From Rhizobium sp. RU33A (GTDB lineage: Bacteria > Pseudomonadota > Alphaproteobacteria > Rhizobiales > Rhizobiaceae), in contig NZ_FTMQ01000001.1 in the NCBI RefSeq assembly GCF_900156055.1, positions 310,001-374,000 on the forward strand: a stretch of 64,000 nucleotides of DNA. Direction: 5' to 3'. Shown one piece after another: positions 1-64,000 of this stretch. The stretch's first letter is position 1, and each line of letters begins with the position of its first letter. A program made the translations under genes and the position numbers. The notes below the pieces were generated by a model. It was not told where the DNA came from. It saw only the letters and a list, made by a program, of their open reading frames with translations, and ran no database searches.

Positions 1-61
1 TCCCCTTCGGCGGCGAAATTGGCACGGTCGTTCCAGGCAGGCAAGCCGGCGATCGGCAAAT

Positions 62-523
62 TCAGTTCAGCCAGGCCAGGCTGAGATTGAGAATGCCGGC
101 GAACGTGACCCAGGCGAGATAGGGCACGAAGAGCAGGGTTGAGATCCGGTCGATGGGCCTCGCCTTGATCATGAAGGCGATGATCGTCACCAGCATGCCG
201 GCGATGACGACAAGTCCCAGTTCCGGGTTCTGCAGACCGAAGAAGGCGGGCGACCACATCAGGTTGAAGGCCATCTGCGCGAACCAGAGCTGCATGGCAG
301 CCGATTTCGGTGCGCGCTGCCAGATCCGGGCGCCAGCCACGCCGATCAACACGTACAGCGTCGTCCAGACCGGGCCGAAGAGCCAGGCGGGCGGGTTGAA
401 GAACGGTTTTTCGAGCGACTGAAACCAGTCGCCCGGCGGATTGGTAAGGCCAGCGAGAAGGCCCGCGCCGACGACGAAACCGATGAAGAGGATGTAGCTC
501 AGGATCTTGGACATGGAGGTCAT
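62..523 (-). CDS. tspO: TspO/MBR family tryptophan-rich sensory protein
   Basis: This 153-residue protein is very hydrophobic, with about five membrane segments and the Trp/Pro-rich signature of the TspO/peripheral benzodiazepine receptor family (GLTNPPGDWF, KPFFNPPAWLFGPVWTTLY). Length fits the family. Members bind tetrapyrroles or porphyrins; in Rhodobacter TspO modulates photosynthesis genes and in rhizobia it has been tied to nutrient stress, but no specific role can be read here. It lies 30 bp beyond the stop of the DUF1513 gene on the same strand. A second Met three codons in (position 514) is an equally possible start, since neither has a strong ribosome binding site. Confidence 0.9.
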   Translation of the reverse strand: MTSMSKILSYILFIGFVVGAGLLAGLTNPPGDWFQSLEKPFFNPPAWLFGPVWTTLYVLIGVAGARIWQRAPKSAAMQLWFAQMAFNLMWSPAFFGLQNPELGLVVIAGMLVTIIAFMIKARPIDRISTLLFVPYLAWVTFAGILNLSLAWLN

Positions 524-553
524 CTAGTGTTCCACTGCTAGTTCTGCCAGCCT

Positions 554-1630
554 TCAGAGGCGGATGATATGCTGGTCCCAGGCAATCTCGGTGTTTCGGT
601 CGAGGAAATCGCCACGATAGGAAGAGACGGCGAAGCTTGTGGGCGAGGGGGCAATGCCCGCCGCATCCGTCAATACCGTTTCGGCCAGGAGGCGACCGTC
701 CTTGCCATCCAGCACCGCCCAGAGCCCGTTCTTCGGCGAGGCGATGCCGACGAGGCCTTCTGCCCGGTTGACGGCGATGGCGCCGACATAATTGCCGAGC
801 CGGTCGGTCGTCTCGTCGGGAAGCCGGACATAGGAGACGGGAACGCCCTTAGCGAAATGCCCGACCAGCGGCGGCCGATCCGTGCGTGGGCCCTCATACT
901 GGCAGGCGAACCATATCCGGCCATCCGACGCCACATCGAGATGCCGGGTGGAGAGCTGGCGCAGTTCTGGCGGCAAGACATGCTTCTCGATCAGTACCCC
1001 GGTCTTGGCATCGGTCAGAACCAGCGAGGGCTCCATGTGGTCGAGATTGAGCTTGGTGCGCCCGAAATCCGGATGCGTTTCGATCCCGCCATTGGCGATG
1101 ACCAGGAGACCATCTGCCGTGACGGTGATGTCATGCGTGCCAATGCCATGGGCCGGCACCTCACCCACGCGTTCGAAGCCAGAGATGCAGTCATAGATCC
1201 CGATCACGCCGGCATTGGCGTCGAAGTCGTTTTCGCTGGCATAGAAGTGCCGACCGTCCGGCGAGAAGGCGCCATGGCCAAAAAAGTGGCGTCCCTCCGT
1301 TGCCGCGATGATGCGCGGCTCAACGGATTTCTTGGCATCAAAGATGACGGCAAAGGTCCCTGGCCGCCGGGCAAAGGCAACCGAAAGCCCATTTGCAGCA
1401 CTGTGGCAGAGCCCGTGGACACGGCCGGGCAGCGCGATTTCGTCGATCAGGCTGCCCGCCTCGCTGACGAGGCCGATGGCAAAGGAGCCATCCGCGCGCT
1501 TCAGCCCACTGGCATAGACGGCATCCGCACGCTCCAGCGCAAAGGCCGAACGCGGCGCCAGACTTGCCATAAAGGCGAGGCCAGCCGAGCGCAGGAAGGC
1601 ACGGCGATCAATGAGCGGCGTGGCGATCAT
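554..1630 (-). CDS. DUF1513 family Tat-exported beta-propeller protein
   Basis: A 358-residue protein starting MIATPLIDRRAFLRSAGLAF, a twin-arginine (Tat) signal, followed by a repeat-rich body (FGHGAFSPDGRHFYASEND, GIGTHDITVTADGLLVIANGG) typical of a YncE/WD-like beta-propeller. The DUF1513 family is periplasmic and usually encoded with imelysins and a di-heme oxidoreductase, as here. The start overlaps the upstream imelysin stop (TGAGATG), so translation is probably coupled; a longer reading starting at 1681 would overlap that gene by 50 bp and would bury the Tat motif. The biochemical function is unknown; a scaffold or accessory role in envelope iron acquisition is inferred from context. 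Confidence 0.85.
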   Translation of the reverse strand: MIATPLIDRRAFLRSAGLAFMASLAPRSAFALERADAVYASGLKRADGSFAIGLVSEAGSLIDEIALPGRVHGLCHSAANGLSVAFARRPGTFAVIFDAKKSVEPRIIAATEGRHFFGHGAFSPDGRHFYASENDFDANAGVIGIYDCISGFERVGEVPAHGIGTHDITVTADGLLVIANGGIETHPDFGRTKLNLDHMEPSLVLTDAKTGVLIEKHVLPPELRQLSTRHLDVASDGRIWFACQYEGPRTDRPPLVGHFAKGVPVSYVRLPDETTDRLGNYVGAIAVNRAEGLVGIASPKNGLWAVLDGKDGRLLAETVLTDAAGIAPSPTSFAVSSYRGDFLDRNTEIAWDQHIIRL

Positions 1631-1631
1631 C

Positions 1632-2738
1632 TCAGTCGCCGTCGGAGAAGGAGAAGCCGGCGGCAAGTCCGATGCCGCCACCGAGATCGTTGTTGAGCCT
1701 GAGGATCAGGTCGCGACTGTTGAGCAGCAGGAAGTCGAGCTTGGCGATCTGGGCCGGATCCTCGATGACGGCGGCGACATCTGGCTTGATATCGGCCGAC
1801 ACGCGCGAGAGGGACCTTGCAACGAAATCTGTCGAGGAGACGACCGAGCGATTGCCCTCCGCGAGCAGGTCTACCATGCCCGAGGTGTCGAGCAGGTCGC
1901 GCAGGCCTTCGATATTGGCCGTGATCGAGCGGAAAGTATTGCCCGAACGCCAGTAGATCGCCTGGCGGGGCAGGGCCTTTTTCGGATCGCCCTTGTAGAA
2001 TTGCTCAATGCGCTGGTCGCGAATCGTCTCGGCAGCATGCACGAGCACGCCGAGCAGTTCCTTGGCGGCCTCCGCCTCGTCGCGGTAGAGCGGGTTATTG
2101 GGTCCCGGCGTCTTCCAGGCCGCCGCAACACCATCCGGCGCATCCCAGGCGGCGGAGAGTTCCGCGCCAAGCCGCTGCAGATTGGCCGCAATCGCGGTGC
2201 CATACTGGCAGCGGTAATGGCCTTCGGTGGTCGTGAGCGTCTCCGAGCCGGTTCCGAAAAGCACGAATTCCAGCGCGCCGAGCCCCTGCATGGCGACGCT
2301 CTTGCCCTTTAACGTCTCGACCGAAGTGACGCTCGGGTCCAGCTTGGCGAGCGCTGCCTGCACCTGTTTCAACCCGGTACCCTTGCGGTCGGGGAAGAAC
2401 AGGATGCGTTCGAAGCGGTTGTCTTCGATGGCTGGTCCGACGCGGACGATCTCGATGCGCGACCAAGCTTCGACCACGTCGCCGAAGGCCTTGTGTGCGC
2501 CGTCGGGCGTCTGGGGTGACGGAGCACTGCACAGCGACTGCATCGCGCCCTGCATGGCAGTGGCCTGATCGGTGAAATGGCGATAACCCGGACGGATGAA
2601 ACCGTCGACGGCCCGCGCCATCACGCCCGGCACCTTGGCGGCGTCGAGCACGCCGACAGTCGAGTTCGATTCCTGCGCCAGGGCTGGCAGTGGCAGCAAC
2701 ATCGTGGAGAGAAGAGCGAGGCGCGTGAATAACCGCAT
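1632..2738 (-). CDS. Imelysin family periplasmic protein (second copy, divergent)
   Basis: This 368-residue protein has a Sec signal (about residues 1-21, ending PALAQ) and an imelysin/peptidase M75-like fold region. At residues 152-157 it reads GLGALE, where imelysins carry GxHxxE, so the metal-ligand-like His is replaced by Gly while the Glu is kept. Imelysins (EfeO, IrpA relatives) bind or handle iron/heme at the cell surface or periplasm. The start overlaps the stop of the di-heme oxidoreductase gene by an ATGA, so it is the third gene of a tightly coupled operon. The missing His suggests a non-metal-binding partner of the first imelysin; that is inference. Confidence 0.88.
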   Translation of the reverse strand: MRLFTRLALLSTMLLPLPALAQESNSTVGVLDAAKVPGVMARAVDGFIRPGYRHFTDQATAMQGAMQSLCSAPSPQTPDGAHKAFGDVVEAWSRIEIVRVGPAIEDNRFERILFFPDRKGTGLKQVQAALAKLDPSVTSVETLKGKSVAMQGLGALEFVLFGTGSETLTTTEGHYRCQYGTAIAANLQRLGAELSAAWDAPDGVAAAWKTPGPNNPLYRDEAEAAKELLGVLVHAAETIRDQRIEQFYKGDPKKALPRQAIYWRSGNTFRSITANIEGLRDLLDTSGMVDLLAEGNRSVVSSTDFVARSLSRVSADIKPDVAAVIEDPAQIAKLDFLLLNSRDLILRLNNDLGGGIGLAAGFSFSDGD

Positions 2739-4264
2739 CAGAGAGACTCCAGAAACGTGATCAAGGCCTTGCGTTCCTCGGTATTGGCCGCGGCAAAAGC
2801 ATTACGGGCGGCCTCAGCCTCGCCGCCATGCCAGAGAATGGCCTCGATGAGGTTTCGCGCCCGCCCGTCATGCAGGAAGAAACTGTGGCCGCTCACCTCT
2901 TGCGTGAGGCCGATACCCCAGAGCGGCGGCGTGCGCCATTCCCGTCCCGTCGCATCTCCGACCGGCTGGTTGTCGGCGAGGCCCTCGCCCATGTCATGCA
3001 GCAGGAAATCGGAATAGGGCCAGATCAGCTGAAAGGCCTGCGCCTTGTTCTCGGCGTTTCGGCTCGTCACGAATTTCGGCCGATGGCAGGCGATACAGCC
3101 GCTCTCGTAGAAGATCTCCTTGCCACGCAGCACCTGGGCATCGTCCACGTTGCGCCGCTTCGGCAGGGCCAGGTTCTTGGCATAGAAGGTCACGAGATCG
3201 AGCACCGGATCAGGACCTTCCGTATCGCCCAGCCGAGGCTGGACACCTGTCGCGGCTTCGAGGCAGGCGGTCTGCTTGTCCGTGCAATCGCCGAAATGCC
3301 TGGGATCATCGGGCGTTGAGATCCCGATATCGCCGACAAAGGCGCTGGCGCTCTGGTCGCGCACCAAGGCGTTCTGAGCCTTCCAGCCGAAACGACCGAG
3401 CTTTATTTCGTCGGTCCGGTGGTCGCGGGCGCGAGCCGCGCGTCCGGAAATTCCGTCGCCATCAAGGTCGTCGGGATCGGCGAGTGCCCGGATGTCTTCC
3501 TCGGGGATCGCCTCGATCAGGCCGAGCCCAATCATCGGATTGGCGATGCGCGGGGAAAGGGTCGTCGTCGGATCAAGCGGACCGTAATTGAGGTCGGTGA
3601 CGGAATAGCTGGGGCGGCGCAGCATCACCGTCTCGCCGCCTGATAGCGTCACCGGCTCTTCGGTGTAGGTGATTACCATGCGTCCCTCGGCGGAGATGCC
3701 GGGCACCGCCTGATCCTGCAGCTGCCCGCCATAGACGGGGTCGGGAAGCGAGGCGATGTCGAGCCGATCGAGTCTTGCCTGTTCCTCTGCCGTGGCGGCC
3801 GGCCGCGCCAGGCGGAAGAACATCGAGGTGTGGTCGCGGTCGCCTTCCGGCGGATGGCCGCGCCCATCCTTCAGATGGCAGCTCTGGCAGGCCCGTGCGT
3901 TGAAGAGAGGGCCGAGGCCGTCCGAGGCCTGCGTAGACGAGGGGGAGGAGACCCAGAGCTTGCGGAACAGCGCATTGCCGAGCTTGAACTCTTCCTCTTC
4001 GGCAAAGGTGATATTGGCGGAGGAATCGGAAAACGAATCCGCGCTCACACCGCGCGGAGATGTGCCGGCGCCACCCTGCATCAGTTCAAAACTCTCGGCC
4101 TTGCTGAAGTCTTCCGTCGGACGCGTGACGGCGATGACGCGGGAGATATCCTTCGGCGTCAGATCGGTTCGTCCGGCAGCCTCTCCGGCGGCAACGGGCG
4201 AGATCGTGACGCCCGTCGTCAAAAGCATGCCGAGGCCGGCGAGGGTGGCCTTGCGAGTTCTCAT
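2738..4264 (-). CDS. Di-heme c-type thiol oxidoreductase-like protein (DUF1111)
   Basis: A 508-residue exported protein with an N-terminal signal (cleavage likely near residue 26) and two CXXCH heme c sites, CQSCH at 126-130 and CIACH at 390-394, the hallmark of the DHOR/DUF1111 family, related to bacterial di-heme peroxidases. Length matches the family. It sits between two imelysin genes, the usual arrangement for this family, and probably moves electrons in the periplasm, perhaps reducing or oxidising the iron or heme handled by its neighbours; the substrate is not known. It ends in an ATGA overlap with the next gene. Confidence 0.9.
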   Translation of the reverse strand: MRTRKATLAGLGMLLTTGVTISPVAAGEAAGRTDLTPKDISRVIAVTRPTEDFSKAESFELMQGGAGTSPRGVSADSFSDSSANITFAEEEEFKLGNALFRKLWVSSPSSTQASDGLGPLFNARACQSCHLKDGRGHPPEGDRDHTSMFFRLARPAATAEEQARLDRLDIASLPDPVYGGQLQDQAVPGISAEGRMVITYTEEPVTLSGGETVMLRRPSYSVTDLNYGPLDPTTTLSPRIANPMIGLGLIEAIPEEDIRALADPDDLDGDGISGRAARARDHRTDEIKLGRFGWKAQNALVRDQSASAFVGDIGISTPDDPRHFGDCTDKQTACLEAATGVQPRLGDTEGPDPVLDLVTFYAKNLALPKRRNVDDAQVLRGKEIFYESGCIACHRPKFVTSRNAENKAQAFQLIWPYSDFLLHDMGEGLADNQPVGDATGREWRTPPLWGIGLTQEVSGHSFFLHDGRARNLIEAILWHGGEAEAARNAFAAANTEERKALITFLESL

Positions 4265-4312
4265 GATGGGGATCGGGCCGCTCCCTTGGAAGGGGCGACC
4301 CGCCTTTGCTGC

Positions 4313-5593
4313 TTACTGGAAGACGGCCTCAGGACTATCAAGGCTGTCGGAGCCTTCAAGCTCGATCGTGCCGAGCTCCAGCGACGCAATGACGCGCTGG
4401 ATAGACTGCGTCTGGTCGATCAAACCATCAATGGCGGCTTGCACGGTTGCATTGCCCTCGGCATTGCCTTCGCCGATCATCTGGTCATAGGCTTCCTTGG
4501 TCTCTGCCCGCTCGGCCATGGCATTCATGGCAGCGAGCGTCTTCTCAAGCTTGCCCTTCATTTCCGCATCGAGCGCGGTATCCTTGGCGGCAACCAGCTC
4601 CGAGAGCGACGGGCCGGTGAGCTTCGTGCCATCGACGCGGGTGTATTCGCCGGTATAGGCAGATGCGATGCCGATCGCGTCGTTCAGATGCGAGGCGTGC
4701 GTGTTGTCGGAGAAGCAGTCATGCTCCTCTTCCGGGTCATGCAGGAGTACGCCGAGCTTCATGCGCTCGCCGGCGAGTTCACCGTAAGAGAGCGAGCCCA
4801 TGCCGGTGAGGATCGCGGAAATGCCCTTCTGCTCATCGGCGAGAACGGCCTTCGTTGCTTCACCTTCGGGCGCCCAGGCCACGACCATCTCTTCCAGATC
4901 CTGCACCAGCAGCGTCGAGGCAGACTTCAGATAGGCGGCGCGGCGGTCGCAATTGCCGTTGGTGCAATTGGCCGTGTCATAATCGGTGAAGGGGCGGTTG
5001 CCGGCACCCGGGCCCGTGCCATTCAGGTCCTGACCCCAGAGGAGGAATTCGATGGCGTGATAGCCGGTTGCGACATTGGCCTCGACTTCCCCGGCTTCAT
5101 GCAGGGTCTCGGCGAGAAACTCCGGCGTGATCTTGGAGGCATCGACCTCTTCGCCATTGATCTTGATCTTCGGGCTGGCGATGACGTTGGCCACGTAAAG
5201 TGCGTTGCCGTCACTCTCGGTGCCGTAACCGGCATCGACGTAATCGATCAGGCCTTCATCCAGCGGCCAGGCATTCACCTTGCCTTCCCAATCGTCCACG
5301 ATCGGGTTGCCGAAGCGATAGACCTCGGTCTGCTGATAGGGCACGCGGGCGGAAATCCAGGCTGCGCGGGCCGCCTTCAGCGTCTCGTCGCTGGGCTTCG
5401 CGATCAACGCGTCGATGGCCACATCGAGCGCCTTGGCGGTCGAGAGCGAGTCCTCGAACTTGGCATGGGCAAGCTCTGCATAGTGCGTCAGCACGTCCTT
5501 GGGCGCGGGCGCAGCCACTGCAGGGCCGGCAAAAATCGCAGCCGATGTGACGAGCAGCGCGACGGACGCGCCGATGACGGATTTCCGGATCAT
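4313..5593 (-). CDS. Imelysin family iron-regulated protein (IrpA-like)
   Basis: First gene of the iron/heme operon: 426 residues, with a signal peptide (about 1-27, ending AVAAP) and the imelysin motif GxHxxE intact as GYHAIE at 177-182, followed by FLLWGQDLNGTGPGAGNR. The family is named after insulin-cleaving membrane protease but in bacteria is mainly linked to iron. The ATG is preceded by GGGAG. Upstream (5594-5717) is a fairly A/T-rich stretch with an inverted repeat TTGATC-N15-GATCAA (5690-5716), but I see no clear RirA or Irr box. Forms an operon with the three downstream genes. Confidence 0.9.
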   Translation of the reverse strand: MIRKSVIGASVALLVTSAAIFAGPAVAAPAPKDVLTHYAELAHAKFEDSLSTAKALDVAIDALIAKPSDETLKAARAAWISARVPYQQTEVYRFGNPIVDDWEGKVNAWPLDEGLIDYVDAGYGTESDGNALYVANVIASPKIKINGEEVDASKITPEFLAETLHEAGEVEANVATGYHAIEFLLWGQDLNGTGPGAGNRPFTDYDTANCTNGNCDRRAAYLKSASTLLVQDLEEMVVAWAPEGEATKAVLADEQKGISAILTGMGSLSYGELAGERMKLGVLLHDPEEEHDCFSDNTHASHLNDAIGIASAYTGEYTRVDGTKLTGPSLSELVAAKDTALDAEMKGKLEKTLAAMNAMAERAETKEAYDQMIGEGNAEGNATVQAAIDGLIDQTQSIQRVIASLELGTIELEGSDSLDSPEAVFQ

Positions 5594-5717
5594 GGTGTCT
5601 CCCTTCGGCGCCGATGGACGCCTCGTATTGAACGGACGGCCATGTCTTCGCGCAAAAAGAAACTGGTGTCAAATAGTCGAGTATAAGAATTGATCGCTGG
5701 AATTGACGATGATCAAG

Positions 5718-7016
5718 TCACGTCGGGCGACGGCGCATCCGACAGAAGAAGAAGCCGTCGGTGTCCATGCTGGCGGGGCTGAGCGTCACCGTCTTGCCAT
5801 CCGCCGATCGCGGCTTCGGCGCTGAAGCACCGAAAAGACGCGTCCAGTCTTCGACCACGGAGACGATCTCGAAGCTCGGATTGGCCTCGCAGAAGGCCTG
5901 GACCTGTCGGTCGTTTTCCTCCGGCAGAACCGAACAGGTGACATAGAGCAGCGAGCCATTCTGCTTGACGAAGGTCGAAGCCTCGGTGAGCGCTTCCTGT
6001 TGCTGGGCAATACGCTCTTGCAGGTTACGGTCGGTGAGCCGCCACTTGGTGTCAGGACGACGGCGCCAGGTGCCAGTGCCGGTGCAGGGCGCGTCGACCA
6101 GTACCTGGTCGCAGCGTTCTTTGAGGCTCGCCAGCCCCTTGGTGCTGTCGTGGACCTGGACGTTGTGGGTGCCGGCGCGCTTCAGCCGCTCGATGATCGG
6201 CGCCAGCCGCTTGCGGTCAGCGTCATAAGCGTGGACCTGACCCTTGTTGTTCATGGCCGCCGCCATGGCGAGCGTCTTGCCGCCACCGCCGGCGCAGAAA
6301 TCGAGAACCTGGTCGCCTTCGCGCGGCGTCACGAGATCGGCGACGATCTGCGAGCCCTCGTCCTGAACCTCAAACCAGCCCTTCTGGAAGCTCAGTTCGG
6401 CCGTAACGTTCGGAAGGCGTGACGGGCCTTCGCCGGCCGGCACGCGCATGCCAAAACGGGCGATCGGCGACGCCTTGGCGCCGGAGCGATCGAGGGCCTT
6501 CAGCACCTTGTCCCTGTTGGACTTCAGCGTGTTGACGCGCAGATCAAGCGTCGGCCGGGTGGCCAGTGCCTTGGCTTCGGCCAGCCAATCGTCGCCGAAG
6601 GCTTCTTCGAACGAAGGCTGTACCCAATCGGGAATGTCACCCTGGACATGCAGCGGGGCGTCGGAAAGGTCACGGGTGGTAAAGGCCTGCACCTGGCTTT
6701 CGGAGAGGGCCGCGGGCGCAAAGTTATCGCCTTCGAGTTCCGCCTGGAGCGTCTCAAGGCTTATGCCCCATTGCCGCAGGAGAACGGCCCAGCCGAGCGA
6801 GGAGGCACTGTCGTCATCCATCAGCCAGGCATGGGAGAGCTTCATGCGCAGGGCATCATAGACGATATTGCCGATCGCCGCCCGATCGCCGGAACCGGCG
6901 AAACGATGCGAAAGGCCCCAATCCTTGAGGGCATCGGCAACGGGACGGCGACGGGTTTCGATATCGCTCAAAACTTCGATCGCACCGGCAAGACGGCCGC
7001 CCAAGCGCATGGTCAT
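5718..7016 (-). CDS. rsmB: 16S rRNA m5C967 methyltransferase-like protein (RsmB/NOL1 family)
   Basis: A 432-residue RsmB-type protein. The N-terminal third resembles the NusB-like domain; the C-terminal catalytic part has the AdoMet loop FCAGGGGKTLAMAAAM, the PC motif DAPCTGTGTWRRRPDTKW and the catalytic-Cys motif VTCSVLPEEND that define RNA m5C methyltransferases. The expected activity is methylation of C967 of 16S rRNA in the cytoplasm, with closely related RsmF-type specificity as the alternative. It is a single gene between the iron operon and rlpA, preceded by a GAGGAGA ribosome binding site. Confidence 0.88.
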   Translation of the reverse strand: MTMRLGGRLAGAIEVLSDIETRRRPVADALKDWGLSHRFAGSGDRAAIGNIVYDALRMKLSHAWLMDDDSASSLGWAVLLRQWGISLETLQAELEGDNFAPAALSESQVQAFTTRDLSDAPLHVQGDIPDWVQPSFEEAFGDDWLAEAKALATRPTLDLRVNTLKSNRDKVLKALDRSGAKASPIARFGMRVPAGEGPSRLPNVTAELSFQKGWFEVQDEGSQIVADLVTPREGDQVLDFCAGGGGKTLAMAAAMNNKGQVHAYDADRKRLAPIIERLKRAGTHNVQVHDSTKGLASLKERCDQVLVDAPCTGTGTWRRRPDTKWRLTDRNLQERIAQQQEALTEASTFVKQNGSLLYVTCSVLPEENDRQVQAFCEANPSFEIVSVVEDWTRLFGASAPKPRSADGKTVTLSPASMDTDGFFFCRMRRRPT

Positions 7017-7113
7017 TCTCCTCTGAAAGAAGAGAGCGTGGTAACGGCGATCAGGGGCAAGAGCAAGCGCCTAAAACCCGACGGACCAATCGCCGCTCCC
7101 GAACTTGGATGTC

Positions 7114-7476
7114 TTAGCTGATGATCTCGTAGCAGACCTTGGCATGGCCGGAGCGGATCATGCCGATGTTCTGGGCCGCGGCCTTGGAGAGGTCGAGCAC
7201 TCGACCGCGGATGAAGGGACCGCGATCGTTGATGCGGACGACAACGCTCTTGCCGCTTCGTGCATTGGTGACCTTCACCTTTGTGCCGAACGGCAGGGTC
7301 TTGTGGGCCGCCGTCAGTCTCGTCGGGTTCATGCGCTCGCCGGAAGCCGTCTTCGATGTCAGCGCATACCAGGATGCGCCACCGCAGGACGACTTTGCGT
7401 TTGCACTCGAAGGTGCGAAAGCAAAGAGTGCAGCAATAGTTGCAGCGGCGAAAGCAGAGCGGCGGTTGATGATCAA
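7114..7476 (-). CDS. Septal ring lytic transglycosylase RlpA-like (short, no SPOR domain)
   Basis: A 120-residue exported protein: signal peptide to about residue 27 (SSANA), then a double-psi beta-barrel domain with the RlpA signature GGASWYAL...[21 protein letters not shown] and [20 protein letters not shown]. RlpA proteins cleave naked glycan strands at the septum, or act structurally. This one lacks the lipobox Cys and the C-terminal SPOR domain of E. coli RlpA, so it is a soluble minimal form, common in rhizobia. It carries two Cys (CGG after the signal and a C-terminal VCYE) that could form a disulfide. Confidence 0.85.
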
Positions 7477-7845
7477 GATCTACGTCCCTAGTCGTTGACA
7501 CGAGCAATTTGTTGCGTGCCGACGGCTAAGCGTAGTCAAAAATGGCAAAAACGTGCCCACAATCGATCACGAAAAATTACAGACTGAAACATTCGTGATG
7601 ATCGGAGGGCGGATCTTTACCTTAACGAAATATGAATTCTAAAGAAAAATCGTTTGATTCCAGGAGTCTTTATGGAATTAAAAACCCACGATTCCACCAG
7701 TCCAGGCATTCACGGAATCAGCGAAGAAATATTTTGCTCGCAGGCCATATTCGCTGCCCAAATTGTGGTGCTGGCGGGGCCAGACGCCCGCCTGGGTGGG
7801 CATTCTGGCGCCGAGAGCGGAAAGTTTGACCCCGTAAAACGCCCT
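7477..7845. other. Gene-free stretch between rlpA-like gene and SDR gene
   Basis: This 369-bp stretch is more A/T rich than its surroundings in its left two thirds. I see no RNA gene. A weak plus-strand reading frame at 7672-7881 (69 codons) has a good AGGAGT ribosome binding site 5 nt before the ATG, but its predicted product shows no recognisable motif and its 3' end runs antisense into the SDR gene. A minus-strand match to an EcfG promoter (GGAAC-N16-CGTT, 7838-7862) overlaps the SDR stop and points towards rlpA, but lies more than 350 bp from it. Confidence 0.4.
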
Positions 7846-8727
7846 TCAGGCCCGTTGGTTCCATGTGCCGGAGGCAAGTAGATCGTCCAGCGACATCATG
7901 TAATTCGGGTACTGAAAGTTGAATCCGAGCGACTTGATCTTGCCATTCGAAACGCGCTTGTTTTCGCCATAGAAGGAGCGCGCCATGGGGGTCAGCTCCG
8001 CCGTCTCGAAAGGCTGCTCGGGCGGTGCATCCATCTCCATCAGGCGGGCGGCTTCGGTTACCACGTCCTGCGGCGGGGAGGGCATGTCGTCGGTGACGTT
8101 GAAGATCCCGCCCGTCTTGGGGCCGGCCAGAAAGGCCGTAGCGGATGCGATGTCCTCGACCCGGATGCGGTTGAAGACCTGGTCTTTCTTCACGAGGCGG
8201 CGCGCAGTGCCATTGGTGAGGTTCATGAAGGTGTTGCGGCCAGGACCATAGATGCCGGAGAGCCGCAGGATCGCGAGCGGCAGGTTGTCCCGGGCCGCGA
8301 CCACCTGCCAGGCCTGTTCGGCCTCCACGCGCTCGACCGAGCGCACCGATACGGGCTTCAACTCGCTCTCCTCGTTGACCCAGGCGCCGTGGTGATCGCC
8401 ATAGACACCGACCGTCGAGAGATAGGCAATCCATTCGAGCTTCGGCATCAGCGCCTTGATGCCCGGCTGTCCGCACAGGCGGATCAACGGGTCGCCCTCG
8501 CTGCCAGGCGCGATCGACTGGACGAGATGCGTGGTCTCGGCGAGTTCGGCACGAAGGGGCTCCGACAGGCTCGTGCCGTCGAAGACGAAGGGCCGGATTC
8601 CCATGTCCTCAAGCGCCGTGCCCTTCTCTGCACTCCGTGTGGTCCCGGCGACCGAGGCGCCCTCGCTGCCGAGCAACTTGCCGATTGCCTTACCCGAATA
8701 GCCGGCTCCAAAAATCATCAAGCGCAT
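7846..8727 (-). CDS. NAD(P)-dependent SDR-type epimerase/oxidoreductase (YeeZ-like)
   Basis: A 293-residue Rossmann-fold protein with an N-terminal dinucleotide-binding motif (FGAGYSGKAIGKLL), an acidic stretch ending strand 2 and the segment STVGVYGDHHGAWVNEES, in which the SDR Tyr is present in a YGDHHG context as in YeeZ/atypical extended SDRs. The substrate is unknown. It ends the queG-SDR pair: queG stops only 3 bp upstream of its ATG, so the two genes and the upstream GST are probably one transcript. No sign of truncation. Confidence 0.8.
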   Translation of the reverse strand: MRLMIFGAGYSGKAIGKLLGSEGASVAGTTRSAEKGTALEDMGIRPFVFDGTSLSEPLRAELAETTHLVQSIAPGSEGDPLIRLCGQPGIKALMPKLEWIAYLSTVGVYGDHHGAWVNEESELKPVSVRSVERVEAEQAWQVVAARDNLPLAILRLSGIYGPGRNTFMNLTNGTARRLVKKDQVFNRIRVEDIASATAFLAGPKTGGIFNVTDDMPSPPQDVVTEAARLMEMDAPPEQPFETAELTPMARSFYGENKRVSNGKIKSLGFNFQYPNYMMSLDDLLASGTWNQRA

Positions 8728-8730
8728 GCG

Positions 8731-9885
8731 TCAGCTCTCCGTCATCCATTCCTGTCGGACATGCTCGTCCGTTTCCGTCATCAAATTCGCGCTCTGAAGA
8801 GCGGTGAAACGATCCGCCGGCAGAAGCCTGGACAGCGCCCAGGCGGCCATGCCACGCACATCAGCCGAGCCGTCCGTCAGCAGCCTCTCACAGGCCGGCG
8901 CCAGATCGAGAGAGCCGGAATTTCCGGCCGCAATCAGCACATTGCGCACAAAGCGGTCCCGCCCGATCCGCTTGACCGGCGAGCCGCTGAAATAGGTGCG
9001 GAAGGTCGGATCGTCCAGCGTCAGGAAGAAGGCGATGTCGGGGGCCTTCAGGTCTTCGCGTGCGGTGAGCTTCATCTCGCGGGCGGCGGCCGCAAACTTG
9101 TTCCAGGGGCAGGCCGCCAGACAGTCGTCGCAGCCATAGATGCGATTTCCGAAGGCCGGGCGGAGCGTCCGGTCGATCGTGCCCTTGTGCTCGATCGTCA
9201 GGTAGGAAATGCAGCGCCGCGCATCGATCTGATAGGGGGCCGGGAAGGCATCCGTCGGGCAGGCGTCGAGACAGGCCCGGCAGGTGCCGCAATGGTCACG
9301 CTCGGGTGCGTCGATCTCAAGCTCAGCCGTGGTGAACAGGCTGCCGAGGAAGAGCCAGGAGCCAAAGTCGCGGCTGACGAGATTGGTGTGTTTGCCCTGC
9401 CAGCCAAGGCCGGCTGACGCCGCTAGCGGCTTTTCCATGACGGGCGCGGTATCGACGAAGACCTTGACGTCGGCCCCGGCACGAGCGGCAAACCGCGTCG
9501 CCACTTCCTTGAGGCGTCCCTTGATCACGTCGTGATAGTCACGATTGCGCGCATAGACGGAGATCGCCGCCTTGTCGGTCTGCGACTGCAAATGCCGAGG
9601 ATCTTCGTCCGGCCCGTAATTCATGCCGAACATGACGATGGAGCGGACCTCGGACCAGAGCACGCGTGGATCGGCGCGGCGATCCTTGGTCTCCTCCATC
9701 CAGGCCATGGTGCCGTGGCGGCCGGCATCGAGGAAGCTCTCAAGCCGGGCGGGTGCTTCAGGAATGGCATCCGGCAGTGTGATGCGACAGAGATCGAAGC
9801 CTTGCGCTTCGGCCTCCTGGCGCAGGAAGTGCGTGAGATCTATGCGCCGCTTGACGGTTTTCGGGTCTTGATGCGGCTCGTCCAT
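8731..9885 (-). CDS. queG: Epoxyqueuosine reductase QueG
   Basis: A 384-residue cobalamin- and Fe-S-dependent enzyme that reduces epoxyqueuosine to queuosine in tRNA anticodons. Two ferredoxin-type clusters are visible: CGTCRACLDACPTDAFPAPY and CDDCLAACPWNKF. The QueG segment YARNRDYHDVIK and a C-terminal HEAT-like helical tail are also present. I chose the ATG at 9885 (MDEPHQDPK) because it begins 11 bp after the GST stop; a longer reading to 9999 would overlap the GST gene by about 100 bp and adds unconserved-looking residues. Confidence 0.93.
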   Translation of the reverse strand: MDEPHQDPKTVKRRIDLTHFLRQEAEAQGFDLCRITLPDAIPEAPARLESFLDAGRHGTMAWMEETKDRRADPRVLWSEVRSIVMFGMNYGPDEDPRHLQSQTDKAAISVYARNRDYHDVIKGRLKEVATRFAARAGADVKVFVDTAPVMEKPLAASAGLGWQGKHTNLVSRDFGSWLFLGSLFTTAELEIDAPERDHCGTCRACLDACPTDAFPAPYQIDARRCISYLTIEHKGTIDRTLRPAFGNRIYGCDDCLAACPWNKFAAAAREMKLTAREDLKAPDIAFFLTLDDPTFRTYFSGSPVKRIGRDRFVRNVLIAAGNSGSLDLAPACERLLTDGSADVRGMAAWALSRLLPADRFTALQSANLMTETDEHVRQEWMTES

Positions 9886-9896
9886 GGCCGCGTCCG

Positions 9897-10589
9897 TCAG
9901 AAGTCGAGGTCGGCGTAATGCGATACGGGCGTGATACCACGAACGCGCTCTGTCAGCAGCGGGCGGAAGGACGGCCGCGACTTGATGCGCTGATACCATT
10001 CCTTGGCGACCGGGAATTCGTTCCAGTCGATCTCGCCGAGATAGTCGAGCACGGAAACAGCCGCTGCCGCCGAGAGATCGGCGTAGCTGATGCGGTCACC
10101 TGCGAGCCACTGGCGCGAACCGGAAAGCCAGGTCAGGTATTTCATGTGATGGCGAATGTTCGAGCGCGCCGTACGCAGAACCTTGGAATCGGGAGCGCCG
10201 CCACCGAGGCCATTGGGAATGATCAGCTTGTGCACCCGCTCGCGCACCAGAGGCTTGGTGACATCCTGCTCCATCTTTTGCAGGAACCATTCCGTGAGGC
10301 GGCGGATCTCGGCGCGCTGGAACGGGTCTTCCGCGAAAAGCCGCCGGTCGCGCTTCAACACGCCGTGCGTCTCGTCGATGAACTCCGAAATGATGGTAGG
10401 ACCGCAGAGTGCCCGCATGTTGTCGTCGACATAGACGGGCAGCGTACCGGCGGGATTGAAGGCGAGGAATTCCTTGCGCTTCTCCCAGGTCTGCTCCTCC
10501 ACCAGATCCGTCTGGAAGCCGTATTCGGACAACACCAGTCGAATGAAACGGGACGCGGTGGACATCGTGTGATGGTACAGGGTCGGCAT
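9897..10589 (-). CDS. Glutathione S-transferase family protein
   Basis: A 230-residue GST-fold protein. The N-terminal thioredoxin-like domain starts LYHHTMSTASRFIRLVLSEYG and carries the cis-Pro segment GTLPVYVDD; the C-terminal helical domain contains YADLSAAAAVSVLDYLGEIDW, typical of bacterial GSTs. The Ser in the S-T-A-S-R segment may activate glutathione. Substrate unknown. First gene of a GST-queG-SDR group with short gaps. Glutathione supply is encoded nearby by gshB, but a functional link is only suggestive. Confidence 0.85.
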   Translation of the reverse strand: MPTLYHHTMSTASRFIRLVLSEYGFQTDLVEEQTWEKRKEFLAFNPAGTLPVYVDDNMRALCGPTIISEFIDETHGVLKRDRRLFAEDPFQRAEIRRLTEWFLQKMEQDVTKPLVRERVHKLIIPNGLGGGAPDSKVLRTARSNIRHHMKYLTWLSGSRQWLAGDRISYADLSAAAAVSVLDYLGEIDWNEFPVAKEWYQRIKSRPSFRPLLTERVRGITPVSHYADLDF

Positions 10590-10730
10590 CGGAACTCGGA
10601 TTCTCGGATTTTTCAGTGGCCGCAGCGCAGGCTGTCGAAGCGGCTGGTCATCAGCGCGGCTTCCAAGCTATAGGGTTTCGGCCCCGGCAATACAAGCAAA
10701 TCACTTTGCCTTCCCCTAGAAGGAGACCTC

Positions 10731-11537
10731 ATGGAAGATCAATCCATTATCAGCGCGCTCGTGTTGGGCGTCATCGAAGGCCTGACCGAATTCGTGCCGG
10801 TGTCCTCCACCGCGCATGTGTTGCTGGCAGGCCATTTCCTTGGTTTCGAATCGCCGGGCAACACGTTTGCGGTGTTGATCCAGCTGGGTGCGATCCTTGC
10901 CATCCTCAGCGTCTACTTCGGCAAGCTGCTCGGGATCGCGCTGTCGCTGCCGACCAGCGCAGAGAGCCGCCGCTTCGTCGGCGCGGTCCTTCTGGGCTTC
11001 CTGCCTGCTGCCGTGATCGGTGTTATCGCACATGACTTCATCAAGACCGTGCTCTTCGAGACGCCGATGCTGATCTGCGTGGTGCTGATCCTCGGCGGCT
11101 TCGTCCTGCTCTGGATCGACCGCATGCCGCTGAAGCCCCGATATCACGACGTCACTGAATATCCGCTGTCACTCGCCTTGAAGATCGGGTTCTGCCAATG
11201 CGTGGCGATGATCCCTGGCACTTCGCGCTCGGGCGCCACGATCGTCGGTGCTTTGCTGCTCGGCGCCGACAAGCGTTCGGCGGCGGAATTTTCCTTCTTC
11301 CTCGCCATGCCGACCATGCTCGGCGCCTTCACGCTCGATCTCTACAAGAACCGCAACGCGCTGACCGTCGATGACACCATGATCATCGGCATCGGCTTCG
11401 TGGCAGCCTTCGTATCGGCGCTTTTTGTCGTCCGGGGGCTTTTGAACTTTATCTCGAAGCGGGGCTATGCGCCCTTCGCCTGGTGGCGGATCGCCATCGG
11501 CACGCTCGGTATCCTCGGACTCTTGATGGTCGGCTGA
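10731..11537 (+). CDS. uppP: Undecaprenyl-diphosphatase UppP (BacA)
   Basis: A 268-residue polytopic membrane enzyme that dephosphorylates undecaprenyl pyrophosphate to recycle the lipid carrier for peptidoglycan and O-antigen. Both family signatures are present: [17 protein letters not shown] near residues 17-33 and [17 protein letters not shown] in the middle of the chain, with many transmembrane helices. The ATG follows AAGGAGA. It is a single gene, ending just before a strong bidirectional terminator at 11561-11589. Overexpression of this family confers bacitracin resistance. Confidence 0.95.
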
Positions 11538-11560
11538 AGCCGGCCGAGCCGAGACAAGAA

Positions 11561-11589
11561 AAAAAGGCTGTCCGAGGGGCAGCCTTTTT
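11561..11589. terminator. Bidirectional rho-independent terminator
   Basis: A perfect 10-bp stem (AAAAAGGCTG / CAGCCTTTTT) with a 9-nt loop. It gives a T run on the plus strand after uppP and an equivalent T run on the minus strand after the small secreted-protein gene ending at 11601, so it serves both convergent genes. Confidence 0.92.
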
Positions 11590-11600
11590 ATTTGCAGAAA

Positions 11601-11759
11601 TCAGTTGGCCGACGGTATCGAGGCCGTCGAGCAGGGGTCGATGCCATAGGCAGGCGAGCAATTGTCCTTGCGGGCCGCCACCGTGGTCGGGGCGACGAAG
11701 GAGCCGGCGATGATGACCAGTGCCGCACATGCGAAGAACAGTGCGATAGGCTTGCCCAT
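11601..11759 (-). CDS. Small secreted protein, 52 aa, unknown function
   Basis: A short gene translated by hand: Met, Gly, Lys, Pro, then a hydrophobic segment (IALFFACAALVIIAGSFVA), an alanine-rich cleavage region (TVAA) and a mature tail of about 23 residues with two Cys, RKDNCSPAYGIDPCSTASIP, ending SAN. AAGAGG lies 6 nt before the ATG and the gene ends at a clear terminator, which supports expression. The family is not recognised by me. The signal-like N terminus and the two Cys suggest an exported, possibly disulfide-bonded mini-protein. The Cys within the hydrophobic segment is not a convincing lipobox. Confidence 0.65.
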   Translation of the reverse strand: MGKPIALFFACAALVIIAGSFVAPTTVAARKDNCSPAYGIDPCSTASIPSAN

Positions 11760-11964
11760 GGAAATGCCTCTTGAGACTGACTGAAAATGAGGGCCGGCAA
11801 TCGTTGCCGTCCGGCCGCTGGGGCCAGTCTTTACGCATTGCCTCGACCGCCATCAATAGGCGAACTTGCTTTATCCTGAGTTAACGCAGGTCTTTGTTTA
11901 GCTGCGTCTTTTGTGCAACGCTGGTGCAGGTTGCAGCCGGTCGGAAGCGCAGGAAAAGGTGGCT

Positions 11965-12945
11965 TTAAGCCGCCTTGCCGGTCCCTGTGTACTGGCCATG
12001 CACGCGGTACTGCACGAGATAGGTCGGCAGGATTGCGGCCATGGTCACCGGCTCGATGCCAAGGCCTTCCAGCGTGCGCCCCTCGGCCTTGGCGGCGGCC
12101 GACACGACATTGTCCTTCTTCAGCAGCTTGACCTGGTCGCTGGTGAGCGGCGGCGTGATCAGCGGCACAGCAGAGGCGATGCTGCCGATCAGAGACGCGA
12201 TGCCGAAAGGCAGGGTCACCAGCGCACGCTTGCGGCCGACGATTTCCAGCATCATCTCGAGACATTGCTTGAAGGTCGCAACATCGCGGCCGCCGAGTTC
12301 GTAGATCTTGCCCCGGGCGATCGAGCCGTCGATGGCACGCGCCACGACTTCGGCGACGTCACCGACATAAACAGGCTGGAACTTGGTCTTGCCTCCGCCG
12401 ACGAGCGGCAGCGCCGGCGCCAGGCGGGCCATGGCCGCAAACTTGTTGAAGAAGCCGTCTTCCGGGCCAAAGACGATCGAGGGGCGCAGAATGGTGGCGT
12501 CGGGCAGGATCGACTGGACGGCAGCTTCCGCGCGACCCTTGGTGGCGGCATAAACCGAGTCGGACTTGGCGTCGGCACCGATCGCCGAAACATGGGTCAG
12601 CGTTGCGCCGGCCGAACGGGCGGCTTCCGCCACCGCGCGGGCGCCAAACTCCTGCACGGCGTCGAAGCCGTTGCGGCCGCTTTCGAACAGGATGCCGACA
12701 CAGTTGACGACATGATCGGCGCCCTGAACGGCGGCATCGACCGACGAGCGATAGCGCAGGTTGGCCTGGACGAAGGAGATCTGGCCGACATTGCCGAGCG
12801 GCTGCAGGAAGCCTGCGAGATCCGGACGGCGAACGGCGACCCGGATACGATAGCCGCGCTTGGCAAGAGCGCGCACCACATGCCGTCCCACAAAGCCCGA
12901 GCCCCCGAAGACGGTGACGAGCGGCGGAAGGTTGGACAAGGTCAT
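11965..12945 (-). CDS. NDUFA9-like NAD(P)-binding SDR protein (complex I-associated type)
   Basis: A 326-residue atypical SDR with VTVFGGSGFVGRHVVRALAKRG (NAD(P)-binding GxxGxxG), VNCVGILFES and PSIVFGPEDGFFNKFA, the pattern of the NDUFA9 family. In mitochondria the homologue is a complex I accessory subunit; in alphaproteobacteria a role with NADH dehydrogenase or in quinone metabolism is presumed. The start at 12945 is preceded by AGGGGAG; a longer reading from 12975 has no such site. Single gene. Confidence 0.85.
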   Translation of the reverse strand: MTLSNLPPLVTVFGGSGFVGRHVVRALAKRGYRIRVAVRRPDLAGFLQPLGNVGQISFVQANLRYRSSVDAAVQGADHVVNCVGILFESGRNGFDAVQEFGARAVAEAARSAGATLTHVSAIGADAKSDSVYAATKGRAEAAVQSILPDATILRPSIVFGPEDGFFNKFAAMARLAPALPLVGGGKTKFQPVYVGDVAEVVARAIDGSIARGKIYELGGRDVATFKQCLEMMLEIVGRKRALVTLPFGIASLIGSIASAVPLITPPLTSDQVKLLKKDNVVSAAAKAEGRTLEGLGIEPVTMAAILPTYLVQYRVHGQYTGTGKAA

Positions 12946-13076
12946 GGACGGCTCCCCTGAACTATCTGGGCGCACACGATATGCGCGGTCTGGCCTCTCT
13001 TAACCGAATCGTCTGACCGGGGAAAGGCCCGTCGAAGCCGCACCCCGCGGACATTCTGCTGCAGGCGAGGAAGGGC

Positions 13077-13364
13077 TCAGATGCCCTCGACAACCACAAT
13101 TTCCCCGTCCGCCACTTCCTGGCGGATCTTGGCGGCGATCTGGTACTCCGGCGAATTGTAGCAATCCACCGCGGCCTGGTGCGATGGGAATTCGACCACC
13201 ACGTTGCGCGCCCGCCCATCGCCCTCGAGCAGGGTATAGGCACCGCCCCGTGCGAGGAATTTGGCGCCGTAGGTCTCGAAGGCCGGCTTTGCGGCGGCGA
13301 CATAATCCTTGTAGCGCTCCGCATCGCGGATATCGACGCGTGCGATCCAGTATCCCTTGGCCAT
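13077..13364 (-). CDS. DUF1330 domain protein
   Basis: A 95-residue cytoplasmic protein of the DUF1330 family, a small ferredoxin-like alpha/beta barrel related to the dimeric ABM fold (MAKGYWIARVDIRDAERYKDYV at the start, VVEFPSHQAAVDCYNSPEYQ in the middle). Full length for the family. It lies 24 bp downstream of pyrF on the same strand and is probably co-transcribed. Its biochemical role is unknown. Confidence 0.85.
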   Translation of the reverse strand: MAKGYWIARVDIRDAERYKDYVAAAKPAFETYGAKFLARGGAYTLLEGDGRARNVVVEFPSHQAAVDCYNSPEYQIAAKIRQEVADGEIVVVEGI

Positions 13365-13388
13365 GACGTCCTCCCGGTTTGTCTTTGA

Positions 13389-14093
13389 TTATGCCTGCTT
13401 GGCCATCGCCTCGTCCATCTCGGCAAGGATCGCAAGCGCTGCCGCCTTTGGATCCTCGGCCTTGACGATCGGTCGCGCCACGACGAGATGGCTCGAACCG
13501 GCGGCAATCGCATCAGACGGCGTCATCACGCGCTTCTGGTCGCCCTTGTCGGCGCCTGCCGGGCGAATGCCGGGGGTGACGATCGCCAGTTTCGGTCCGA
13601 CGATCTGGCGCACGGCCGATGCCTCTTCCGCCGAGCAGACGATCCCGCCCATTCCGGCGATGCGGGCCTGTTCGGCGCGTTTCAGTACGAGCGTATGCGG
13701 ATCATATTCGTAGCCGGCATCAGTCAGGTCCTGTTCGTCCATGGACGTCAGTACCGTCACGCCGAGCAGGCAGAGGCCTGAACCTTCGGCGGCCTTGACG
13801 GCAGCCGCCATGGCCTTCGGATAAGCATGCAAGGTCAGCATGGTCATGCCCATGCGCGCGATATTCTCGACCGCGGACGCGACCGTGTTGTCGATGTCCA
13901 GCAGCTTCATGTCGAGGAAGACCTGCTTGCCCTCTTTCGCGAGATCGCGGGCAAATTCCAATCCGCCGGCAAAGGCGAGCTGATAGCCGATCTTGTAGAA
14001 GGAGATGCTGTCGCCGAGTGTCGAGACGACGCGCTCCGCATCCTGGACGGTCGGAACATCCAGTCCGACGATGAGACGGTGACGTGCACTCAA
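13389..14093 (-). CDS. pyrF: Orotidine 5'-phosphate decarboxylase
   Basis: A 234-residue TIM-barrel enzyme that converts OMP to UMP in pyrimidine biosynthesis. The catalytic array [11 protein letters not shown] (DxKxxDI) is intact, as are the N-terminal substrate loop LIVGLDVPT and the phosphate-binding segment [17 protein letters not shown]. Length is normal. It is followed closely by the DUF1330 gene; pmtA lies upstream on the same strand after a gap of about 150 bp. Confidence 0.96.
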
Positions 14094-14246
14094 GACAAAG
14101 ACTCCTGCCAGATCTCCATGATCCGTCCACTCGCATGCCGCGCGTCAAATCGCAAGCATGACAAGGGCAGGGGGATCGACGATCCCCCGTTCTCCGCAAA
14201 ACTGGTCACTCATACAAGTGTTGATGATAGGAACCGACGCTTGGTA

Positions 14247-14840
14247 TCAGGCCTTGCGATAGATCCAGAGCTGGGCCGGCGGGATGTTGCGCACGACGAA
14301 GTCGAAATGCTGGATGTGGTAACGATCGGGCTTGGCGATGATCGGCGACACCGGGCCGTAGGTAATCTGCACCACGGGGCGCCCTTCGGGAATGCGCGAC
14401 AGCAGGTCTTCGAGCAGGCGGATTCGCGCCTCCATGGGGAAGCTCAGCATGGGAACGGCGCAGATGACGCAATCGAAGGTCTGGTCCGAAAAACGACCCA
14501 GGGTGTTTTCGAGGTCGAAAGCGTCGCCGTGGATGAAGTTGACGTCGGCATAGTCCTCGACCAGGCGGCGGTAGAAGTCTTCCGAATACTCAACGGAAAC
14601 GATCTTGTCGGCGGGAACGCCGCGCGCCAGGATCTGCTTGGTGATCACGCCCGTGCCGGGGCCGAGCTCGAGGACAGGAAGGCCCGACTTCACATCGATG
14701 ACGCTCGCCATGCGCTTTGCCGTCACGGACGACGTCGGCACGATCGCGCCGACAGTCTTGGGACCCTGCATCATGCCCTTGAAGAAACGGATTTCCTCGT
14801 CGAATTTCTTCTCGAACCGTTCCTTCAGTCGGATGGCCAT
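14247..14840 (-). CDS. pmtA: Phosphatidylethanolamine N-methyltransferase (Sinorhizobium type)
   Basis: A 197-residue soluble class I AdoMet methyltransferase with motif I LELGPGTGVITKQIL and the downstream elements VEYSEDFYRRL, FIHGDAFDL and VICAVPMLSFP. This is the rhizobial PmtA type, resembling KsgA-like enzymes, which methylates phosphatidylethanolamine three times to make phosphatidylcholine at the inner membrane. The start at 14840 (MAIRLKERFEKKFDEE) has an AGAGGGA site 5 nt upstream; the longer reading to 14933 would cross an inverted repeat at 14883-14912. It lies next to dnaN, an arrangement I recall from Agrobacterium. Confidence 0.9.
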   Translation of the reverse strand: MAIRLKERFEKKFDEEIRFFKGMMQGPKTVGAIVPTSSVTAKRMASVIDVKSGLPVLELGPGTGVITKQILARGVPADKIVSVEYSEDFYRRLVEDYADVNFIHGDAFDLENTLGRFSDQTFDCVICAVPMLSFPMEARIRLLEDLLSRIPEGRPVVQITYGPVSPIIAKPDRYHIQHFDFVVRNIPPAQLWIYRKA

Positions 14841-14882
14841 GATCGTCCCTCTTCTTGTTGCTGCTCGATTGCTGCGAGCCGA

Positions 14883-14912
14883 TTGCGACAATTTTGGGCC
14901 AAGTTGTCGCAA
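14883..14912. promoter_or_regulatory. Perfect inverted repeat upstream of pmtA
   Basis: TTGCGACAA-N12-TTGTCGCAA: two perfect 9-bp arms whose centres are 21 bp apart (two helical turns), located 43 bp before the pmtA start and about 55 bp after the dnaN stop. It could be an operator for a dimeric regulator of pmtA, or a weak hairpin at the end of the dnaN transcript; there is no T run, which argues against a classic terminator. Confidence 0.5.
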
Positions 14913-14966
14913 ACGCAAGAAAGAATGACGCAAGTGGGCAGAATTCCTGTCTGAACTGTCAGCGCG

Positions 14967-16085
14967 TTACACGCGCATCGGCATCAGGACATAGAGCGCG
15001 TCGGCGCCGGCGGTGTCGCGAATGAGCGTCGGAGAGCCGGCATCCGCGAGCAGGAATATTGCGTCGTCACCGGAAAGCTGCGCGGTGATGTCGAGGAGAT
15101 ATTTGGCGTTGAAGCCGATCTCCATCGCGTCGCTTTCATAGCCGACGGCGACTTCTTCCGTCGCACTTCCCGAATCCGGGTTGTTGACGGTCAGCATCAG
15201 CTGGCCGTCGGCGAGCGCCAGCTTCACGGCGCGGCCGCGTTCAGACGAAATGGTCGAGACGCGGTCGACGGCACGCGCGAAGGTCTGGCAGTCGACGCGC
15301 ATTTCCTTGTCGTTCGCCTGCGGGATAACGCGCTGATAGTCCGGGAAGGTGCCGTCGATCAGCTTGGACGTCAGAACGACCGAACTTATGGAGAGGCGGA
15401 TCTTGGAATCTGAGATCTCGATGCCGATGATCAGCTCCGGATTGTCGATCAGCTTCTGCAGTTCGCCGACCGTCTTGCGCGGAATGATGATGCCGGGCAT
15501 GCCTTCCGAGCCCGACGGGGCATCGACATCGGCGCGCGCCAGACGATGGCCGTCGGTGGCAACAGCGCGCAGCTTCAACGCGCCGCCTGCCTCGATCGTG
15601 TGCAGGAAGATGCCGTTCAGGTAATAGCGGGTCTCTTCGGTCGAGATCGCAAACTGGGTGCGATCGATCAGCATCTTGAAATCGGCTGCCTTCATCTTGA
15701 ACGAATGGGTGAAGGTGCCGGCGGTGAGATCCGGGAAGTCCGACTGCGGAAGGCACTGCAGCGAGAACTTCGAGCGGCCGGAAGCGACCGTCATCGTGCC
15801 GCCATCCGGGTTCGTGGCAAGCAGAACCTCGGAACCGTCGGGCAGCTTGCGGACTATCTCATAAAGCAGATGTGCCGGGACCGTCGTGGCGCCGGCCTGT
15901 TCGACCATGGCTGGTGTGCCCTCGGTGATCTCGAGGTCGAGGTCTGTCGCCTTCATGTCCAGTTCGGCACCTTCGGCCTTCAGCAGCACATTCGACAGGA
16001 TCGGGATCGTGTTGCGGCGCTCGACCACGCGATGCACGTGATTGAGGGACTTGAGGAGATTGGACCGTTCAAGAGTTATACGCAT
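14967..16085 (-). CDS. dnaN: DNA polymerase III beta subunit (sliding clamp)
   Basis: A 372-residue beta clamp that tethers DNA polymerase III to DNA. The N terminus MRITLERSNLLKSLNHVHRVVERRNTIPILSNVLL and C terminus ADALYVLMPMRV are classic, and the three clamp domains are full length. As in other Rhizobiales it is not next to dnaA, which is about 32 kb away here, and it is a single gene. The divergent rsmI begins 225 bp away across a shared promoter region (16086-16310), where I see no obvious operator. Confidence 0.97.
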   Translation of the reverse strand: MRITLERSNLLKSLNHVHRVVERRNTIPILSNVLLKAEGAELDMKATDLDLEITEGTPAMVEQAGATTVPAHLLYEIVRKLPDGSEVLLATNPDGGTMTVASGRSKFSLQCLPQSDFPDLTAGTFTHSFKMKAADFKMLIDRTQFAISTEETRYYLNGIFLHTIEAGGALKLRAVATDGHRLARADVDAPSGSEGMPGIIIPRKTVGELQKLIDNPELIIGIEISDSKIRLSISSVVLTSKLIDGTFPDYQRVIPQANDKEMRVDCQTFARAVDRVSTISSERGRAVKLALADGQLMLTVNNPDSGSATEEVAVGYESDAMEIGFNAKYLLDITAQLSGDDAIFLLADAGSPTLIRDTAGADALYVLMPMRV

Positions 16086-16310
16086 GGGATGCTACCGCTT
16101 TCGACGTGTCGTCATCCGGAGTTCCGGATCGGAAGATAGGGGCCGGGCAGTCCCCGGGCCGGACGATGTGGACGGGCAAAATGGCAGCAAATCTGCGGGA
16201 AAAGCAAGAGGCTCCAAGGTTTTCCACGTTCGTCCCACGCCAAGGTTATCGGAATGGTTTATGGGCCGGGCACCCTTGCCGGGAGCATGGGGCTGGAGGA
16301 TAAAGGCGCC

Positions 16311-17228
16311 ATGACAACAGAAGACAAGAATGCCGCCGCGGCGCAGACTTCCAAGCGCTATCGCCTGAACGACACGCCGATTGCGGCGCGGCCGCTGGAG
16401 CCAGCGCTCTATCTCGTGGCGACCCCGATCGGCAATCTTGGCGACATCACCATCCGCGCGCTTGAAACGCTGGCCGGTGCAGACGTGCTCGCTTGCGAGG
16501 ACACGCGGGTCACCCGCGTACTGCTCGATCGCTACGGCATCGAGAACCGCCCTTACGCCTATCACGAATACAATGCCGACGAAGCGGGCGCCCGCCTGCT
16601 CGCGGCCCTCGAAGCCGGCAAGTCCGTGGCCCTCGTCTCCGATGCCGGCACGCCGCTCGTCTCCGACCCCGGCTACCGTCTAGGTCAGCTGGCGATCGAG
16701 GCAGGCCACCGCGTCGTACCGATCCCAGGCGCCTCCGCACCGCTCGCCGCCCTCGTCGGCTCCGGCCTGCCGAACGATGCTTTCCTTTTTGCCGGTTTCC
16801 TGCCGACCAAGGAAAAGGCGAAACGGGACCGACTTCGCGAACTCGCCAAGGTGCCGGCAACGCTCATCTTCTTCGAGTCGCCGCATCGCATCGGCGATAC
16901 GCTAGTCGCCGCTGCCGAGGAGCTCGGCAATGAGCGCCCGGCCTCTGTCTGTCGGGAACTGACCAAGACGTTCGAGGAATTCCGCCGAGGTCCGCTCGGC
17001 GATCTGGCCGCGGCCTATGCCGACAAGACGGTCAAGGGAGAGATCGTGCTGGTCATCGGCCCGCCGGCACCCGATGCAGCGCCCGACGCCGCTGATGTCG
17101 ACAGCTTGCTCGCTGAGCTGTCGACCACCATGCCGACGGCCAAGGCCGCGACCGAGGCCGCAAAGCTGACCGGCCTGCCGCGCAAGGAGCTTTACCAGCG
17201 GCTGCTGGAACTCAAGGGGGCTGCATGA
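16311..17228 (+). CDS. rsmI: 16S rRNA (cytidine-1402-2'-O) methyltransferase
   Basis: A 305-residue tetrapyrrole methylase-fold enzyme that methylates C1402 of 16S rRNA at the ribose. The signatures are LYLVATPIGNLGDITIRAL at the start of the domain, CEDTRVTRVLLDRYGI and SDAGTPLVSDPGYRL. The ATG at 16311 is preceded by GGAGGA; the ATG at 16254 would add an unconserved leader. It overlaps yraN by ATGA, forming the usual rsmI-yraN pair. Confidence 0.94.
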   Translation: MTTEDKNAAAAQTSKRYRLNDTPIAARPLEPALYLVATPIGNLGDITIRALETLAGADVLACEDTRVTRVLLDRYGIENRPYAYHEYNADEAGARLLAALEAGKSVALVSDAGTPLVSDPGYRLGQLAIEAGHRVVPIPGASAPLAALVGSGLPNDAFLFAGFLPTKEKAKRDRLRELAKVPATLIFFESPHRIGDTLVAAAEELGNERPASVCRELTKTFEEFRRGPLGDLAAAYADKTVKGEIVLVIGPPAPDAAPDAADVDSLLAELSTTMPTAKAATEAAKLTGLPRKELYQRLLELKGAA

Positions 17229-17593
17229 CGCCCAAAGGCGCGGATCGAAAACGCATCCGCGCCGAGAGGCTGGGCCGCTGGTCGGAATACCGGGCCGCCC
17301 TCGCGCTCCTCCTCAAGGGCTACCGGATCGTGGCCCTCCGCTACAAGACAAAAGCCGGAGAAGTGGACATCATCGCCCGTCGCGGCGATCTCGTCATTTT
17401 TGTCGAAGTGAAAGCGCGAAAAGACCTGCGCGCCGGCGTCGATGCGGTCGGCCACGAGGCCGAGCGCCGCATCGCCAATGCCGCAGATCATTGGCTTCGC
17501 AGGCAATCCGATGCAACACGCCTGTCACTTCGCCATGATATCATAGTCGTGCAGCCGTGGCGCTGGCCTGTGCATTTCGAGGGCGCATTTTAG
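17225..17593 (+). CDS. YraN/UPF0102 family endonuclease-like protein
   Basis: A 122-residue protein with the UPF0102 pattern: GRWSEYRAALALLLKGYRIVALRYKTKAGEVDIIARRGDLVIFVEVKARKD. The E..D..EvK arrangement resembles Holliday-junction resolvase/restriction-endonuclease folds, so a nuclease role is plausible but unproven. Its start overlaps the rsmI stop. In many alphaproteobacteria gshB follows directly; here the ugp operon lies between. Confidence 0.88.
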   Translation: MTPKGADRKRIRAERLGRWSEYRAALALLLKGYRIVALRYKTKAGEVDIIARRGDLVIFVEVKARKDLRAGVDAVGHEAERRIANAADHWLRRQSDATRLSLRHDIIVVQPWRWPVHFEGAF

Positions 17594-17634
17594 CTTCGTT
17601 TCACTTTCGAACCATCGATAATGAAACCTTCGTT

Positions 17635-17674
17635 TTGTGACAGCCCTGACACAAAACTTTCAAGTCGCTGTCAT
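17635..17674 (+). promoter_or_regulatory. PhoB box array upstream of ugpB
   Basis: Four consecutive 7-bp repeats with 4-bp spacers: TTGTGAC, CTGACAC, CTTTCAA and CTGTCAT, each starting 11 bp after the last. The rhizobial PHO box is two CTGTCAT-like 7-mers with a 4-bp spacer; here the last pair CTTTCAA-GTCG-CTGTCAT fits best and two further repeats extend it. It ends 54 bp before the ugpB ATG, a suitable place for PhoB activation under phosphate limitation. Confidence 0.75.
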
Positions 17675-17728
17675 GGAGCGGCCCTAAGTGAGCCCTCACC
17701 GCAACAACCGGTGGAGAGGATCTATCCC

Positions 17729-19027
17729 ATGATCAAGAAGATTTCCCTGGCCGCTCTGGCCTTGACCATGACCGCATCGACGACGCTTGCCGCGACCAAT
17801 ATCACCTGGTGGCACGGCATGGGCGGCCGCAACGGCGAGGTCATCAACGAGATCGCCCAGAAATTCAACGAAGCCCAGAGCGAATGCGCTCTGACGCCCG
17901 TCTCCAAGGGCTCGTATGAAGAGGCCTTGTCGGCCGGCATCGCCGCCTTCCGTTCGGGCGAGCAGCCGAACATTCTGCAGGTCTTCGATGCCGGTGCCGC
18001 CACCATCATCAACGCCAAGGGCGCGACCATTGCAGCCGAAGACCTCCTGAAGGAGAACGGTTTCGAGTTCAACCGCGAAGCCTTTATCGAAGGTGTGCGC
18101 TACTTCTACGCCGATAGCGAAGGCAAGTTCGTCGGCATGCCGTTCAACACCTCGGCACCGATCATGTACATCAACGACGAAGCCCTGCAGAAGGCTGGCG
18201 TCGAAGCCCCGAAGACCTGGGAAGAGTTTGAAGCGATCGCGCCGAAGCTGAAGGAAGCCGGCTACATTCCGCTCGCACAGGCTCAGCTGACCTGGCAGTT
18301 CACCGAGAACTTCTTCTCGCGCAACAACATCCAGTTCGCGTCGAACAACAACGGCTATGACAGCATCGCCGACACCACGATCAACGTCACCGACGAAAAC
18401 CACGTCATGATGTTTGAAAAGCTGAAGGCCTGGTACGATCAGGGCCTGTTCGGCTACTACGGTGCGGCCTGGAACGACAACCAGAAGGTCTTCGAAGAAG
18501 GCAAGGCTGCTCTCTGGATCGGTTCGTCGGGTTCGTTCGGCGGCCTGCAGAAGACCGCGACCATGCCCTTCTCGGCAACCTTCCTGCCTTACTGGGACTC
18601 GATCGAAGGTGCTGGCGTCCACTCCTTCATCGGTGGCGCCGCCCTCTTCGCGATGGCTGGCAAGTCGGCTGAAGAAAACAAGTGCTCGGCCTCCTTCTTC
18701 AACTTCCTGACCTCGACCGAAGTCCAGAAGTTCTACCACCAGGCCACCGGCTACGTCGCCATCACCAACGCCGCTTACGAACTGTCGAAGTCGGAAGGCT
18801 ATTACAACGAAAAGCCGGCCGCCGAAGTTGGTATCCAGCAGCTGCAGCTGCCGACCGCCGAGTGGAACAAGGGCTATCGCCTTGGTTTCTACCCGCAGAT
18901 CCGTGCCGTGATGGAGCGCGAATACAACCGCCTCTTCGCTGGTGAAACGACCGCAAAGGACGCCATGGAAACGATCAAGAAGGAAGCAGACGAGCTTCTC
19001 GCCCGCTTCGCCAAGACGGCTGGCTGA
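17729..19027 (+). CDS. ugpB: sn-Glycerol-3-phosphate ABC transporter substrate-binding protein
   Basis: A 432-residue periplasmic binding protein of the ABC family 1 type: signal peptide MIKKISLAALALTMTASTTLAA, then NITWWHGMGGRNGEVINEIA, which is UgpB-like. It should deliver glycerol-3-phosphate or glycerophosphodiesters to UgpAE. The start at 17729 follows GGAGAGGA and places the signal at the N terminus; a longer frame from 17621 runs through the Pho box and is rejected. First gene of ugpBAEC. Codon choice is strongly biased, as expected for an abundant binding protein. Confidence 0.93.
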   Translation: MIKKISLAALALTMTASTTLAATNITWWHGMGGRNGEVINEIAQKFNEAQSECALTPVSKGSYEEALSAGIAAFRSGEQPNILQVFDAGAATIINAKGATIAAEDLLKENGFEFNREAFIEGVRYFYADSEGKFVGMPFNTSAPIMYINDEALQKAGVEAPKTWEEFEAIAPKLKEAGYIPLAQAQLTWQFTENFFSRNNIQFASNNNGYDSIADTTINVTDENHVMMFEKLKAWYDQGLFGYYGAAWNDNQKVFEEGKAALWIGSSGSFGGLQKTATMPFSATFLPYWDSIEGAGVHSFIGGAALFAMAGKSAEENKCSASFFNFLTSTEVQKFYHQATGYVAITNAAYELSKSEGYYNEKPAAEVGIQQLQLPTAEWNKGYRLGFYPQIRAVMEREYNRLFAGETTAKDAMETIKKEADELLARFAKTAG

Positions 19028-19050
19028 TCATTTCTGAAACTTGATTGGGA

Positions 19051-19073
19051 CCCGGGGGCGATAAGCCCCCGGG
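19051..19073 (+). other. Intercistronic GC hairpin between ugpB and ugpA
   Basis: A perfect 9-bp stem CCCGGGGGC / GCCCCCGGG with loop GATAA, starting 24 nt after the ugpB stop and ending 20 nt before the ugpA start. No T run follows. Such stem-loops after binding-protein genes usually protect the upstream mRNA and allow more binding protein than permease to be made. Confidence 0.7.
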
Positions 19074-19093
19074 ACTTGCATTGAGAGGGCTCC

Positions 19094-19975
19094 ATGAAGC
19101 GCGTCCAGTTCAACTCGCGATATCTGCCATATCTGTTCCTGCTGCCGCAGTTCGCGATTATCTCCATTTTCTTCTATTGGCCCTCGATGCAGGCGATCAC
19201 CTCGTCCTTCTATATCGAGGATCCCTTCGGCTTTGGTTCGACCTTCGTCGGCGCCGACAACTACACGGATGCGCTCACTTCGCCGGAATATCAGCGGATC
19301 GCCCGCTTCACGATCGGCTTCAGCCTGATCGTGACCTTCCTCGCTTTGTCGATCGGCATGCTGCTCGCCTTGAAGGCGGATGCGGTGATCCGCGGCAAGT
19401 CGGCCTATAAGACGCTGCTGATCGTCGTCTATGCGATTGCCCCGCCGGTTGCCGGCCTGATTGGTATGATGCTGTTCGACCAGCATATTGGCCCATTCGT
19501 CAAATTCGCCGCCTTCTTCGGCTGGGATATGAAGGTCGGCCTCAATTACTTCGACACGGCCTTCGCCATGGTCGCGGTCGCGGTCTGGAACCAGATCCCC
19601 TACAACTTTATCTTCTTCCTCTCAGGCCTCCAGGGCATCCCGGCCTCGATCCGCGAGGCGGCCGCCATCGACTGCAAGTCGGGCACGCGCCGCTTCTGGA
19701 CGGTCATCCTGCCGCTGCTCACCCCGACCGCCTTCTTCCTATTGGTCATCAACATGACCTATTCGCTCTTCGACACCTTCGGCGTCATCGACGTCATCGT
19801 GAAGGACAAGGCGGCGAACAACCCGATCACGCTGGTCTACAAGGTCTATCTTGATGGCTTCCGCGGAAATGACCTCGGCTCGTCTTCGGCCCAGTCGGTC
19901 ATCCTGATGCTGGTCGTCCTTGTGCTGACCATGATCCAGTTCCGCTTCATCGAACGCCGCGTCCATTACGGTTGA
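19094..19975 (+). CDS. ugpA: sn-Glycerol-3-phosphate ABC transporter permease UgpA
   Basis: A 293-residue inner membrane permease with about six transmembrane helices and the EAA loop REAAAIDCKSGTRRFWTVILPLLTP that contacts the ATPase. The N-terminal stretch YLPYLFLLPQFAIISIFFYWPSMQAI is typical of the MalF/UgpA side of family 1 sugar importers. Second gene of the operon, with a GAGAGGGCTCC site before the ATG. Confidence 0.93.
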   Translation: MKRVQFNSRYLPYLFLLPQFAIISIFFYWPSMQAITSSFYIEDPFGFGSTFVGADNYTDALTSPEYQRIARFTIGFSLIVTFLALSIGMLLALKADAVIRGKSAYKTLLIVVYAIAPPVAGLIGMMLFDQHIGPFVKFAAFFGWDMKVGLNYFDTAFAMVAVAVWNQIPYNFIFFLSGLQGIPASIREAAAIDCKSGTRRFWTVILPLLTPTAFFLLVINMTYSLFDTFGVIDVIVKDKAANNPITLVYKVYLDGFRGNDLGSSSAQSVILMLVVLVLTMIQFRFIERRVHYG

Positions 19976-19986
19976 GGAGAGCGCCA

Positions 19987-20829
19987 ATGTACCGCACCAA
20001 ATTCTTCGACCATCTGATCCTGATCGCGGGCGTCATCTTCATGCTCGGGCCCCTGGTCGTCGCCTTCACCACCTCAACCCATTCGGCCGCCGAGATCCAT
20101 ACGAACGGCCTGATGCTCTCCGTGGGTGACGATTTCACTGAGACCTACAACAAGGTCCTGTTCAAATCCGGCGGCTTCACCGGCCAGGTAACCGGTCTCA
20201 CCATGGCGATGAACTCGCTGATCCTGGGTCTCGGTTTTGCCATCGGCAAGATCGTGCTTTCGATGCTCGCGGCCTATGCCATCGTCTATTTCCGCTTCCG
20301 TTTTGCGACCCTCGCCTTCTGGCTGATCTTCACCACGCTGCTCCTGCCGCTCGAAGTGCGCATCATGCCGACCTACAAGGTCATGAGCGAACTCTCGCTC
20401 CTAAACAGCTATCAGGGCCTGATCTTGCCGCTTCTGGCGTCGGCGACCGGCACCTTCTTCTTCCGCCAGTTCTTCAAGTCCGTGCCCGACGAACTGCTCG
20501 AGGCCGCCCGCATCGATGGCGCTGGCCCCTTCAAGTTCTTCATCGATATCCTGCTGCCGCTGTCGCGCACCATGATCGCCGCCGTCTTCATCATCATGTT
20601 CGTCTATGGCTGGAACCAGTATCTCTGGCCCATGCTGATGACCACAGATGAAGGCTTCTACACCCTGATGCGTGGCATCAAGCAGATCCTGCAGGTCTGG
20701 GTCGGCTCGCAGATCCCCGATTACAACGAAGCCTTTGCCATGGCCGTGCTCGCACTCCTGCCCCCCGTCATCGTGGTGGTGGTGTTCCAGAGCTGGTTCA
20801 TCAAGGGCCTCACCGAAACCGACAAGTAA
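19987..20829 (+). CDS. ugpE: sn-Glycerol-3-phosphate ABC transporter permease UgpE
   Basis: A 280-residue permease of the MalG/UgpE side with six predicted helices and the EAA loop [29 protein letters not shown]. The ATG at 19987 ([10 protein letters not shown]) follows a GAGGAG site; an in-frame ATG at 19972 overlapping the ugpA stop would add five residues. It pairs with UgpA to form the channel. Confidence 0.93.
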
Positions 20830-20843
20830 AGGGAGTGCCGACC

Positions 20844-21956
20844 ATGGCGTCCATCGACATCAACGAGGTCTCCAAGATTTACGACAAGGGCGGCGCTAAG
20901 GCCGTCGATACCGTCGATATCCAGATCGAGGACGGCGAGTTCATCGTGCTCGTCGGCCCCTCTGGCTGCGGCAAGTCCACGCTCCTGCGCATGGTCGCCG
21001 GGCTGGAGGAAATCTCGCAAGGGACGATCTCAATCGGCGACCGCGTGGTCAACGAGGTCGAGCCTGCCGATCGTGATATCGCCATGGTCTTCCAGAACTA
21101 TGCGCTCTATCCGCACATGACCGTCTACGACAATCTTGCCTATGGCCTGAAGAACCGCGGCACGCCGAAGACGGAAATCGCCGCCCGCGTGGCAGAAGCG
21201 GCCAAAATGCTGGAAATCGAAAAATATCTCGATCGCAAGCCGCGTGCGCTCTCTGGCGGCCAGCGCCAGCGCGTCGCCATGGGCCGCGCGATTGTGCGGA
21301 AGCCCGCCGTCTTCCTCTTTGACGAGCCGCTGTCGAACCTCGACGCCAAGCTGCGTGTCACCATGCGCGGCGAAATCCGCAAGCTGCAGAAGCGGCTGAA
21401 GACAACAGCGATCTACGTCACCCACGACCAGCTCGAAGCCATGACGCTTGCCGACCGGCTTGTTGTCCTCAACGGCGGTCGCATCGAGCAGATCGGCACG
21501 CCGCTTGAAGTCTACAACCGCCCTGCCTCCACGTTCGTCGCAAGCTTCATCGGCTCGCCAGCCATGAACCTCGTGGACGCCCGCATTGAAGGTGGGCAGC
21601 TGCTCTTCGGGGATGTCGCGCTCCCGGTGGACGGCGCTTGGTCGGACGGTCCGGTCCGCCTTGGAATGCGCGCCGAGGATCTCGTTCTGACCCATGAGAA
21701 CGATGCGCAGTTTTCGCTGACAATCGACTATGTCGAGGAACTCGGCGCCCAGCGTCTGGTGCATGGTCTGGTCGCAGGTCAGCCGATGACAGCGGTCGTC
21801 GCCTCGCATGTTGACTTGAGCGAACGTCTTTCGCTGCGCATCTCCCCGTCCAAGCTGCATGTCTTCTCCGCTGATAGCGGACGCCGGCTGGATGCGAGCC
21901 GTACAGTTGAAGACGAGCAGCCTATCGCGCAGGAGACCGAGCGGGTCTTCGCCTGA
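20844..21956 (+). CDS. ugpC: sn-Glycerol-3-phosphate import ATP-binding protein UgpC
   Basis: A 370-residue ABC ATPase with Walker [10 protein letters not shown], signature LSGGQRQR, Walker [14 protein letters not shown] and H-loop [15 protein letters not shown], followed by a C-terminal TOBE/MalK-like regulatory domain ([24 protein letters not shown]). It energises UgpBAE and completes the operon. The start at 20844 ([11 protein letters not shown]) follows GGGAG; an in-frame ATG at 20835 is less well spaced. Confidence 0.94.
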
Positions 21957-22058
21957 GCGTTCCGGGCTCACCGTCGCTTCAGCAAAATTCAAGGTCGGCG
22001 GCGTTGCGTTCGCGCGGCGCGCCGCCTAAATCTGCTGAGCAATCGCAAGGGATAGCTC

Positions 22059-23006
22059 ATGGCCAATATCACAAACGTCGCCGTCCAGATGGACCACGTA
22101 TCCACGATCAACATCGCGGGCGATAGCACCTTCGCCATGAGCATTGAGGCCCAGAACCGTGGCTATAAGCTCTTCCACTACACGCCGGACCGGCTCTCGA
22201 TGCGCGACGGTAAGGTCTTTGCAACCGTCGAGCCCATGGAGCTGCGCGACGTCAAGGGCAACCACTACACCCTCGGAGCGCCGGAACGCGTCGATCTCTC
22301 GACCATGGATGTCATCCTGCTGCGTCAGGACCCGCCTTTCGACATGGCCTACATCACCTCGACGCATCTGCTCGAGCGCATCCATCCGAAGACGCTTGTC
22401 GTCAACGACCCGGCCTGGGTGCGCAATTCGCCGGAGAAGATCTTCGTCACCGAATTCGCCGACCTGATGCCGCCCACCCTGATCACCAAGGATCCCACTG
22501 AGATCGCGCGGTTCCGCGAAGAGCAGGGCGATATCATCCTGAAGCCGCTCTACGGCAATGGCGGCGCCGGCGTCTTCCACTCGACCCGCGACGATCGCAA
22601 CTTCTCCTCGCTGATGGAAATGTTTGGCCAGATGTTCCGCGAACCCTTCATCGCGCAAGGCTACCTGCCGGCGGTGCGCAAGGGCGACAAGCGCATCATC
22701 CTCGTCGATGGTGAGCCCGTCGGCGCGATCAATCGCGTTCCTGCCGAACACGATGCCCGCTCCAACATGCATGCTGGTGGCAGACCGGAACCGACCGAAC
22801 TGACCGCGCGCGAGCGGGAAATCTGCGCACGCATCGGTCCGGCCCTGCGCGAGCGCGGCTTCCTGCTCGTCGGCATCGACGTCATCGGCGACTACATGAC
22901 TGAAATCAATGTGACGTCGCCGACCGGCATTCGCGAGGTCAAGAAGTTCGGCGGTGCGGATATCGCTGCACTCCTCTGGGACGCGATCGAGCGCAAGCGC
23001 GCCTAA
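22059..23006 (+). CDS. gshB: Glutathione synthetase
   Basis: A 315-residue ATP-grasp enzyme that joins gamma-glutamylcysteine and glycine. Typical segments are [20 protein letters not shown] at the N terminus, the ATP-grasp lid [12 protein letters not shown] and C-terminal [15 protein letters not shown], which holds metal ligands. Full length for the family. It begins 100 bp after ugpC, past a GC-rich inverted stretch near 22000, and is probably transcribed on its own or with comM. Confidence 0.96.
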
Positions 23007-23196
23007 CCCGCCAAAACAGCGCTGACGTTCGATCGAGTTCCGGCACTGCAGCCGTTACAACGCCATGGCGACCCAAGGCTGCATTCGTTCCTCAAATGTT
23101 CTTGCGTTCAATTGCGCCTTATGCGAGATTGTTGTCATCGTCACACGCAACATGAAGTTGCTTTGGTGGCCTCAGGTCGATCGGCGAGGGCGGGCA

Positions 23197-24726
23197 ATGG
23201 TAGCGCGTATCAGTACGGTGGCATTCCAGGGCATCGAAGGCGTGCCCGTCGAAGTTCAGGTCATGGTGGCGCCCGGCAAGACGGGTATGCAGATCGTCGG
23301 TCTGCCGGATAAGGCGGTGGCCGAAAGTCGCGAACGGGTGCAGGCGGCCTTGCATGCCTCGGGTCTGGCGCTTCCCGCCAAGCGGGTGACGGTTAATCTC
23401 GCGCCAGCTGATTTGCCGAAAGAGGGCTCTCACTTTGATTTGCCGATCGCCCTCGGCTTGATGGCGGCGCTCGGCGCCATCCCGGGTGATGCGCTGCAGG
23501 GCTTTCTGGTGATCGGAGAACTCAATCTTGACGGCACGATCGCGTCGATCGCAGGGGCTTTGCCGGCCGCGATCAGCGCCAACGCCATGGACAAGGGGCT
23601 GATCTGCCCGGCTGACAGCGGCGCCGAGGCCGCCTGGGCCGGCAGCGAGATCGATATCCTCGCCCCGCGCAGCCTGATCGCGCTTGCCAATCACTTCAGG
23701 GGCACGCAGGTGCTTTCCCGGCCGGAACCTTCGATCCGGGCACCCGTGGCCAACCTGCCGGATCTTGCCGACATCAAGGGCCAGGAAAGCGCCAAGCGGG
23801 CGCTGGAGGTCGCAGCCGCCGGCGGACATAATCTGCTTTTCGTCGGCCCGCCCGGCTCGGGCAAGTCAATGCTGGCCGCCCGCCTGCCGTCGATCCTGCC
23901 GCCGCTCTCTGCGGCAGAACTGCTCGAAGTCTCTATGATCCATTCGATCGCGGGGCAGCTTTCGGGCGGCAAGCTCTCCGATCGCCGGCCCTTCCGCACG
24001 CCGCATCACTCCGCCACCATGGCGGCTCTCGTCGGCGGCGGGTTGAAGGCCAAGCCTGGCGAGGCGTCGCTTGCCCATCATGGCATTCTCTTCCTCGACG
24101 AACTGCCGGAATTCGCGCCGCCCGTGCTCGATGCACTCCGCCAGCCGCTCGAGACCGGCGAATGTATCATCGCCCGCGCCAACCACCGGGTTTCCTACCC
24201 CTCCGACTTTCAGCTGGTGGCGGCCATGAACCCCTGCCGTTGCGGCATGGCGGGCGAGCCTGGCCATGTCTGCGCGCGCGGCATCCGCTGCCAGACCGAA
24301 TATCAAGGCCGGATCTCGGGGCCGCTGATGGACCGTATCGACATCCGCATCGATGTGCCCGCCGTCTCGGCCTCGGATCTGATCCGGCCCCGCGCGGCAG
24401 AAAGCAGTGCGGAGGTCGCAAAGCGCGTGGCCTCGGCCCGCGCCCGTCAGCGGGATCGTTTCGAGCGCTTGGGCCTGCCGTTCAGCACCAATGCCCGTTG
24501 CTCGACGGCGCTGATCGAGACCCTGGCTGAACCGGATGCCTCCGGGCTGCAGCTCTTGCGTGATGCAGCAGAGAAATTCCGCTTTTCGGCGCGCGGTTAT
24601 CACCGTGTGCTGAAGGTGGCGCGGACCCTTGCCGATCTCGATGGGGTGGAAACCCTGGGGCGTATCCATCTGGCCGAGGCGATCTCGTACCGCATCGCCT
24701 CCGAACGGCTGGCAGCGGCCGCGTGA
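23197..24726 (+). CDS. comM: YifB/ComM family Mg-chelatase-like AAA ATPase
   Basis: A 509-residue protein: an N-terminal Lon/ChlI-like domain (GLPDKAVAESRERVQAAL, VNLAPADLPKEGSHFDLPIALGL), an AAA core with Walker A GPPGSGKSM and FLDELPEF as Walker B, the zinc-like cluster NPCRCGMAGEPGHVCARGIRC, and a C-terminal helical lid. The homologue ComM is a hexameric helicase promoting branch migration in natural transformation. I chose the ATG at 23197 (MVARISTVAFQG) with GCGAGGG upstream; the 132-bp extension to 23065 looks non-coding. Confidence 0.9.
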   Translation: MVARISTVAFQGIEGVPVEVQVMVAPGKTGMQIVGLPDKAVAESRERVQAALHASGLALPAKRVTVNLAPADLPKEGSHFDLPIALGLMAALGAIPGDALQGFLVIGELNLDGTIASIAGALPAAISANAMDKGLICPADSGAEAAWAGSEIDILAPRSLIALANHFRGTQVLSRPEPSIRAPVANLPDLADIKGQESAKRALEVAAAGGHNLLFVGPPGSGKSMLAARLPSILPPLSAAELLEVSMIHSIAGQLSGGKLSDRRPFRTPHHSATMAALVGGGLKAKPGEASLAHHGILFLDELPEFAPPVLDALRQPLETGECIIARANHRVSYPSDFQLVAAMNPCRCGMAGEPGHVCARGIRCQTEYQGRISGPLMDRIDIRIDVPAVSASDLIRPRAAESSAEVAKRVASARARQRDRFERLGLPFSTNARCSTALIETLAEPDASGLQLLRDAAEKFRFSARGYHRVLKVARTLADLDGVETLGRIHLAEAISYRIASERLAAAA

Positions 24727-24783
24727 CCGGCGACATATCGGAAGAAGGGATAGGAGGAACCGGGCGGAAAGAGGAAGAGTGGA

Positions 24784-25827
24784 TCAGACCGGCACGGCCG
24801 TCGGGCGAAGCATGTCGACAGGAAGCGTGAGACGCACCTCGGCTCCGGTCTCCGGATAGGCGATCTCCGTATGGCCGCGCACGCCAGCGATGACGCGTTT
24901 CATCAGGGTGGAGCCGAAACCGCCAGATCCCGGCTGTGGCGTAAGGGGTGGCGGACCGCCGCTTTCGCTCCAGCGCATGACGAGTTGCTCGGTTCCGTCT
25001 TGGGCGGTCTCGATGTCCCAGATCAGGGATACCTGGCCATGGCCGACGCTGAGGGCGCCGTATTTTGCGGCATTGGTGCCGAGCTCATGCAGGATCAGGC
25101 TGAGCACGACGACGGTCTGGCCGCCGATCGGGACGCGCGGACCCTGTGCCGTGAAGCGAGGTGTGCCGACGATGGCAAACGGTTCAAGCGCCTGGAAAAT
25201 GACGCTTTGCAGCGACGCGTCCTCGCCCTCGCGAAGACCCCGCAGCAGGAGGTTGGACCGGCCGAGCGCCGTCAGCCGATCGCGTAGCCGCGCGGCCAGC
25301 TCATCGGCGCTTGAGGCATTCTTGAGGGAAAGGCTGATGATCGCATTGATGGTGGCGAAGATGTTCTTGAGGCGATGGTCCAGTTCCTGGGCCATGACCT
25401 CCTGCTGTTCGGCCAGCCGCTGAACCTCCTCGCGGGTGCTGATCTCCTGACGATAGGCTTGCTTCATCATGTAGATCAGCGTCAGGTCGGTGGTGACCAC
25501 GAACAGGTAGAGCCCCATGGCGAGCAGAGTGCCGAGCGAAAAGTCGAAACGCCCCGGGCTGATGAAGAAGTACCAGGCAGCTAGACCGGAGAGTGCGGCA
25601 ACCAAGAGGCCCTGCCGGACGCCGAAGACAAAACCGCAGATGATAACGGCGGGAAAGAAGGTGAGGAATGGGAAGCCCGCCGGCAGCACGGGATCGAACC
25701 AGGCGCGGATCGCCAGTGCTATGGCGAACACGATGAGGCTCGCGACATAGGTCGCGATCAAGCTGCTCGTCGACAGTCGCTCTTGAACGGAGGCAAACGC
25801 AGGCAGGCGATGAAGTAATGCGCGCAT
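24784..25827 (-). CDS. Membrane-bound HWE family sensor histidine kinase (DUF4118)
   Basis: A 347-residue kinase. Residues about 25-120 form four transmembrane helices of the DUF4118 (KdpD-like) type, followed by a short linker helix. The phosphoacceptor is H151 in AQELDHRLKNIFATINAI. HWE hallmarks are the N-box His in HELGTNAAKYGALS and the WxExGGP element as WSESGGPPP. There is no receiver domain and no adjacent regulator, so it is an orphan kinase. HWE kinases often feed the PhyR general stress pathway. The start at 25827 (MRALLHRLP) is chosen because the longer frame runs antisense over the cysK 3' end. Confidence 0.88.
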   Translation of the reverse strand: MRALLHRLPAFASVQERLSTSSLIATYVASLIVFAIALAIRAWFDPVLPAGFPFLTFFPAVIICGFVFGVRQGLLVAALSGLAAWYFFISPGRFDFSLGTLLAMGLYLFVVTTDLTLIYMMKQAYRQEISTREEVQRLAEQQEVMAQELDHRLKNIFATINAIISLSLKNASSADELAARLRDRLTALGRSNLLLRGLREGEDASLQSVIFQALEPFAIVGTPRFTAQGPRVPIGGQTVVVLSLILHELGTNAAKYGALSVGHGQVSLIWDIETAQDGTEQLVMRWSESGGPPPLTPQPGSGGFGSTLMKRVIAGVRGHTEIAYPETGAEVRLTLPVDMLRPTAVPV

Positions 25828-25908
25828 AGGGCCCCTTGAGGACTGCAGTCGACCTGTCGTGAGATACTCTAGCCGGGGAATGGGACGGCTGCAATCGAGG
25901 GGCGAGGA

Positions 25909-25931
25909 GGCGCCGGCGGTTGCCCGGCGCC
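25909..25931 (-). terminator. GC-rich hairpin after cysK
   Basis: A perfect 8-bp stem GGCGCCGG / CCGGCGCC with a 7-nt loop, 11 bp past the cysK stop and about 80 bp before the kinase start. It lacks a clear T run on the minus strand, so it may be an attenuating or mRNA-protecting hairpin rather than a full terminator. Confidence 0.5.
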
Positions 25932-25942
25932 CCTTCGGTGGC

Positions 25943-26911
25943 TTACTCGCCGAGACCGGCAAAGAGCGCGGTCGACAGATAGCGCTCGGCAAAGGACGGA
26001 ATGATGACGACAATCGTCTTGCCGGCATTTTCTTCACGCTGGCCAAGCTTGATCGCCGCCGTCAGCGCAGCACCTGAGGAGATGCCGACCGGCACGCCTT
26101 CAAGGCGGGCAACGAGACGCGCATGTTCGAAGGCTTCGTCATTGGTCACGGTGATGACCTCGTCATAGACATGGGTATCCAGGATCGCCGGCGCAAAGCC
26201 AGCGCCGATCCCTTGGATCTTGTGCGGGCCGGGATTGCCGCCGGAGAGGACCGGGCTATCGGCCGGCTCGACGGCGACGATCTTGATCTCGGGCTTGCGG
26301 CTCTTCAGCACCTGGCCGGTGCCGGTAATGGTGCCGCCTGTGCCGATGCCGGAGACGAGGAAGTCGATCTGGCCGTCGGTGTCGTTCCAGATTTCCTCGG
26401 CTGTTGTCTTGCGATGGATTTCCGGATTGGCGGGGTTCTCGAACTGCTGCGGGATGATCGCATCCGGCGTCGTCTCGGCCAGTTCCTGTGCCTTGGCAAT
26501 GGCGCCCTTCATGCCCTTTGCGCCCTCGGTCAGCACGAGCTCGGCGCCGAGCAGGGCCAGCATCTTGCGGCGTTCGATCGACATGGTCTCGGGCATGGTT
26601 AGGATCAGGCGATAACCCTTGGCTGCGGCTGCAAAGGCGAGCGCAATGCCGGTATTGCCGGATGTCGGTTCGATGAGAACCGTCTTGCCGGGCACGATTT
26701 TGCCCTGGGCTTCCAGGCTCTCGATCATGGCCACGCCGATACGATCCTTGACGGAGGCGATCGGGTTGAAGAATTCGAGCTTGGCGAGCAGATGCGCCTT
26801 CACGCCCTTTTCCTTGGCCAGCTTGTCGAGCCTGACGATCGGGGTGTCGCCGATCGTCTCGGTGATCGAACCATAGACGCGTCCGCGGCCGGGTTTCTTC
26901 TGCTCAGTCAT
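25943..26911 (-). CDS. cysK: Cysteine synthase A
   Basis: A 322-residue PLP enzyme that makes cysteine from O-acetylserine and sulfide. The PLP lysine lies in [16 protein letters not shown], followed by the substrate loop [12 protein letters not shown] and the phosphate-binding glycine loop [11 protein letters not shown]. Length and order are those of CysK. It is preceded by AAGGGAGA. The hairpin and kinase gene lie downstream. Cysteine feeds glutathione made by the nearby GshB, a loose metabolic link. Confidence 0.95.
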
Positions 26912-27087
26912 CGGTGTCTCCCTTATGATTTGGTTCGCGCGAGCTTACGCCCGCCGACCGGTCCTTGCCAGCATAGCCATGCCGCGGCGAGCGTGATCCG
27001 TGGAAAAATCTGCTCCGTGGGTCCGGTCGCAATCGTCTCCTGGTGAGAAAAGCGCCTGCCGCCTGTTTGTTTCATGCCGCGTGCCGA

Positions 27088-27705
27088 TCAGGCCGCCCGC
27101 GCCGTGATATAGGCGGCGGTGCCGGCAAGGATGCCGGCAGCACTTCGGTTCAGGACTTTCAGCGCTTCCGGACGCTTCATGAGCCCGCGCGCCTGGGCCG
27201 CGAGCAGGATATAGGGCAGAAGCACCGCCATCAGCACGACAAAGGTCAGGCCGACGAGCAGGATGTAGTCGGCAAGTCCGATCGCCTCGAGCGGGATCAG
27301 CGTCGGCACCAGCGCGACGTAAAACAGCATGGTCTTCGGATTGCCAAGCGTCACCAGAAGGCCTGAGAGGAAGGACATGGACGGGCGCATGGCGCGCTCC
27401 GCCTTGATGTCCTGCGGCAAAAGACCTGCTGTCCATAGGTTCCAGGCGACATAGACGAGGTAGGCGGCACCCAGGAATTTCAGGATCAGGAAGGGCGTCA
27501 CGAAGGTTTTCGCCAAGACGGAGAGCCCGAGGATGACGGCGGTCAGATAGACGAGATCGCCGAGGATGAGCCCGAGCCCCATGAAGAAGGTCGGGCGAAA
27601 TCCGGACCCCAGCGCCCGCGCGACGATGGCGGTCATGCCGGGTCCCGGGATGGCTGCAGCAATGAACAGCGCGCCGCAATAGGCGATTATGGTCGTCAGT
27701 GTCAT
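27088..27705 (-). CDS. LysE/RhtB family amino-acid exporter (first of a divergent pair)
   Basis: A 205-residue membrane protein with about six helices and the LysE/RhtB pattern: IPGPGMTAIVARALGSG after helix 1 and SFLSGLLVTLGNPKTMLFYVALVPTLI in the middle. It exports an unidentified amino acid or derivative. It is transcribed away from a second LysE gene across a 267-bp region with a perfect 18-bp palindrome. The A/T-poor stretch downstream to cysK (26912-27087) holds nothing I recognise. Confidence 0.87.
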   Translation of the reverse strand: MTLTTIIAYCGALFIAAAIPGPGMTAIVARALGSGFRPTFFMGLGLILGDLVYLTAVILGLSVLAKTFVTPFLILKFLGAAYLVYVAWNLWTAGLLPQDIKAERAMRPSMSFLSGLLVTLGNPKTMLFYVALVPTLIPLEAIGLADYILLVGLTFVVLMAVLLPYILLAAQARGLMKRPEALKVLNRSAAGILAGTAAYITARAA

Positions 27706-27818
27706 CGAGGTCCTCCGCTCACAAGCCGTTCTATTGAATTTGAGAGGGATAGGAAAGCGCCTCGATCACAGCCGTTGCGCAAGATCCACGGCGACACGCG
27801 GCACAAACCCTGGCGCTG

Positions 27819-27836
27819 GATGTCGCCTGCGACATC
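27819..27836. promoter_or_regulatory. Perfect palindrome between divergent LysE genes
   Basis: GATGTCGC-CT-GCGACATC, an 18-bp perfect palindrome roughly midway between the two divergent exporter starts (27705 and 27973). A likely operator for a dimeric regulator controlling one or both exporters; no regulator gene is adjacent. Confidence 0.5.
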
Positions 27837-27972
27837 GTTGGCTTGGCCGTACCATGACGTCCGCCGTCGTCGCGATCGTGCGTTTCCGGCGGACTTGTCT
27901 CGATGACACGATCTCGTTTGCGGTCGCTGGCGGACACGCATAATCCTGTAGCACCTTTCGGAGAACGCCCCT

Positions 27973-28605
27973 GTGCCCAGCGTCGCCATGCTGCTTGCCT
28001 TTGCCCTGATCTGCCTTGGCATGGTGCTCACGCCGGGGCCGAACATGATCTATCTCGTCTCGCGCTCGATCTGCCAGGGGCCGATGGCGGGCCTCGTTTC
28101 GCTGGCGGGAGTGGCCCTCGGCTTCGTCGTTTATGTGCTGCTGACGGCGCTCGGGATCACGGTCCTGCTGTTTGCCGTCCCCTTCGCCTATGATCTGCTG
28201 AAATTTGCCGGTGCTCTCTATCTGGCCTGGCTGGCCTGGCAGGCGCTGAAGCCCGGCGGCCGCTCGCCCTTCCAGGTCCGCGACCTGCCCGCAGATAGCA
28301 ATCGAAAGCTCTTCCTGATGGGCTTCGTCACCAGCCTGCTGAACCCGAAAGTCGCCGTGCTCTATATCTCGCTGCTGCCGCAATTTATCGATCCCGCTGG
28401 TGGCAGCGTGTTGATGCAGTCCCTGGTGCTCGGCTTCACCCAGGTGGTGATCAGCGTCACGGTCAATGGTTTGATCGCGCTCTCTGCCGGCTCCATCGCC
28501 CTCTTCCTGGCCGGTCGCCCCCTCTGGATGGTCGTCCAGCGCTGGCTCATGGGCACGGTGCTCGCGGCTCTCGCCATCCGCATGGTCACGGAAGCGCAGC
28601 GTTGA
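27973..28605 (+). CDS. LysE family translocator (second of divergent pair)
   Basis: A 210-residue exporter with about six helices: ALICLGMVLTPGPNMIYLVSRSI at the N terminus and GFVTSLLNPKVAVLYISLLPQFI in the middle, which is typical LysE/RhtB. The likely start is the GTG at 27973; an ATG at 27988 is the alternative. It ends only 3 bp from the convergent NIPSNAP gene. Substrate unknown; it is clearly diverged from the neighbouring LysE copy, so not a recent duplication. Confidence 0.87.
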   Translation: MPSVAMLLAFALICLGMVLTPGPNMIYLVSRSICQGPMAGLVSLAGVALGFVVYVLLTALGITVLLFAVPFAYDLLKFAGALYLAWLAWQALKPGGRSPFQVRDLPADSNRKLFLMGFVTSLLNPKVAVLYISLLPQFIDPAGGSVLMQSLVLGFTQVVISVTVNGLIALSAGSIALFLAGRPLWMVVQRWLMGTVLAALAIRMVTEAQR

Positions 28606-28608
28606 CGA

Positions 28609-28911
28609 TCAGAACACTGGCCGCATGAAGCTGCGCTCATAACGCAGGATGCAGCGGGTCTCCTCGGCATAGGCGAATGCTGCCTGGCACTCGGCATCTG
28701 CCGCCATCGCCGCGCGGTAGACCTCATAGGCCGCGAGCGATGGAAAGCTGAACAGCGCAAGCGCGATGTCGTTGGCCCCTTCATGCGGCAGAAAATAGCC
28801 GTGATGGGTGCCGCCCAGCCGATTGACCAGCGGGATCCAGAGGGCCGCATAATGCTCGAATTCCTTGAGCTTGTAGGGATCGATCTCGTAACGCAGGCTG
28901 CAGGTGATCAT
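28609..28911 (-). CDS. NIPSNAP family protein
   Basis: A 100-residue protein starting MITCSLRYEIDPYKLKEFEHYAALWIPLV, a NIPSNAP/dimeric alpha-beta barrel protein, full length for bacterial members. The function is not established. The ATG lies one base beyond the stop of the EamA transporter gene, so the two are translationally coupled, and the Lrp-type regulator is divergent from the pair. A start at 28980 would overlap the transporter by 68 bp and is rejected. Confidence 0.82.
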   Translation of the reverse strand: MITCSLRYEIDPYKLKEFEHYAALWIPLVNRLGGTHHGYFLPHEGANDIALALFSFPSLAAYEVYRAAMAADAECQAAFAYAEETRCILRYERSFMRPVF

Positions 28912-28912
28912 G

Positions 28913-29815
28913 TCAGGCCTTTCGGGTTCCGGGCAGAAGATGTCGTGGAGTGAGGTTGAGGGTCGTGCCCACGGCGGCAAGCAGGATCGCCGCGCCGCCC
29001 AGCGCCTGTCCGGGTGTCAACACATGGCCATAGGCCAGGATATCCACCAGGATGGCGACGACAGGGTAGAGGAAGGAGAGCGTGCCCGTCAGCATGACCG
29101 GGAGCTTCTGGATCGCCGAATAGAGGAAGGCATACATCACCCCGGTGTGCACAACCCCGATGGTCGCCACCATCGCCCAGCTCTGCGGGGAGCTCGGCAG
29201 GGCATTGAAATCGGCGAAGGGCGCGAGGATGACGATACCGGTCAGGACCTGGATGAGGGCGATGACATAGGGTGACGTGCCGCGCAGGCGCCGGGTAACA
29301 AAGGCGGCCACCGCATAGCAGAAGGCGGCCGCAAGCGCGAGCAGGATGCCTGTGAGATATCCCTGGCCCGCATGACCGCTGAGGGATGTTCCGCTCACTG
29401 TCATCGCCAGCATTCCGGCAAAGGCGAGGCCCATCCAGCCGAGTTTGGCGCCGCTCACGCGCTCTCCGAGGAACAGCGCTCCAAGGCCGACGAGCATGAA
29501 GGGCTGAAAATTGTAGACGATCGTGGTCACAGAGATCGAGGCCAGCGGATAGGCCGAAAACAGCAGCAGCCAGTTCATCACCAGCGCCACACCGCCACCG
29601 GCCGCGATCAGGATCCGCTTCGCATCGAGACCTGAACGGGAAAAGACCTTCAGATGAAGGCAGAGCAAGGCGAGAACCGGAGCGCCGATCAGGCAGCGGA
29701 AAAAGACGACGTTGTAGGGGCTTTGGCCCGATTGCAGCACGAACCAGCCGATCGTGCCGGACATGACCATGGCGAGGGTCATGTCGAAAATTCCGCGCTT
29801 GGTGACAGGGTTCAT
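28913..29815 (-). CDS. EamA/DMT family transporter
   Basis: A 300-residue membrane protein with ten predicted helices in two EamA repeats (about residues 10-140 and 150-285). The sequence TIVYNFQPFMLVGLGALFLGERV is typical of drug/metabolite transporters. The substrate is unknown, but pairing with a divergent Lrp/AsnC regulator suggests an amino acid or related metabolite. First gene of a two-gene operon with the NIPSNAP gene. Confidence 0.88.
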   Translation of the reverse strand: MNPVTKRGIFDMTLAMVMSGTIGWFVLQSGQSPYNVVFFRCLIGAPVLALLCLHLKVFSRSGLDAKRILIAAGGGVALVMNWLLLFSAYPLASISVTTIVYNFQPFMLVGLGALFLGERVSGAKLGWMGLAFAGMLAMTVSGTSLSGHAGQGYLTGILLALAAAFCYAVAAFVTRRLRGTSPYVIALIQVLTGIVILAPFADFNALPSSPQSWAMVATIGVVHTGVMYAFLYSAIQKLPVMLTGTLSFLYPVVAILVDILAYGHVLTPGQALGGAAILLAAVGTTLNLTPRHLLPGTRKA

Positions 29816-29866
29816 GGTCGATCTCCGAGTTTGCCGCAGTCTATGCCCGCAACATCGGGATTTCCT

Positions 29867-29904
29867 TTGCCGAAATTAGGTGTAGTCTCGTCTTGGCAGA
29901 ATTA
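29867..29904. promoter_or_regulatory. Imperfect direct repeats between EamA and Lrp genes
   Basis: TTGCCGAAATTA (29867-29878) and TTGGCAGAATTA (29893-29904) match at 9 of 12 positions, start 26 bp apart and sit in the only A/T-rich part of the divergent region. They are a candidate binding site for the adjacent Lrp-family regulator. Confidence 0.4.
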
Positions 29905-29921
29905 AGCGTGAGATATCCGCG

Positions 29922-30380
29922 ATGAATCCTTATTTTTCTCATGTGCTGGATGCGGCTGACCGCAAAATCGTCGACGCCCTTGCGCATGACGCTCGGCTGT
30001 CGCTGAAAGAGCTGGCAGCACACGCCGGTCTGTCCTCGCCCGCCTGTTCCGAGCGTCTGCGCCGCCTGGAGGAGCGTGGTGTTCTCATGGGCTATGCCGC
30101 AGACGTGTCTCTGGAAGCGCTCGGCTATCCGTTGCAGGCCATCATGCGCGTGCGTCCGCTGCCGGGCATGCTGCACATCGTTGAGAAAATCGTTCTGGAA
30201 ACGCCGGAGATCATAGAGTGTGACAAGATCACGGGTGACGACTGCTTCGTCTGCCGCGTGGCCGTGCGCAACATGGCCGATCTCGACCGTGTCCACGACC
30301 GGATCACCGAGAAGGCGCAGACCAATACCGCGATGGTCAAGTCCACGCCCCTCAAGCGGCGCCTGCCGCCGGTCCTGTGA
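29922..30380 (+). CDS. Lrp/AsnC family transcriptional regulator
   Basis: A 152-residue regulator. The N-terminal winged helix contains LDAADRKIVDALAHDARLSLKELAAHAGLSSPACSERLRRLEERG, and the C-terminal RAM domain (about 70-150) contains PLQAIMRVRPLPGM and ECDKITGDDCFVCRVAV. Normal length. It is divergent from the EamA-NIPSNAP operon and most likely controls it in response to an amino acid; this is inferred from position only. Confidence 0.92.
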   Translation: MNPYFSHVLDAADRKIVDALAHDARLSLKELAAHAGLSSPACSERLRRLEERGVLMGYAADVSLEALGYPLQAIMRVRPLPGMLHIVEKIVLETPEIIECDKITGDDCFVCRVAVRNMADLDRVHDRITEKAQTNTAMVKSTPLKRRLPPVL

Positions 30381-30386
30381 AACGCA

Positions 30387-31268
30387 CTAGAAATCAGCCA
30401 TCGGCGACAACATGCTGGGCGTCGGGATGTCGGATGGCTGAAGCCCCCTGACCATCAGGGCGCAGGATCCGTCATACACTCTGGCGTTCCCGCTCCATTC
30501 GAGACGATCGGTCGGGAAGAATACCTCGATACGGTCGTGCTGAACACTCAATGCGCTGCGGATCTCCGACATCGACGGTATCTGGCGGGCGGCGATATCG
30601 AGCATCTGCAATGTGCCGCCATGGAGCTTCCAGGCAAGGATCGCGTCGAAGCCGGGCAAGTCACTCAGCCTGATCTCCGGATCGAGGGCGGCATTGAGCA
30701 GGAACATTTCGGACTGGCGCACAACGGAAAGCTGACGAGAGACAGGCTCCCGATCGGCGAGGATGCTCAAGACAAGCGCAACATCGTCCATATCCTCCAA
30801 GTCGATTTCCCGCGCCTCGGCCTCCGCAGGAACTGTTTGCGTGACCTCTCCGCAGACGCTGAATTGCGGCACAACTCGAAAACTATAGTCGTGATAGAGT
30901 TCCGGCTTGTCGGTCAGAAGAACGCCGGCCTCGAAGCCCTGTTTGTCGGCCCAGGCAAAGGCGCGCTGCATGAGATCGCGATAGATACCTTGCCCGCGAA
31001 ACGCAGGGCGAACGGCACCCGATTGAAACCCAGCCGCTTTGACGACGCGCCCGTTGATGACAAGGGGCATGGAAAACACCGAGAAATTGGCAACGCAACG
31101 GCCAGTGCCGTCGAAATAGCCAAAGGGCATCGAGGACGGATCTGGCCCGCCGAAGCGGCCCTGCAGCCCGATATCGATGCCGAACACGTCCTGCAGCAGG
31201 TCCGCGAGCGCTCGGAAGGCGTTCGGATCTTCGAAGTAGCCTTCCCTGAGCGTCAGCGTTTCCAGCAT
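30387..31268 (-). CDS. GNAT family N-acetyltransferase
   Basis: A 293-residue protein with a GNAT acetyl-CoA motif in its first half (QSGAVRPAFRGQGIYRDLMQRAFAWADKQG, with the R-G-Q-G-I-Y pyrophosphate loop) and a C-terminal extension resembling Eis-like multi-domain GNATs. Substrate unknown. The ATG at 31268 lies 7 bp after the dut stop on the same strand, so it is probably co-transcribed with dut. Confidence 0.83.
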   Translation of the reverse strand: MLETLTLREGYFEDPNAFRALADLLQDVFGIDIGLQGRFGGPDPSSMPFGYFDGTGRCVANFSVFSMPLVINGRVVKAAGFQSGAVRPAFRGQGIYRDLMQRAFAWADKQGFEAGVLLTDKPELYHDYSFRVVPQFSVCGEVTQTVPAEAEAREIDLEDMDDVALVLSILADREPVSRQLSVVRQSEMFLLNAALDPEIRLSDLPGFDAILAWKLHGGTLQMLDIAARQIPSMSEIRSALSVQHDRIEVFFPTDRLEWSGNARVYDGSCALMVRGLQPSDIPTPSMLSPMADF

Positions 31269-31275
31269 TGGATTC

Positions 31276-31752
31276 TTAAACCCCCGTCGATCCGAACCCG
31301 CCGGCACCGCGCGCCGTGTCGCTCGTCTCGGTCACTTCGGTCACGCGCACCTGCGTCACCGGTGCGATAACCATCTGGGCCATGCGCATGCCGCGGGTGA
31401 TGACGAAATTCTCCTGGCCGAGGTTGATCAACAGCACCTTCACCTCGCCGCGGTAATCGCTGTCGATGGTGCCGGGTGTGTTGAGACATGTCACGCCGTT
31501 CTTGAAGGCGAGACCCGAGCGTGGGCGAATCTGGGCTTCGAAGCCTTCAGGGATCTCCATGATGAAGCCGGTCGGCACCAGCGCTCGCGCGCCCGGCGCA
31601 AGCGTTAGTGGCTCCCCATTGGGCACCGCTGCCCTCAGATCCATTCCAGCCGCCCCTGCCGTTTCATAGGCGGGCAGATCAAGCCCTTGCCCATGCGGCA
31701 GGCGCTTGAGGTTGAGCACGGGGCCGAGGATGTCGGAGCGGATGGCAGCCAT
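31276..31752 (-). CDS. dut: Deoxyuridine 5'-triphosphate nucleotidohydrolase
   Basis: A 158-residue trimeric dUTPase that removes dUTP and supplies dUMP. The five family motifs are visible, including AGMDLRAAV (motif 1), [13 protein letters not shown] (motif 2), [19 protein letters not shown] (motif 3), [11 protein letters not shown] (motif 4) and the C-terminal Gly-rich [10 protein letters not shown] (motif 5). It is divergent from prfC, 86 bp away, and followed closely by the GNAT gene. Confidence 0.96.
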
Positions 31753-31838
31753 GGCGAGATTCCTTTGTTTGTCGCGCTCAATTGCATATTGGCCGTCGAA
31801 ACGCTAGATAACCGCCCGACCAGAAGGACTCCTGAGAT

Positions 31839-33422
31839 ATGGCTGAAACGCTCGCCGAGGCGGTCTCCCGCCGCCGCACCTTTGCTATTATCGCGCACCC
31901 GGATGCGGGTAAGACGACGCTGACTGAAAAGCTGCTGCTGTTCGGTGGCGCCATCCAGCTTGCCGGTGAAGTCAAGGCGAAGAAGGATCGCATCCAGACC
32001 CGGTCGGACTGGATGAAGATCGAGCGCGAGCGCGGCATTTCGGTCGTGACGTCGGTCATGACCTTCGAATATGAAGGCCATGTCTTCAACATTCTCGATA
32101 CGCCTGGACACGAAGACTTCGCCGACGACACCTATCGCACGCTGACGGCAGTCGATGCGGCCGTCATGGTCATCGACGCCGCCAAGGGCATCGAGCCGCG
32201 AACCTTGAAGCTGTTCGAGGTCTGCCGCATGCGCGATATTCCGATCATCACCTTCATCAACAAGATGGACCGCGAAAGCCGCGACCCCTTCGAGATCCTC
32301 GACGAGGTCGAAGAGAAGCTGGCGCTGGACACGGCACCGATCACCTGGCCCGTCGGCCGTTCCAAGACCTTTTGCGGCTCCTATAATCTGGCCAACAACA
32401 CCTATCGGGGCGGCGATGCCCAGGTCGAGCCGCTCAAGGTCAACGGTCCGCAGAGCGTGGCGGAGAACCTGCCCGAAAACGAGCGCCAGACTTTTATCGA
32501 CGAGCTCGAACTTGCCCGCGAAGCCTGCCGTCCCTTCGATCGCCAGAGCTTCCTCGAAGGCCACATGACGCCTGTCTTCTTCGGCTCGGCACTGCGCAAC
32601 TTCGGTGTCCGCGATCTGATCAATGCGCTGGGTGCCTATGCGCCGCCGCCGCGCGACCAGGTGGCCGATACCCGGACCGTGCATGCCGCCGAAGATAAGA
32701 TGACCGCCTTCGTCTTCAAGATCCAGGCCAACATGGACCCGAACCACCGCGACCGCATCGCCTTTGCCCGTATCTGCTCCGGCAAGCTCGAGCGCGGCAT
32801 GAAGGCGCGCCTCGCCCGCACCGGCAAGCAGATGGGCCTGACGGCGCCGCAGTTCTTCTTCGCCTCCCAGCGCCAGCTGGCGGATACGGCCTATGCCGGT
32901 GATGTCGTCGGTATCCCGAACCACGGCACGCTCCGCATCGGCGACACGCTGACGGAAGGCGAAAATCTCGTATTCCAGGGCGTGCCGAACTTCTCGCCGG
33001 AAATCCTGCGCCGCGTGCGGCTGGAAGATGCGATGAAGGCGAAGAAGCTGAAGGAAGCGCTGCAGCAGATGGCGGAAGAGGGCGTGGTGCAGCTCTTCTC
33101 GCCGGAAGACGGCTCGCCGGCCATCGTCGGCGTCGTCGGTGCGCTGCAGCTCGACGTCCTCAAGGAGCGACTGCAGGGCGAATACGGCCTGCCGGTGTCC
33201 TTCGAAATGTCGCGCTTCTCCGTCTGCCGCTGGATCTCGGCCGAGAACAAGGACGATCTGGAAAAGTTCATGACCCAGCGCCGTGGCGATATCTGCCGGG
33301 ATCTCGACGGCGACCCAGTCTTCATGGCGCAGGACCAGTTCTCGCTGCGCTACGAGTCCGAACGTTACCCCGCGATCAAGATGGTCGCCATCAAGGAGTA
33401 TCACGTCGCCAAGGCGGCGTGA
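31839..33422 (+). CDS. prfC: Peptide chain release factor 3
   Basis: A 527-residue translational GTPase that recycles RF1/RF2 from the ribosome. G1 is AHPDAGKTTLTEKLLL, G3 DTPGHEDFADDTYR and G4 NKMDRESRDPFE; the following domains are of RF3 rather than EF-G type (GDICRDLDGDPVFMAQDQFSLRYESERYP near the C terminus). Length is typical. Single gene; a strong hairpin follows at 33434-33460. Confidence 0.96.
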   Translation: MAETLAEAVSRRRTFAIIAHPDAGKTTLTEKLLLFGGAIQLAGEVKAKKDRIQTRSDWMKIERERGISVVTSVMTFEYEGHVFNILDTPGHEDFADDTYRTLTAVDAAVMVIDAAKGIEPRTLKLFEVCRMRDIPIITFINKMDRESRDPFEILDEVEEKLALDTAPITWPVGRSKTFCGSYNLANNTYRGGDAQVEPLKVNGPQSVAENLPENERQTFIDELELAREACRPFDRQSFLEGHMTPVFFGSALRNFGVRDLINALGAYAPPPRDQVADTRTVHAAEDKMTAFVFKIQANMDPNHRDRIAFARICSGKLERGMKARLARTGKQMGLTAPQFFFASQRQLADTAYAGDVVGIPNHGTLRIGDTLTEGENLVFQGVPNFSPEILRRVRLEDAMKAKKLKEALQQMAEEGVVQLFSPEDGSPAIVGVVGALQLDVLKERLQGEYGLPVSFEMSRFSVCRWISAENKDDLEKFMTQRRGDICRDLDGDPVFMAQDQFSLRYESERYPAIKMVAIKEYHVAKAA

Positions 33423-33433
33423 GTTTGGTCGAG

Positions 33434-33460
33434 GGCGGTGACGGTCGTGCCGTCGCCGCC
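33434..33460. terminator. Hairpin between convergent prfC and HAD genes
   Basis: An 11-bp stem GGCGGTGACGG / CCGTCGCCGCC with one G-U wobble and loop TCGTG, midway in the 46-bp gap between two convergent genes. There is no T run on either strand, so it is a likely but non-canonical termination or RNA-end signal. Confidence 0.5.
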
Positions 33461-33468
33461 GGGTCGGC

Positions 33469-34143
33469 TTATTCTGCCGCCTTGATCCGCAGTCCCTGGG
33501 ATGCGTCGAACTCCACCCTCAGCGTCTCATAGCTCGCAATCGTCGGATGGGACGTCTCCAGCGGATGCGCGTGCGTCGCCGTGATCACGGCGACATCGGC
33601 GCCTGCCGCTTCTCCGGCTCGGACACCGGCCAAGACGTCCTCGAACACCAGGCAGCGCGATGCAGCGAAACCGAGCCGCTGTGCACCGAGTCGGTAACCG
33701 GCCGGGTCCGGCTTGCCGATCTTCACGTCTTCCGCCGTCACGATCTGCAGCGGCTGCGGCAGGCCGGCGGCCCCGATGCGGGCTCGGGCAAGGGCCGATG
33801 GAGCCGAGGTCACGATCGCCCAGCGTTCGGCGGGCAGGCTTTTCAGAAAGTCGATGGCGCCGGGGATCGGCACGATGCCGTCGAGATCCTCGATCTCGCC
33901 GCGCTCCACCTCGAGCGCCTCCTTCACCACATCGATGCCGGGCAGGTTCAGCGCGCTGATGGTGTCGATCCCGCGCTTCCCATGCATGGTGGGCAGGAAG
34001 GTCTCAAGGTCGAGGCCATGCTTGAGGGCCCAGCGGCTCCAGACGCGCTCGGCAGCGGCGATGGAATTGAGCAGCGTTCCGTCCATGTCGAAGAGAAAGC
34101 CATCATAGGAACGGTCGAAAAGCCGGTCAGGCGCGTGATGCAA
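33469..34143 (-). CDS. HAD superfamily sugar-phosphatase-like hydrolase
   Basis: A 224-residue HAD hydrolase: motif I FLFDMDGTLLNSI, motif II AIVTSAPSALAR, the motif III Lys in DVKIGKPDPAGY and motif IV VFEDVLAGVRAGEAAG. It belongs to the beta-phosphoglucomutase/DOG phosphatase group; substrate unknown. No ATG lies near the domain, so I take the TTG at 34143 with AGAGGAGA just upstream. A 345-codon reading to 34503 would run through the divergent TPP riboswitch and is rejected. Confidence 0.82.
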   Translation of the reverse strand: MHHAPDRLFDRSYDGFLFDMDGTLLNSIAAAERVWSRWALKHGLDLETFLPTMHGKRGIDTISALNLPGIDVVKEALEVERGEIEDLDGIVPIPGAIDFLKSLPAERWAIVTSAPSALARARIGAAGLPQPLQIVTAEDVKIGKPDPAGYRLGAQRLGFAASRCLVFEDVLAGVRAGEAAGADVAVITATHAHPLETSHPTIASYETLRVEFDASQGLRIKAAE

Positions 34144-34269
34144 GGCAATCTCCTCTGGTCGTTTGGATATCCCGGCCTCCCTAGCGGCTATGGTCCTCGG
34201 CTGCAAACGCTGAATGGGAATGACGAGAGACCCAGGTGACAGGAACGATGCTGTCGCATAGTCTGACAC

Positions 34270-34355
34270 CTGAGAGACAGGGGCGTCTGGCGCAAGCCGG
34301 GCTGAGAAGCACCCTTTGAACCTGAACCAGATCATGCTGGCGGAGGGAGTCGCTC
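34270..34355 (+). promoter_or_regulatory. TPP riboswitch (THI element)
   Basis: The conserved blocks of the thiamine pyrophosphate aptamer appear in order: GGGC..., GCTGAGA (34301-34307), ACCCTTTGAACCTGAACCAGATCATGCTGGCGGAGGGA in the 34311-34348 region, closed by a short P1 helix (GAC near 34275 with GTC near 34349). It lies upstream of thiD on the same strand, as expected, and binds TPP to repress thiamine biosynthesis. Confidence 0.92.
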
Positions 34356-34390
34356 GGGTGTCGCGCCAGGTGTATCCGCGCTGTGCCCGC

Positions 34391-34417
34391 TGCGTCTCCG
34401 CTGCCTTGGGAGACGCA
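34391..34417 (+). promoter_or_regulatory. thiD: Shine-Dalgarno sequestering hairpin of the thiD riboswitch
   Basis: A perfect 9-bp stem TGCGTCTCC / GGAGACGCA with a 9-nt loop. The GGGAG ribosome binding site of thiD (34408-34412) lies in its right arm and the ATG follows at 34421. There is no T run, so control is translational. The left-arm segment CTCCGC (34396-34401) can instead pair with GCGGAG (34340-34345) inside the aptamer, a natural anti-sequestor. Confidence 0.75.
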
Positions 34418-34420
34418 GAC

Positions 34421-35236
34421 ATGAGATCATCCACCATCCGCAACGTGCTGACCATCGCCGGCTCCGATCCTTCCGGTGGGGCGGGCATCCAGGCCGATCT
34501 CAAGGCCTTTTCGGCCCGCGGTTGCTACGGAATGGCTGTTATCACGGCGCTGACGGCGCAGAACACGACGGGCGTCTCGGCCGTCGTGCCGCTCGATCCC
34601 GGTTTTGTCGCCGAGCAGATCCGCATGGTTTTTGCCGATGTCAGGGTTGATGCAGTGAAGATCGGCATGATCGCCAATGCCGGCATTGCCTCGGCCGTCG
34701 CCGAAGCATTGAAACCTCATCGCGGCATTCCTGTTGTTCTCGATCCCGTCATGATCGCCAAGGGCGGTGCCTCCCTGCTCGATCCGGATGCCGTCGAAGC
34801 CTTGACGTCTGACCTCCTGCCGACCGCCACGCTCCTGACGCCGAACCTGCCGGAGGCGGCAGCCCTGCTCGGTGATCCCGAAGCCTCGGACCGGCGGATC
34901 ATGGAAACCCAGGCCATCAGGCTGACAGCACTCGGACCCCGGGCAGTGTTGCTCAAGGGTGGCCATCTGGCAGGCCCGGAAAGCCCGGATGTGCTGGTTG
35001 CGGATGGTCAGGTGACCTGGTTCGAGGCGGAACGGATCCTAACGCGCAATACGCATGGCACTGGCTGTTCTCTGTCGAGCGCGCTCGCTGCCGAATTGGC
35101 AAAGGGGCTTGAGCCACAAGAGGCTGTGCGTGTTGCCAAAGCCTGGCTGGCGGAGGCCGTCAGGAGTTCTGGCCAGCTGTCGGTTGGCTCAGGACACGGG
35201 CCGGTGCATCACTTCCACGCGCTCTGGCAGGATTAG
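34421..35236 (+). CDS. thiD: Hydroxymethylpyrimidine/phosphomethylpyrimidine kinase
   Basis: A 271-residue ribokinase-fold enzyme that phosphorylates HMP and HMP-P in thiamine synthesis. It shows TIAGSDPSGGAGIQADLKAF at the N terminus and the anion-hole/ATP motif THGTGCSLSSALAAELAKG at the C terminus. The start at 34421 lies directly after the TPP riboswitch expression platform. It stands alone, without other thi genes, so it may mainly salvage pyrimidine. It overlaps the convergent GFA gene by 4 bp. Confidence 0.95.
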   Translation: MRSSTIRNVLTIAGSDPSGGAGIQADLKAFSARGCYGMAVITALTAQNTTGVSAVVPLDPGFVAEQIRMVFADVRVDAVKIGMIANAGIASAVAEALKPHRGIPVVLDPVMIAKGGASLLDPDAVEALTSDLLPTATLLTPNLPEAAALLGDPEASDRRIMETQAIRLTALGPRAVLLKGGHLAGPESPDVLVADGQVTWFEAERILTRNTHGTGCSLSSALAAELAKGLEPQEAVRVAKAWLAEAVRSSGQLSVGSGHGPVHHFHALWQD

Positions 35237-35628
35237 TCGTCCCCGTCCTCCGGACGTTCCTGAAGGGCGAAGACGAAGGGCAGGGCGGATTTGCCGAATG
35301 ACTGATGTGTCGGCGCGAGTGCTCGGCGCTGGTCGATGCAGCCGAGCCGCAAACCGATCTCGCCGTCGGCGCTTTCGCGCCACATCGGCGAACCGCAGTT
35401 GCCGCAGAAGAATTGGTCGCTTGGCCGGCCGCTGTCGCCCATCTTCCGGTAACGCTTGGCCTCGCCGGTAAGAAGCTGAAATCGACCTGGAAGAGAAGCA
35501 ACTGTGACCCTATAAGCTGAGCCCGTCAGCCGCTGGCAATCCGTGCAATGGCATATGCCGACGGCCTGTGGATCGACCTCGGCTTCATAGCGAACTTCGC
35601 CGCATTGGCATGCCCCGGTTACGCGCAT
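35233..35628 (-). CDS. GFA family (glutathione-dependent formaldehyde-activating enzyme-like) protein
   Basis: A 131-residue zinc-binding Mss4-like protein with the Cys pattern of the GFA family: GACQCGEVRYE, ICHCTDCQRLTGSAY and FFCGNCGSPMW. These bind one structural and one catalytic-type zinc. The best-studied member was reported to act on glutathione and formaldehyde, but many paralogues have no known substrate and I make no specific claim. Its end overlaps the thiD end. Confidence 0.85.
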   Translation of the reverse strand: MRVTGACQCGEVRYEAEVDPQAVGICHCTDCQRLTGSAYRVTVASLPGRFQLLTGEAKRYRKMGDSGRPSDQFFCGNCGSPMWRESADGEIGLRLGCIDQRRALAPTHQSFGKSALPFVFALQERPEDGDD

Positions 35629-35640
35629 GTTCCTCTCCGG

Positions 35641-35673
35641 AAAAAGAAAACCCGGCGCTGGAGACGCCGGGTT
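35641..35673 (-). terminator. Rho-independent terminator of the pirin gene
   Basis: Stem AACCCGGCG / CGCCGGGTT with a 7-nt loop, followed on the minus strand by a T-rich tail (TTCTTTTT). It lies 24 bp after the pirin stop and just before the GFA start, so it separates those two genes. Confidence 0.88.
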
Positions 35674-35696
35674 GAAGTGAACTTGACTGCGTGGGG

Positions 35697-36608
35697 TTAA
35701 TGATCGGCCTTGATAAAGGTTCCGTTCTGCAACTCTTTCATCGCCTGCATCAGTTCTTCGCGGGTGTTCATCACGATTGGACCGTGCCAGGCGACTGGCT
35801 CCTTGATCGGCGTGCCGGTGACCAGCAGGAAGCGGATGCCCTGTTCGCCGGCCTGTACGGTGATCTCGTCACCGGTGTCGAAAACGACAAGCGTCCGGTT
35901 GCCGGAAAGGTCGCGGATGTTCAGCTCTTCGCCCATATACTCCTTCTCGACCTTGACGCCGAAGGGCTTGGACGCATCCCGGAACGAGCCGGAGCCAGCG
36001 AAGATATAGGCGAATGCCGAGCGATAGGTGTCGACCGGGAATGTCTTGCGCTTGCCCGGTGGCACCGAGATGTCGAGATAGACGGGTTCGGCGGCGATGC
36101 CGTCGACCGGGCCGCTCTTGCCCCAGAAGTCGCCACAGATGACGCGCACCGACGTGCCGTCATCATCGATGACAACGGGGATCTCGGGTGATTTGATGTC
36201 CTGATAGCGCGGTTTGGTCATCTTCAGCGACGAGGGCAGGTTGGCCCAGAGCTGGAAGCCGTGCATGCGCCCGGCAAAATCGCCTTTCGGCATTTCCTGG
36301 TGCAGGATCCCGCTGCCCGCCGTCATCCATTGCAGGTCGCCCGCGCCTAGCATGCCCTGATTGCCCAGGCTGTCGCCATGCTCGACGGTGCCGGCCAGCA
36401 CATAGGTGATCGTCTCGATGCCGCGATGCGGATGCCAGGGGAACCCGCGGACGTAGTCCATCGGCTCGTCGTTGCGGAAGTCGTCCATCATCAGGAAGGG
36501 GTCGGTCATCGAAGGATCGCCGAAGCCGAAGACACGGTGCAGCTTCACGCCGGCGCCTTCCATGGTCGGCGTGGCGCGGCTCTCATGCTTGACGGGGCGG
36601 ATAGACAT
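35697..36608 (-). CDS. Pirin family protein
   Basis: A 303-residue bicupin. The metal-binding histidines are in PWHPHRGIETITYVL and in GSGILHQEMP, matching the iron site of pirins such as E. coli YhhW (quercetinase activity in vitro). Two cupin domains span roughly residues 20-140 and 170-290. The physiological substrate is unknown. Single gene ending at a clear terminator. Confidence 0.9.
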   Translation of the reverse strand: MSIRPVKHESRATPTMEGAGVKLHRVFGFGDPSMTDPFLMMDDFRNDEPMDYVRGFPWHPHRGIETITYVLAGTVEHGDSLGNQGMLGAGDLQWMTAGSGILHQEMPKGDFAGRMHGFQLWANLPSSLKMTKPRYQDIKSPEIPVVIDDDGTSVRVICGDFWGKSGPVDGIAAEPVYLDISVPPGKRKTFPVDTYRSAFAYIFAGSGSFRDASKPFGVKVEKEYMGEELNIRDLSGNRTLVVFDTGDEITVQAGEQGIRFLLVTGTPIKEPVAWHGPIVMNTREELMQAMKELQNGTFIKADH

Positions 36609-36746
36609 TCGGGGACCTCCTCGGGGAAACGGGCTCGTTGCTTGGGCAGCAATATAGGCGAGAGAACCATGGCACGCAGGCCCGCCGGGCAGAACGCAGT
36701 GTTCACATTTGTGCCAGTCGACAGCAGGAAGAATGTTGCACTGCCC

Positions 36747-36760
36747 GACAAAAATTTGTC
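36747..36760. promoter_or_regulatory. 14-bp inverted repeat upstream of the class II amidotransferase gene
   Basis: GACAAA-AA-TTTGTC, a perfect 6+6 inverted repeat 92 bp before the start of the amidotransferase gene, in the 243-bp divergent region with the pirin gene. A possible operator; I know of no matching regulator. Confidence 0.35.
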
Positions 36761-36851
36761 ATGAAGGAAGCCATGTTTGCAAATCATTAGTCTATCGGGC
36801 GAAGACTACCAAGGATTCGCAGTCGGTCGATGGACCTGGGGCAGAATTCAT

Positions 36852-37679
36852 ATGTGTCGTTGGGCAGCTTACCGTGGTGTTCCTATCTTCCTTGAGGAGC
36901 TGGTGACCTCGCCCGCGCATTCCCTGATCGAGCAGTCGCATTGCGCAACCCGCGCCAAGACCGCAACCAACGGCGATGGCTTCGGTCTCGCCTGGTATGG
37001 TGACCGCCCCGAGCCTGGCCGCTTCCGGGATGTTCTGCCGGCCTGGTCCGACTGCAATCTGAAGAGCCTCGCAAGCCAGATCCGCTCGCCGCTGTTTCTC
37101 GCGCATGTCCGCGCTGCCACCCATGGCGCCACCCGCCGCGACAACTGCCATCCCTTCGTCCAGGGGAACTGGTCCTTCATGCACAACGGCCAGATCGACA
37201 ATTTCGATCGCATCCGCCGGCCGATGGAAGGCATGCTGGACGATGAGCATTTCCATGCCCGTGTTGGCACGACCGACAGCGAACTGCTCTTCCTGCTGGC
37301 CCTTCAGTTCGGATTGCGTGAGCGCCCTATCGCGGCCATGAGCGAGGCCGTCGGCTTCGTCGAGCAGATCAGCTTGCATCTGACCGGCACCGCACGCATC
37401 CGCATGACGGCTGCCTTTTCCGATGGCAAGACGCTCTATGCCGTGCGCTACTCGACGGACGAATATGCTCCAACGTTGTTTGCAGCGCCCATGGGGCCGA
37501 AGGGCAGCTTCTGTCTCGTGTCGGAGCCGCTGAACGATGAGACGGATACCTGGGTGGAAATTCCCGCTGGTAGTGCCGTGATCCTCAGCGAAAACGGCCT
37601 GGATGCCGCCGAGTTCAAGCCTGAGGTTGAGCGCACACGGGTCGAGCAGATCCGTCAGCCGGCGATGGCTGCGGTCTGA
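36852..37679 (+). CDS. Class II glutamine amidotransferase (YafJ/EgtC-like)
   Basis: A 275-residue Ntn-type amidotransferase. The start at 36852 gives MCRWAAYRG, placing the catalytic Cys at position 2 as required once Met is removed; the longer frame from 36777 would bury it. Other motifs are HVRAATHGATRRDNCHPF and WSFMHNGQIDNF, matching YafJ/DUG3-type GATases. The family includes glutathione-degrading DUG3 and EgtC of ergothioneine synthesis; no egt partners are adjacent, so the substrate is open. Confidence 0.88.
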   Translation: MCRWAAYRGVPIFLEELVTSPAHSLIEQSHCATRAKTATNGDGFGLAWYGDRPEPGRFRDVLPAWSDCNLKSLASQIRSPLFLAHVRAATHGATRRDNCHPFVQGNWSFMHNGQIDNFDRIRRPMEGMLDDEHFHARVGTTDSELLFLLALQFGLRERPIAAMSEAVGFVEQISLHLTGTARIRMTAAFSDGKTLYAVRYSTDEYAPTLFAAPMGPKGSFCLVSEPLNDETDTWVEIPAGSAVILSENGLDAAEFKPEVERTRVEQIRQPAMAAV

Positions 37680-37687
37680 TCACAGCT

Positions 37688-38041
37688 TTACTCGACGATG
37701 CCGAGTTCGGCGCGCAGCCTGCGGGTCAGCGACGCACTGACCGTGCGATAGGAACGGGTGAGATATTCCATAAGGTCGGCTTCGCCGAGCTCGCTGTCCG
37801 GTTCGACGCTCACCCATTTGCGCTTGGCGAAATAGGGCGCCTGCGACACGCCTTTGAGCGACGTCAGGATTTCGAAGCTTTCTTCGCTGACCTTGAAGGT
37901 TAATCGATGTTCACCATCGGTCAGCAGGGAAAAGACCTTGTCGCCTACCTTGGCAACACGGCTGTCCCATTGGTCGACCTGTGTTGTGCCGGCAAACCCT
38001 TGGACAAAGGCCTCGAAGCCGGCGCGCGTAAAGAGGCTCAT
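37688..38041 (-). CDS. MmcQ/YjbR family protein
   Basis: A 117-residue protein of the MmcQ/YjbR (CyaY-like fold) family: RVAKVGDKVFSLL and KWVSVEPDSELGEADLMEYLTRSYRTVSASL match the usual lysine/tyrosine-rich pattern. Often described as DNA-binding without direct proof. Its start overlaps the coaBC stop (ATGA), so it is the second gene of a coaBC operon. Confidence 0.85.
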   Translation of the reverse strand: MSLFTRAGFEAFVQGFAGTTQVDQWDSRVAKVGDKVFSLLTDGEHRLTFKVSEESFEILTSLKGVSQAPYFAKRKWVSVEPDSELGEADLMEYLTRSYRTVSASLTRRLRAELGIVE

Positions 38042-39252
38042 GCGCCTGTCCCGCCGATCTGGGTCGCGATCCAGAGTGCCAGCCGTTCGGCCACTTCGTC
38101 TTTCGAGAGATCAGGCCAGGCTTCGACCCCGTCGCGGCTGATCAGCTTCACCCGGTTGCGGTCGCCCCCCATGATCCCGGTCTCGGGCGAGACATCATTG
38201 GCGACGATCAGGTCGGCACCCTTGCGCTCAAGCTTGGAGCGGCCGTTTTCCTCGACATTCTGTGTCTCGGCCGCAAAGCCGACAACAAGGCGCGGACGCT
38301 GGGCATGGTGGCCGACGGTCTTCAGGATATCAGGGTTTTCTGCAAGCTCGAGCGGCGGCGGCGCCTCGCCGGGCTGCTTCTTGATCTTCTGACCGGCCGA
38401 GGACGCAACACGCCAGTCGGCGACGGCGGCCACCATCACGGCGATGTCGGCCGGAAGTGCCGAGAGCACGGCATCACGCATCTCCTCCGCCCGCTCCACA
38501 TGCTGGGTGCGAACGCCGGAGGGATCGGCAATGGTCACGGGTCCGGAAACCAGCGTAACCTCGGCGCCGAGGCGGGCAAGGGCGGCCGCAATCGCGTGGC
38601 CCTGCTTGCCGGAGGAGCGATTGGCGATGTAGCGCACGGGATCGATCGGCTCATGCGTCGGGCCCGAGGTCACGACGGCTGTCATGCCGGCCAGCGGTTT
38701 CGGCCCGGAGAGCAGGTCTTCGACGCGGTCTGCAATCTCGATCGGCTCGGCCATCCGCCCGCGTCCACGCTCGCCGCTTTCGGCCATCTCGCCTTCCATC
38801 GGGCCGATGGCCTTGATGCCGTCCCGCTGAAGCACTGCAAAATTCCGCTGGGTTGCCGGATGCGCCCACATCTTCGGGTTCATCGCAGGCGCGATGAGCA
38901 CCGGGCGGTCGGTTGCGAGAAGCACGGTGGAGGCCAGATCATCCGCAAGCCCGTTGGCCATCTTCGCCATCAGGTCGGCGGTTGCGGGCGCGACAAGCAC
39001 GAGATCGCATTCACGCGCAAGCCGGATATGGCCGACATCCTGCTCGTCCTCGCGGGAGAAGAGTTCGGTATAGACATGGGAAGCCGAGAGCGCGCCAACA
39101 GCAAGCGGCGTCACGAATTCCTGGGCGCCACGCGTCATGATGGGTCGCACGCTCGCACCGCGCTCCCTGAGCCTCCTGATGAGGTCAAGGCTCTTGTAGG
39201 CGGCGATGCCACCCGCGATAACAAGCAAAATCCGCTTTCCGGCCAAGCTCAT
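38038..39252 (-). CDS. coaBC: Bifunctional phosphopantothenoylcysteine decarboxylase/phosphopantothenate-cysteine ligase
   Basis: A 404-residue CoA biosynthesis enzyme. The N-terminal CoaC flavoprotein half begins KRILLVIAGGIAAYKSLDLIRRL and contains PAMNPKMWAHPATQRN. The C-terminal CoaB half begins TAVVTSGPTHEPIDPVRYIANRSSGKQGHAIA and has KIKKQPGEAPPPLEL for the CTP-dependent ligase. The start at 39252 (MSLAGKRIL) is preferred over 39261. It is followed by an overlapping YjbR gene. Confidence 0.95.
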   Translation of the reverse strand: MSLAGKRILLVIAGGIAAYKSLDLIRRLRERGASVRPIMTRGAQEFVTPLAVGALSASHVYTELFSREDEQDVGHIRLARECDLVLVAPATADLMAKMANGLADDLASTVLLATDRPVLIAPAMNPKMWAHPATQRNFAVLQRDGIKAIGPMEGEMAESGERGRGRMAEPIEIADRVEDLLSGPKPLAGMTAVVTSGPTHEPIDPVRYIANRSSGKQGHAIAAALARLGAEVTLVSGPVTIADPSGVRTQHVERAEEMRDAVLSALPADIAVMVAAVADWRVASSAGQKIKKQPGEAPPPLELAENPDILKTVGHHAQRPRLVVGFAAETQNVEENGRSKLERKGADLIVANDVSPETGIMGGDRNRVKLISRDGVEAWPDLSKDEVAERLALWIATQIGGTGA

Positions 39253-39341
39253 GAAGTGCAACCCTTTCTCTGCGGCCGCGACCCTAGCGCAAATCCGGTC
39301 GCTGGCAAATCATCGAGACTGGGACTGGTAAACGGCGTGCC

Positions 39342-40382
39342 TCAAGCTTCGTTGTCGAGCTTCAGCGGGACTTCCGCGACGGTTCCATGCGTGCCTTCGA
39401 GATAGTGTAGCCCGTCTCCGAGCGTGGAGGCCATGGATTTGACAATGCGGCTCCCGAGACCGGTTCCCTTCGGCGCGCGCTGCGGATCGATTCCGACGCC
39501 GTCATCCTCGACCCGAAGCAGCGCCTCGCCGTCGCCCCGCATCTTCAGATACACCCGGATATCGCCGGACTGTCCCGGCGCATAGGCATATTTGAAGGCG
39601 TTGGTAACGAGTTCCGTGACGATCATGCCGACCGAAACTGCCTTGTCGGCGCTGAGGGAGATGGGATCCGCATCGAGCAGCAGGCGCACCGGCTTTTCGG
39701 CGCTGTGCAAGGAATTGTAGAGCTCGACGGTGAGGCGATTGAGGTAACGATCAAGCTCCACCCGGCTGACGTCGTCGGAGGTGTAGAGACTGCGATGCAT
39801 GCCGGCGATGGCTGTGATACGGGCTTGGGTCTCGGCCAGTTCCGCCTTCACTTCGTCGCTGCGGGCCGCAGAGATTTGCAGTCTGAGCAGGCTGGCGACC
39901 AGCGCCAGCGAGTTGGCGACGCGATGGTTGACCTCGGCCAGCAGGGCCTCGGCACGTTCCTTGCCGAGCCGGATCTCTTCATCGGCGCGGGCCTTCGCCG
40001 CACGCAGCTGGGCGTTGGCGATCGTCTGCTCTATCGCGCTGGACAAGAGCGAGAGGAAGTCGTCGCTGACCGTCTTGATGACGTAGTCCGCAGCGCCCGC
40101 CTTGATCGCCTCGATCGCCACCTGCGCCTCGTTCGATCCGGTGACATAGACCACCGGCACATCGATCTCGGCCTCGCGCATGCGACCGAGCACGTCGTGG
40201 CCGGTTGTCTGCCGCAGGTAATGGTCGAGCACGACAACATCGAACTCGGTCGTCTTCAGGAGTTCGAGCGCGTCTTCGGCGTTCTCGGCATGCGACACCT
40301 CATGACCGAGCCGGCCCATATGCTTCTGGACCAGCCGGGCAATGGCAGCATCGTCATCGATGTAAAGAACGCTGAAGCTCAT
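39342..40382 (-). CDS. Receiver-HisKA_2 hybrid sensor histidine kinase
   Basis: A 346-residue soluble protein: receiver domain about 1-120 with acidic residues DDD at 9-11 and phosphoacceptor D53 (VVVLDHYLRQ), a short coiled linker (about 122-145), then a HisKA_2 module with H153 in AEVNHRVANSLALVASLL and an ATPase domain with N box ELVTNAFKYAY and G box KGTGLGSRIVKSM. Such receiver-kinase proteins link one phosphorelay to another. It is third in an operon after a CHASE3 kinase and a single-domain receiver; the gap to the receiver gene is 13 bp. Its partner response regulator is not in the window. Confidence 0.9.
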   Translation of the reverse strand: MSFSVLYIDDDAAIARLVQKHMGRLGHEVSHAENAEDALELLKTTEFDVVVLDHYLRQTTGHDVLGRMREAEIDVPVVYVTGSNEAQVAIEAIKAGAADYVIKTVSDDFLSLLSSAIEQTIANAQLRAAKARADEEIRLGKERAEALLAEVNHRVANSLALVASLLRLQISAARSDEVKAELAETQARITAIAGMHRSLYTSDDVSRVELDRYLNRLTVELYNSLHSAEKPVRLLLDADPISLSADKAVSVGMIVTELVTNAFKYAYAPGQSGDIRVYLKMRGDGEALLRVEDDGVGIDPQRAPKGTGLGSRIVKSMASTLGDGLHYLEGTHGTVAEVPLKLDNEA

Positions 40383-40395
40383 CGCCTGACCGCCA

Positions 40396-40833
40396 TCAGG
40401 GGATTTGCATGACGGAGAAGAACAGTCCGAGCTGGCGAATGGCGTTGGCGAAATTGTCGTAATCGACAGGTTTGGTAATATAGACATTGGCCCCGAGATC
40501 GTAGCAGCGCTGGATTTCGCGTTCGTCATCCGTCGTCGTGAGGATGACGACCGGGAGCCGTCGCGTGTGCGGATTGGATTTAATCTGGTCGAGAATATCG
40601 GTGCCCGACATGTCGGGTAGATTGAGGTCGAGCAGAATCAACAGGTAGCGGTCTTCTGAAATCTTGCCGCTACGATCCTTGCCCAGCACGTAGTCGAGCG
40701 CTTCGGTGCCGTTGGTGAAGGGCACGATCTCGTTGTTCACGCCGGCCCGACGCACATTCTTTTCGATCAGACGGGCGTGACCCTCGTCGTCTTCGACCAT
40801 GACAATGGTGACTTCTTTACCCACGGCTTTCAT
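40396..40833 (-). CDS. Single-domain response regulator (Rcp1-like)
   Basis: A 145-residue stand-alone receiver with acidic pocket E14-D16 (VMVEDDEGHARLIEKNVRRAG), phosphoacceptor D69 in LLILLDLNLPDMSG, Thr near 100 (VVILTTTDD) and Lys121 (YITKPVD). It resembles Rcp1-type regulators paired with phytochrome-like kinases and has no output domain, so it probably shuttles phosphate. The ATG at 40833 follows GGAG with 6-nt spacing and overlaps the upstream kinase stop; an in-frame TTG at 40839 is less likely. Confidence 0.9.
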   Translation of the reverse strand: MKAVGKEVTIVMVEDDEGHARLIEKNVRRAGVNNEIVPFTNGTEALDYVLGKDRSGKISEDRYLLILLDLNLPDMSGTDILDQIKSNPHTRRLPVVILTTTDDEREIQRCYDLGANVYITKPVDYDNFANAIRQLGLFFSVMQIP

Positions 40834-40835
40834 TA

Positions 40836-42323
40836 TCAACTCCGTACCAAGCGTGACAGATCAGATGGCAGTCGCAGTACGAAGGTTGACCCTTCTCCTA
40901 AACGGGATTGAACGGTGATCTCCCCTCCAAGGTTCCGTGCCAGTGAGCGGACATGGGCAAGGCCGATGCCTTCACCCGATTGATCCTGCTGACCGGAGCG
41001 GCGGAAGAGTTCGAAAATGCGTTCGTGATCCTGTTCTGCAATGCCACGGCCGTTGTCCTCAACCTCGATCCTTACCATGTGACGCCCTTCGGGCGCGGTT
41101 CGGACGGCGAGGGTCAGGGGCCGTTGGGGATGCTTGTACTTGATAGCATTGTCGAAAAGGTTACCGAGAATTTGTTCGACCGACAATCGATCAGTGTTCA
41201 GGCAGGTGGCCTTGATGTCGAGATCGATGCTTCCGTCGCTTTCGCTGATCTGGTGATAGACGCTGTTGGTAATGGTCTCCAACATGGGCTGCAGTTCGAC
41301 GATTTCGGGCTTCAACTGACGTCGCCCGTCTCGCGAGATCTTCAGGATCGCGTTGATCAGTCCGTCCATCTTCTTGGTCGATGAGCGGATGAAGCCGATG
41401 GCTTCGGGCAGGTCCTCCGAGGCAGCCAGTCTGGCTTCGCGGATCTCCTCTTCGGACACCGGCTTGCCATCGTTCAGGACATAGGCCTGCAAGGATTTCA
41501 GAGAGGCATCGAGCTCGGCTGTAAAGCCCATGATGTTGACGAGCGGCGCTCTTAGATCATGCGTCACGATGTAAGCGAAGCGCTGGATTTCCTGGTTTGC
41601 TTGCATGAGATCGTCTGTGCGCTCCGCCACGCGGGCCTCGAGGCCCTGGTTCAAGACCTCCACCTCGCGCCTGGAAGCCGCGAGCGCACGCACATGCTGG
41701 GCAACGACCAGGATCGCACCACCCATCACGGCAATGATGGCGATGCCGCCGCCGACCGTAATCCACTGAAGTTGCTCGGTCGCGCTGATCTGGGCCTCGG
41801 TCCCGCGCTCAACGTTGGCGTCCGAGAGTTCCTTGAACTGGTCAAGCATGGAGCGGATGTCGTCCATAAGCTCACGACCGACATCGCTCTGGATCAGTTC
41901 AACGGCCTGTTCCTGCTCACCGCTGCGCACGAGATTGATGGCCTGTCCCATCTCGGCAAGCTTACCGCGGATCCGGTCACGCAACCGTTCCATCTGGGCT
42001 GCCTTGATCGGGCGATTGGCAACCGCTGCCGCGAGCCTGTCGACCTCTTCGCGGATTTCGCCGACGGAGGACTCGTAGGGCTGGAGGAACAGCTCGTTGC
42101 GGGTGATGACGAAGCCGCGCTGGCCCGTCTCGGCGTCGGTCAGCTTCTGCATGAGGTCGGCGGACATGCGCCGGATGCTGCGCTCCTGCAGGATGTATTC
42201 AAAGGTCGTCTGGGTACGCTCGACGAGACCAAAGGTCGCGACGATGATGCCGATGAGGATTGCGGTGCCGATCAGGAGGAAGAGCAGCGTGGACCGAACA
42301 AAGCCGGTTTGGGTGGCGGTCAT
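40836..42323 (-). CDS. CHASE3-domain membrane sensor histidine kinase
   Basis: A 495-residue kinase. TM1 is about residues 11-33, a periplasmic CHASE3 domain about 35-170 (LTDAETGQRGFVITRNELFLQPYE), TM2 about 188-208, a coiled linker, HisKA with H255 in VTHDLRAPLVNIMGF, and HATPase_c with NLFDNAIKYKHPQ, DNGRGI and GEGIGLAHV. The kinase region resembles phytochrome-type HisKA kinases. It begins the kinase-receiver-kinase operon, 40 bp downstream of a candidate EcfG promoter. The CHASE3 ligand is unknown. Confidence 0.92.
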   Translation of the reverse strand: MTATQTGFVRSTLLFLLIGTAILIGIIVATFGLVERTQTTFEYILQERSIRRMSADLMQKLTDAETGQRGFVITRNELFLQPYESSVGEIREEVDRLAAAVANRPIKAAQMERLRDRIRGKLAEMGQAINLVRSGEQEQAVELIQSDVGRELMDDIRSMLDQFKELSDANVERGTEAQISATEQLQWITVGGGIAIIAVMGGAILVVAQHVRALAASRREVEVLNQGLEARVAERTDDLMQANQEIQRFAYIVTHDLRAPLVNIMGFTAELDASLKSLQAYVLNDGKPVSEEEIREARLAASEDLPEAIGFIRSSTKKMDGLINAILKISRDGRRQLKPEIVELQPMLETITNSVYHQISESDGSIDLDIKATCLNTDRLSVEQILGNLFDNAIKYKHPQRPLTLAVRTAPEGRHMVRIEVEDNGRGIAEQDHERIFELFRRSGQQDQSGEGIGLAHVRSLARNLGGEITVQSRLGEGSTFVLRLPSDLSRLVRS

Positions 42324-42362
42324 GGAACTCCAGACGGAACAAACGATGCGTTTTCAAGTTCA

Positions 42363-42387
42363 AACGCATGATCGACTGCTTTGTTCC
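42363..42387 (-). promoter_or_regulatory. Candidate EcfG (general stress sigma factor) promoter
   Basis: On the minus strand GGAAC (42387-42383), 16-nt spacer, CGTT (42366-42363), a full match to the alphaproteobacterial EcfG/RpoE2 consensus GGAAC-N16/17-CGTT. The -10 element ends 40 bp before the start of the CHASE3 kinase gene, giving a normal leader. By base counting about one such match is expected by chance in a window this size, so its position carries the weight. Confidence 0.65.
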
Positions 42388-42432
42388 ATCAAGAAATCGA
42401 GGAACTGCGTTTATTTTCGTCGCTCTTGGACC

Positions 42433-44007
42433 TCAGGAAACCTGTAAGGCGATAACCACCGCTGCAACCGCGATCACCCAGAGCGCGATCCGGCCAGACC
42501 GCGTATGTCGCGCTTCTGCCCGTCCGATGCGCTCGGCGGTATCGGCATCGAAGCGCAGACCTTCCTCGCTCATCCGCACGATCTCTCCGTGAAGCTTCTC
42601 GGTCTTGGTGGCGATTTCCGGTAGCGCTTCGGCCAGCCTGAGTGCCGCCTTGGCGCCATCCTTGATATCAGTCGCAATGCGCTTCGGACCCAGATTGTCG
42701 CGGATCCAATGCGAAACGACCGGCTCCGCGGCTTTCCACATGTTGAAACGAGGATTGAGAATGCGCGAGACGCCCTCGACGACGACCATCGTCTTTTGCA
42801 GCATCACCAGTTCCGGGCGCGTCTGCATGTCGAAGATCTCGGTGACTTCGAACAGCAAAGTCAGCAGCTTGCCCATGGAAATGGTCTCGGCCGGCTGCCC
42901 GTGGATCGGCTCTCCGATCGCACGGATCGCTTGGGCGAAGCTCGCGACATTGTGGTGCGACGGCACATAGCCGGCTTCGAAATGCACTTCGGCCACGCGC
43001 ATATAATCGCGCGTGATGAAACCGTAGAGGATCTCGGCGAGGAAGCGCCGTTCCTTCTTTCCAAGGCGCCCGGCAATGCCCATGTCGACGGCAACGATCA
43101 TGCCGGCGGGATCGACAAAGAGATTGCCCGGATGCATGTCGGCATGGAAGAAGCCGTCGCGCAGCGTATGGCGCAGGAAGGACTGGATCAGTGTGTCGGC
43201 GAGCGCATTGAGGTCATGGCCGGCAGCCCTCAAACCCTCGACATCCGACATCTTGACGCCGTCGATCCATTCCATGGTGACGACATCGCGGCCCGTGCGC
43301 TCCCAGTCGACCTGGGGCACGCGGAAACCCGGATCGGACTTGGTGTTTTCGGCGATCTCCGAAAGCGCCGCCGCTTCGAGCCTCAGGTCCATTTCGACCT
43401 TGGTGGTCTGCTCGAGCGTCTTCGTCACCTCGACCGGGCGCAAACGCCGCGAATTGGGGATGAAGCGCTCCTGCAAATGGGAGACGAGATACATGGCCTC
43501 GAGATCGGCGGCGAAACGCTTGCGCACGCCGGGCCGGATCACCTTGACGGCCACCTTGCGGCGTCCCTCTGGTGTGTTTACCTCGGCGGGGTGAACCTGC
43601 GCGATTGACGCAGCAGCAATGGGCTCGTCGAAGCGCACATAGAGGTCTTCGATCGTGCGGCCGAGCGAGTCCCGGATCGTGGTCCTCGCCGATTCGGTGG
43701 GGAAGAAGGCCATCCGATCCTGCAGGCCTGCCAGATCCTCGGCGAAATCGGCGCCGACGACGTCCGGACGGGTGGCAAGGAACTGGCCGATCTTCACATA
43801 GGAGGGACCGAGGCGGGCAACCGCGTTGGCCAACCGGTCGGCTCGGTCGACGGATTTTACCCGGCTGCGGGCAAGCGGTGCGACGGCCGCTTTGGCAAAG
43901 CCGACGAGCGGAGGCAGCCCCTCCGACGGCAGGGCCGCCACGACGCCTTCCCGCACGAGGACCCATCCGACCCGCGCCAGGCGGAAATATGCACCGATCG
44001 TGCTCAT
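42433..44007 (-). CDS. ubiB: Ubiquinone biosynthesis protein UbiB (ABC1/ADCK kinase-like)
   Basis: A 524-residue atypical kinase with the family's KxGQ motif in YVKIGQFLATRPDVVG, the Ala-rich loop IAAASIAQVHPAEV, the catalytic-type segment GFFHADMHPGNLFVDPAG and metal-binding VDMGIAGRLGKKERRF, plus two C-terminal membrane helices (IALWVIAVAAVVIALQVS). It supports coenzyme Q synthesis, probably by moving or activating lipid intermediates. It starts 5 bp after ubiE, forming a ubiE-ubiB operon. Confidence 0.95.
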   Translation of the reverse strand: MSTIGAYFRLARVGWVLVREGVVAALPSEGLPPLVGFAKAAVAPLARSRVKSVDRADRLANAVARLGPSYVKIGQFLATRPDVVGADFAEDLAGLQDRMAFFPTESARTTIRDSLGRTIEDLYVRFDEPIAAASIAQVHPAEVNTPEGRRKVAVKVIRPGVRKRFAADLEAMYLVSHLQERFIPNSRRLRPVEVTKTLEQTTKVEMDLRLEAAALSEIAENTKSDPGFRVPQVDWERTGRDVVTMEWIDGVKMSDVEGLRAAGHDLNALADTLIQSFLRHTLRDGFFHADMHPGNLFVDPAGMIVAVDMGIAGRLGKKERRFLAEILYGFITRDYMRVAEVHFEAGYVPSHHNVASFAQAIRAIGEPIHGQPAETISMGKLLTLLFEVTEIFDMQTRPELVMLQKTMVVVEGVSRILNPRFNMWKAAEPVVSHWIRDNLGPKRIATDIKDGAKAALRLAEALPEIATKTEKLHGEIVRMSEEGLRFDADTAERIGRAEARHTRSGRIALWVIAVAAVVIALQVS

Positions 44008-44012
44008 CCGGA

Positions 44013-44789
44013 TCAGATCTTCCAGCCGGAATGAAGGGCTGCGATGCCACCGGTATAGTTGGTGAAGCGAACGTTCGAGAAACCGGCGCGCTCGATCATC
44101 CGGGCGAAGTCCGGCTGGTTCGGGAACTTGCGGATCGATTCCACCAGGTACTGGTAGGGTTCGGCATCGCCGGTGATCATCTTGCCGAAGCGCGGGATCG
44201 CATTGAAAGACCAGGCATCATAGACCTTGTCGAGCAGCGGCAGTTCGACTTCGGAAAATTCCAGCACGAGCAGACGTCCGCCGCGCTTCAGAACGCGGAA
44301 GGCCTCCGACAGCGCCACATCGATATGCGGCACGTTGCGGATGCCGAATGCGATCGTATAGGCGTCGAAGCTATTGTCCTCGAAGGGCAGGCTTTCGGCA
44401 TTGGCCTCGACGAAGGTGAGGTTGGGGGAAAGCCCCTTCTTCTCGGCCCGCTCGGCACCCACGCCGAGCATGGAACCGTTGATGTCGAGCACGGTCGCAT
44501 GCGCCATCCGGTTGGAGGCCTCGACGATACGGAAGGCGATGTCGCCCGTGCCGCCGGCGACGTCGAGCACCTTGTAGTTCTGATCCTTGCGTGGATTGAG
44601 AGCCGCCACCAGCGCATCCTTCCAGACGCGGTGCAGGCCGGCTGACATGACGTCGTTCATGATGTCGTAGCGCTTGGCTACCTTGTGGAAGACATCGTTG
44701 ACCAGGCCCTGCTTTTCCTGCTCGTCGACCTGGCGGAAGCCGTAGGAGGTTTCCATGCCGCCATCGGCGGAAATGCGGCTTGCAGTCAT
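44013..44789 (-). CDS. ubiE: Ubiquinone/menaquinone C-methyltransferase
   Basis: A 258-residue class I methyltransferase with [29 protein letters not shown], motif [16 protein letters not shown] and [32 protein letters not shown], all UbiE hallmarks. It methylates the demethoxy-quinol ring in ubiquinone synthesis. The ATG at 44789 is chosen; a reading to 45056 would overlap divergent mutM. It is divergent from mutM, with 137 bp between the starts. Confidence 0.96.
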
Positions 44790-44926
44790 CGGTTCACTCC
44801 ACGGTACGGACAGGTCGGGCGGACCATAGCGAAAAGGGCTTTCGAGCGCTATCTGCGCAGTGCACCCGCTCCAAGCCTGGTCTATAGACCGTAAAACAGG
44901 CGCTTGAAACAGAAAGATGGGCCGAA

Positions 44927-45817
44927 ATGCCGGAATTACCAGAGGTAGAGACAGTCCGTCGCGGCCTGGCGCCGACCATGGAAGGCGCCACATTGCAGCG
45001 CCTGGAGCTGCGCAGGCCGGATCTGCGCTTTCCTCTCCCGCGCGACTTTGCCGCAAGGGTCGAAGGTCGACGTATTCTCGCGCTGTCCCGCCGGGCGAAA
45101 TACCTGCTCGTCGACCTTGAGGACGATCTGACCGTCATCGCACATCTCGGCATGTCCGGCTCGTTCCGTATCGAAGCAGCCGCCGAGGCAAATCTGCCCG
45201 GCGTCTTCCACCACGAGCGCAGAAAGGATGAGAAGCACGACCACGTCGTCTTTCATCTGCAGCGTCCGGAGGGCTCTGTCCGCGTCGTCTATAATGACCC
45301 GCGTCGGTTCGGCTTCATGGAACTGATGGCGCGTTCTGAACTCGATACCTATCCGGCGTTCCGCGATCTCGGCCCCGAGCCGGTCGGCAATATCCTCTCC
45401 CCGGACTATCTGGCGACCCGTTTTGCAGGCCGCAGCCAGCCGCTGAAGAGCGCCCTGCTCGATCAGAAGGTAATTGCCGGCCTCGGCAACATCTATGTCT
45501 GTGAAGCGCTATGGCGATCGCACCTGTCGCCGACCCGCAAGGTCTCCACCCTGGTCACAGCGAAGGGCAAACCGAAGGCGGAACTTGAACTGCTCACCCA
45601 GTCGATCCGCGAGGTCATTGCCGATGCGATCGAGGCAGGTGGTTCGTCGCTGCGCGACCATATCCAGACGGATGGTACCTTGGGGTACTTCCAGCATTCC
45701 TTCCGCGCCTATGATCGGGAGGGCGAGCCCTGCCTCACGGATGGTTGCAGGGGTACCGTCGAAAGGATAGTTCAATCCGGCCGCTCGACATTCTATTGTC
45801 GCACCTGCCAGAAATGA
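44927..45817 (+). CDS. mutM: Formamidopyrimidine-DNA glycosylase
   Basis: A 296-residue bifunctional glycosylase/AP lyase that removes 8-oxoguanine and FapyG. It begins [20 protein letters not shown] (catalytic Pro2, Glu3) and ends with a zinc finger of four cysteines, CLTDGC...FYCRTCQK. The middle shows [18 protein letters not shown], the H2TH region. Full length. It is followed 27 bp later by an enoyl-CoA hydratase gene. Confidence 0.97.
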
Positions 45818-45844
45818 GGCCTTCGGGTCGTGGAGGAGGAAGCC

Positions 45845-46618
45845 ATGTCATTTGAAACCCTGCTGATCGAACGGCGCGACCGTGTTGCGCTGGTAACGCT
45901 GAACCGGCCCCAGGCGCTGAATGCCCTGAACTCGACGGTCATGCGCGAGCTCAGCCAGCTCCTGGGCGAGCTGCAGGCCGACGCGACCGTCGGTGCCGTG
46001 GTGCTCACGGGCTCGGAAAAGGCCTTCGCTGCCGGTGCTGACATCAAGGAAATGCAGTCGCTTGGTTTCGTCGACACCTATACCGGTGACTTCATCGGCG
46101 GATGGGATCACATCGCCGGCTTCCGCAAGCCGTTCATCGCCGCCGTCTCCGGTTTTGCACTCGGCGGCGGCTGTGAGCTCGCCATGATGTGCGACTTCAT
46201 CATCGCCTCGAAGACAGCAAAGTTCGGCCAGCCCGAGATCACCCTGGGCATCATTCCCGGTATGGGCGGCTCGCAGCGCCTGACCCGCGCCGTCGGCAAG
46301 GCCAAGGCCATGGACCTTTGTCTGACCGGCCGCATGATGGATGCTGCGGAAGCGGAAAGCGCCGGCCTCGTCGCCCGCGTTGTCGAGCCCGAGCGGCTGC
46401 TGGACGAGGCGCTGGAAGCGGCAGCCAAGATAGCCTCCTTCTCTCTCCCGTCGGTGATGATGGCCAAGGAGGCCGTGAACCGCGCCTTTGAGCAGACACT
46501 GGGCGAAGGCTTGCGCTTCGAACGCCGGCTGTTTCATTCGCTGTTTGCGACCGAGGACCAGAAGGAGGGCATGGCGGCCTTCGTCGAGAAGCGGAAGCCC
46601 GCCTTCAAGCACAGATAA
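45845..46618 (+). CDS. Enoyl-CoA hydratase/isomerase family protein
   Basis: A 257-residue crotonase-fold enzyme. It shows the oxyanion-hole and CoA motifs [11 protein letters not shown] and [18 protein letters not shown], and both hydratase Glu positions in [24 protein letters not shown], so it should be a true short-chain enoyl-CoA hydratase of fatty acid beta-oxidation. The ATG at 45845 follows GGAGGAGG. It is adjacent to mutM on the same strand and probably co-transcribed; substrate chain length is not readable. Confidence 0.9.
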
Positions 46619-46653
46619 GCGCAAGGGAAGGCGCGTTATCTGCAGAATCCGCG

Positions 46654-46682
46654 TTGACGCATTCGCGCTTTCCCGCTATATG
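46654..46682 (+). promoter_or_regulatory. Sigma-70 type promoter of rpsT
   Basis: TTGACG (46654-46659), a 17-bp spacer, TATATG (46677-46682): a strong housekeeping promoter. It gives a leader of about 120 nt before rpsT, with a small stem TGGGAAA / TTTCCCA just downstream that could take part in the autoregulation known for S20. Confidence 0.75.
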
Positions 46683-46807
46683 CCCGCCCACGGTTGGGAA
46701 AGCCGATGCGCTTTTCCCATGAAACAGCCCCCCAAGTGCTGGTATGGCAGGTCGCAACGACCCGACGCGGCGATGGTGGGCTTTGGTTTGAATTCGAGAG
46801 AGGCATC

Positions 46808-47074
46808 ATGGCCAACACAACTTCGGCGAAGAAGGCGACCCGCAAGATCGCTGCCCGTACTGCAGTCAACAAGGCTCGTCGTTCGCGGGTCCGTGGTTTC
46901 ATCCGCAAGGTCGAAGAAGCCATCGCTTCCGGCGACGCAGCTGTTGCCAAGGACGCCCTGCAGGCAGCTCAGCCTGAGATTCAGCGCGCTGCCACCAAGG
47001 GTGTGGTTCACGCCAACACCGCATCGCGGAAGATCTCGCGTCTGGCCGCTCGTGTGAAGGCCCTGGCTGTCTAA
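46808..47074 (+). CDS. rpsT: 30S ribosomal protein S20
   Basis: An 88-residue, Lys/Arg/Ala-rich protein starting [20 protein letters not shown], with the S20 helical pattern [20 protein letters not shown] and [29 protein letters not shown]. It binds 16S rRNA at the bottom of the 30S body. The ATG at 46808 lies behind GAGAGAGG; longer frames run into the leader. It lies upstream of dnaA, as in other rhizobia, ending at a clear terminator. Confidence 0.96.
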
Positions 47075-47104
47075 TTTTAGACACCTTTCTGACATTTTTC
47101 GAAG

Positions 47105-47129
47105 AGCCTGGCGTTGCGCCGGGCTTTTT
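47105..47129 (+). terminator. Rho-independent terminator of rpsT
   Basis: A 9-bp stem AGCCTGGCG / CGCCGGGCT (one T-G wobble) with loop TTG, followed by a T run, 31 nt after the rpsT stop. It insulates rpsT from the dnaA control region. Confidence 0.93.
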
Positions 47130-47885
47130 GTCGTTGTTGCTCTCGGTTATCAAAAATTGTTGTTTTAGAGTTTTCTGCTGCACTGCATCTTGTCAGTCCG
47201 ATGACATGAAAAGCGTAATGATTTCATATGGTTCTGGGAGGTGCTTGTGAGCGGGCTGCCTTCACGCTGGGGCAGATTGGCCCCCTCATGAGTCAAGAGA
47301 AATTTTATTTTTTCGCGTTGCCAGCGCCCTATCTTGTGCCTGTTTGGGAATCTCCTTGATTCAAAAGCGATTCTTTTTCGCCCGAATGTGACGCGAAAAT
47401 GAAGTACGAAGAGTCAATGGTCCAAGCGCCCGATAGCCTAAAAATCGGTGTTGATCTTGGCTTTTGATCCTGCCTTAATGTTTCTCAGCAAGAGGCCAGC
47501 CAATGGCCGAAAACGACGGTCCGGACGACAGCAGTGTCATCGTGACAGGTCGCTCTTGCCGGGACGGAGTGTTTCCATTCCGTTTTCTCATAAAGTGATC
47601 GACGTTGCATCGGAAACTTAGCTGTTTCCGCGTGATGGCGGTTTTGCGCCTTGATGGTGGCCAGTGGCCACGACAAGGACAAGGATGCGCGGCATGACGA
47701 GGATGTCGCACATATGGGCACTGCCATTGTCGTGAGGGGGCGATGGCGCGTCGAGCCGGCTTTTGGCTGAAGTCGGCACGATGTGTTCGGGGACCGTCGA
47801 TCCCAAAGGGATCGATTAGAGATGAAGCGGCTGTCGGGCGACAAGGATACGCCCGGCACCTGGAATGAATTTGGAAGGCGGCAAA
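47130..47885 (+). promoter_or_regulatory. dnaA: dnaA control region and long leader
   Basis: A 756-bp gene-free stretch. Its left part (to about 47480) is A/T rich and holds five CcrM sites. Its right part is GC rich with several perfect hairpins, including CGGAAAC-ttagct-GTTTCCG (47611-47630) and CGATCCC-aaa-GGGATCG (47798-47814). A weak promoter-like pair TTGATC-N17-CTTAAT is near 47450-47480. I see no consensus DnaA box (TTATCCACA) on either strand, so this is not a convincing origin of replication. Confidence 0.6.
47290..47415. promoter_or_regulatory. Cluster of five GANTC (CcrM methylation) sites
   Basis: GAGTC at 47290, GAATC at 47348, GATTC at 47358, GATTC at 47369 and GAGTC at 47411. 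The middle three start 10 and 11 bp apart, on one face of the helix. GANTC is the target of the alphaproteobacterial cell-cycle methylase CcrM; its methylation state is known to affect dnaA transcription in Caulobacter. Confidence 0.7.
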
Positions 47886-49436
47886 ATGCATATGAACTCT
47901 ATGACGGCCGGTGCGTTGGCGAACGGGGACAATGCACATTCGGCGCTCGGCGCCGCATGCTCCGAAGGGGCAGGAGACAATGCCGAGATGAAGCATGATG
48001 CTCTGTTTGACCGGTTCAGCAAGCGGCTCAAAGCTCAGGTCGGTGTGGACGTATACCAGAGCTGGTTTGGGCGCCTGAAGCTCCATTCCGCATCGAAAAG
48101 TGTGGTACGCCTGACCGTACCGACGACATTTCTGAAGTCTTGGATCAACAACCGATACCTCGACCTGATCACGTCGATCTTCCAGGCTGAAGATCCGTCG
48201 ATCCTGAAGGTCGAAATCATGGTGCGCAGCGCCAGCCGCAGCACCCGTGGCCCTGTCGTCGAGGAGCGTTCGGTCGGATCGGACGTCAGCCAGCCGGCTT
48301 CGCCGCGCAAGGCCGGACCGCAGACCGTAGGCCAGATCGCCTCGGCCCAGACCCATGCACCGTCGAACACACGCGCCACACAGGCAGGCCCGCTGTTCGG
48401 CTCGCCGCTCGACAGCCGCTACACCTTCGATGGTTTCGTGGAAGGGTCCTCGAACCGCGTGGCGCTCGCAGCTGCCAAGACGATTGCAGAAGCCGGTGCC
48501 GGCGCCGTGCGCTTCAACCCGCTCTTCATCCATTCCTCTGTCGGCCTCGGCAAGACGCATCTGTTGCAGGCCATCGCCAATGCCGCGATCCAGAGCCCGC
48601 GCCAGCCGCGTGTCGTCTATCTCACGGCCGAATACTTCATGTGGCGCTTCGCAACCGCGATCCGCGACAATGATGCCCTGACGCTGAAGGACTCGCTGCG
48701 CAATATCGACCTCCTGATCATCGACGACATGCAGTTCCTGCAGGGTAAGATGATCCAGCACGAGTTCTGCCACCTCTTGAACATGCTGCTCGACAGCGCC
48801 AAGCAGGTCGTCGTCGCCGCCGACCGTGCGCCTTGGGAACTGGAATCGCTCGATCCGCGCGTCCGCTCGCGCCTCCAGGGTGGTGTTGCCATCGAGATGG
48901 AAGCGCCCGATTACGACATGCGCCTCGACATGATGAAGTCGCGCCTCGACGTCGCCCGCAAGGACGATCCGTCGATCGACATCCCCGCCGAAATCCTGGA
49001 GCATGTGGCCCGCAACATCACCAGCAGCGGTCGCGACCTCGAAGGCGCCTTCAACCAACTGCTCTTCCGCCGCTCCTTCGAGCCGAACCTGTCGATCGAG
49101 CGCGTGGACGAACTGCTCGCTCACCTCGTCGGCGCCGGCGATCAGAAGCGCGTGCGCATCGAGGACATCCAGCGCGTCGTGGCCCGCCACTACAACGTCT
49201 CGCGCCAGGAACTGGTGTCGAACCGCCGCACCCGCGTCATCGTCAAGCCGCGCCAGATCGCCATGTATCTGTCGAAGACGCTGACCCCGCGCTCTTTCCC
49301 GGAGATCGGCCGTCGCTTCGGCGGTCGTGACCATACGACAGTGTTGCATGCGGTTCGCAAGATCGAGGATCTGATCTCTAATGATCAGAAGCTGTCGCAG
49401 GAGATCGAGCTTCTGCGCCGTCTGATCAACGAGTAA
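47886..49436 (+). CDS. dnaA: Chromosomal replication initiator protein DnaA
   Basis: DnaA of about 516 residues. Domain I is [30 protein letters not shown], domain II a variable linker, domain III the AAA+ core with Walker [17 protein letters not shown], Walker [14 protein letters not shown] and sensor region [18 protein letters not shown], and domain IV the helix-turn-helix with the DnaA signature [16 protein letters not shown]. It carries the long N-terminal extension seen in rhizobia. The ATG at 47886 follows GGAAGGCGG; 47865 and 47892 are alternatives. Ends at a terminator. Confidence 0.96.
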
Positions 49437-49461
49437 GAAAGTTCCCGACGAACCAAATAGA

Positions 49462-49492
49462 AAAGCCCGTCGATAATGAATCGGCGGGCTTT
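49462..49492 (+). terminator. Terminator after dnaA
   Basis: A 12-bp stem AAAGCCCGTCGA / TCGGCGGGCTTT with one mismatch-type pair and loop TAATGAA, 26 nt after the dnaA stop. The A-rich/T-rich ends make it usable in both directions, also for hemW transcripts from the right. Confidence 0.85.
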
Positions 49493-49553
49493 GTCATTGT
49501 ACCAGGCTACATCAAACTGAATGTCGCCGGCTAAATTGAGGAAGTGAAAATTC

Positions 49554-50735
49554 TCAGCAGGCGAGATCCGCGACGACGGCGTCCAGGATCAGCATGCCCG
49601 GCGGCGTGCAGCGAAGCCGCGAATTGCCGAGCCGCTCGATGAAGCCCTGTTCCAGCAGAAACTGCTCCTTGTCCGGATCCGGGTCGCGGCCGGAAAGTTG
49701 CTGCCAGCGGGCGAGATCGACGCCTTCGCGGAGCCGAAGGCCCATCAGCAGAAGCTCGTCGGCCTGCGCCTCGTGATCGAGCTCTTCGCGTTCGATAATG
49801 CCGTGACCATTCTGCTCGACGGCCGAAAGCCATGTTTCCGGATGCCGCTCGGCGACCGTTGCAATCTTCGTGCGCCCCTTGGTCAGGCGCCCATGCGCGC
49901 CTGGACCGATGCCGGCGTAATCGCCGTAGCGCCAGTAGGTCAGGTTATGACGGCTCTCCGCGCCCGGGCGGGCGTGGTTGGAAACCTCATAGGCCGGCAG
50001 TCCTTCACGCGCGGTGATCTCCTGCGTCGCCTCGTAGAGTGTGGCGGCATGCTCGTCGTCGGGGACAATCAGCTTGCCCGCCTTGTGCAGGCCATAGAAG
50101 GCTGTGCCTTCTTCGATCGTCAGCTGGTAGAGTGAGAGATGATCGACGGCATACGACATCGCCTCCTTCAGCTCGCGCTCCCAGGCTTCCACCGTCTGGT
50201 TGGGCCGGGCGTAAATCAGGTCGAAGGACATGCGCGGGAAGATTTCGCGCGCCAGTCGGATGGCCTTGAGTGCATCGGCGACATCATGCAGTCGCCCGAG
50301 GAACCTGAGATCCGGATCGTTCAGCGCCTGCACCCCGAGCGAAACACGATTGACGCCCGCTGCCCGATAGCCGTGGAAGCGGGTCGCCTCGACGCTGGAC
50401 GGGTTGGCCTCCATGGTGATCTCGATGCCGTCGGGCATATGCCAGTTGGCTGCGATACCGTCGAGGATCGCGCCGACCGTCGACGGATCCATCAGCGATG
50501 GCGTACCGCCGCCCATGAAGACACTGGTGACGGTCTTCGGCCCGGACATGGCCCGCACAGCCTTCAGCTCGGCGAGAAAGGCGGCGACAAAGCGCGGCTG
50601 ATCGACCGGCTGGTGCCGCACATGGCTGTTGAAGTCACAATAGGGACACTTGGCCGCGCAGAAGGGCCAATGCACGTAGACCCCGAAACCGGGCTCGCCA
50701 GTGTCGGGCAGGAGCGTGAAGGACCGTTCGGTCAA
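49554..50735 (-). CDS. hemW: Radical SAM heme chaperone HemW (coproporphyrinogen oxidase-like)
   Basis: A 393-residue radical SAM protein with the cluster motif CAAKCPYCDFNSH, then GGGTPSLMD and the HemW C-terminal domain (LRLREGVDLARW, PPGMLILDAVVADL). HemW binds heme and hands it to respiratory proteins; it is often mis-annotated as HemN. I take the TTG at 50735, 9 nt after GGAGG and 4 bp past the rdgB stop; the ATG at 50810 would overlap rdgB by 71 bp. Confidence 0.9.
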   Translation of the reverse strand: MTERSFTLLPDTGEPGFGVYVHWPFCAAKCPYCDFNSHVRHQPVDQPRFVAAFLAELKAVRAMSGPKTVTSVFMGGGTPSLMDPSTVGAILDGIAANWHMPDGIEITMEANPSSVEATRFHGYRAAGVNRVSLGVQALNDPDLRFLGRLHDVADALKAIRLAREIFPRMSFDLIYARPNQTVEAWERELKEAMSYAVDHLSLYQLTIEEGTAFYGLHKAGKLIVPDDEHAATLYEATQEITAREGLPAYEVSNHARPGAESRHNLTYWRYGDYAGIGPGAHGRLTKGRTKIATVAERHPETWLSAVEQNGHGIIEREELDHEAQADELLLMGLRLREGVDLARWQQLSGRDPDPDKEQFLLEQGFIERLGNSRLRCTPPGMLILDAVVADLAC

Positions 50736-50739
50736 GGCG

Positions 50740-51384
50740 TCATGCCTCCAGGCAGGTTTCGACGAAAAGCTTGAAGGCCCGGGCACGATGCGACAGAGCG
50801 TCAGCATCACCCGGCTTCCAGCCGTGCTTCTCGTCCGCAGTCATCTCGCCGAAGGTGCGCTGATGCCCCTCGGGCTGGAAGACGGGGTCATAGCCGAAAC
50901 CAGCGGTGCCGCGCGGCGGCCAGGCAACCACACCCTCAACCTCGCCCCGGAAGAATTCGGTATGGCCATCAGGCCAGGCGAGGCAGAGCACGCTGACGAA
51001 GCGGCAGGTCCGCTGAGTGGCTTCCGTCGCGCCGCGCTCCTGGAGAGCCTTCTCGACCTTCTCCATTGCCATCTGGAAGTCGCGGCTGCCATCCTCGCGC
51101 TCGGCCCAGTTGGCCGTATAGACGCCCGGAGCGCCGTCGAGCGCATCGATGACGAGGCCGCTGTCGTCGGAGAGCGCAGGCAGCCCGGAAGCCTTGGCAG
51201 AGGCGAGCGCCTTGATCGCGGCATTCCCCTCGAAGGTCGTGCCGGTTTCATCTGGCTCGACGAAATTCAGGTCCTTGGCCGATTTGGCAGAAAAGCCGAA
51301 GGGGCCGATCAGGTCGGCGATTTCGGCAATCTTGCCGGCATTGTGGCTGGCAACGACGATGGTGCGGGTGTCGAGTTTGCGCAT
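50740..51384 (-). CDS. rdgB: dITP/XTP pyrophosphatase
   Basis: A 214-residue Ham1/RdgB enzyme that hydrolyses dITP, ITP and XTP to keep deaminated purines out of nucleic acids. It shows [48 protein letters not shown] and [23 protein letters not shown], the substrate and metal motifs. Full length. It sits between the VOC gene and hemW in a same-strand run of four genes. Confidence 0.95.
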
Positions 51385-51397
51385 GCGATAGGTCCGT

Positions 51398-51802
51398 TCA
51401 AGAAGTCCAAAGGGTGCGGGTTGCGCATTCCAGGCTGTTTCCGGCCGGATCGCGGAAGTAGATCGAGCATGCGCCGTTCGGCCATGTCAGTTCGGACTCG
51501 ACCGGTATACCGGCCTCCTTCAGCCGACTGCGCATGGCATCGAGATCGTCGTGACCGACGATGAAACAGACATGGCCAGGGCCCCTCGTCCCGTGGGTCG
51601 GGACAGGGAGGGGGTCCTCGGCGATGGGTGTCTCCGTTTCTGCCGGATTGAAGATCAGAAGGACGCCGGACCCGCACCGATAGAAGATATGCCGGTTGCC
51701 GCCACGGCGGATCTTTTCAAGACCGAGGACGCCGTCATAAAACGCCTCCGCCTTGTCCAGATCGTCCGCATAGAGTGCGGTTTCGAGTATCCCTTCGATC
51801 AT
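51398..51802 (-). CDS. VOC family (glyoxalase/bleomycin-resistance fold) protein
   Basis: A 134-residue protein with two beta-alpha-beta-beta-beta repeats of the vicinal-oxygen-chelate fold: [24 protein letters not shown] at the start, [25 protein letters not shown] in the middle and [16 protein letters not shown] at the end, where the Glu is a metal-ligand position. Substrate unknown. It lies 13 bp after rph and 13 bp before rdgB, probably in the same transcript. Confidence 0.85.
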
Positions 51803-51815
51803 GCGGCCCTTCTTC

Positions 51816-52532
51816 TCAGGCGATTGTCTGCTTCTGCAGCGCTACCAGTTCGTCGATGCCGTTCCGCGCCAGACCAAGCAGCGTCAGGAACTCGTCCTGG
51901 CTGAACGGCTTGCCTTCTGCCGTGCCCTGGATCTCGACGATGCCGCCAGAGCCGGTCATCACGAAGTTGGCGTCCGTTTCGGCAGCCGAGTCTTCCAGAT
52001 AGTCGAGGTCGATCACAGGCTGGCTTGCGAAGATGCCGCACGAAACGGCCGCAATATGATCCTTGAGGACCTTCTCGACCTTGATCATGCTGCGGGCTTC
52101 CATCCACTTCAGGCAGTCATGAAGGGCAATGAAAGCGCCGGTAATCGCCGCCGTGCGCGTGCCGCCATCCGCCTGGATAACGTCGCAGTCGATCGAGATC
52201 TGGCGTTCGCCGAGAGCCTCCAGATCGACAATCGCCCGAAGCGACCGGCCGATGAGACGCTGGATTTCCTGGGTGCGACCGCTTTGCTTGCCCGAGGCGG
52301 CTTCGCGCTTCATGCGGTCGCCGGTGGCACGCGGCAGCATGCCGTATTCCGCCGTCACCCAGCCTTTGCCGGAATTGCGCAGCCACGGCGGGGTCTTCTC
52401 TTCCAGGCTCGCGGTGCACAGCACATGCGTGTCGCCGAACTTCACCAGGCAGGAGCCTTCTGCATGCTTGGAAAAGTTGCGCTCGAACGAAACCTTGCGC
52501 ATTTGATCGGTTTTTCTGCCGGATGGCCGCAT
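51816..52532 (-). CDS. rph: Ribonuclease PH
   Basis: A 238-residue phosphorolytic 3'-5' exoribonuclease that trims tRNA 3' ends. It begins [28 protein letters not shown] and contains [17 protein letters not shown] and [20 protein letters not shown], the RNase PH core with catalytic Asp. The start at 52532 fits homologues; an extra 18 codons to 52586 look non-conserved. It heads the rph-VOC-rdgB-hemW run and is divergent from hrcA. Confidence 0.96.
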
Positions 52533-52688
52533 TGCAATCTCCTGGGTTGTTAGTTGCCTTCTAAGGACCGAGCAGCTTATTTGCAAAGAAAAACCATGCC
52601 GCAGCGCAGAGAGCCTTGCGCACGGCGAAATACCCCTTGGTCATCCCGTAAGCAGTGATTATATTTATGGCATGAAACCTTTGAGATC

Positions 52689-53792
52689 ATGTTCGTTCCG
52701 ATAATGGCATCACCGAAGACGACCGTCGCAGACGTGTCCGCCTCTCTGGACGACCGCTCCAGGGAGGTCTTTCGTCGTATCGTCGAGACCTATCTCGACA
52801 GCGGCGATCCGCTCGGTTCGCGCAATCTTTCGCGCCTGTTGCCGATGTCGCTGTCGCCGGCCTCCGTGCGCAACGTCATGAGCGATCTCGAAGAACTCGG
52901 TCTCATCTACGCGCCGCATATCAGCGCCGGACGCCTGCCCACGCAGGCCGGCCTGCGCTTTTTCGTCGACGCCTTCATGCAGATCGGCGATCTTTCCGAA
53001 GGCGAGCGCGACGAAATCGAGCGTCAGATCAGGCCTTCCAGTGCCGATCAGCCGATGGAGGCCATGCTGACCGAGGCCAGCCGCATGCTGTCCGGCCTGT
53101 CGCGCGGCGCCGGCCTCGTCATTTCGGCAAAGAATGATCCCATTCTCAAGCACGTCGAGTTCATTCGGCTCGAACCGACCAAGGCGCTCGCCGTTCTCGT
53201 CGGAGAACATAATCAGGTCGAGAACCGTATCATCGAACTGCCGGCAGGCGTCACGGCCTCGCAGTTGACCGAGGCGGCCAATTTTCTGAACGCCAACCTG
53301 ACCGGTCAGACGCTGCGCGAACTGCGTGGCCAGTTGGAAAACCTGAAGGCCCAGGTAGCGACAGAACTCCACACCCTGTCGCAGGATCTGGTCGAGCGAG
53401 GCCTCGCCGTCTGGTCCGGCGAGGTTGCGGAAAAGCAGCCGGCGCGGCTGATCGTGCGGGGCAGGGCCAATCTCCTGGAGGGGCTGGCCGGGTCGGACGA
53501 CATCGATCGCCTGCGCCTGCTGTTCGATGATCTGGAACGCAAGGAGAGCCTGATCGAAATCCTCGATCTGGCCGAGAGCGGCCCGGGGGTCCGGATCTTC
53601 ATCGGATCGGAAAACAAGCTTTTCTCGCTTTCCGGTTCTTCGTTGATCGTCGCGCCCTATCGTGATGGCGAAGACCGTATCGTCGGCGCCGTCGGCGTGA
53701 TCGGTCCGACCCGTCTCAACTATTCGCGCATCGTGCCGATGGTCGATTACACCGCTCAGCTAATGGCAAGGCTCTCGCGCGGCACGCGATGA
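52689..53792 (+). CDS. hrcA: Heat-inducible transcription repressor HrcA
   Basis: A repressor of 367 residues (362 if the ATG at 52704, MASPKTTV, is used). The N-terminal winged helix contains DDRSREVFRRIVETYLDSGDPLGSRNLSRLLPMSLSPASVRNVMSDLEELGLIYAPHISAGRLPT, and the C-terminal part has the HrcA GAF-like domain ending GVIGPTRLNYSRIVPMVDY. HrcA represses groE/dnaK operons through CIRCE elements; I see no CIRCE near this gene or grpE. Neither candidate start has a strong ribosome binding site. Confidence 0.94.
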   Translation: MFVPIMASPKTTVADVSASLDDRSREVFRRIVETYLDSGDPLGSRNLSRLLPMSLSPASVRNVMSDLEELGLIYAPHISAGRLPTQAGLRFFVDAFMQIGDLSEGERDEIERQIRPSSADQPMEAMLTEASRMLSGLSRGAGLVISAKNDPILKHVEFIRLEPTKALAVLVGEHNQVENRIIELPAGVTASQLTEAANFLNANLTGQTLRELRGQLENLKAQVATELHTLSQDLVERGLAVWSGEVAEKQPARLIVRGRANLLEGLAGSDDIDRLRLLFDDLERKESLIEILDLAESGPGVRIFIGSENKLFSLSGSSLIVAPYRDGEDRIVGAVGVIGPTRLNYSRIVPMVDYTAQLMARLSRGTR

Positions 53793-53811
53793 GCCAATTT
53801 CCCCACAAACC

Positions 53812-53840
53812 CTTGATTTTTTCTCGTCAAACCCTGATAT
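53812..53840 (+). promoter_or_regulatory. Possible heat-shock (RpoH-type) promoter of grpE
   Basis: CTTGAT (53812-53817), 15-bp spacer, CCTGATAT (53833-53840). This resembles the alphaproteobacterial RpoH pattern (CTTGAA with a CCxxATAT-like -10), though the match is imperfect. It is followed by an odd repeat in the leader and then grpE. Confidence 0.35.
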
Positions 53841-53850
53841 CGGGCACGCA

Positions 53851-53872
53851 TTCGAAAGCTTTAAGCTTCGAA
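53851..53872 (+). repeat. TTCGAA repeats with central palindrome in the grpE leader
   Basis: TTCGAA-agctttaagc-TTCGAA: two copies of a palindromic hexamer flanking the palindrome AGCTTTAAGCT. The whole 22 bp is a near-perfect inverted repeat with one bulged base, 25 bp before the grpE ATG and about 10 bp after the putative -10. It could be an operator or an RNA stem in the leader. Confidence 0.5.
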
Positions 53873-53897
53873 AACGAGACATCATCCGGAGAACGTC

Positions 53898-54527
53898 ATG
53901 ACCGAAGAAACCAACAAGAACGGACCTGACGCGGCAGCTACCGAGGCAGAAGCAACCGCGACCACCGAAGAAGGACAGGTTGCGAACGAAAGCGAGGCCG
54001 GGTCCGCGCAGGAGAATGATCCGATCGACGCATTGAAGGCAGAAAACGCCGATTTGCGCGATCGTTTCCTGCGCCTGGCCGCTGAAATGGACAATCTGCG
54101 CCGCCGCACCGATCGCGAAATCAAGGATGCGAAGTCCTATGCGGTAACCGGTTTCGCCCGCGACATGCTGTCGGTTTCCGACAATCTGCGCCGCGCGATC
54201 GAGACGCTGCCGGAAGAGGCTCGCGCCGCCGCAGATGCGACCCTCACAGCTCTGATCGAAGGCGTCGAAATGACCGAGCGCGGCATGCTGGCCACGCTCG
54301 AGCGCCATGGCGTGCGCAGGATCGAGGCGGAAGGCCAGAAGTTCGATCCCAACTTCCATCAGGCGATGTTCGAGGTGCCCAATCCGAACGTTCCCAACAA
54401 CACGGTCGTCCAGGTCGTTCAGGCCGGTTACGCCATCGGCGAGCGTGTGCTGCGCCCGGCCATGGTCGGCGTTGCCAAGGGCGGCCCGAAGTCGGAAGCC
54501 GCAGCCGAGGATGCCGCCAAGGCGTGA
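53898..54527 (+). CDS. grpE: Nucleotide exchange factor GrpE
   Basis: A 209-residue DnaK cochaperone. It has an acidic, Ala/Glu-rich N terminus, a long coiled coil (about 50-110, [28 protein letters not shown]) and the C-terminal beta-domain with [14 protein letters not shown] and [22 protein letters not shown]. It sits 105 bp downstream of hrcA, the usual hrcA-grpE pairing, and ends at a strong terminator. GGAGA precedes the ATG. Confidence 0.95.
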
Positions 54528-54551
54528 GCAGACGTGATCTCGCGTGAATGG

Positions 54552-54580
54552 AAAAAAGCGCCCCAGTCGGGCGCTTTTTT
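54552..54580 (+). terminator. Terminator after grpE
   Basis: A perfect 12-bp stem AAAAAAGCGCCC / GGGCGCTTTTTT with a 5-nt loop, usable on both strands. It separates grpE from the convergent ptsN gene. Confidence 0.95.
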
Positions 54581-54605
54581 GCTGTCTGGACCTGAAGGAA
54601 GTCGT

Positions 54606-55070
54606 TCAGGCAGCGTTTGACGCCTGTTCCTCGTTGAGGAAGGTGTAGATCGCGGACGCCGATTCGGTCGCTCTCAGCTTTGCCACCAGATCCTGATCGC
54701 GCAGCACGCGCGCAATGCGTGACAGGGCCTTCAGATGATCTGCGCCCGCACCTTCGGGCGCCAGCAGCAGGAAGACCAGATCGACCGGTTGATCGTCGAG
54801 CGCTTCAAAATCGACCGGCGTTTCGAGTCTCGCGAAGACACCCGTGATCTTGTTGATCTTGTTCAGCTTTCCATGCGGAATGGCGATGCCGTTGCCCACG
54901 CCAGTCGAGCCGAGGCGCTCGCGCTGCAGGATCACGTCGAAGATTTCCCGTTCCGGAATGTCGGTAAGCTTGGAGGCTTTGGCCGCAAGTTCCTGAAGCA
55001 GTTGCTTCTTGGAGTTCACCCGGAGAGCCGGTACGACAGCATCCTGCTGCAGCAAATCTGCCAATGCCAT
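54606..55070 (-). CDS. ptsN: PTS IIA-like nitrogen-regulatory protein PtsN
   Basis: A 154-residue EIIA-Ntr starting MALADLLQQDAVVPALRVNSK. The phosphorylated His is in GNGIAIPHGKLNKI. It takes phosphate from NPr/EI-Ntr and in rhizobia influences potassium, nitrogen and carbon regulation. It follows hpf on the same strand with a 67-bp gap, the classic rpoN-hpf-ptsN order. A start at 55085 (MKDIDM) is an alternative. Confidence 0.94.
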   Translation of the reverse strand: MALADLLQQDAVVPALRVNSKKQLLQELAAKASKLTDIPEREIFDVILQRERLGSTGVGNGIAIPHGKLNKINKITGVFARLETPVDFEALDDQPVDLVFLLLAPEGAGADHLKALSRIARVLRDQDLVAKLRATESASAIYTFLNEEQASNAA

Positions 55071-55137
55071 ATCAATGTCCTTCATGCCTCGGATCGAGGA
55101 GCGGGCGGCTGCCTTGCGCAGCCGCCCAAGCCGATCT

Positions 55138-55713
55138 TCAGCCTTTGATGTTGGCGGAATCGATCCACCCGATATTACCGTCATTCCGACGATAAACGAT
55201 ATTCAATTGTTCACTTCCCGGGTTTCTGAACAGAAGAACCGGGTCGTCAGTCATATCGAGAGCCATAACTGCGGAAGCGACGGACATGGTCCGAAGTTTC
55301 TTGGTGCTCTCGGCAACGATCGTCGGCGCGTAGTCCTCGGGAAGTTCCTCGTGATCCTCGTCGCCGGAATCCATAACCGTGTAGGCTACCTCGATCGACG
55401 GGTTCTGTGCTTCTCCCGCGTGATGATCCTTCAGCTTGCGCTTGTAGCGACGCAGGCGCTTCTCGACGCGCTCGAAGGCGGTGTCAAAGGCCACTTGCGG
55501 ATCATTGGCCTCACCTGCGGCATGCAGGTTTGCGCCGGTATCGAGATGCACCAGGCAATCGGCAGCGAAGCGCGACTGCGACTTCGAGACGACCACTTGC
55601 CCGGAATACCCTCCGTCGAAGTATTTGGTAACCGCATCCTGGATTCGATCTTCGATCCGCTGCCGGAACGTTTCGCCGATTTCCATCTGCTTGCCGGATA
55701 CACGCACACTCAT
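55138..55713 (-). CDS. hpf: Ribosome hibernation promoting factor (long form)
   Basis: A 191-residue long HPF: an N-terminal ribosome-binding domain (MSVRVSGKQMEIGETFRQRIEDRIQD..., ending FERVEKRLRRYKRKLKDHH) and a C-terminal dimerisation domain (DDPVLLFRNPGSEQLNIVYRRNDGNIGWID). The long form drives 100S ribosome dimers in stationary phase. It lies between rpoN and ptsN; the 220-bp gap to rpoN has a stem CGAAGGA / TCCTTCG near 55849-55865 that may be a weak terminator or leader hairpin. Confidence 0.94.
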   Translation of the reverse strand: MSVRVSGKQMEIGETFRQRIEDRIQDAVTKYFDGGYSGQVVVSKSQSRFAADCLVHLDTGANLHAAGEANDPQVAFDTAFERVEKRLRRYKRKLKDHHAGEAQNPSIEVAYTVMDSGDEDHEELPEDYAPTIVAESTKKLRTMSVASAVMALDMTDDPVLLFRNPGSEQLNIVYRRNDGNIGWIDSANIKG

Positions 55714-55935
55714 GGAGTTTCCCTTCTTATGATTGGTTGCGTATCCATTTTACGCCAAGCGACGGCCGCGTCCAAGCTTTTCGAACGGTTAGGTTAGTCT
55801 GTGCCTTCGTTTGTCGGGCGTCGTCGAAGGATCTTCCTTCGGTTGACAGTGTGCGCTGTCGATTGCGGCGCGCTTCTAGCCGCCCACGGGGAAAGAGTCA
55901 ATCTCCTGTTAATCTTTCAGGCGGGAAGGGGGCCG

Positions 55936-57504
55936 TCAGCCGGCTGAAACCTTGGCCATGGCGCGCTTTTCGCGACGTCTCTGGACGGAAGAAGGGATGT
56001 TCATCGACTCGCGATATTTGGCCACGGTGCGCCGTGCGAGCTCGACGCCTGATGATTTCAGCTGGTCGACGATGTCGTCGTCGGACAGCACCGTCTCGGG
56101 GCTTTCCTTTTCGATCAGGGCGCGGATCCGATGGCGCACGGCCTCTGCCGAATGGCTGTCGCCGCCTTCCGCCGAGGCGATCGACACGCTGAAGAAGTAT
56201 TTGAGTTCGAACAGCCCGCGGGGCGTGAGCATGTATTTGTTCGTCGTCACGCGGCTCACGGTCGATTCGTGCATCTTGATGGCATCGGCGACCGTTTTCA
56301 GGTTCAGTGGCCGCAGGTGATCGACGCCGTGGTCGAGGAAGGCGGACTGCTGGCGCACGATCTCGGCTGCGACCTTGGTGATCGTTCGGGCGCGCTGGTC
56401 GAGGCTGCGTGTGAGCCAGTTGGCGTTCTGCAGGCATTCCGACATGAAAGCCTGGTCCGGAGCGTCCCTGGGCGCCTTCGGGCGCCCGACAGCGGCCATG
56501 TAGCTGTGGTTCACGAGCACGCGCGGAAGCGCATCCGGATTGAGCTCGACCTGCCAGCCTCCGAGCCCGTCAGGACGCACGACGATATCAGGCGTCACGG
56601 ATTCGCTGACGGCATGCTCGAAGCTGCTGCCTGGCTTTGGATTGAGCTTGCGGATCTCCGACAGCATGTCGACGAGGTCTTCCTCGTCGACGCCGCAGAT
56701 CTTCTTCAGCGTGGCGAAATCGCGCTTGGCAAGCAGTTCGAGATTGTTGACAAGGCCCGCCATCGCCGGGTCATACCGATCACGTTGACGCAGCTGGATC
56801 GCCAGGCATTCGCTGAGGCTTCGCGCAAAGACCCCGGCAGGCTCCAGCGTCTGCAGGGTCGCAAGAACCACCTCTACATCCGCATGGCTCAGACCGAGGC
56901 GAGACGCCACCTCTTCCAGATCTGCGCGCAGATAGCCCGCTTCATCCAGATGATCGATCAGCACGGAGGCGAGCAACTGATCCGAGGCCGAAGAGAGTGC
57001 GAAGGGGACTTGCTGGTTCAGGTGGTCCCTGAGGCTGACCTGGCCGGCAACGAAATCATCGAGGTCGTAGCCCTCGCTTCCGTCGCCAGACTGACCGGGC
57101 ATGGATTTCCATTGTCCGAGCAGCTCTGGCGCATCGGCCCGCTGTACGGAGCCTTCGTCCACAAAGGCCGCATCGTAATTCGTGTCGAGCCGGTCGTTCA
57201 GCCGCTCGCTCGCACCATTCTCATACCAATCACTGTCGAGCGATGGAGAAGCGCCGGCCTCGTCGGAAGCGGCCTGGTTTTCCAGCGCCGTGTTGGTGTG
57301 GCGGTCGGCATTGTCAGGCGGGTCGCCGCCCAAATCACCATCATCTGCCGCCATTTCGAGCAGCGGATTCCGCTCCACTTCCTGCGCGATGAACTGCATC
57401 AGCTCGAGGTGTGTCATCTGCAACAGCTGAATCGACTGCATCAGCTGGGGAGTCATCACCAGAGACTGGCTTTGTCGCAGGAATAGATTGGCGGATAAGG
57501 CCAT
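55936..57504 (-). CDS. rpoN: RNA polymerase sigma-54 factor
   Basis: A 522-residue sigma-54. The Gln-rich activator-binding region I is at the N terminus (NLFLRQSQSLVMTPQLMQSIQLLQM), followed by an acidic region II, the core-binding middle and the C-terminal RpoN box ARRTVAKYRESMNIPSSVQRR that reads the -24 element. It controls nitrogen, dicarboxylate and nif-type genes in rhizobia. It sits downstream of lptB on the same strand with a 139-bp gap holding a hairpin and a sigma-54-like element. Confidence 0.96.
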   Translation of the reverse strand: MALSANLFLRQSQSLVMTPQLMQSIQLLQMTHLELMQFIAQEVERNPLLEMAADDGDLGGDPPDNADRHTNTALENQAASDEAGASPSLDSDWYENGASERLNDRLDTNYDAAFVDEGSVQRADAPELLGQWKSMPGQSGDGSEGYDLDDFVAGQVSLRDHLNQQVPFALSSASDQLLASVLIDHLDEAGYLRADLEEVASRLGLSHADVEVVLATLQTLEPAGVFARSLSECLAIQLRQRDRYDPAMAGLVNNLELLAKRDFATLKKICGVDEEDLVDMLSEIRKLNPKPGSSFEHAVSESVTPDIVVRPDGLGGWQVELNPDALPRVLVNHSYMAAVGRPKAPRDAPDQAFMSECLQNANWLTRSLDQRARTITKVAAEIVRQQSAFLDHGVDHLRPLNLKTVADAIKMHESTVSRVTTNKYMLTPRGLFELKYFFSVSIASAEGGDSHSAEAVRHRIRALIEKESPETVLSDDDIVDQLKSSGVELARRTVAKYRESMNIPSSVQRRREKRAMAKVSAG

Positions 57505-57539
57505 GGCGGACGTTCGACTCCCCTACATTCCCCCGCAAA

Positions 57540-57557
57540 CCCGCCATTTATGGCGGG
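57540..57557 (-). other. Perfect hairpin in the lptB-rpoN gap
   Basis: CCCGCCA-ttta-TGGCGGG, a perfect 7-bp stem with a 4-nt loop, 36 bp before the rpoN start. On the minus strand no T run follows, so it is more likely a leader hairpin of rpoN than a terminator of lptB. Confidence 0.55.
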
Positions 57558-57567
57558 AAATTCCACT

Positions 57568-57583
57568 TGGCCCAAAAATTGCT
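57568..57583 (+). promoter_or_regulatory. Sigma-54-like -24/-12 element in the rpoN upstream region
   Basis: TGGCCC-AAAAA-TTGCT on the plus strand, with GG and GC at the correct distance for TGGCAC-N5-TTGCA; two positions of the -24 block differ from consensus. It points away from rpoN, towards the 3' end of lptB on the antisense side. Confidence 0.35.
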
Positions 57584-57643
57584 TTTTATTTTGTTTTGGT
57601 CAAGCCACGGGAGGGGCAAGGCGGTCTTTTCTTCAAAGATACG

Positions 57644-58456
57644 TCAGAGGCTGAACTGCTCGCCGAGATAGAGACGACGCACATCGGCATTGTTGACGAT
57701 GTCGTTGGCCCGGCCATGGGTGAGCACTTCACCTGCATGGATGATATAGGCGCGGTCGATCAGGCCGAGCGTTTCACGCACATTGTGGTCGGTGATGAGA
57801 ACACCGATTCCGCGTGCCGTGAGATGTCGCACGAGATTCTGGATGTCGGAGACCGAGATCGGGTCGACGCCGGCAAACGGTTCGTCCAGCAGCATGAAGG
57901 TCGGATCGGTCGCAAGCGCGCGGGCAATTTCCAGACGTCGGCGCTCGCCGCCGGAAAGCGCCACAGCCGGCGACTTCCGCAGCTTTTCGATGTGGAATTC
58001 GGCAAGCAATTCGTCGAGCTTCTCTTCGCGCTTGCGCTTGTCGGAAACGTGGACCTCAAGCACCGCGCGAATGTTCTCTTCCACCGTCAGGCCACGAAAG
58101 ATCGACGCTTCCTGCGGCAGGTAGCCGACGCCGAGACGGGCGCGCCGGTACATCGGCATGGAGGTGACATCGTTGCCGTTGATCGAGATCGTGCCGGCAT
58201 CGACGGGCACGAGGCCGGTGATCATGTAGAAGCAGGTCGTCTTGCCGGCACCGTTCGGACCCAGCAGGCCGACGGCCTCGCCGCGGCGGACCACCAGCGA
58301 GGCGCCGTTGACGACGCGGCGCGAATTGTAGGTTTTCGTCAGTCCGTGAGCGATCAGCGTGCCTTCATAGCGCGCCTTGTCGCCCGGCAGGCCGGTGGGG
58401 TTCGCGGCCTTCTGGGGCTGCTTCTTCTTGGAGAAAAATGGAATGTGCACGTTCAC
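57644..58456 (-). CDS. lptB: LPS export ABC transporter ATP-binding protein LptB
   Basis: A 270-residue ABC ATPase with Walker A LGPNGAGKTTCFYMI, signature VALSGGERRRLEIARAL, Walker B FMLLDEPFAGVDPISV and H-loop VLITDHNVRETL, all typical of LptB, which powers lipopolysaccharide transport with LptFG. It has an extra basic N terminus of about 25 residues. Order lptC-lptA-lptB-rpoN is the conserved proteobacterial one. The gap to lptA is 9 bp. Confidence 0.95.
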   Translation of the reverse strand: MNVHIPFFSKKKQPQKAANPTGLPGDKARYEGTLIAHGLTKTYNSRRVVNGASLVVRRGEAVGLLGPNGAGKTTCFYMITGLVPVDAGTISINGNDVTSMPMYRRARLGVGYLPQEASIFRGLTVEENIRAVLEVHVSDKRKREEKLDELLAEFHIEKLRKSPAVALSGGERRRLEIARALATDPTFMLLDEPFAGVDPISVSDIQNLVRHLTARGIGVLITDHNVRETLGLIDRAYIIHAGEVLTHGRANDIVNNADVRRLYLGEQFSL

Positions 58457-58465
58457 GCGGACCCG

Positions 58466-59017
58466 TCAGTTGCTCTGCTGGGACTTGGGGTCGAGCTGAA
58501 TTTGAACGCGCCGGCCGCAGCTGTCGAGCTTGGCCTGGCCGGAATTCATCTGGACGGTGAGCTTGCAGCCGACAAAGACGTTCTGTCCTTCCGAAAGCAC
58601 GACGCGCTCGCCTTCGAGCACGAAGACCTGCTGCGCCATGTCGAAATACCCGGTATCGGCCGTCGCCTGCTGCGTGCCGGATGACAGGAATACCTTCTCC
58701 GCAACGTCGATCTTCTCGATATCGGCATTGCCCTGGGTCACCGTCTCGCCCTCGCCGCGATAGTGAACGACCATGGTCCCGGCCTGAAGCGTCGTCGTGC
58801 CCTGCACAACCTTCACATTGCCGGTGAAGAAGGCCTTCTTTTCCTGCTCGCGGATCTCCAACTGATCGCTTTCGATCTGAATAGGTTGATCGTTCGACAG
58901 CTTCAGACCGTTCATCTGGCTGTTCGTCGTCTGGGCCGCCGATGGTCCGGCAAGTATACCTGCCGAAACCAGAAGGAAGCCGGCAAAGGAAAACTTGGCG
59001 AAGGTGCTGTGAATCAT
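58466..59017 (-). CDS. lptA: LPS transport periplasmic protein LptA
   Basis: A 183-residue OstA-like protein: signal peptide to about residue 28 (ILAGPSAAQ), then the beta-jellyroll QIESDQLEIREQEKKAFFTGNVKVVQGTTTLQAGTMVVHY, typical of LptA, which bridges inner and outer membrane to pass lipopolysaccharide. Its start overlaps the lptC stop (ATGA). The C-terminal tail is short and polar, as in rhizobial homologues. Confidence 0.92.
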   Translation of the reverse strand: MIHSTFAKFSFAGFLLVSAGILAGPSAAQTTNSQMNGLKLSNDQPIQIESDQLEIREQEKKAFFTGNVKVVQGTTTLQAGTMVVHYRGEGETVTQGNADIEKIDVAEKVFLSSGTQQATADTGYFDMAQQVFVLEGERVVLSEGQNVFVGCKLTVQMNSGQAKLDSCGRRVQIQLDPKSQQSN

Positions 59018-59766
59018 GGCTGGGCGGCTTCCGTGGACCGATTGCTTTGAATGGCGGACGGCTCGATGTTCAACTTGACACTGCCCGCGAAGATCATGGT
59101 TCGCCCCTTATCCTTCATCTCGAGCGAGTTCGCAACAATCGACGCGCCTTTGGTCTGGATGGCGACAGGATCATTTGTCTTCATCGTCCCGCCGGCAATA
59201 TCAAGATTGGCGGAATTGAACTGGGCGTCGATACCGCTGCTGAGATTGAGGGTGAACGGCTTGTCGAGGTTGAGAGTGTTTGCGCCACGGTCGAAGATGC
59301 CGCTTGAGGCGACGACGCGGGCGATGATCTTGTCGTTGACCGGCACGGCCGCGGCAATCGTCTCGAGCGCGATCATGTTGGGATTCTTGATGTCCTGCAG
59401 CGCTCGCTCGGCGCGCATCGAATAGCGCACGCCCTCTTCGTTGCGGCCAGCGATCGCCGGCTTCTCCATGACGACCTTGCCGTCTTCGATCTTGGCGGAC
59501 TCGATCTGCAATTCGTCAGGCATCAGGCTGCGCACGAAGGAGACAGCAACGAATGCCAGCGTGATGGCCAGTGCAACGACAGGGAGAAGGAAGCGCAGGC
59601 GCCGGACGCGACGCGAATGGCTGGCCGCCCGCCGATAGGCATCGGCTTCGGATCGGCGCTCCAGCGGCGGCAGTCCCTCACGTGTCGCTTCCAGCATTCT
59701 CAAGTATCCGTTTATCGTGGCGGTAGCCGTCAGCAAACCGCCTCGCTCGTCGTTTCGCATGTCCAT
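59014..59766 (-). CDS. lptC: LPS export system protein LptC
   Basis: A 250-residue bitopic protein with an N-terminal cytoplasmic tail of about 55 residues, one transmembrane helix (about 57-80, LRFLLPVVALAITLAFVAVSFV), then a periplasmic LptC beta-jellyroll (IESAKIEDGKVVMEKPAIAGRNEEGV). It recruits LPS from LptBFG to LptA. The long N-terminal tail is usual in rhizobia. First gene of lptCAB-rpoN. The divergent ihfB starts 232 bp away. Confidence 0.88.
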   Translation of the reverse strand: MDMRNDERGGLLTATATINGYLRMLEATREGLPPLERRSEADAYRRAASHSRRVRRLRFLLPVVALAITLAFVAVSFVRSLMPDELQIESAKIEDGKVVMEKPAIAGRNEEGVRYSMRAERALQDIKNPNMIALETIAAAVPVNDKIIARVVASSGIFDRGANTLNLDKPFTLNLSSGIDAQFNSANLDIAGGTMKTNDPVAIQTKGASIVANSLEMKDKGRTMIFAGSVKLNIEPSAIQSNRSTEAAQP

Positions 59767-59997
59767 TCGGCATTGCCAATATGGATTATGGCAGAACCGT
59801 TACAAGAAGCGCCAGGCAAGCCATGCCGGAAGCGGAGGGTGAAAATGTGACCCTCGCGATCACGAATTAGCGTGTGACGCTCGTCATATCTCTCGCAAAG
59901 ACGGCAATTTATGGTTAAGTTGTTCCTTGACTGAGCTTTTTTGCTTTGGCAACGTTATTGCCGCTCAACGTCACATTGGAAAATTCAGGGGGTCCGC

Positions 59998-60300
59998 GTG
60001 ATAAAGTCGGAATTGGTGCAGATCGTCGCGGCCCGCAATCCGCATCTTTATCATCGCGATGTGGAGAATATCGTAAATGCGGTTCTGGACGAGATCACCG
60101 ATGCGCTGGCCGCCGGCAATCGCGTCGAGCTCCGTGGCTTTGGTGCCTTTTCCGTCAAGAACCGTCCCTCGCGCTCGGGACGCAATCCCCGAACCGGCGA
60201 AACCGTGTTTGTCGAGGAGAAATGGGTTCCGTTCTTCAAGACGGGCAAGGAACTGCGCGAGCGCCTCAACCCGGGCATGGGCGACGAGGACGACGAATAA
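59998..60300 (+). CDS. ihfB: Integration host factor subunit beta
   Basis: A 100-residue HU/IHF protein starting at GTG (read as Met): [16 protein letters not shown], then [31 protein letters not shown] and [30 protein letters not shown], with the DNA-intercalating Pro in RNPRTGE. IHF bends DNA, aiding sigma-54 promoters and replication. AGGGGG precedes the GTG. Its location next to lpt-rpoN is conserved. The upstream gap (59767-59997) contains a stem GAGGGT / ACCCTC near 59835-59855. Confidence 0.94.
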
Positions 60301-60392
60301 GCGCTGTTCGCGTTGAAAATTCCGCCCCTGTCCTTAACTTGAGCCCAAAGAGGTGACCGCAGTCGCCTCGGAGTGAACAGGGAGTTGTCCAA

Positions 60393-60737
60393 ATGATCCG
60401 GAAAGTCGTGAGCCTCGTGGTGTTTCTGCCCCTCGGCGTGCTGCTGATCGTTCTGGCTGTGGCAAATCGCGGCGTCGTCAGTCTCGCGCTCAACCCGTTC
60501 AATCCGGCAGATCAGGCTCTGTCTGTTTCTGCGCCTTTCTTCGTCTTCCTCATTCTTGCGGTCATGCTGGGTGTGCTCCTTGGCTCTGTGGTGACCTGGT
60601 TCACCCAGGGCAAACACCGCAAGAAGGCGCGCACCCAGTCGCGTGAAGCGCAGCAATGGCATGCCGAGGCCGATCGCCAGAAGATAAGGGCCGAACAGAT
60701 TGCCGGTTCGACGCTGCCCCAACTCGGCGCCAAGTGA
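60393..60737 (+). CDS. LapA-domain (DUF1049) inner membrane protein
   Basis: A 114-residue protein with two transmembrane helices (about 4-24 and 46-68) and a basic, Gln/Arg-rich cytoplasmic tail that may form a coiled coil. It matches the lipopolysaccharide assembly protein A domain (VVFLPLGVLLIVLAVANRGVV, FFVFLILAVMLGVLLGSVVTW). In E. coli LapA joins LapB in controlling LpxC. It lies 92 bp downstream of ihfB, a common pairing, and is likely co-transcribed. Confidence 0.85.
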   Translation: MIRKVVSLVVFLPLGVLLIVLAVANRGVVSLALNPFNPADQALSVSAPFFVFLILAVMLGVLLGSVVTWFTQGKHRKKARTQSREAQQWHAEADRQKIRAEQIAGSTLPQLGAK

Positions 60738-60833
60738 CATCAGGGCATTTGTGCTCGCGGCAAAATTCCTTTCCGCAGCGGGCCGGCAATGCTATGGGCT
60801 GGCGCAAACGAACACGACCCACGGATCATTGAC

Positions 60834-61976
60834 GTGAAGAATAAGGAACGTCGCCCCGGCGCAAAGCCATTTCCGGGAGCGAAGGCGAAAGCCAGTGGCG
60901 ACACACGGCCTGGATCTGCAAAGCCGTACCCTTCGAAGGGCAGGGACGAGCGCCAGGCCCGCCCGCAGCGCCGTGATGGCGAGGCACGAAAGCCGTCGTC
61001 TCAGCCGCAAGCGCCCGAGACGACGGCTGAACCCGCCCGCGTGCTGACGGTCCGCAACGGTGATCGCCCGGCCGAGCGCGTGCCGCTGATCCTAGAATCC
61101 TCAGGCGCCGGTGATTTCCACCTGATCGACAGCGGCGATGGGGTGAAGCTCGAGCAATATGGCCCCTATCGCATCGTTCGCCCCGAAGCCCAGGCGCTGT
61201 GGCCGAAGGCTTTACCCACCCATGTCTGGGACAAGGCCGACGCCGTGTTTACGGGCGATACGGATGAAGATGGCATGGGCCGCTGGCGCTTCCAGCGCGA
61301 GGCGCTCGGCGAAACCTGGCCGCTCTCCCTGCTCGGCGTCGATTTCCACGGCCGTTTCACCGCCTTCCGCCATGTCGGCGTCTTCCCCGAGCAGATCGCG
61401 CACTGGAGCTGGATGAAAGAGAAGATCGAGGCTGCCGATCGGCCGCTGAAGGTCCTGAACCTTTTCGGCTATACCGGTGTTGCCTCGCTGGTGGCAGCCG
61501 CTGCCGGCGCCGAAGTCACCCATGTCGATGCCTCGAAGAAGGCGATTGGCTGGGCGCGTGAGAACCAGTCGCTGAGCCGCCTCGACAAGGCACCGATCCG
61601 CTGGATCTGCGAGGACGCGATGAAGTTCATCCTGCGCGAGGAGCGTCGCGGCCATCGCTACGACATCATTCTCACCGACCCGCCGAAATTCGGCCGTGGT
61701 CCCAATGGCGAAGTCTGGCAGCTCTTCGACCATCTGCCGCTGATGCTCGACATCTGCCGCGAACTGCTCGCGCCCAAATCCGTCGGCCTGGTGCTGACGG
61801 CCTATTCGATACGTGCCAGCTTCTACTCGATCCACGAGCTGATGCGGGAAACCATGCGCGGCAAGGGCGGCCTGGTCGAGTCGGGTGAACTGGTAATCCG
61901 CGAAGCCGGATTGGACGGCAAGACGCCGGGGCGTGCGCTATCCACTTCTCTCTTCAGCCGCTGGGTGCCGAAATGA
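60834..61976 (+). CDS. Class I SAM-dependent rRNA methyltransferase (RlmI-like)
   Basis: A methyltransferase of about 380 residues. After a basic, Pro/Arg/Lys-rich N-terminal tail of about 65 residues, motif I is VLNLFGYTGVASLVAAAAGAEVTHVDASKKAIGWARENQ and the catalytic loop TDPPKFGRGPNGEVW, like RlmI/RlmK m5C or m2G enzymes. The exact target is unclear. The start is uncertain: I give GTG at 60834, with ATG at 60789 as alternative. It overlaps the next methyltransferase by ATGA. Confidence 0.85.
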   Translation: MKNKERRPGAKPFPGAKAKASGDTRPGSAKPYPSKGRDERQARPQRRDGEARKPSSQPQAPETTAEPARVLTVRNGDRPAERVPLILESSGAGDFHLIDSGDGVKLEQYGPYRIVRPEAQALWPKALPTHVWDKADAVFTGDTDEDGMGRWRFQREALGETWPLSLLGVDFHGRFTAFRHVGVFPEQIAHWSWMKEKIEAADRPLKVLNLFGYTGVASLVAAAAGAEVTHVDASKKAIGWARENQSLSRLDKAPIRWICEDAMKFILREERRGHRYDIILTDPPKFGRGPNGEVWQLFDHLPLMLDICRELLAPKSVGLVLTAYSIRASFYSIHELMRETMRGKGGLVESGELVIREAGLDGKTPGRALSTSLFSRWVPK

Positions 61977-62833
61977 GCGATGATTTCCGCCACGATGGCC
62001 CGCGCCGCGTCGGCCAGGTCAAGGAGGTCACCAGCCTCGCCAATCCCATCATCAAGGACATCAAGGCGCTTTCCCAGAAAAAGAGCCGCGACGAAAGCCG
62101 CACTTTCCTTGCTGAAGGTCTGAAGCTGGTGATCGACGCGCTTGATCGCGGCTGGACCATCCGCACGCTCGTCTATGCCAAGGCCGGCAAGGGCAAGCCG
62201 CTGGTCGAAAAGGTCGCCGCCCGCACTGTCGCCGCAGGTGGCCTCGTGCTGGAAGTCAGCGAAAAGGTCATGTCTTCCATCACCCGGCGCGATAATCCGC
62301 AGATGGTCGCCGCCGTCTTTGAACAGCGCTGGACGCCGCTCAAGGACATACAGCCCAAGGGTTCCGAAACCTGGATCGCGCTCGACCGTGTCCGCGATCC
62401 CGGCAATCTCGGCACGATCATCCGCACGGCCGATGCTGCTGGTGCCTCGGGCGTCATCCTCGTCGGTGATTGCACCGATCCCTTCTCGATGGAAACCGTG
62501 CGTGCCACCATGGGCTCGATGTTTGCCCTTCCGCTGGTGAAAACCACGCCCGCTGACTTCCTCAAGTGGAAGAAATCCGTGGATGCGCGCCTGGTCGCCA
62601 CGCATCTGGCCGGCGCCGTCGATTACCGCACCATTGATTACAAATCGAAGCCGGTCATCTTGATGATGGGCAACGAGCAGTCCGGCCTGCCGGATGAGCT
62701 CGCGACCGCTGCCGACAAGCTCGCCCGCATCCCCCAGGTCGGCATGGCCGACAGCCTCAATCTCGCGGTGGCCACCGGCGTCATGCTCTTCGAGATCCGC
62801 CGCCATCTGCTCGCCCTCGACGGAGCCAAGTGA
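61973..62833 (+). CDS. TrmH/SpoU family RNA 2'-O-methyltransferase
   Basis: A 286-residue SPOUT enzyme: an N-terminal L30e-like substrate domain ([35 protein letters not shown]), then motif 1 [20 protein letters not shown], motif 2 [13 protein letters not shown] and motif 3 [19 protein letters not shown]. It probably methylates a ribose in rRNA (RlmB-like) or tRNA. It lies in a tight RlmI-like/TrmH-like/lspA group with overlapping starts and stops. Confidence 0.92.
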
Positions 62834-63327
62834 CAATGCTTGCCGCCTTCAACCGGCCCGGTCCGGTCCTGACCTTCATCGCCATCGCCCTGATCCTCGA
62901 TCAGGCCATCAAATATGCGGTGGAAATCTATCTGCCGATGCATGAGCTGATCCCGGTTCTGCCGTTCTGGGCGCTCTACCGCACCCATAATCTCGGCGTC
63001 GCCTTCTCCATGCTGTCGCATCTCGACGGCTGGTTCATCATCGGCCTGCGCCTGGTCATTGTCGGTTTTGTCTTGTGGCTCTGGCGCAAGACAGGCCCCG
63101 AACAACATTTCGCCCATCTCGGCTTTGCGATGATCATCGCCGGTGCTCTCGGCAACATCATCGACCGCTTCACCTATGGCTATGTGGTCGATTACATTCT
63201 CTTCTACACCCAGACCTGGTCTTTCGCGGTCTTCAATCTGGCCGACAGTTTCATCACCATCGGCGCCATCTGTATTGTGATCGACGAGATCATCCAGCAT
63301 CGCAAGCCGAAGCCGCCGGAGGCTTGA
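62830..63327 (+). CDS. lspA: Lipoprotein signal peptidase (signal peptidase II)
   Basis: A 165-residue membrane aspartyl protease with four helices. The catalytic Asp pair lies in [16 protein letters not shown] and [13 protein letters not shown], and GVAFSM matches the family. It removes lipoprotein signal peptides after Cys lipidation. The start is GTG 62830 overlapping the TrmH stop, or ATG 62836; GGAGCC upstream fits the GTG slightly better. Terminator follows. Confidence 0.95.
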
Positions 63328-63350
63328 CGGAGGCGGAAGCCTCCGAAGTT
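63328..63350 (+). terminator. Terminator after lspA
   Basis: A perfect 7-bp stem CGGAGGC / GCCTCCG with a GGAA tetraloop, followed by AAGTTTT, directly after the lspA stop. Just downstream is the olsB control region. Confidence 0.7.
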
Positions 63351-63368
63351 TTGTCACTTTCCTGTAGC
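63351..63368 (+). promoter_or_regulatory. Candidate Pho box upstream of olsB
   Basis: TTGTCAC-TTTC-CTGTAGC: two CTGTCAT-like 7-mers with a 4-bp spacer, 45 bp before the olsB start. The first repeat matches well, the second has one core change. In Sinorhizobium ornithine lipid synthesis through olsB is known to be induced by phosphate limitation via PhoB, which fits. Confidence 0.55.
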
Positions 63369-63413
63369 AGTCTCGTGTTTAAAGGCCCGTGACTTCAACG
63401 CTGGATAGATCCG

Positions 63414-64000
63414 ATGAGCGTGGAACTGATCGAACGAGACCTTCTCCTGGCAAATCCGACGGCCGCGCCGCTCGGACAGCTCGCCTCCCGTGACATCCTC
63501 GGGCGGATCGGCAATCTCGAAACCCGCATTGCCCGCACTGAACGCGAAATCGACGCTGCCCAGGCCGTGCGCTACCGCGTCTTCGTCGAGGAGATGAAGG
63601 CGCAGGTCTGCATCGAAGATGCCCGCCGCGGCCGGGAAGTCGATAGCTGGGACGCACTCTGCGATCATCTGCTGGTCCTCGACCGTTCGATCGATGGCGA
63701 CGCCGAAGACCAGATTGTCGGTACCTATCGTATCCTTCGCCATGAAGTGGCGATCGCCCATGGCGGCTTCTATTCCGGCTCCGAATTCGGCGTTAACGCG
63801 CTCGTTGCCCGCCATCCGGACAAGCGTTTCATGGAGCTCGGTCGCTCCTGCGTGTTGCCGCAATACCGCACGAAGCGCACGGTTGAACTGCTCTGGCAGG
63901 GCTGCTGGGCCTACGCTCTCCACCACCGCGTTGACGCCATGTTCGGTTGTGGCTCCTTCCCCGGAACGCAGCCAGAGGAGCATGCGCTGGCGCTCTCCTT
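63414..64000 (+). CDS. olsB: L-ornithine N-alpha-acyltransferase OlsB (3' end outside the window)
   Basis: The first 195 codons of an OlsB-type GNAT-fold acyltransferase, cut by the window edge: MSVELIERDLLLANP, then TEREIDAAQAVRYRVFVEEMKAQ, GTYRILRHEVA, FMELGRSCVLPQYRTKRTVELLWQG and FGCGSFPGTQPEEHALALSF. It makes lyso-ornithine lipid from ornithine and 3-hydroxyacyl-ACP; OlsA, usually next, would follow outside the window. It sits behind a candidate Pho box. Confidence 0.9.
   Translation, partial: MSVELIERDLLLANPTAAPLGQLASRDILGRIGNLETRIARTEREIDAAQAVRYRVFVEEMKAQVCIEDARRGREVDSWDALCDHLLVLDRSIDGDAEDQIVGTYRILRHEVAIAHGGFYSGSEFGVNALVARHPDKRFMELGRSCVLPQYRTKRTVELLWQGCWAYALHHRVDAMFGCGSFPGTQPEEHALALS

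Follow-up and report, generated by a model that had tools for sequence, protein, structure and literature searches.

A TcsA-TcrA-FsrR-type operon behind a mirror-symmetric EcfG-type promoter in Rhizobium sp. RU33A: a candidate input to the general stress response

The operon and its relatives

The analysed window, a 64,000-nucleotide stretch of a Rhizobium sp. RU33A contig, carries one operon in which a CHASE3 membrane histidine kinase (HK) is followed by an Rcp1-like single-domain receiver (RR) and a receiver-HisKA_2 kinase (Table 1). ORF coordinates and Pfam domains bore out the reading frames and gene order of the original prediction, including the overlapping stop/start, where the TTG start of the receiver overlaps the HK stop, and the 13-bp gap between the receiver gene and the receiver-HisKA_2 kinase gene. 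The predicted residues were also confirmed, namely H255 as the phospho-acceptor of the CHASE3 kinase, D53 and H153 of the receiver-HisKA_2 kinase, and, in the receiver, D69 by numbering from the ATG at 40833, which becomes residue 71 if the TTG start is used. Among solved structures, 3heb matches the receiver best (241 bits), followed by others that include RcpA and Rcp1, and the receiver-HisKA_2 kinase scores 76.5 bits against HisKA_2 versus 30.9 bits against HWE_HK. Judging from its domain, the CHASE3 kinase would detect an envelope or periplasmic cue. The gene upstream of the operon is presumably ubiB-like and the one downstream presumably coaBC-like; a ubiB-like gene precedes the trio in the close clade as well.

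Table 1. Features of the operon and its surroundings in the window
Feature	Position	Strand	Details
Downstream gene (presumably coaBC-like)	38038..39261	-	
Operon	39342..42323	-	three genes
Receiver-HisKA_2 kinase (FsrR-like)	39342..40382	-	Pfam Response_reg, HisKA_2, HATPase_c
Rcp1-like single-domain receiver (TcrA-like, RR)	40396..40839	-	Pfam Response_reg
CHASE3 membrane histidine kinase (TcsA-like, HK)	40836..42323	-	Pfam CHASE3 (105 bits), HisKA, HATPase_c
Opposed EcfG-type half, GGAAC-N16-AGTT	42336..42360	+	directed upstream of the operon, to the 3' end of ubiB
Mirror-symmetric 52-bp element	42336..42387	.	
Sense EcfG-type promoter, GGAAC-N16-CGTT	42363..42387	-	39-40 bp before the ATG
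Upstream gene (presumably ubiB-like)	42433..44007	-	co-directional with the operon

The arrangement is one that has already been characterised: by sequence, the trio corresponds to TcsA-TcrA-FsrR of S. medicae, with which it shares gene order, tight packing and the main Pfam domains. Identity amounts to 65% for TcrA, about 35% for TcsA and 46.5% over residues 5-322 for the FsrR-like protein. NCBIfam decides nothing on membership in this group because none of its models matched even the S. medicae TcsA, TcrA and FsrR proteins. According to passages of three later papers (Reeve et al. 2006, via PMC4674904, PMC9048898 and PMC5613336), the S. medicae system is required for the acid activation of lpiA. 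In a passage of PMC9048898, fsrR-tcrA-tcsA is said to be absent outside E. medicae and another system to control lpiA-acvB elsewhere, while a passage of PMC5613336 places fsrR in one E. meliloti strain through lateral transfer. The restriction to E. medicae claimed there contrasts with the three-gene order found here in 76 of 80 loci from many genera; these are the best 80 of 350 confirmed matches, hence selected by similarity, and the count includes one locus with a weak receiver match (L143).

Conservation of the sense promoter

The original prediction had placed a GGAAC-N16-CGTT motif about 40 bp ahead of the operon, and it was found at that distance. A relaxed motif with N15-18 has four matches in the window compared to a shuffle mean of 1.67, and since 12 of 100 shuffles reach four matches, the motif in the window is by itself no better than chance. 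In the whole genome, the N16-17 form is not enriched either (73 matches versus 82 for the backwards control). For the comparison with other genomes, 125 of 130 loci passed score filters of more than 200 bits for the HK and more than 100 bits for the RR, yielding 104 distinct HK proteins. As the sample includes duplicate genomes, motif counts are based on distinct HK proteins.

The conservation in relatives, which the original prediction had proposed to check, was clearly seen: of the 22 distinct loci in the close clade, 20 have the exact motif, at -61 to -65. Across these loci, the seven extended -35 columns show a single change and the four -10 columns two, whereas the spacer diverged freely, with 103 changes in 14 columns. 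This exact conservation around a varying spacer argues for a real promoter despite the chance-level motif count. A chance EcfG match ahead of an unrelated two-component operon would fit a motif that is rare neither in the window nor in the genome, but the phylogenetic footprint across the close loci makes this highly improbable.

Loss of the motif in close relatives had been named beforehand as contrary evidence, and this partly came about: although these 20 loci kept it, the -10 is altered in a relative with 95% identity. Outside the clade, 72 of 82 distinct loci lack the GGAAC/CGTT motif inside 400 bp upstream. The remaining 10 carry GGAAC-N16/17-CGTT within that distance, versus 4 of the 82 for the opposite strand. 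In a control with 360 letter permutations of the motif, the real one included, the mean over the same 82 loci was 0.36, and no other letter order reached 10. Because of the 72 distant loci without the motif and the changed -10, EcfG control appears to be either clade-specific or repeatedly gained. The same N16-CGTT form precedes phyR, nepR-ecfG and two further genes of this genome, which from their sequences we take to be csbD-like and DUF883-like. Together with the conservation in the clade, this makes it likely that EcfG controls the operon there.

A mirror half of the promoter

The motif described originally is half of a larger element, as a second GGAAC-N16-NGTT opposes the sense promoter, 2 bp off. 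In the opposed half, GGAAC is kept in 21 of the 22 distinct close loci, which makes its -35 almost as conserved as the sense -35; its -10 reads NGTT in 20 (one with N17) and CGTT in 10. The two GGAACAA boxes stand 38 bp apart and the -10s are separated by 1-2 bp. In an exact search of 80 genomes, the mirror pattern was present in 17, once each and only at this operon, and it was absent from all 100 shuffles of the window. As the promoter is mirror-symmetric, an EcfG polymerase could bind either way and start a second RNA, which by its orientation would be antisense to the 3' end of the ubiB-like gene.

Two other explanations of the symmetry were considered. The element could be a palindromic operator of an unknown dimeric regulator, its likeness to EcfG boxes being coincidental. 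The two-fold symmetry and the occurrence at one operon only would suit such an operator, but each half matches the pattern that promoters of the general stress response (GSR) have in this genome, GGAAC(AA)-N16-(C)GTT, and between the distant GGAACAA boxes little is conserved beyond the -10 letters, apart from isolated columns such as position 40. We therefore regard an operator as improbable. Alternatively, the inverted repeat could act as an RNA hairpin, either an attenuator or a terminator of ubiB read-through. The window sequence folds with z = -3.42, equalled by 1 of 200 shuffles, and a terminator-like site lies at 42369-42346, yet the region has two such sites compared to 3.5 in shuffles. 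Across the 22 sequences, pairing ends with the extended -35 of 7 nt, neither pairs 8-12 nor the inner stem exceeding shuffle level, and no Rfam match was found at the gathering threshold between 38900 and 44200. A hairpin was rejected, as nothing past the invariant 7 bp emerged when pairing was compared with shuffles, and is quite improbable. The invariant outer pairs of the repeat are uninformative either way in this respect.

Association with the general stress response

In 9 of 100 trio loci, phyR, nepR or ecfG was found in the flanks (L047, L048, L053, L126, L130, L133, L138, L142 and L143), compared to about 0.3 expected by arithmetic from genome length, a figure calculated without a matched control operon. 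This count was not deduplicated: it contains the near relatives L047/L048 and L133/L142 as well as two loci that failed the score filter, L130 with its kinase off the contig and L143. On the kinase tree, the adjacency requires at least five changes, L130 and L143 being outside the tree; it was built with FastTree without the truncated L123 and has long branches, so that deep joins are unsure. In L053, the kinase comes immediately after ecfG (1386-1910), both on one strand; the two overlap if the longest kinase ORF (from 1907) is taken and are about 60 bp apart with a shorter start. In L172, from genome G116, ecfG lies on the opposite strand, 35 bp beyond the trio.

In a class sample of 190 genomes, our own among them, an FsrR-like protein occurs in 7 (E up to 1e-55). 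All 7 carriers have PhyR, compared to 31 of the 190 genomes (E up to 1e-45), a co-occurrence in which phylogeny and small genomes act as confounders. Among the six other carriers, adjacency was seen only in G116; the trio and phyR are widely separated on a single contig in three and sit on separate contigs in two. In our own genome, the trio is not near phyR either (contig C12 versus C8). The HK and RR were found near phyR in G028 and G038, the third gene being absent from the fetched stretch.

Like PhyK-type GSR kinases, the FsrR-like protein has a HisKA_2 kinase core; unlike them, it has a receiver at its N-terminus in place of a membrane sensor and is not located beside phyR here. Its best NCBIfam match is PhyK (NF051872) with 109.8 bits, covering the core only and far below the cut-off of 750. 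The PhyK likeness was dropped as proof of a GSR function, since PhyK is likewise the top match, at 100-121 bits, for 3 of the 10 remaining HisKA_2 kinases in this genome.

The relay around the GSR proposed in the original prediction is supported in so far as the EcfG-type promoter is conserved in the clade and phyR, nepR or ecfG lie beside the trio in several lineages; EcfG control, apparently clade-specific or repeatedly gained, is not a fixed property of the system. No title or abstract opening among the matches listed describes a tie between fsrR and the GSR.

Relation to lpiA

In contrast to the S. medicae trio, the one described here has the coaBC-like gene downstream instead of lpiA, whose ortholog lies on contig C13, and a conserved mirror promoter of the EcfG type, whereas an exact EcfG consensus was found upstream of neither tcsA nor lpiA in S. 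medicae. Among the EcfG-motif matches listed for this genome, none is located just upstream of lpiA (C13:12417). Direct EcfG control of lpiA as a GSR shortcut was rejected on these grounds.

The trio could instead form a dedicated acid or envelope-stress pathway that activates lpiA-acvB or comparable membrane genes by way of a further regulator, with EcfG merely adjusting its expression and not serving as its target. The homology to TcsA-TcrA-FsrR with identical domain order, the lpiA ortholog in this genome and the missing EcfG consensus ahead of S. medicae lpiA are consistent with this. Against it, lpiA flanks only the two S. medicae loci among the 100, it sits on another contig here, GSR genes neighbour the trio in several lineages, and the step from FsrR to lpiA would be left unexplained, as no DNA-binding domain was found in FsrR with Pfam. 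Such a pathway is therefore considered unlikely.

Proposed mechanism

On balance, we favour with some confidence that the operon encodes a stress-induced, branched sensor module of the TcsA-TcrA-FsrR type, which acts as an input to the alphaproteobacterial GSR and in this clade also receives input from it. EcfG-RNA polymerase would transcribe the operon from the conserved minus-strand promoter. By analogy with BphP1-AgR-ExsG, the CHASE3 kinase would have two targets, the free receiver and the N-terminal receiver of the FsrR-like protein. The latter receiver, when phosphorylated, would inhibit the HisKA_2 kinase, as in ExsG. The uninhibited kinase would phosphorylate a response regulator encoded elsewhere, most likely PhyR, because phyR, nepR or ecfG repeatedly neighbour the trio. 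PhyR phosphorylation would then free EcfG from NepR and close a feedback loop. The free receiver may represent a competing branch or phosphate sink instead of an obligatory shuttle.

The nearest characterised relative is BphP1-AgR-ExsG of Rhizobium NT-26, a branched, inverting scheme. According to PMC3899027, the BphP1 sensor kinase passes phosphate to AgR, the free receiver, as well as to the receiver domain of ExsG; ExsG itself phosphorylates ExsF and not AgR, and the ExsG kinase is inhibited by phosphorylation of its own receiver. This speaks against the original assignment of the receiver as phosphate shuttle, and by this analogy a side branch is more likely; shuttling through the free receiver was kept only as a minor option. 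As far as passages of PMC3899027 and PMC1552090 describe them, the BphP1-AgR-ExsG(-ExsF) systems of NT-26 and Agrobacterium likewise combine a sensor kinase and an Rcp1-type receiver in one cluster with an N-terminal receiver fused to an HWE/HisKA_2-type kinase. The trio differs in that its sensor is a CHASE3 membrane kinase and not a bacteriophytochrome, and in that its third protein matches HisKA_2 more closely than HWE_HK. Its neighbours are the ubiB-like and coaBC-like genes and not a further receiver.

In S. meliloti, the sensor-kinase/receiver genes exsG/exsF (SMb20933/SMb20934) are direct RpoE2 targets with a matching promoter, as stated in a passage of PMC6180224. There, too, an EcfG-type promoter (GGAACAAAGCAG...TGCGTT) stands ahead of the kinase gene, though without a mirror half. 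S. meliloti exsG was rejected as an ortholog of the third protein, since the ORF after this promoter is much longer (about 944 aa from stop to stop) and differently built, with no N-terminal receiver seen on reading the sequence.

More tentatively, the promoter may work in two mutually exclusive directions, producing either operon mRNA or ubiB antisense RNA, and FsrR-type kinases may generally be PhyR kinases. If so, the antisense direction would cap the positive feedback, dampen noise and link stress to ubiquinone synthesis. PhyR phosphorylation would explain how FsrR, in which no DNA-binding domain was found with Pfam, activates genes such as lpiA. The occurrence of the trio in many genera and its repeated ties to phyR, nepR and ecfG make it possible to test directly whether kinases of the FsrR type act on PhyR.

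With such a promoter, an ECF sigma factor would act in both directions from one site in a natural setting; among the matches listed, no title or abstract opening describes EcfG or other ECF sigma factors with opposed or bidirectional promoters. For sigma-70, bidirectional promoters of E. coli with pseudo-symmetric DNA, two exclusive polymerase orientations and divergent RNAs are described in passages of PMC12825309. The element resembles them in its pseudo-symmetric DNA, read here from sequence and conservation. The E. coli promoters share one symmetric -10, whereas the element here is predicted to combine two separate -10s with two complete -35s for an ECF sigma factor.

Operon and relatives

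The trio of CHASE3 kinase, single-domain receiver and receiver-HisKA_2 kinase is, judged by sequence, a homologue of the known acid-response system TcsA-TcrA-FsrR of S. medicae. Gene order and main domains are alike, and identity reaches 65 % between TcrA and the receiver and 46.5 % between FsrR and the third protein. The key residues named in the original prediction were correct (receiver Asp 69, numbering from the ATG). The adjoining genes, which we take to be ubiB-like upstream and coaBC-like downstream, also flank the trio at the close-clade loci within the named set. Of the 80 best-matching loci, 76 have the three genes next to one another (the receiver match is weak at one of them), and the receiver was the best conserved member in nearly all loci. 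The fsrR system was reported absent outside E. medicae in PMC9048898; trio loci beyond this species show lower identity than those inside it. An exact EcfG consensus was not found upstream of S. medicae tcsA and lpiA. The genome studied here encodes an LpiA orthologue (60 % to S. medicae), with one in-frame TGA flagged in the alignment.

Coordinates of the trio, its promoter elements and related loci (window positions unless a contig is named)
Feature	Position	Strand	Remark
CHASE3-HisKA membrane kinase, single-domain receiver, receiver-HisKA_2 kinase	39342-42323	minus	
GGAAC-N16-CGTT, probable sense EcfG-type promoter of the trio	42363-42387	minus	motif and conservation
Opposed half of the mirror element	42336-42360	plus	
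GGAAC-N17-CGTT	40911-40936	minus	inside the CHASE3 kinase gene
LpiA orthologue	G000:C13:12417-14948		own genome
L053, ecfG and trio in series	G076:C12:1370200-1376900, 1386-4981	one strand	ecfG, CHASE3 kinase, receiver, receiver-HisKA_2 kinase
L148, own general stress response locus	G000:C8:289000-303000		

A conserved, mirror-symmetric element and probable promoter

The sense motif alone did not exceed chance level in the window, and no enrichment was seen in the whole genome (73 matches versus 82 for a backwards control). The sense promoter was judged real because it is conserved across close loci, a test that had been set beforehand. Among 22 distinct orthologues with a kinase identity of at least 72 %, which group together on the kinase tree with a support of 98, the motif is exact in 20, at -61 to -65, and two differ by a single base in the -10 (CATT, TGTT). 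On the gene tree, one change fell in the seven extended -35 columns, two in the four -10 columns and 103 in the 14 spacer columns. We therefore regard it as very probably a genuine promoter of the EcfG type. A matching form precedes phyR, nepR-ecfG, csbD-like and DUF883-like genes of the same genome, some of these names being our assignment from the sequence. The N17 variant within the kinase gene is probably a chance match.

Outside the clade, the motif occurred at most 400 bp upstream in 10 of 82 distinct loci and on the other strand in four, compared with 0.36 on average across 360 letter permutations, the real motif among them. It was not found within 400 bp upstream of the remaining 72, and EcfG control therefore appears patchy.

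The original prediction captured the conserved sense half and overlooked the opposed half of the same element, which has the layout GGAACAA-N16-CGTT-N1/2-AAC-N16-TTGTTCC (spacers measured from GGAAC). In the close clade, the opposed GGAAC is present in 21/22 loci, GTT in 20/22 (one with N17) and the full CGTT in 10/22. Two changes fell in the seven extended -35 columns of this half, four in the GTT columns, seven in the first -10 letter and 78 in the 14 spacer columns, so that the opposed -10 is under weaker constraint than the sense -10. Both loci with an altered sense -10, L012 (G004) and L016 (G035), retain an exact opposed GGAAC-N16-CGTT, and the two loci lacking the opposed half retain the exact sense CGTT. 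Matched as an exact pattern, the arrangement occurred in 17 of 80 whole genomes, once in each and always at the trio operon; the backwards control matched in one genome. At the level of sequence, the putative mirror promoter is the new anatomical feature of the trio locus. In five loci (L010, L011, L013, L017, L020), an extra same-strand GGAAC-N16-TGTT at about -39 from the kinase start overlaps the element and perhaps arises incidentally from the letters of the opposed -10.

The window sequence at the element folds better than shuffles (z = -3.42), and pairing tests gave no support for an RNA stem past the box itself. Under two-way transcription, assuming initiation ~7 nt past each -10, the predicted starts, one on each strand, would be separated by ~11 bp, and transcription from the second would enter ubiB antisense. 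For bidirectional promoters of E. coli, PMC12825309 describes start spacings of commonly 10, 18 or 23 bp and one polymerase bound at a time.

Signalling and the general stress response

ExsG provides the biochemical precedent: in PMC3899027, its receiver and AgR are both phosphorylated by BphP1, ExsG is inhibited once this receiver is phosphorylated, and ExsF, not AgR, is phosphorylated by ExsG. By analogy, we infer phosphorylation steps and an output for the trio that would make its signalling branched and inverting.

On balance, we favor the trio as a candidate input to the general stress response (GSR). Of 100 loci, nine have PhyR, NepR or EcfG genes in their flanks, and at least five changes on the tree are needed for this neighborhood. 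At L053, the kinase immediately follows a co-directional ecfG; the two genes overlap if the longest ORF is taken and are ~60 bp apart with a shorter start. The trio and ecfG therefore appear to share an operon there, with phyR divergent. The Pleomorphomonas loci (L133, L142) have the GSR core about 2-4 kb past the trio and an EcfG motif ~345 bp ahead of it. Further cases are Elstera (L130, truncated contig), L126, L138, L143, L047 and L048. The last two (G028, G038) have phyR and DUF883-like genes close to the kinase and receiver, and the third trio gene was not seen in the fetched stretch. EcfG motifs stand back to back upstream at both.

In the even class sample, all seven carriers of FsrR-like proteins, own genome included, have PhyR, compared with 31 of 190 genomes overall, a co-occurrence confounded by phylogeny. 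Among the six other carriers, GSR adjacency was found only in G116, where ecfG lies on the other strand 35 bp past the trio. The PhyK likeness of the third protein is common to 3 of 10 other HisKA_2 kinases. In the genome studied here, phyR and the trio are on different contigs. Its GSR locus comprises PhyR, EcfG, two NepR matches and an HWE kinase, and contains GGAAC-N16-CGTT six times and a TGTT variant once.
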